Of a stretch of DNA of 15,015 nucleotides, positions 1 to 15,015 are shown in pieces. The notes beneath the pieces were generated by a model. The model was not told the origin of the DNA, did no database searches, and worked only from the letters and a program-made list of their open reading frames with translations. This DNA is from Hyphomicrobiales bacterium (GTDB lineage: Bacteria; Pseudomonadota; Alphaproteobacteria; Rhizobiales; Aestuariivirgaceae): NCBI GenBank assembly GCA_027031305.1, contig JALVRJ010000186.1, positions 1 through 15,015 on the forward strand. Direction: 5' to 3'. The translations under genes were made by a program, and so were the position numbers. Position 1 is the stretch's first letter, and every line of letters starts with the position of its first letter.

Positions 1-98
1 TGAATGTCAAGCATGATACCGCTTCGCGGCGGCCCGCAGGGCCGTGCTTGACATTCAATGAGTTGTGAAACAGCAAATACCTTATCTAGGACAGCCCC
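1..98 (+). repeat. Dispersed palindromic repeat, copy 1 (left arm cut by window edge)
   Basis: This matches positions 1999-2096 at a constant offset of 1998, with only about six differences in 98 bases. The right arm GCTTGACATTCAATGAGTTG (46-65) pairs with the left arm that enters from before the window; only its last 12 bases (1-12) are present here. Inside the arms are two adjacent small hairpins, CCGC-TTC-GCGG (19-29) and CGGCCC-GCA-GGGCCG (30-44). A non-palindromic tail (66-98) beginning GTGAAACAGCAAA is also shared. In the folded part, both differences from copy 2 fall in unpaired or loop positions (17 and 25). No transposase is encoded nearby. Confidence 0.85.
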
Positions 99-132
99 CA
101 TCCTATTTTCGACCCGATGCGCATCGAGGACC

Positions 133-315
133 TCAGGCCTCGTCGCATTCGCCCTTTTCCTCCAACGCCTTGCACTTGGGGCACAGGTCGCCGTAGTGCG
201 GCGAGAAATGGCGAATGGTGTAATTCGAGGTGGGGAAATCCTCGCAGTTACGGCACCAGTGCCAGAGCGTGTCGCCATAGGTGCGGCGATAGTTCCGTTT
301 CTTCACTTCCTCCAT
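133..315 (-). CDS. Small zinc-ribbon-like protein, function unknown (60 aa)
   Basis: A 60-residue protein starting MEEVKKRNYRRTYGDTLWHW. Two CxxC pairs, CRNC near residue 22 and CPKC near residue 48, are spaced like a zinc ribbon, and an aromatic WHWC lead-in precedes the first pair. It has no signal peptide or membrane segment, so it is probably cytosolic. The ATG at 315 is preceded by AGGGAG about seven bases upstream, which is better than any start further upstream in the frame. It is divergent from thiI with 163 bases between the two starts. Small proteins of this look occur as uncharacterised proteins in proteobacteria. Zinc binding is inferred from the Cys pairs only, and no specific function can be assigned. 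Confidence 0.7.
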   Translation of the reverse strand: MEEVKKRNYRRTYGDTLWHWCRNCEDFPTSNYTIRHFSPHYGDLCPKCKALEEKGECDEA

Positions 316-478
316 GACTCGTCTCCCTTGTCCCGTCACGGTCTCGTCATTGTCACGCCGGCCATTGCGGCGGCGCGCGGGCCTCTTTATGTAGGGCCCT
401 TCAGTCCCGATATAGGCAGCCTTCCCGGCTTGCGGGAGGGGCCCGGCATGGTAACCGTTCAGGAGGCAGCGAGCAGGC

Positions 479-1720
479 ATGAGCACGCCACTGGTCATCA
501 TCCATTATGATGAAATCGCCCTGAAGGGCGGCAAGCGCAGGGCCTTCGAGCAACAGCTGGTGAAGAACCTGAATGCCCTGCTGAAGGCGCGCGGCTGGCC
601 CTTGCGCGCGCGCAATGCCTGGGGGCGGATATTCATCGACCCTGCGGCGCCGAAGCAGGACGTGCCCTTGCCGGATGACTGGCGCGCGGACCTGCGCGCG
701 GCATTGTCGCTGTTTCCCGGGGTGGCCACCTTCGGCTTCGTCGAGGTGGCGGAAAAGAGCATGGAGGCGCTGGAGAGGCTGGCGCCCGCCTTCGCCGAGC
801 GCGTCATGGGCCATACCTTCCGCGTCAGCGCCCGGCGCACGGACAAGCGCTTCCCGTTGAAGTCCTTCGAGATCGAACGCGCCTTCGCCGCGGCCATGTT
901 CCGCGCCGCGCCCGATGGCGCCCTGCGCGCGAAGATGCGCGATTACGAGCGCGAGGTGCACATCGAGGTGTTGGATGCTGACATCGTGGTCTACCTGAAG
1001 GAACCGGGCATCGGCGGGCTGGCGGTGGGTTCGTCGGGCAACGCCGTCTCGCTGCTCTCCGCCGGGTTCGATTCGCCGGTGGCCTCCTTCATGCTGATGA
1101 AGCGCGGCGTGCGCATCCACCCCATCCATTTCCATTCCATGCCGCTGGTGTCCGACGAGGCGCTGGAGGCGGCGAAGGACCTGGCGCAACGGCTGTCGGC
1201 CTTCCAGGGAAGACTGAAACTGGCGCTGGTGCCGGTGTTGCCCATTCAGGAGCACATCCGCGAACACGCCCCGGCGCACTTGCGCATCGTGCTGTTGCGC
1301 CGCAGCTTCATGCGCCTGGCCTGCGCCTACGCGGCGGAAATCCGCGCCCTGGCGCTGGCCACGGGCGAAAGCGTCGGCCAGGTGGCCTCGCAGACGCTGG
1401 AGAACATGCGGGTGATCGACGACGCCGCCAATCTGCCGGTGCTGCGCCCCCTGTGCGGGTTGAACAAGCGCGAGATCATCGACATCGCGCGGCGCATCGG
1501 CACCGAAGCCACTTCCGCCCGGCCGTGCGACGATACCTGCTCGCTGTTCCTGCCCAAGGCGCCGGAAACGAAGGCGAAACTAGAGCCGGTGCTGGAGGCG
1601 GAGGCGCGCCTCGAGCTGGCGCCCCTGGAGGCGCGGGCGCTGGCCGAAAGGGAGCTCGCCTGGTTCGCATTCGGCCAGCCGCTGGAAGAACCGCCCGCCG
1701 CCCCACCCTCCAGATGGTGA
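479..1720 (+). CDS. thiI: tRNA 4-thiouridine synthetase / thiamine sulfurtransferase ThiI, short form without rhodanese domain
   Basis: ThiI adenylates U8 of tRNA and transfers sulfur to make s4U; in many bacteria it also feeds sulfur into the thiamine thiazole. The 413-residue protein has an N-terminal ferredoxin-like/THUMP region; RRTDKRFPLKSFEIER (about 119-134) is the typical THUMP signature. The PP-loop follows, SAGFDSP at 194-200, with TGESVGQVASQT at 295-306. A conserved cysteine pair C350/C354 sits in a CDDTCSLFLPK segment, where C354 matches the catalytic Cys of short ThiI proteins. The protein ends soon after this, so the C-terminal rhodanese domain of E. coli ThiI (482 aa) is absent. 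The PP-loop normally reads SGGxDSP, and here the first Gly is Ala. AGGAGG lies about 12 bases before the ATG. A separate sulfur donor would be expected. Confidence 0.93.
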   Translation: MSTPLVIIHYDEIALKGGKRRAFEQQLVKNLNALLKARGWPLRARNAWGRIFIDPAAPKQDVPLPDDWRADLRAALSLFPGVATFGFVEVAEKSMEALERLAPAFAERVMGHTFRVSARRTDKRFPLKSFEIERAFAAAMFRAAPDGALRAKMRDYEREVHIEVLDADIVVYLKEPGIGGLAVGSSGNAVSLLSAGFDSPVASFMLMKRGVRIHPIHFHSMPLVSDEALEAAKDLAQRLSAFQGRLKLALVPVLPIQEHIREHAPAHLRIVLLRRSFMRLACAYAAEIRALALATGESVGQVASQTLENMRVIDDAANLPVLRPLCGLNKREIIDIARRIGTEATSARPCDDTCSLFLPKAPETKAKLEPVLEAEARLELAPLEARALAERELAWFAFGQPLEEPPAAPPSRW

Positions 1721-1735
1721 AACCAGGGCTTGGGC

Positions 1736-1818
1736 GGGGCGCGGAATGGGGGAAGGTCTTCACGCATCCTGGCGTTATGCCAGAATACATAAAGAACCAC
1801 GCAGAAGCCCCGCGCCCC
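1736..1818. terminator. GC-rich long-range inverted repeat just after thiI
   Basis: GGGGCGCGG (1736-1744) and CCGCGCCCC (1810-1818) are a perfect 9-bp inverted repeat around a 65-base loop, starting 15 bases after the thiI stop. The right arm lies inside the dispersed repeat at 1777-1836. There is no T-run directly after it, so a rho-independent terminator function is uncertain. The position between convergent genes fits a 3'-end structure. Confidence 0.35.
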
Positions 1819-1836
1819 CACTTGGGCCCCCAAATT
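1777..1836 (+). repeat. Dispersed GC-rich 60-bp repeat, copy A
   Basis: This segment, from ATGCCAGAAT to CCCCCAAATT, matches the reverse complement of 7929-7987 with about eight substitutions (mostly transitions) and one single-base indel. It lies in the spacer after thiI. Its partner lies in the spacer after cutA in the opposite orientation relative to the window. Both copies are therefore in convergent intergenic space and both are part of GC-rich fold-back structures. No coding is evident. Confidence 0.75.
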
Positions 1837-1937
1837 ATGAAAGGGGCTGGCCCAGATAAATCACTCAATGTCGCTCCATTCCATTGAAATAATTACAATT
1901 TTCCTAAATCTCGATAGCATGATTTTTGAGGGTTGAG

Positions 1938-1975
1938 AGAAGCGCCAATGGCGATTTTTCGCCATTGGCGCTTCT
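1938..1975. terminator. Perfect 17-bp hairpin, likely bidirectional terminator (or small-RNA end)
   Basis: Arms 1938-1954 and 1959-1975 are perfectly complementary (core GAAGCGCCAATGGCGA) with a four-T loop, and the right arm is followed by a short T-rich stretch. It lies between the convergent genes thiI and ftsB, where a bidirectional terminator is expected. It is preceded by an unusually AT-rich stretch (about 1881-1930) in an otherwise GC-rich region. Confidence 0.6.
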
Positions 1976-1990
1976 TTGCCATTCTTTTCG

Positions 1991-2096
1991 CAACTCATTG
2001 AATGTCAAGCATGAAACCGCTTAGCGGCGGCCCGCAGGGCCGTGCTTGACATTCAATGAGTTGTGAAACAGCAAACACTTTATCTGGGACAGTCCC
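1991..2096 (+). repeat. Dispersed palindromic repeat, copy 2 (complete)
   Basis: A perfect 20-bp inverted repeat: CAACTCATTGAATGTCAAGC (1991-2010) and its exact reverse complement (2044-2063). The interior carries two adjacent hairpins, CCGC-TTA-GCGG and CGGCCC-GCA-GGGCCG, so a strand can fold into a three-way junction. The tail 2064-2096, shared with copy 1, ends in the small palindrome GGGACAGTCCC followed by T's. Both copies have the same orientation and flank the zinc-ribbon gene and thiI. Confidence 0.88.
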
Positions 2097-2176
2097 TTTT
2101 TTGCACTGCCCCGGCGCATGTGGTGGCCGTCGGCGAGACGCTCCACCGGGAAGTATATGGGAGGTGGCGGAATGGT

Positions 2177-2479
2177 TCAGCGATCGGGGGAGGGCAGGGC
2201 CAGCACCTCGCCGGGCGCTATGAAGCCCAGTTGTCTGCGCGCTTCCTCGTCCAGCATGTCCAGGTCCAGCGTTTCCTCGCGCAGGCGCGCCACCTTGGCT
2301 TCCAGCTCCGCGCGGCGCAAGCGGGCATCGGTATAGTCCTCCCGCGCCTGTGTCAGCCGCACGCGCACCTGTGCCTGGTAGTCCAGCGAGCGCTTGCCAT
2401 GGAGCGTGTGCCAGCCCAACAGGCCATAGCCTGACAGCAACAGGACAAAAACGACCGGTTTCAACGGCGGAAGACGCAT
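2177..2479 (-). CDS. ftsB: Septum formation initiator FtsB/DivIC family protein
   Basis: A 100-residue bitopic membrane protein of the FtsB/DivIC family, a divisome scaffold that pairs with FtsL and FtsQ. It has a short basic N-terminus (MRLPPLKP) and one membrane segment at about residues 9-24 (VVFVLLLSGYGLLGW). A heptad-like coiled coil covers about residues 35-75 (QARVRLTQAREDYTDARLRRAELEAKVARL in outline). The C-terminal LDLDMLDEEARRQLGF motif is typical of the family in alphaproteobacteria. The ATG at 2479 was chosen because the family starts directly before the membrane helix. Upstream extension to a TTG at 2560 adds non-family sequence. The ribosome site is weak (GAAGAG about 10 bases upstream). 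It follows moeA by 96 bases. Usual neighbours such as eno or pdhA are absent. Confidence 0.82.
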   Translation of the reverse strand: MRLPPLKPVVFVLLLSGYGLLGWHTLHGKRSLDYQAQVRVRLTQAREDYTDARLRRAELEAKVARLREETLDLDMLDEEARRQLGFIAPGEVLALPSPDR

Positions 2480-2575
2480 CGGCGCACACTCTTCGGCGTG
2501 TGGAAGAAAAAATACCACGCCAAGTAAAGGCCCAACAGGGTTAAGGCGGCGTAAAACCAAGCCGCGCGCCAGCGC

Positions 2576-3781
2576 TCAGAAATCGATCAACAGCACGTCC
2601 ACCGTCGCGCCCGCTGGCAGGGAGGGCGCGTGGGGCGGGCGCACCAGCAGGCCGTCGGCCTCCGCCAGGGCGCGCAACATGGCGCTGTCCTGACGGGAAT
2701 GGGGCAGGGCGAGTGTCTCGCCCGTTTTCTCGTCGCGTTGCAGGCGCACGCGCAGGTAGTCCTGGCGTTCGTCGTTTTGCGGCAGATCCGTGGCCAGTTT
2801 CGCGCCGATGGCGCGCGGCGCCATGTCGGTGCCCAGCAGCTTCGCCATCAGCGGCCGCAGGTAGATGAAGGCACACACCAGCGCCGAAACGGGATTGCCG
2901 GGCAGCCCCAGGATGCGCTGTTTTCCACGCTGGGCGAACATGAGCGGCTTGCCCGGGCGCTGCGCCACCTTCCAGAAGTCGCGCCCGATGCCCAGCAGCT
3001 CGAAGGCATCGCCGATGAAGTCGTAATCACCGACGGAAGCCCCACCGATGGTGACCAGCACGTCGGCCTCGCGCCCACGCTCGATGGCCGCCGCGATGGC
3101 CTCCACGTCATCGGGTTGCAGGCCCAGGTCCATCACCTCGCCGCCATGCTGTTCCACGAAGGCGGCCAGCCCGAAGTTGTTCGAGGCGATGATCTGGTCC
3201 GCGCGCGGCTCCTCGCCGGGCAGCACCAGCTCGTCGCCACAGGCCAGGATGGCCACCCTCGGCTTGCGCCGCACCATCAGGGTGGGGCGGTTCAGCGAGG
3301 CCGCCAGGTTGATCTGACGCGCCCCCAGCCGTTGCCCCGCCCGCAACAGGGTTTCCCCCGCCTTGTAGTCCATGCCACGGCGGCGGATGAAGCGTCCTGG
3401 CGTGGCGGGGGCAAGCACCCGCACCACCTCGCCCTCGCGCTCGGCATCTTCCTGGATGACGATGGCGTCCGCCCCGGCCGGCACCGGGGAGCCGGTGTAG
3501 ATGCGCACGGCCTCGCCGGGGCCGATGGTGACGTTCGCCGCGTGGCCCGCCGGGGCCTCGGCGATGACGCGCAGCTCCACCGGCACGTCTTGCACATCCT
3601 CCGCCCGCACCGCGTAGCCGTCCATGGACGAGGCGTCGAAGGGCGGCATGTCGCGCATGGCCTTCACGTCCTCGGCCAGCACGCGCCCCGTGGCGCCGCG
3701 CAACGGCACCTCTTCCGCAGACAGGGGGGCAACGTCTTTTAGCACGCGGTGCAGGGCTTCCTCGACGGGCATCAGGGGCAT
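2576..3781 (-). CDS. moeA: Molybdopterin molybdotransferase MoeA
   Basis: MoeA inserts molybdate into adenylylated molybdopterin in the last step of molybdenum cofactor synthesis, in the cytoplasm. The 401-residue length is normal for the family. Visible motifs are PPFDASSMDGYAV (about 47-58), LACGDELVLPGE (about 179-190), TIGGASVGDYDF (about 244-255), where most relatives have GGVSVG, and LGLPGNPVSA (about 291-300). Of the clustered starts GTG 3787, ATG 3781 and ATG 3772, I chose ATG 3781 because GAGG ends five bases before it. It lies 130 bases downstream of moaC on the same strand, separated by a REP-like palindrome. moaC-moeA is a common cofactor gene pair. Confidence 0.95.
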   Translation of the reverse strand: MPLMPVEEALHRVLKDVAPLSAEEVPLRGATGRVLAEDVKAMRDMPPFDASSMDGYAVRAEDVQDVPVELRVIAEAPAGHAANVTIGPGEAVRIYTGSPVPAGADAIVIQEDAEREGEVVRVLAPATPGRFIRRRGMDYKAGETLLRAGQRLGARQINLAASLNRPTLMVRRKPRVAILACGDELVLPGEEPRADQIIASNNFGLAAFVEQHGGEVMDLGLQPDDVEAIAAAIERGREADVLVTIGGASVGDYDFIGDAFELLGIGRDFWKVAQRPGKPLMFAQRGKQRILGLPGNPVSALVCAFIYLRPLMAKLLGTDMAPRAIGAKLATDLPQNDERQDYLRVRLQRDEKTGETLALPHSRQDSAMLRALAEADGLLVRPPHAPSLPAGATVDVLLIDF

Positions 3782-3811
3782 GGGCACCTCGCTTGCAATC
3801 GTTGATCTTCC

Positions 3812-3896
3812 CCGTCACCCAGGCGAAAGCCGGAGACTCGCGCAACGGGCTCGTGTGGTAGTGAACCGGGCCCCGGCTTTCGCCAGGGATGACGAG
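3812..3896. repeat. REP-like palindrome (GGCGAAAGCCGG type) between moaC and moeA
   Basis: Imperfect inverted repeat: the left arm 3813-3840 carries CAGGCGAAAGCCGGAGACTCG and the right arm 3864-3895 carries CCCCGGCTTTCGCCAGGGATGACG. It is the same family as the element at 9042-9125. In reading frames this widespread proteobacterial repeat yields VTPAQAGV / IPAFAGMT-like peptides, which explains some spurious frames here. It fills nearly all of the moaC-moeA spacer. Confidence 0.8.
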
Positions 3897-3911
3897 AAGG
3901 TGTCGTTTTCC

Positions 3912-4394
3912 TCATTCTTGCGCGATGAAATGGCCGGACTTGCCGCCCGCCTTCTCCAGCAGGCGCACGTCGGTGATGCGCACGTCGCGCTGCATGGCCT
4001 TCACCATGTCGTAGATGGTCAGGCAGGCGACGGAAACGGCGGTCAGCGCCTCCATCTCCACCCCCGTCTTGCCGTCGCACTGCACCGTGGCCCGCACGTG
4101 AATGACGCAAACCGCCTCGTCCACCTCGAAGTCCACCGCCACCTTGGTGATCATCAGCGGGTGGCACAACGGAATCAGCTCGGAAGTCTTTTTCGCCGCC
4201 ATGATGCCGGCGATCCGCGCGGTGGCCAGCACGTCGCCCTTCTTCACCGTGTTGTCCAGCACCGCGCGCAGCGTCTCGGCGTTCAACCGCACCACGCCGC
4301 CGGCGCGCGCCACGCGCCGCGTGACGGCCTTCTCCGACACGTCCACCATGCGCGCCGCGCCGGTTTCGTCGATGTGGGTGAGTTTGCTCGTCAT
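3912..4394 (-). CDS. moaC: Cyclic pyranopterin monophosphate synthase MoaC
   Basis: MoaC converts the MoaA product (3',8-cyclo-7,8-dihydro-GTP) to cyclic pyranopterin monophosphate, the first committed intermediate of molybdenum cofactor. The 160-residue length is exactly typical. Visible signatures are [20 protein letters not shown] (about 49-68, with Lys51 at the position of the catalytic Lys), ELIPLCHPL (about 72-80), [22 protein letters not shown] (about 109-130, with the active-site Asp of YDM) and GKSGHF (about 151-156). I chose the ATG at 4394, which gives the standard [20 protein letters not shown]-terminus. A longer frame to 4433 adds a non-family leader. The ribosome site is only a G-rich stretch. 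Confidence 0.95.
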
Positions 4395-4478
4395 CCCGCC
4401 GCCCCGATGTGCCCATTGTCGGTTTCCCCGCATAGTGCGGGCGGGCGCGGCAAAGTCAAGCCGGGGCTCACTCGGGGC

Positions 4479-5327
4479 TCACTCGTCGATGCTTCGCACC
4501 CGCTGGCGCTGGGTGCCCAGCCCCGTGGCGGCAAGTTCCATCACGTCGCCGTCGCGCAGGAAGCGAGGCGGCTTCATGCCGCCGCCGACACCGGCGGGAG
4601 TGCCGGTGGTGATGATGTCGCCGGGCAGAAGCGTCATGAAGTGCGAAATGTGGGCGATGAGTTCGGCCACCGTGTAGAACATGTCCTTCGTGTTGCCGTT
4701 CTGGCGCACCTCGCCGTTCACCTTCAGCACCAGGTCGATGGCGTGCGGATCGGGAATCTCGTCGCGGGTGGCCAGCCACGGACCAATGGGCCCGAAGGTG
4801 TCGAACGACTTGCCTTTCGTCCACTGTCCGCCATGCTCCAGTTGCCAGCCGCGCTCGGAAACGTCGTTCACCAACAGGTAGCCGGCCACGTGTTCCAGCG
4901 CCTCGGCCTCCGGCACCCGGCGCGTCACGCGGCCGATGACCACGCCCAGCTCGATCTCGTGGTCGGCGCGGGTGGCATCCGCCGGCAGCAGCACGTCGTC
5001 GTTCGGCCCGCAGATGCAGCTGGTCTGCTTGCTGAAGATGATCGGGTGCGCCGGCCTCTCAAGCCCCAGCTCGCTGGCGTGATCGACATAGTTCAACCCG
5101 ACTCCGATGAACTTGCTCGGGCGGCTTACCGGCGGGCCGATGCGCGGGCTGCCCTCCACCGGCGGCAGGTCGATCATGTTCAGCCCGGCGATGGTCTCCA
5201 GGCAACCGGCGGCCAGCGTTTCGGGGGTGATGTCGGGCACCACGTGGGAAATGTCGTAAAGCTTGCCGGCGGCGTCCATGATTGCGGGACGCTCCTCGCC
5301 GGCGGGGCCGATGCGCAGGATTTTCAT
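4479..5327 (-). CDS. Fumarylacetoacetate hydrolase (FAH) family protein
   Basis: A 282-residue member of the FAH superfamily, metal-dependent hydrolases, lyases and decarboxylases acting on beta-diketo or 2-oxo acids. It has the domain's KFIGVGLNYVDHASE motif (72-86). The acidic metal ligands are ADHEIELGVVIG (E124, E126) and VNDVSERGWQ (D155). The closing ITTGTPAGVGGG loop (239-250) and the GDVMEL segment near the end are also present. The FSKQTSCICGPNDDVLLP segment and overall length resemble the subgroup annotated as 2,4-diketo-3-deoxy-L-fuconate hydrolase or 5-oxopent-3-ene-1,2,5-tricarboxylate-type enzymes. The exact substrate cannot be read from the sequence, and no fucose or aromatic catabolism genes are adjacent. 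Start ATG 5327 matches the usual MKILRIGPAG N-terminus. It interrupts the common trpC-moaC neighbourhood. Confidence 0.88.
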   Translation of the reverse strand: MKILRIGPAGEERPAIMDAAGKLYDISHVVPDITPETLAAGCLETIAGLNMIDLPPVEGSPRIGPPVSRPSKFIGVGLNYVDHASELGLERPAHPIIFSKQTSCICGPNDDVLLPADATRADHEIELGVVIGRVTRRVPEAEALEHVAGYLLVNDVSERGWQLEHGGQWTKGKSFDTFGPIGPWLATRDEIPDPHAIDLVLKVNGEVRQNGNTKDMFYTVAELIAHISHFMTLLPGDIITTGTPAGVGGGMKPPRFLRDGDVMELAATGLGTQRQRVRSIDE

Positions 5328-5455
5328 GGCGGTGATTCCGTTGTGAATCAGGAAGGGGGGACTGCAACGATACCGTCTTGCCGGATGAGAGAAGGCCATG
5401 CCCGGCCGGGCCGGCGACTATGCATATGAAGCCGGGACGAGGGGAATTGCAAGAG

Positions 5456-5477
5456 AAAAAATGCCGTCCTGGACAGC
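5456..5477 (-). terminator. Rho-independent terminator downstream of trpC
   Basis: On the minus strand, seven bases after the trpC stop codon, GCTGT-CCAGG-ACGGC forms a five-pair stem (one G-U) with a five-base loop. It is followed by A and then six T's. The stem is short but the T-run is clear. If active, it would end the trpC transcript and separate the FAH gene from trpC. Confidence 0.5.
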
Positions 5478-5484
5478 CAGTTTC

Positions 5485-6279
5485 TCATCCGGCCAACAGG
5501 ACGCGGGTGGCCTTCGCGACATCCGCCTGGCGCATGAGGGATTCGCCGACGAGAAAAGCCTTCGCCCCCGCCCTTTCACGCAGGAGGCGAATGTCGCCGG
5601 CCGTGAATATGCCGCTTTCCGCCACCAGCAGGCGGTCTTCCGGCACCAGCCTGGAGAGCTGAATCGTTGTCTCAAGAGACACTTTGAAGGTCTTGAGATT
5701 GCGATTGTTCACGCCCATGAGCGGGGTCTTGAGCTTGAGCGCGCGCTCCATTTCCGCCGCGTCGTGGCTTTCCACCAGCACGCTCATGCCCAGTTCCATG
5801 GCGGCGGCCTCCAGCTCCGCGGCCAACACGTCGTCGATCATCGCCATGATCAGCAATATGGCGTCCGCGCCATGCGCGCGCGCCTCGTGAATCTGCCACA
5901 CGTCCAGCATGAAGTCCTTGCGCAGCACGGGCAGGGCGCAGGCCTGCCGGGCGGCGGCCATGTAATCCAGCGCGCCCTGGAAATACGGTTCGTCTGTGAG
6001 CACGGAAAGACACGTCGCGCCGCCTTCCTCGTAGGCGCGGGCCAGCGCCGGGGGGTCGAAATCGGCCCGTATCAGGCCCTTCGACGGAGAGGCCTTCTTG
6101 ATCTCGGCGATCAGTGCCGGGCGCCCCGCTCGCGCCGTGCGGGCCAGCGCTTCGGCAAATCCGCGCGGCGGCGCCTGGGCGGCGATCATCTCCTCGAAGT
6201 CACCGATTGTGCGCCGCTTCTTGCCCTCTGCCACCTCTTCGCGCTTGGTTTCGGCGATTTTTTGCAGGATGTCGGCCAT
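5485..6279 (-). CDS. trpC: Indole-3-glycerol phosphate synthase TrpC
   Basis: This enzyme closes the ring of CdRP to indole-3-glycerol phosphate in tryptophan biosynthesis, in the cytoplasm. The 264-residue protein is a monofunctional TIM barrel, normal in length and without a fused TrpF domain. Catalytic signatures are [12 protein letters not shown] (57-68), [10 protein letters not shown] (117-126, with the catalytic Lys121), LVESHD (168-173), [10 protein letters not shown] (189-198) and VAESGI (219-224), ending with the phosphate-binding LVGESLM. I chose ATG 6279, with GGTGG about nine bases upstream; a TTG 15 bases upstream is less likely. trpC next to moaC-moeA is a known alphaproteobacterial order, though here an FAH gene intervenes and trpD is not upstream. 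Confidence 0.95.
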
Positions 6280-6346
6280 GGGGATGCCCACCAAGTGAAT
6301 TGCGTGTGCTTGCCCGCATGTCTTTGCCAGCCCGGCCCGCTCCGGG

Positions 6347-7393
6347 TCAACCGCCCAATGCCCGCCGCACAGCTTCCTCGTCCAGCCCCTTCAGGCCGAT
6401 GACCACCAGCTTCGTCTCGCGTCGCTCTTCGGCGCCAAGGGGGCGGTCGAACCACGCCTCCACCCGAGGTCCCACCGCCTGCACCGCCAGCCGCGCCGGC
6501 TTGCCGCGCAAGGCCGCGAAGCCCTTCAGCCGCAACACCGGGTGCTCGCGCACCACCTCCTCGATGGCCGAAAGCAGCGCCTCGCGGTCGTTCCATTCGC
6601 CCGAGGTCACGGCGAAGCTGATGAATTCGTCATGGTCGTGATCGTCCTCGCCTTCCAGTTCGTGGTGGGTGGGGCGGTTGTCCACGTCGTCCTCGGCGCC
6701 CGCTCCCATCCCCAGCACCACGGCCGGGTCGACGCGCCCGTGCTCGCAGGCGATCACCCGCACCCCGGCGCGCGCTTCAGCGCGAATGCGCTCCAGCAGT
6801 GCGGCGCGCGTGGCTTCGTCCACCAGGTCGGCCTTGTTCAGCACCACCATGTCGGCGGCGCGCAACTGGTCCTCGAACAGTTCGTGCAGCGGGCTTTCAT
6901 GGTCCAGGTTCACGTCGGCCTTGCGCAACGCCTCCACCTTCGCCGGGTCGGCGGCGAACTGCCCCGCCGCCAGCGCCGGCGCGTCGACGACGGTGATCAC
7001 GCCGTCCACCGTGATGCCCGCCCTTATCTCCGGCCAGTTGAAGGCGCGGATGAGCGGCTGCGGCAGGGCCAGCCCCGAGGTTTCGATCACGATGTGATCG
7101 GGGCGCCGCGCGCGCCGCAGCAGTTTCGTCATGGTCGGGATGAATTCGTCGGCCACCGTGCAACAGATGCAGCCATTGGCCAGCTCCACGATGTCCTCCG
7201 CGCCCACCTCCGCCCCGCAGGAGGCGTCGCCGCAGCCCTGCAACAGCTCGCCGTCCACGCCCACGTCGCCGAATTCGTTGACGATGAGCGCGATGCGCCT
7301 GCCATTGGCGTTCTCCAGCAGGTGGCGGATGAGCGTCGTCTTGCCCGCGCCCAGGAAGCCGGTGATGACGGTTGCCGGAATGCGCCGTTGCAT
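6347..7393 (-). CDS. cobW: CobW-type G3E GTPase (cobalamin/metal metallochaperone)
   Basis: A 348-residue P-loop GTPase of the G3E/COG0523 family, metallochaperones for cobalt or zinc. Visible elements are Walker [10 protein letters not shown] (12-20), [13 protein letters not shown] (39-51), the metal-binding NGCICC (73-78), [13 protein letters not shown] (101-113), GTP-specificity NKADL (186-190), a His/Asp-rich linker [15 protein letters not shown] (243-257) and the C-terminal CobW_C domain. The [18 protein letters not shown] and [20 protein letters not shown] stretches and the Cys-containing GCGDASCG insert (53-60) look like classical CobW of aerobic cobalamin pathways rather than zinc-induced paralogues. 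Start ATG 7393 has GGGGGAAG about five bases upstream. It is divergent from cutA. No other cob gene is in the window, so the metal served is inferred. Confidence 0.88.
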
Positions 7394-7432
7394 GGATACT
7401 TCCCCCGTGTTGCCGATGAGGAGATCAAGAAC

Positions 7433-7444
7433 CGGAGGCCTCCG
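7433..7444. promoter_or_regulatory. 12-bp perfect palindrome in the cobW-cutA divergent spacer
   Basis: CGGAGGCCTCCG at 7433-7444 is a perfect dyad about 40 bases upstream of the cobW start and 85 bases upstream of cutA. It is a possible operator, but no known regulator consensus is matched and short GC palindromes arise by chance in this composition. Confidence 0.2.
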
Positions 7445-7529
7445 CCCCGGCGCGAGAAGTGCCATGGATGAACCTCCGGCGCAATCGGCAATCGGACGGC
7501 ATGTCGAATCATGGGAGGAGGAAGGGAGC

Positions 7530-7859
7530 ATGACGGATGTGAAGGCGGTGTTCATCTACACCACGTTGCCCGACGCCAATTCGGCCCGCGAGATGGGCGA
7601 GGCGCTGGTGAAGGAGCGGCTGGCGGCCTGCGTGAACATCTATCCCGCCATGCGATCCATCTACGAGTGGCAGGGGCGGCTGGAGCACGACGAGGAGGTG
7701 GGCATGATCGTCAAGACCGTGCCCGGGCGCGCCGCCGACACGGCCCGGCGCATTGGCGAGCTGCATCCCTACGAGGTGCCGGCCATTCTGCATCTGCCGG
7801 TGACGGAAGCCAACGCCCCCTACCTGGAATGGCTCCGCCAGCAGACGCGGACCGTGTGA
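7530..7859 (+). CDS. cutA: Divalent-cation tolerance protein CutA
   Basis: A 109-residue protein with full family length: MTDVKAVFIYTTLPDANSAREMGEALVKERLAACVNIYPAMRSIYEWQG in outline, then VKTVPGRAADTARRIGELHPYEVPAILHLPV. The ERLAACVNI and HPYEVPAI blocks are diagnostic of CutA1, a small trimeric ferredoxin-like protein. It has been linked in E. coli to copper and divalent-cation tolerance, although its biochemical role is still debated. A very strong ribosome site (GGGAGGAGGAAGGG) ends a few bases before the ATG. It is divergent from cobW with 136 bases between the starts, and convergent with the membrane protein gene that ends at 7997. Confidence 0.93.
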   Translation: MTDVKAVFIYTTLPDANSAREMGEALVKERLAACVNIYPAMRSIYEWQGRLEHDEEVGMIVKTVPGRAADTARRIGELHPYEVPAILHLPVTEANAPYLEWLRQQTRTV

Positions 7860-7893
7860 TACCAGGGTGCATGAGGTCAGATCGCTGCAAGCC

Positions 7894-7957
7894 GCCCCGC
7901 GCCCCCGCCCAGGCCCTTGTTTCTCAACAATTTGGGGGTTGAGCGGGGGCGTGGGGC
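7894..7957. terminator. GC-rich stem-loop between convergent cutA and the copper-cassette end
   Basis: GCCCCGCGCCCCCGC (7894-7908) pairs over all 15 positions (one G-U) with GCGGGGGCGTGGGGC (7943-7957) around a 34-base loop. The loop itself can pair CAAC with GTTG. CTTCTGCCTGGCTTTT follows on the plus strand. Its place directly between two gene ends fits a bidirectional terminator. The right half is part of the dispersed repeat at 7929-7987. Confidence 0.5.
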
Positions 7958-7987
7958 TTCTGCCTGGCTTTTCATGCATTCTGGCAT
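7929..7987 (-). repeat. Dispersed GC-rich 60-bp repeat, copy B (inverted relative to copy A)
   Basis: The reverse complement of this segment aligns with 1777-1836 with about eight substitutions and one indel. It sits a few bases downstream of the stop codon of the membrane protein gene at 7997 and 70 bases after cutA. Confidence 0.75.
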
Positions 7988-7996
7988 GATGCCCGC

Positions 7997-9010
7997 TCAG
8001 TGGAACATCACGAGGTGCGAACGCCAGATGGCGTAAAACGCAGCCAGTCCGAACAGCGCCAGCAACAGCGCCGAGGCCGCCGTCCACCGCCGCAGCCGTT
8101 CGGGCAGGGCCGCGCGCACGCTTTCCGGCATCGGCAGAATGCCCAGGACGAACACCCCCAGCGCCAGGCCACTGCCGAAGAACAGCGGCGCATACAGCGC
8201 GTAGCCGATGAATCCGTATTGCGGCTTGAGGATGCAGAAGGGACAGTGGTGGTTCGGCGTCTCATAGACGTAGGGCGAGATGACCGAGATGATGGCCACG
8301 ATGGCCAGCGGGAAGAACAGCGCCCCCAGCAGGCCATAGACGGCCGCCACCCTCTTGCCCGCGCCTCCGCCGACGCCCCAGACGAGGCCCGCCAGCACCA
8401 GCAGGGCGCTCAGCGCTCCGAACAGCGCGATCAACGTCGGCTTCGCCGGAAAGGTGGAAATATCCGCCTGCACGCCCGATCCCTCCGGCGTGAACAGGCG
8501 CGAGCAACACGAGGTGATGACGTTCGGATCGAGGTTCAGGAAATACAGCCATTCCATCACCCCCGCCGTCACCACCACTGGCGCCAGCGCCAGCAACAGC
8601 CCATATTTGTGGCGGATGAACGGATAATCCTTGCCCAGGTTGTCCGCCGTGTTCATCAGCAGCCACGCCAGCGCGCCGAAGAACACCGCCACCTGCGACA
8701 GGAAGGCCGGCATTCCCCACTGGTTCACGTTCAGCGTGCCCACCGCACACATCGCACCCGTGAACAGCACCGCCATTCGGTCGGCGTTGTGCACGAACAG
8801 GGCCAGCGCCGGCACTTGCAACAGCATGATGAGCATCCACACGGTGGAAACCAGGTGCGTTCCGCGTTCCAGCCGGATCTGCCGCGCATGGCCGCTTTCC
8901 AGGTTCCAGTGGCGCAGCAGATAGGCCGCGAACGGCGCCGCCGCAAGCACCGCGACCATGGTCAGCGTGGCCAGCAGCAACAATGCCATGATGGGCGGGT
9001 CGAAGATCAT
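7997..9010 (-). CDS. Multi-span membrane protein with SCC and HHCPFC motifs, function unknown
   Basis: A 337-residue, strongly hydrophobic inner-membrane protein with about eight or nine predicted helices: roughly 5-32, 53-74, 79-95, 102-121, 137-158, 191-213, 221-248, 268-293 and 310-329. Two cysteine motifs stand out: TSCCSRLF (C168, C169) after the fifth helix and ETPNHHCPFCILK (H254, H255, C256, C259) after the seventh. Both lie in loops that may be on the same membrane face. Such pairs suggest a metal-binding or thiol-redox site, but this is inference. Start ATG 9010 has AAAGG about five bases upstream. It is the last gene of the NosL/ABC cassette, 160 bases after the ATPase gene, with a REP-like palindrome in the gap. 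I do not recognise a named family. Confidence 0.8.
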   Translation of the reverse strand: MIFDPPIMALLLLATLTMVAVLAAAPFAAYLLRHWNLESGHARQIRLERGTHLVSTVWMLIMLLQVPALALFVHNADRMAVLFTGAMCAVGTLNVNQWGMPAFLSQVAVFFGALAWLLMNTADNLGKDYPFIRHKYGLLLALAPVVVTAGVMEWLYFLNLDPNVITSCCSRLFTPEGSGVQADISTFPAKPTLIALFGALSALLVLAGLVWGVGGGAGKRVAAVYGLLGALFFPLAIVAIISVISPYVYETPNHHCPFCILKPQYGFIGYALYAPLFFGSGLALGVFVLGILPMPESVRAALPERLRRWTAASALLLALFGLAAFYAIWRSHLVMFH

Positions 9011-9041
9011 CGCACCTTTCCGCCTGCCGATATTTTCTCGC

Positions 9042-9125
9042 TCGTCACCCCGGCGCAAGCCGGGGTCTCGTGCCGCATGTTCATGGGTATGCCACACGAG
9101 ATTCCGGCTTTCGCCGGAATGACGA
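9042..9125. repeat. REP-like palindrome (VTPAQAGV/IPAFAGMT type)
   Basis: Left arm 9042-9072 carries CACCCCGGCGCAAGCCGGGG plus TCTCGTG. Right arm 9095-9125 carries CACGAG plus ATTCCGGCTTTCGCCGGAAT. Together they make an imperfect but long inverted repeat with a 22-base loop, and a partial unit (GGCCGGAATGACG, 9130-9142) follows. It is the same family as 3812-3896. It lies between the ATPase stop and the start of the membrane protein gene. Confidence 0.88.
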
Positions 9126-9170
9126 GGGAGGCCGGAATGACGTGGGTAACATTTGCGGGAGAAGAGGGCC

Positions 9171-9860
9171 TCATCTCTCCACCTCCGTCACCGATGTGAT
9201 TTTCCCGTCGCGCATTTCCGCCACCACGTCCACCACGTCCGAATCGATGATGCGCGGGTCGTGGGTGGTGATCACCAGCGACTTGCCATCCGCCTTCAAC
9301 ATGCGGATTTCCTCCAGCAGTTGTTCCACCAGCGCCGAATCGAGGTTGGCCGTCGGCTCGTCGGCCAGCACCCATTCCGGATCGTTGATCAGTGCCCGCG
9401 CGATGGCCACGCGCTGCGTCTCGCCACCCGAGAGCAGCTCCACCTTCATGCCCGCCCGGTGTTCCAGCCGCAGGCGCCTCAGCGCCGCCATGGCGCGCTC
9501 GCGCAGCTCCCGGTAGTCCGGCGCCGCCGGATAGGCGGGTAACATCACGTTGTCCACCACGCTCAGGCCCCGGATCAGGTGAAAGCGCTGGAACACGAAC
9601 CCGAATCGCTCGCGGCGCATCTTCGCCATGAAATGCTCCGGCAGGGCGGAGATGATCTCGCCGTCGAGCAATATGCGCCCCGAGGTCGGCCGCGCCAGGC
9701 AGCCGATGAGGCTGAGCAATGTCGTCTTGCCGGAGCCCGACGGCCCTTTCAGCACGGTCACCGCATGATCGGGAATGCGCAAGGTAACGTCGTTCAGCGC
9801 CCGCACCTCGTTGGGCCGGCCCTCGTTGTAGACGCGGCTGACGTTTTCCACCTCGATCAT
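9171..9860 (-). CDS. ABC transporter ATP-binding protein, LolD/MacB type
   Basis: A 229-residue nucleotide-binding subunit. Motifs in order are Walker A GPSGSGKTT (39-47), Q-loop FQRFHLI (90-96), signature LLSGGETQRVAIARAL (142-157), Walker B VLADEPTANLD (164-174) and switch ITTHD (197-201). The type is that of LolD, MacB and FtsE, partners of FtsX-fold permeases. It therefore belongs with the permease at 9874-11022, whose stop lies 13 bases before this ATG. The ribosome site is GGGGGCGAGG. In this class ATP hydrolysis usually drives mechanical work across the envelope rather than solute import. The substrate here is unknown; the NosL-type neighbours suggest a copper-related role. Confidence 0.92.
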   Translation of the reverse strand: MIEVENVSRVYNEGRPNEVRALNDVTLRIPDHAVTVLKGPSGSGKTTLLSLIGCLARPTSGRILLDGEIISALPEHFMAKMRRERFGFVFQRFHLIRGLSVVDNVMLPAYPAAPDYRELRERAMAALRRLRLEHRAGMKVELLSGGETQRVAIARALINDPEWVLADEPTANLDSALVEQLLEEIRMLKADGKSLVITTHDPRIIDSDVVDVVAEMRDGKITSVTEVER

Positions 9861-9873
9861 CGCCTCGCCCCCA

Positions 9874-11022
9874 TCAACGCATGACCACTTCCGGGTCGGT
9901 AATGGCCGCCTTCCACACCGGTACCAGGGTCGCCGCGATGAAGGGCACGATGGTCAGCATCGCCAGCGTCACCAGTTGCAGCCGGTCGATTTGCGGGGTC
10001 AGCGGCGCCTGCGGATAGAGCACCGCCCAGCCCTTCAGCACCGGCGCCAGCACCCCGGCCTGGAAAAGGAATACGTGCGCATAGGCCGCCACCGCGCCGA
10101 TGAGGAAGGCGAACAGCGCCAGCAGCGCCCCTTCCCACAGCTTCATCGCCAGGATGTCCGAGGTGTCCCAGCCCAGCGCCTTCAGGATGCCGATCTCGCG
10201 CCGTTCTTCCGCCGACAGGCCGGAAGCCTTGTCAAAGGCGAAAATGGCGAATGCCGCCAGCGATGCCGCAAGCATCGCCTGCAACACGCCCTCGCGCCAT
10301 GAGAAGACGTTCTCATAGGTGCGCAGGATGTCTTCGCGCGTCACCACCCGCGCGTTGGGCAGGCGCTGGCTTATCTTGTTGGCGATGGTCGCGACCTCGC
10401 GCCGGTTGCGTACTTCCAACGCGATGTCGGTGAAGCCCGCGTCCCGTGGCAGGTTGAAGAATTCGCGGAAATCGGCCTCCGACAGCAACACCAGGTCATG
10501 GGTCAGCAGGGCGGAATCGTCGGAAAGGATGCGCTTCGCCCGCAGCTTGAACAGCTTGCCGTCGGGCCGCAGCAACAGCAGGTTGCGCAGCTTTTCCACC
10601 TCGCGCACCCGGGCCACGCCGGCCCCGACGATGACCTCGCCCGGCGCCACCGCCAGCGACGGGTCGGAGCCGTCCGCCACCATGACCGTGTAGTTGGCGC
10701 CGTTGCCCTGGTCGTAGAAATAGCCCCACAGCCGTCCACGCACATTGCGCGTGCCGCGAATGCCCTTCAGCTTGTCCACCCAGTCCGCCGGCGCCAGAGC
10801 ATGACGCCCCAGCACCAGGTTCTGCACCATCACTTCCGGCGCGAACTTCAGCGCCCGCTTCGCCTCGAAGCGCACCGCGCTGCCGAAGAAGCTGACGCTG
10901 GCCAGCAAGAACACCACCAGGGTGAACACCACCAGCAGCACGAGATTGCGCCACTTGCGCCGCCACATGGCGGCCAGCGTGTAGTCCATGAGATACCGCT
11001 GTCGTGCCAGCCAGTGAAACAT
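9874..11022 (-). CDS. ABC transporter permease, FtsX/MacB fold
   Basis: A 382-residue inner-membrane permease. It has one membrane helix at about 27-49 after a basic N-terminus (MWRRKWRNLVLL), a periplasmic domain of roughly 200 residues, then the FtsX domain with three helices (about 245-268, 290-315 and 350-370). The conserved coupling segment KASGLSAEERREIGILKALGWDTSDI lies between helices two and three; it is characteristic of LolC/E, MacB and FtsX permeases. The ATG (11022) overlaps the upstream stop by one base (TGATG), and GGGGAGAGG lies upstream, so translational coupling is likely. It is not the ABC-2 type (NosY) permease of the classical nos system. Confidence 0.9.
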   Translation of the reverse strand: MFHWLARQRYLMDYTLAAMWRRKWRNLVLLVVFTLVVFLLASVSFFGSAVRFEAKRALKFAPEVMVQNLVLGRHALAPADWVDKLKGIRGTRNVRGRLWGYFYDQGNGANYTVMVADGSDPSLAVAPGEVIVGAGVARVREVEKLRNLLLLRPDGKLFKLRAKRILSDDSALLTHDLVLLSEADFREFFNLPRDAGFTDIALEVRNRREVATIANKISQRLPNARVVTREDILRTYENVFSWREGVLQAMLAASLAAFAIFAFDKASGLSAEERREIGILKALGWDTSDILAMKLWEGALLALFAFLIGAVAAYAHVFLFQAGVLAPVLKGWAVLYPQAPLTPQIDRLQLVTLAMLTIVPFIAATLVPVWKAAITDPEVVMR

Positions 11023-11387
11023 CAGCGCCTCTCCCCATGTGCGGTTTCCACCTTCAGGGTGCCTGTCGCCGGCAGGTGAGGGGGCGGCGAAACGAGCGAC
11101 CCGGCCGGAAAGTGCTCCATCGACAACGGTGCGTCCTGAAACGGCGTGAACAGGTCGGCCATGGCCGGATGCCGGGTGTAACGTGCCTCGGTGAACAGCG
11201 CCAGGTCCGTCAGTCCCAGCGCCCGGGTCAGATACGTGGGTGATCGATCGTCCTGAAGGGGTGCCTTCGCCGCCGTCACCGCCAGCCACGAATGCCCCAG
11301 CGCCGCCACCAGCGCCACGAACAGCAATGCCAGCAGCGACAGCGCCCAGGTGGAGCGGCGGATATGGGGGGCTTCACGCAGGGTCAT
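11022..11387 (-). CDS. Small membrane-anchored periplasmic protein of unknown function
   Basis: A 121-residue protein with a basic N-terminus (MTLREAPHIRRSTW) and one hydrophobic helix at about residues 13-34 (ALSLLALLFVALVAALGHSWLAV). It continues with a probably periplasmic domain of about 85 residues containing TDLALFTEARYTRHPAMADLF and SMEHFPAGSLVSPPP. There are no cysteines. Met and His residues in the exported part could bind metal, but this is not established. The start overlaps the end of the upstream NosL gene by four bases (ATGA) and its stop overlaps the permease start by one base, so it is embedded in the operon. I do not recognise the family. An accessory subunit of the permease is the simplest inference. 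Confidence 0.8.
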   Translation of the reverse strand: MTLREAPHIRRSTWALSLLALLFVALVAALGHSWLAVTAAKAPLQDDRSPTYLTRALGLTDLALFTEARYTRHPAMADLFTPFQDAPLSMEHFPAGSLVSPPPHLPATGTLKVETAHGERR

Positions 11388-11977
11388 TTCAGCTCCTTGC
11401 CGTGCACGATGAACCTGCCGTCGTCCAGTCCTTTCAGCATCGCCATGTCGATATCCTCGAAGCGCACGATGGCCTTGCCACGATGGTCCTTCATGAAGGC
11501 CTTGGCGTCATACATGTCCGGGTGCGGAATCAACTCGTGCCCCATCGGCCCGGTGACGTCCGAACCGATGACGTAGAGCGCCTTGCGCGCGTCGATCATC
11601 TCCACGGAATAATAGGCCGTCACGCCGAAGTCCTTCACCTCCGCTTGCGTGTGGCCATGCTGGTCGTATTTCTTCATGTCCAGCCAGAACTTGAAGGCGT
11701 CCTTCGCCCCGTCGAAATGCGCCACGTGGCCATCCTTGAACACCATGGTGGCCACCCATTCGTGATAGCGCGCCACGAACATGCCGCACACCGGGCAGCG
11801 GTCGTTTTCCTTCGGTGCCGGCAAGTGCAGCACCGGCGCCGTATTCTTGCCTTCCTGCGCCAGCGCCATCTGGCCACACAGGCTGGCCGCGCCCACCGCC
11901 AGGCCAAGCAACAGCCACCGACGCGACAAGCCGGGAGCATGGGTATGAGAACGATGATTGCGCATGGAGCTCGCCAT
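11384..11977 (-). CDS. NosL-like copper chaperone, exported
   Basis: A 197-residue exported protein of the NosL family. It has an N-terminal signal with LSRRWLLLGLAVGAAS (18-32), which resembles both a Tat motif and a lipoprotein-like region, although the following LCG is not a canonical lipobox. The metal motif DRCPVCGMFVARY (59-71) holds the CxxCGM Cu(I) site known from NosL. Further conserved blocks are GHVAHFDGAKDAFKFW (83-98) and AYYSVEMIDARKALYVIGSDVTGPMGHELIP (121-151), typical of NosL C-terminal halves. Start ATG 11977 is used; an ATG at 11965 with GGCGAG upstream is also possible and would not remove the signal. NosL delivers Cu(I) to nitrous oxide reductase in denitrifiers, but no nosZ is in this window. 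Confidence 0.88.
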   Translation of the reverse strand: MASSMRNHRSHTHAPGLSRRWLLLGLAVGAASLCGQMALAQEGKNTAPVLHLPAPKENDRCPVCGMFVARYHEWVATMVFKDGHVAHFDGAKDAFKFWLDMKKYDQHGHTQAEVKDFGVTAYYSVEMIDARKALYVIGSDVTGPMGHELIPHPDMYDAKAFMKDHRGKAIVRFEDIDMAMLKGLDDGRFIVHGKELK

Positions 11978-12059
11978 TGTTCACGTCATTCAGAGAAGGG
12001 AAGGGTGGAGACGCTACAGCGCCCCCACCCATCGAGATGAATGCTCGCGCGATGAAGGT

Positions 12060-12695
12060 CTATTTCATCTTTTCCTTCATCATCTTCATCTTTTTCATCA
12101 TGTGGGCGCGCTTTTCCGCCCGCCGCTTGCGAGACATTGCGCTGTCCTTGCCGAGGTCGCAATAGGCGGCCTGCAAGGCGGCGTCGAAATTCACCACCTC
12201 GCCACCCTGCGCCGCCGCCTTGGCCTTGTCGGAGAAGGCCCACTTGCGGCGCATGGTCATGGTCCCGGGCTTGCCCGGCACCAGGGAATAATAGGCCTTG
12301 TCCACCTCGATGAGCGGCTTGATCTTGGCCTCCGCGCCAGCGTCGCCTACCCAGATCTTCTTCGGCCCGCGATCAAGATTGATGGCGAAGGCCACCGCCA
12401 CGCAACGGATGGAACAGGTGCCCTCCGCCGTGCCATCCTCGTATTGGATGAGATGGCGCGTATGGCTCCACATCTTGCGCGACATGCCGCAATAGGGGCA
12501 GCGCGGGTATTTCTTCAGTTCGTCCTTCGTTGGGTTGTCATCCTTCTTCACCGGCGAGACGACGCCATGCTCCTTCTGCCACTCCCAGGGAGGCGTCATT
12601 TTCATCTTCATGGCCATGCCCGTGCGAGCGCCCGCGGCCAGTGCCAGCGCGCCCAGCGAGGCCGCGCCGAGGAGTTCCCTGCGATCGATCTTCAT
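12060..12695 (-). CDS. NosL-family protein with Tat-like signal and methionine-rich tail
   Basis: A 211-residue exported protein. The N-terminus MKIDRRELLGAASLGALALA fits a twin-arginine signal (RR at 5-6), with cleavage probably near residue 28 (GMA). The mature part begins with Met-rich MKMKM. CPYCGMSRKMWSHTRH (66-81) gives the NosL-type CxxCGM site. GTCSIRCVAVAFAINL (92-107) adds a CxxxC pair, and KPGTMTMRRKWAF (142-154) is a conserved NosL-family block. The C-terminus carries a cluster of Met and Lys (HMMKKMKMMKEKMK, 198-211), suggestive of Cu(I) binding. Start ATG 12695 has AGGAGAAGG just upstream. It is a different subfamily from the protein at 11384-11977, and both are in one operon. 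Confidence 0.85.
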   Translation of the reverse strand: MKIDRRELLGAASLGALALAAGARTGMAMKMKMTPPWEWQKEHGVVSPVKKDDNPTKDELKKYPRCPYCGMSRKMWSHTRHLIQYEDGTAEGTCSIRCVAVAFAINLDRGPKKIWVGDAGAEAKIKPLIEVDKAYYSLVPGKPGTMTMRRKWAFSDKAKAAAQGGEVVNFDAALQAAYCDLGKDSAMSRKRRAEKRAHMMKKMKMMKEKMK

Positions 12696-12725
12696 GAATC
12701 CTTCTCCTGATTGTCCCAATCTCCA

Positions 12726-12756
12726 CTTGCGCGCAAAAAATCAATGGCTTGCGCGC
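12726..12756. promoter_or_regulatory. Paired operator-like repeats upstream of the Tat NosL-like gene
   Basis: CTTGCGCGC occurs at 12726-12734 and again at 12748-12756, a spacing of 22 bases or about two helical turns. The first copy forms part of a perfect palindrome TTGCGCGCAA (12727-12736). A perfect TTGACA on the minus strand (12778-12773) lies upstream. No good -10 box follows at standard spacing, so a regulated or activator-dependent promoter is possible. The matching regulator is not known. Confidence 0.35.
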
Positions 12757-12798
12757 GAAACCGGATTCGCATTGTCAACACGATGAGCGGAAGAGCAA

Positions 12799-13227
12799 TC
12801 AGGCGGGTGGAGCGCGTATGCGCTGGTGTCGGACGAGTGCAAGGGGATTCCGCGTCTGTTGACGCGGCACGGGGATCGTCGCCAGCACCACGTTGGGCGC
12901 GGGCAATACCGGCTCCGCCTGTGGTTGGGCGAAAGGCGAAGCCAGGGGCGAATTGCAAATGGGGCAGTAAACGGAGGCCTTGGCCTGTCCCGCATCCTCC
13001 GTGTTGTCGTTTGCCGCCACGCCGGGAAGGGCTTGCGGGGGCAGCTCCACCAGGCCGCTGGGCGTGCAGATCTGGAATACCCAGCTGTTCGCGTTACCCG
13101 AGCCATTGGCCGCGGCCAGGGGAGCGGCGGCCAGCGCCGCGGTGTGAATGGCGCTGAGCAGCAACGAGGCCAGCAGCGTGTAAACCGCTGCCACGGCCAC
13201 CCATTTCTGCCTGCTCAGCCTGTGCAT
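12799..13227 (-). CDS. DUF2946-type exported protein with Cys motifs
   Basis: A 142-residue protein with an N-terminal signal or anchor (KWVAVAAVYTLLASLLLSAIHTAALAAA, about 8-35) followed by a periplasmic part. ICTPSGLVEL (53-62) and VYCPICNSP (87-94) are the two cysteine-containing motifs typical of DUF2946 proteins. Those proteins are often found next to copper-related genes such as TonB copper receptors or NosL-like genes. The C-terminal part is Pro/Arg-rich and low in recognisable structure. Start ATG 13227 has AAGG about nine bases upstream. It is the first gene of the cassette, 103 bases ahead of the Tat NosL-like gene. Copper binding is inferred from the motifs and neighbours. Confidence 0.72.
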   Translation of the reverse strand: MHRLSRQKWVAVAAVYTLLASLLLSAIHTAALAAAPLAAANGSGNANSWVFQICTPSGLVELPPQALPGVAANDNTEDAGQAKASVYCPICNSPLASPFAQPQAEPVLPAPNVVLATIPVPRQQTRNPLALVRHQRIRAPPA

Positions 13228-13534
13228 CGCACTTTGCCTTGTTTACCTTGCGGCCGGACACACCTCATCCCGGCGATCACGAACCTATGTCAACGAAGAT
13301 GCCGACCTCCTTGACGAAAGTCATGCATGACGAATTTGTGAAGCTTGCAAGGTTGGCCGGTGGCAAGGGATCCTTCCTCCTCGCTTCCTTGCGTGGCCAG
13401 CCCACTGCCCAACCACCCCATTCCAAGTTGATGGGAACCAAGCGGGGGAGGGCGGGTTGAACACCAGAAGAAGCTGCTGACCCAGGCGGGGGAAGCGGCC
13501 GGGATCCCCCACCTCCCGGCGCGGATATCTCCCT
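13228..13534. other. 307-base intergenic region
   Basis: This region separates the DUF2946 gene from the pncC stop. Near 13265-13293 there is a candidate minus-strand promoter for the cassette. The rest holds purine-rich and C-rich stretches with no clear hairpin terminator and no convincing gene. A plus-strand frame from ATG 13287 to 13460 lacks a ribosome site and any recognisable protein features. Confidence 0.5.
13265..13293 (-). promoter_or_regulatory. Candidate promoter for the copper cassette
   Basis: A perfect -35 hexamer TTGACA (minus strand 13293-13288) is followed after 17 bases by GGATGA (13270-13265). The -10 match is weak, so strength is uncertain, but it lies in the right place and strand to transcribe the gene starting at 13227. 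Confidence 0.3.
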
Positions 13535-14056
13535 TCATGCCACCGCCGGCGGATAATTCTGCTCCATTTGCAGCCGCAACAGGTCCAGCGCCGTCAGCAT
13601 GGCCCGCCAGCGCACGTTCGCCCGCCCGATGTCGCCGAACTGCTTCATCAGGGCGATGGTGTCGCCATCACGCGCCGCACAGGCGAAATGCACCAGCCCC
13701 ACCGGCTTTTCCGGCGAGCCGCCGCTGGGCCCGGCGATGCCGGTGATGGAAACGGCAAGGTCGGCGCGCGAGTGGCGCAACGCCCCCTCGGCCATTTCCC
13801 GCGCCGTCTGTTCCGACACCGCGCCATGCGCCTTCAATGTTTCCTCCGCCACGCCAAGCAGCTCCATCTTGGCCTCGTTGGCATAGGTCACGAAGCCGCG
13901 CTCGAACACGCTTGAAGCACCCGGCACGGCGGTGAGCGCGGCCGCCACCAGCCCGCCGGTGCAGCTCTCGGCGGTGGCGATCTTCAGCCCGCGCTCGCGA
14001 GCCTGGTCCAGCGTGTCCTTCACCGCCAGCAGGGCGTCACGGTCGAATTCCAGCAT
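13535..14056 (-). CDS. pncC: Nicotinamide-nucleotide amidohydrolase PncC (CinA C-terminal type)
   Basis: A 173-residue stand-alone CinA C-terminal domain protein. This family deamidates nicotinamide mononucleotide to nicotinate mononucleotide, recycling the NMN released by DNA ligase and other reactions. Diagnostic motifs are IATAESCTGGLVAAALTAVPGAS (26-48, with the catalytic Ser31), FVTYANEAKMELLGV (55-69), HGAVSEQTAREMAEGAL (77-93) and AVSITGIAGPSGGSPEKPVGLVHFA (101-125). The N-terminal molybdopterin-binding-like CinA domain is absent, as is usual for PncC. The ATG has AGGAGG about six bases upstream. No competence or recA genes are adjacent. Confidence 0.94.
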   Translation of the reverse strand: MLEFDRDALLAVKDTLDQARERGLKIATAESCTGGLVAAALTAVPGASSVFERGFVTYANEAKMELLGVAEETLKAHGAVSEQTAREMAEGALRHSRADLAVSITGIAGPSGGSPEKPVGLVHFACAARDGDTIALMKQFGDIGRANVRWRAMLTALDLLRLQMEQNYPPAVA

Positions 14057-14067
14057 GGCGCGCCTCC

Positions 14068-14105
14068 TTCATCCATCGTATCACTTTCCCAGCATGATGG
14101 ATGAA
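14068..14105. repeat. 10-bp perfect inverted repeat between the YbjN-like gene and pncC
   Basis: TTCATCCATC (14068-14077) and GATGGATGAA (14096-14105) are exact reverse complements with an 18-base loop, 12 bases upstream of the pncC start on its strand. It may be an operator for pncC or a weak hairpin after the upstream YbjN-like gene. No T-run follows on the minus strand. Confidence 0.35.
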
Positions 14106-14160
14106 CGCCGATGCATCAAGCCTTGCATGGTGGAGGAAGCGTCAACGAGCTCGGGAAGGT

Positions 14161-14661
14161 TCAGGCCTCGCCCACGGTATCGAACATGCAGGCGCGCAGC
14201 GCTTCCCTCGGTGACTTGCCGGCCCATAGTACGAACTGGAAGGCCGGATGATAGCGTCCGCACGCCGCCGCCACCCGCTGCAACAGTCCACGCGCCTGTT
14301 CCTCGTCCGGCGCCTGGCCATCGCCGATCATCTGCGCGTGGCGGAAGATGACCGTGCCGGTGTCCTCCCACAGCTCGAAGTGCCCCAGCGGCAAGTGCGG
14401 GTTCACCAGCTGCACCAGCTCCGCCACCGTCCGCCGCCGCGCCGCCGGCACGCGCATATCCCACGTGGCGCTGATCTGCAACAGGCCCTCCTCCGCCAGC
14501 CATTGCACGGAAAGCTGCACGTCCAGCCCCTCCAGCGGCGCCGCCAGCAACAATTCCGAGCCCGCCTCGCGCAGGCAGGCCCATTGCAGTGCCTCCGCCG
14601 CCGCCTCCACCGCGTGCAGCGGATCCGCCACCTGTTCGAATGATGCCATGCCGACGCGCAT
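14161..14661 (-). CDS. YbjN-family protein (type III secretion chaperone-like fold)
   Basis: A 166-residue soluble protein. The pattern of short strands and helices, the GLLQISATWDMRVPAARRRTVAELVQLVNPHLPLGHFEL stretch (about 79-117) and the WEDTGTVIFRHAQMI segment match the YbjN domain. That family has a CesT/type III chaperone-like fold and poorly defined roles in stress or motility regulation. I chose ATG 14661 (MRVGMASFEQV) because GGAGG lies eight bases upstream; TTG 14679 and ATG 14649 are alternatives. It lies 104 bases ahead of pncC on the same strand and diverges from the tRNA. Assignment rests on recognition of overall pattern, since the family has no catalytic motif. Confidence 0.7.
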   Translation of the reverse strand: MRVGMASFEQVADPLHAVEAAAEALQWACLREAGSELLLAAPLEGLDVQLSVQWLAEEGLLQISATWDMRVPAARRRTVAELVQLVNPHLPLGHFELWEDTGTVIFRHAQMIGDGQAPDEEQARGLLQRVAAACGRYHPAFQFVLWAGKSPREALRACMFDTVGEA

Positions 14662-14786
14662 GGAGTGCCCTCCGGCCAAGCCCCGCCTCCGCTCCGCTGG
14701 GCGAGGGGGCCTTCATGGTTGACGAATCATTGATGATCACGTTGCCGCAGCCATGACTCGCCCGCAAGAGTCCCCGCCCGATTCCT

Positions 14787-14815
14787 CCACAGTGCCGTGT
14801 TTCACGCCACTGTGG
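14787..14815. other. 13-bp hairpin with TTT loop upstream of tRNA-Val
   Basis: CCACAGTGCCGTG (14787-14799) pairs with CACGCCACTGTGG (14803-14815) at 12 of 13 positions, with a three-T loop. No T-run follows on either strand. It stands between the divergent YbjN-like gene and the tRNA promoter, so it could be a terminator for readthrough or a protein site. Confidence 0.4.
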
Positions 14816-14843
14816 CGGGTAACCGGCGGCGGGCCGTCATGTC

Positions 14844-14872
14844 TTGCGATGGTCCCTGCCAGGGGGTATCTA
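14844..14872 (+). promoter_or_regulatory. Promoter of tRNA-Val
   Basis: The -35-like TTGCGA (14844-14849), a 17-base spacer and the -10-like TATCTA (14867-14872) predict a start near 14879, about 40 bases before the mature tRNA 5' end. The spacing is ideal for the housekeeping sigma factor. Confidence 0.5.
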
Positions 14873-14918
14873 TGCGGACGCGCGGCTGGCCACGCACCGG
14901 CATGGCCGGTCACATGGC

Positions 14919-14994
14919 GGGCGGTTAGCTCAGTTGGTAGAGCATCTCGTTTACACCGAGAGGGTCGGCAGTTCGAGTCTGTCACCGCCCACCA
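14919..14994 (+). tRNA. tRNA-Val, anticodon UAC
   Basis: A 76-base cloverleaf with an encoded CCA end. Acceptor arm GGGCGGT (14919-14925) pairs with ACCGCCC (14984-14990). The D arm is GCTC...GAGC, and the anticodon stem is TCTCG/CGAGA around loop TTTACAC, giving anticodon TAC (14952-14954). The T arm carries GTTCGAGTC. It decodes GUA and GUG-type valine codons. U8 is present, so it is a possible substrate for ThiI. Confidence 0.97.
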
Positions 14995-15015
14995 GCCTCC
15001 TTCCCATCCATCGTT

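Follow-up and report, generated by a model that had tools for sequence, protein, structure and literature searches.

We found that four adjacent genes of an alphaproteobacterial contig, here called D, E, F, and G, form an operon core whose conservation goes beyond chance. They encode an FtsX-type ABC permease (E), an ABC ATPase (F), and two proteins for which no family model scored over its cut-off (D and G), and they follow a pair of NosL-type proteins (B and C) and a DUF2946 protein (A) in the window, by which we mean the whole stretch of 15,015 nucleotides that was analyzed. We consider the chances about even that the operon supplies copper to respiratory cuproenzymes, in many cases the clade II nitrous oxide (N2O) reductase, and does so beside the NosDFYL system and not as its replacement. 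A more specific reading, which we regard as possible rather than probable, is that D-E-F-G would be an undescribed ATP-driven machine for copper transfer. Its FtsX-type (mechanotransmission) ABC pair, together with the Cys5-His2 membrane protein G, the small protein D, and the NosL pair, would deliver copper to respiratory enzymes of the periplasm across several phyla, most often the clade II N2O reductase, and in some alphaproteobacteria the machine would be switched by a copper-sensing nascent peptide.

Gene content and conservation of the cassette

All seven minus-strand open reading frames of the cassette are present (Table 1), and some of their ends overlap, as described in an earlier note on this DNA: C and D share 4 bases, and D and E share 1. 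F and G are separated by 160 bp.

TABLE 1 Features of the cassette and its surroundings in the window
Feature	Position	Strand	Description
Gene A	12799..13227	-	142 aa, DUF2946; candidate CruR-type copper-sensing leader
Intergenic gap, leader A to B	12696..12798	-	103 bp
Gene B	12060..12695	-	211 aa, divergent NosL-type; CPYCGM and CSxxC
Gene C	11384..11977	-	197 aa, NosL family, CPVCGM
Gene D	11022..11387	-	121 aa, N-terminal anchor, conserved motif with HFPxGS end
Gene E	9874..11022	-	382 aa, FtsX-type ABC permease, own clade
Gene F	9171..9860	-	229 aa, ABC ATPase nearest LolD/MacB/FtsE models, under their cut-offs
Gene G	7997..9010	-	337 aa, about eight predicted helices; Cys/His set in predicted periplasmic loops
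cutA	7530..7859	+	Convergent with the cassette

Conservation was assessed in 80 loci chosen on E alone, the best 80 of 265 found, so the sample is tilted to close kin. D, F, and G were present in 79, 78, and 74 of these loci, always on the strand of E, and D-E-F-G was contiguous in 65 of the 80, across several phyla; the gene order is thus kept outside the source genome. Some of the 15 loci without contiguous D-E-F-G were misses at locus ends. The carriers include culturable, nonpathogenic strains such as Azospira oryzae DSM 21223 (L086) and Sedimenticola selenatireducens DSM 17993 (L073). Among relatives, G was found in 11 of 12 carriers of E (a contig end cuts the locus of the twelfth) versus 0 of 48 noncarriers. 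A plasmid collection searched with E and G gave no match at E ≤ 1e-5. For the neighboring cutA and cobW genes, which the earlier note had counted toward a metal theme, none of the 80 loci had a flanking homologue at E ≤ 1e-15; they were rejected as cassette members, and their position beside it is probably incidental.

Gene C belongs to the NosL family, scoring 106.7 bits against the Pfam NosL model (cut-off, 24) and carrying the CXM motif. The CxxCGM motif occurs in both B and C, and the two had been taken together as NosL proteins; this stands for C by Pfam and for B by profile only, B of the window having no Pfam match at E ≤ 1. B is NosL-like in this sense: its alignment with C by hhalign gave 95.9%, its profile matched the NosL structure 7og7 in the PDB (E, 1.2e-5), and proteins at the B position in other genomes exceed the Pfam NosL cut-off (e.g., 29.8 bits in G003). 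The alignments held 28 of 42 (B) and 26 of 47 (C) gathered sequences, plus those of the window. An RR pair near the N terminus of B suggests Tat export. Both B and C were located within 9 kb of E and on its strand in 44 of the 80 loci (31 of the 42 with full flanks), and wherever both lay on one strand they were adjacent (45/45 loci).

For D, the only Pfam match was DUF6535, at 16.2 bits (cut-off, 23.9), and G had no Pfam match at E ≤ 1; when the profiles of both proteins were searched against PDB sequences, nothing was returned at E ≤ 10. The D alignment comprised 42 of 68 gathered sequences, and that of G all 58 sequences passing the length filter, each with the addition of the window's own. 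The SCC and HHCPFC motifs reported earlier in the polytopic protein are both present in G, and its predicted periplasmic loops hold C88, C168, C169, H254, H255, C256, and C259. The five cysteines and H254 are invariant among the 59 sequences, whereas H255 is present in 98% of them.

Co-occurrence with N2O reductase and cytochrome oxidases

The presence of the cassette is associated with nosZ, both among relatives (10 of 12 carriers versus 9 of 48 noncarriers; p = 5.6e-5) and in a sample of the phylum (5 of 6 carriers versus 46 of 293; p = 6e-4); these tests ignore phylogeny, and nine of the 12 carrier relatives belong to one genus. Overall, with nosZ searched for 49 of the 80 loci, 40 of 65 carriers had the gene and 25 gave none. 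Frames of at least 760 aa were present in 32 of the 40 nosZ carriers, although length stands in for the NosZ clade only as a proxy; in the phylum sample they were found in 8 of the 51 genomes with nosZ, three of them carriers. When typed, long frames were Sec dependent (5/5) and short frames Tat dependent (2/2). The nosZ of carriers is mostly of the long form, the one that typed as Sec dependent (clade II).

This enrichment could mean that the cassette belongs to the nos system as an accessory, in a clade II variant serving N2O reductase alone, and physical linkage speaks for the same reading: the nos operon continues into D-E-F-G in L076, nosZ comes after G in L092, and nosD and nosY precede D-E-F-G in L061, while two carriers scored as nosZ negative (G005 and G380) contain a nosY and a NosL. 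However, nos genes occurred in the fetched flanks of 4 of the 80 loci (on the strand of E in 3), and nosZ in only 3, so the link is not confined to nosZ operons. With the gene order also kept in other genomes, neither of the two outcomes that the earlier note had named as refuting its reading holds. The 25 carriers without nosZ include the named isolates Rhodobacter sp. TJ_12 (L049 = G363) and Thioclava (L056 = G367 and L059 = G369). In the other direction, the cassette is missing from G017, G022, and G030, although their nosZ frames are long; hence, NosZ does not need it. We consider an exclusive nos role unlikely. Replacement of NosDFY by the cassette was rejected, since the genome of the window codes for nosZ, nosY, and another NosL elsewhere and G003 has nosD beside nosZ; in several carriers, the contig with nosZ also encodes an additional NosL. 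In comparisons with family models, E matched FtsX only, and no NosD family was found among the seven genes.

Alternatively, the cassette might assemble the copper site of cbb3 or CuA-type cytochrome oxidases. Of 45 carriers, 42 gave a CcoN match, several nosZ-less ones included, and in 34 it exceeded the cut-off; many of the fetched flanks of the 80 loci contain TlpA-like (30 loci) or Sco (17) genes. The same flanks also hold genes for copper P-type ATPases (21 loci) and DsbD_2 (20), and one member of each of the four families was typed. Such copper-handling genes were found beside an operon in which, as had been proposed, an FtsX-type and not an ABC-2 permease accompanies NosL-type proteins. 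Nevertheless, ccoN does not separate carriers from noncarriers among the relatives (12/12 versus 41/48; p = 0.19), and a role for cbb3 only was rejected on this ground; the CcoN model at E ≤ 1e-3 also matches 6 of 14 control genomes, and the methanotrophs G400 and G403 reached only about 1e-7. A role for CuA only fails as well, unless drafts hide genes, because 14 of 45 carriers gave no COX2/CuA (PF00116) match. Dedicated oxidase assembly seems to us quite improbable.

The ABC pair

The permease and the ATPase together belong to the FtsX-type ABC superfamily, with E scoring 35.5 bits against Pfam FtsX (cut-off, 25.5) and F 105.6 bits against ABC_tran (cut-off, 25). F had been called a LolD-type ATPase; it is indeed nearest to the LolD, MacB, and FtsE models, but its 190.1 bits fall short of the LolD equivalog cut-off (307.75), as do its 186 bits of that of MacB (966). 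MacB carries ATPase and permease within one chain, and E and F are separate genes.

By analogy with LolCDE, the substrate of such a pair might be an anchored copper protein, with NosL-type or other lipoproteins being released or moved. E and F are nearest to the LolCE and LolD models, and LolC was the nearest PDB match of E. However, E scores only 33.4 bits on the LolCE equivalog model (cut-off, 362.45), on which a separate LolCE of the same genome reaches 474.4 bits, and in the permease tree against LolC/E that had been proposed as a check, built with the E of the window and of 17 of the 80 loci, it forms its own clade. Since L022, L023, and the L019/L020 pair sit on long branches, conclusions from this tree are limited to that separation. 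The assignment of E to LolC/E was thus rejected. LolCDE is not known to include a counterpart of G with its Cys/His set. We think a Lol-like role very improbable.

Leader gene and upstream boxes

The identification of A as a DUF2946 protein held (25.2 bits; Pfam cut-off, 23.7). It heads the operon and has CxxC at residue 88 and RAPP at 138, 46 residues apart (about 45 in CruR-type leaders), which makes it a candidate CruR-type copper-sensing leader. A was detected in only 5 of the 80 loci. The CruR-type reading of A, the status of D-E-F-G as the core to which A is so rarely joined, and the nosZ enrichment were absent from the earlier note.

Upstream of E, 12 FNR-type boxes were found in 11 of the 80 loci versus at most 3 for each of 59 permuted palindromes; a comparison of rates was set aside, as it mixed coding and intergenic DNA. 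In the window, two one-mismatch sites (0.69 expected) were not above chance, being reached by 30 of 200 shuffles, and an FNR-type box there was dropped.

A copper export or resistance system is the least probable reading: copper P-type ATPase genes are found in the flanks mentioned above, but no efflux partner (RND or outer membrane factor) is among the seven genes, the Sco, TlpA-like, and DsbD_2 neighbors are of the assembly type, and the nosZ and FNR-type box enrichment suit respiration better. DUF2946 proteins are frequently found ahead of efflux genes (PMC9973294); against this, the RAPP and spacing of A resemble CruR, which permits expression at low copper (PMC9426467).

Proposed function

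In the copper-supply reading, the machine would sit in the inner membrane and work at its periplasmic face. When copper is scarce, leader A would permit expression; Cu(I) would be held in the periplasm by C and B, and ATP hydrolysis by F would move the periplasmic domain of E and D, so that Cu(I) would pass between the NosL-type pair, G with its Cys/His set, and the apo-enzyme. Most often the enzyme served would be the clade II N2O reductase, next to NosDFYL, and carriers without nosZ may serve another respiratory copper enzyme, such as a cbb3 oxidase. The conserved core, the copper-handling genes of the flanks, the nosZ enrichment, the leader motifs, and the FNR-type boxes of other loci favor this reading; the carriers without nosZ, the long nosZ frames in genomes lacking the cassette, the rarity of nosZ in the flanks, and the few loci with A count against it.

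The open-licence literature searched gave no description of an FtsX-type ABC system with NosL, and we know of no FtsX-type ABC machine in metal-site assembly. If the proposal is true, these machines would enter that field, and D and G would receive a first function. According to PMC6530538, clade II N2O reducers are an N2O sink and copper shortage halts N2O reduction; a copper-supply machine enriched in these organisms would give a testable explanation of their ability to cope at low copper.

Comparison with known systems

The cassette shares with NosDFYL an ABC ATPase-permease pair, a NosL chaperone (C by Pfam) and, often, a genome with nosZ; it differs in its FtsX-type permease and in that no NosD was found among its seven genes. 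With the Sco/TlpA assembly of oxidase copper sites, the link is one of neighborhood, seen in the flanks of other loci (17 and 30 of 80), whereas no Sco or TlpA is among the seven genes here; to our knowledge, an FtsX-type ABC pair is no part of that pathway. Leader A has the CxxC, the RAPP, their 46-residue spacing, and the 103-bp gap to the next gene in common with the CruR/CutF DUF2946 leaders, as described in PMC9426467, but a NosL/ABC operon stands behind it, and as a candidate regulator it could respond to copper with either sign. Finally, E-F share with LolCDE, MacB, FtsEX, and DevBCA a Pfam FtsX permease and an ATPase nearest to the LolD, MacB, and FtsE models; unlike all of these, they score below every equivalog cut-off, branch in a clade of their own, and are accompanied by D, G, and the NosL-type pair.

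Gene content and conservation of the cassette

The window is the entire 15,015-base contig C186 of a draft genome (2.0 Mb, 438 contigs, 87% complete), and the seven minus-strand genes that the earlier note had claimed were found there as seven minus-strand open reading frames. Pfam assigned the leader A to DUF2946, C to NosL, E to FtsX and F to the ABC ATPases, while B and the polytopic protein G had no match at E ≤ 1 and the small anchored protein D had a single match, under that family's cut-off. From its sequence, B is a divergent NosL-type protein: the profile comparison of B with C gave 95.9%, its profile matched the PDB NosL entry 7og7 at 1.2e-5, and its counterparts beside the cassette elsewhere exceed the Pfam NosL cut-off (e.g., 29.8 bits in G003 and 59.3 bits in G364).

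Coordinates of the cassette and of other features in the window and in related loci
Feature	Sequence	Positions	Strand
moeA-like and moaC-like genes (by eye) with adjoining FAH-family-like gene; presumably ordinary neighbours	window	2576-4433	
Cassette, genes A to G	window	7997-13227	minus
F-G gap, 160 bp	window	9011-9170	
GCCGGAATG copies in the gap	window	9113; 9131	
tRNA-Val (tac), close to contig end	window	14919-14994	
C-D-E-F-G in genome G060	L134	3953-8542	
Sco-like pair and fusion gene (Geobacter MAG)	L087	6827-9673	
Sco-like pair and fusion gene (Pelobacter MAG)	L088	6733-9677	
504-aa protein matching NosL (Methylomonas)	L110	8535-10049	
Small-protein cluster 10, example	L091	12468-12848	
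Small-protein cluster 12, example	L101	8795-9055	
Cluster 13 (208-aa family), example	L053	13970-14596	

A profile of E found at least 265 relatives in genome contigs, and the best 80, selected on E alone, were taken as loci. Of these 80 loci, the best of at least 265, 79 contain D, 78 contain F and 74 contain G, without exception on the strand of E; D-E-F-G were strictly contiguous in 65, some of the 15 misses being at locus ends. B and C lie either before or after this core; both are on the same strand within 9 kb of E in 44 of the 80 loci (31 of the 42 with full flanks), and they adjoin each other in all 45 of the best 80 loci that have both on one strand. The permease is found at E ≤ 1e-20 in six of 299 sampled Pseudomonadota genomes, the window's own counted. 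It was high-scoring in 12 of 60 relatives, and G occurred in 11 of these carriers and in none of the 48 others; in G007, the sole carrier with no G match, a contig end truncates E. The order C-D-E-F-G is kept in G060 despite only distant similarity of E, and the full A-to-G order recurs in G003 (locus L128), of the same genus as the window; L034 and L037 appear to be G005 and G008, also of this genus.

Conserved residues

Simple hydropathy gives G about eight helices; C88, C168, C169, H254, C256 and C259 are present in 59 of 59 sequences and H255 in 98%. These residues fall in loops 2, 4 and 6, which are predicted to face the periplasm by the positive-inside rule because they are poor in Lys/Arg (means of 0.85, 1.59 and 0.97, vs 4.31, 3.20, 2.44 and 2.25 in loops 1, 3, 5 and 7). 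D combines an N-terminal anchor with a motif ending in HFPxGS. Among 29 B-type sequences, C66, Y68, C69, G70, M71, C94, S95 and C98 are invariant, and R5 and R6, conserved in at least 90%, suggest that B may be exported by Tat. C carries CPVCGM; the clade II form of NosL is CXXCXM according to PMC6530538.

Association with respiratory copper enzymes

We searched for nosZ with PF18764. It was present in 51 of the 299 Pseudomonadota, 5 of the 6 carriers included (p 6e-4), and among the 60 relatives in 10 of 12 carriers vs 9 of 48 others (p 5.6e-5), phylogeny being ignored in both tests. In a set of 67 genomes (65 carriers and the non-carriers G002 and G010), nosZ occurred in 40, every one a carrier, and was not found by this search in 25 carriers. 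Two genomes scored as negative, G005 and G380, hold nosY and a NosL, so that 40 is a lower bound. The NosZ frames of the 40 reach at least 760 aa in 32 and 643-698 aa in five, with three at 663, 705/382 and 716; of the 51 nosZ genomes of the phylum sample, 8 had frames of at least 760 aa, three of these 8 being carriers. All five long NosZ typed were Sec-dependent and both short ones Tat-dependent. A strict link is opposed by the 25 carriers in which no nosZ was found and by G017, G022 and G030, in which a long nosZ occurs without the cassette.

The cbb3 oxidase gene ccoN did not discriminate (12 of 12 carriers vs 41 of 48 others; p 0.19, phylogeny ignored). Among 45 carriers, CcoN was matched in 42 (over the cut-off in 34) and COX2/CuA in 31, several only within NosZ; not one of nosZ, CcoN and COX2/CuA was universal. 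The methanotroph carriers G400 and G403 had no nosZ match, and CcoN only at about 1e-7.

Replacement of the classical NosDFYL machinery by the cassette was rejected, since the window's genome has nosZ (contig C305) and nosY next to a second NosL (C354) elsewhere; the cassette would act in parallel. In G003, nosZ and nosD lie together, and a NosL match beyond those at the cassette was found on the nosZ contig of carriers such as G003, G004, G006, G047, G371, G374 and G379 (under the cut-off in the last). No NosL match was obtained in G002 or G010, which belong to the window's genus and are non-carriers.

Flanking genes

The fetched flanks of the 80 loci (best of at least 265) contained TlpA-like proteins (30), copper P-type ATPases (21), DsbD_2 (20) and Sco (17), names that rest on one typed member per cluster. 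nos genes were found in four of the 80. L076 has a nos operon (nosZ, nosD and nosY identified by search, along with cytochrome and ferredoxin genes) that continues on one strand into D-E-F-G; L092 carries nosZ and nosD downstream of G; the core of L061 is preceded by nosD and nosY; and L075 has the start of nosZ on the opposite strand.

Immediately upstream of the core in L087 and L088 are two Sco-like proteins and a cytochrome c/periplasmic-binding fusion (one Sco-like protein and the fusion typed, in L087); no nosZ was found in these two genomes. The NosL-matching protein of L110 is encoded downstream of the cassette. Clusters 10 and 12 occur in 13 and 9 of the 80 flanks, and cluster 13 in 10; in L052, L053 and L058, for example, cluster 13 precedes the copper P-type ATPase. 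The single members scanned had no Pfam match (cluster 10) and none at E ≤ 1e-3 (cluster 13).

Regulation

In the leader A, CxxC lies at 88 and RAPP at 138, with 46 intervening residues. The spacing is 45-47 in A and five homologues, and RAPP is present in five of these six sequences (RGPP in L036), the leaders of L056 and L059 being near-copies of each other. According to PMC9426467, the spacing in CruR is 45 residues, constant to within one or two, and expression proceeds without copper and terminates once copper is sensed; PMC9973294 describes CutF, which works in the opposite sense. Given the CruR-like motifs and spacing, A is probably a copper-sensing leader, whose response may run in either sense. 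With a threshold of 20 bits, A was detected in 5 of the best 80 of at least 265 loci, a count that may miss diverged copies.

In the 3-kb regions upstream of E, TTGAYNNNNRTCAA has 12 sites, spread over 11 of the 80 loci (best of at least 265), vs a maximum of 3 and a mean of 0.34 for 59 permuted palindromes, a pattern consistent with FNR-type control of some family members. The window has no exact site, and the two sites with one mismatch do not exceed chance. Its F-G gap, in which no inverted repeat was found, holds a GCCGGAATG pair that is perhaps a small dispersed repeat; F and G overlap elsewhere (e.g., L037 and L087).

Proposed function and comparison with known systems

Most likely, the cassette encodes a machine that supplies copper to respiratory copper enzymes, with clade II N2O reductase as its most frequent client. 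The operon would be made when copper is scarce and, judging from the parts, ATP hydrolysis by F would power the hand-over of copper via E, D and G.

Along E, a helix near residue 27 is followed by a long soluble stretch and by further helices from residue 245. The ABC pair differs from LolCDE: E scored 33 bits against the LolCE model (cut-off, 362) and F 190 bits against LolD (cut-off, 308), both far under, while the genome's own LolCE reached 474 bits. The tree put the window's E together with those of 17 of the 80 loci in a single group (99/97) that excludes 18 further FtsX-type proteins, most of them similar to LolC/E. No description of such a system came up in the open-licence literature searched. 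An ABC machine with NosL chaperones is an already known type, and this one includes component proteins of no established family.
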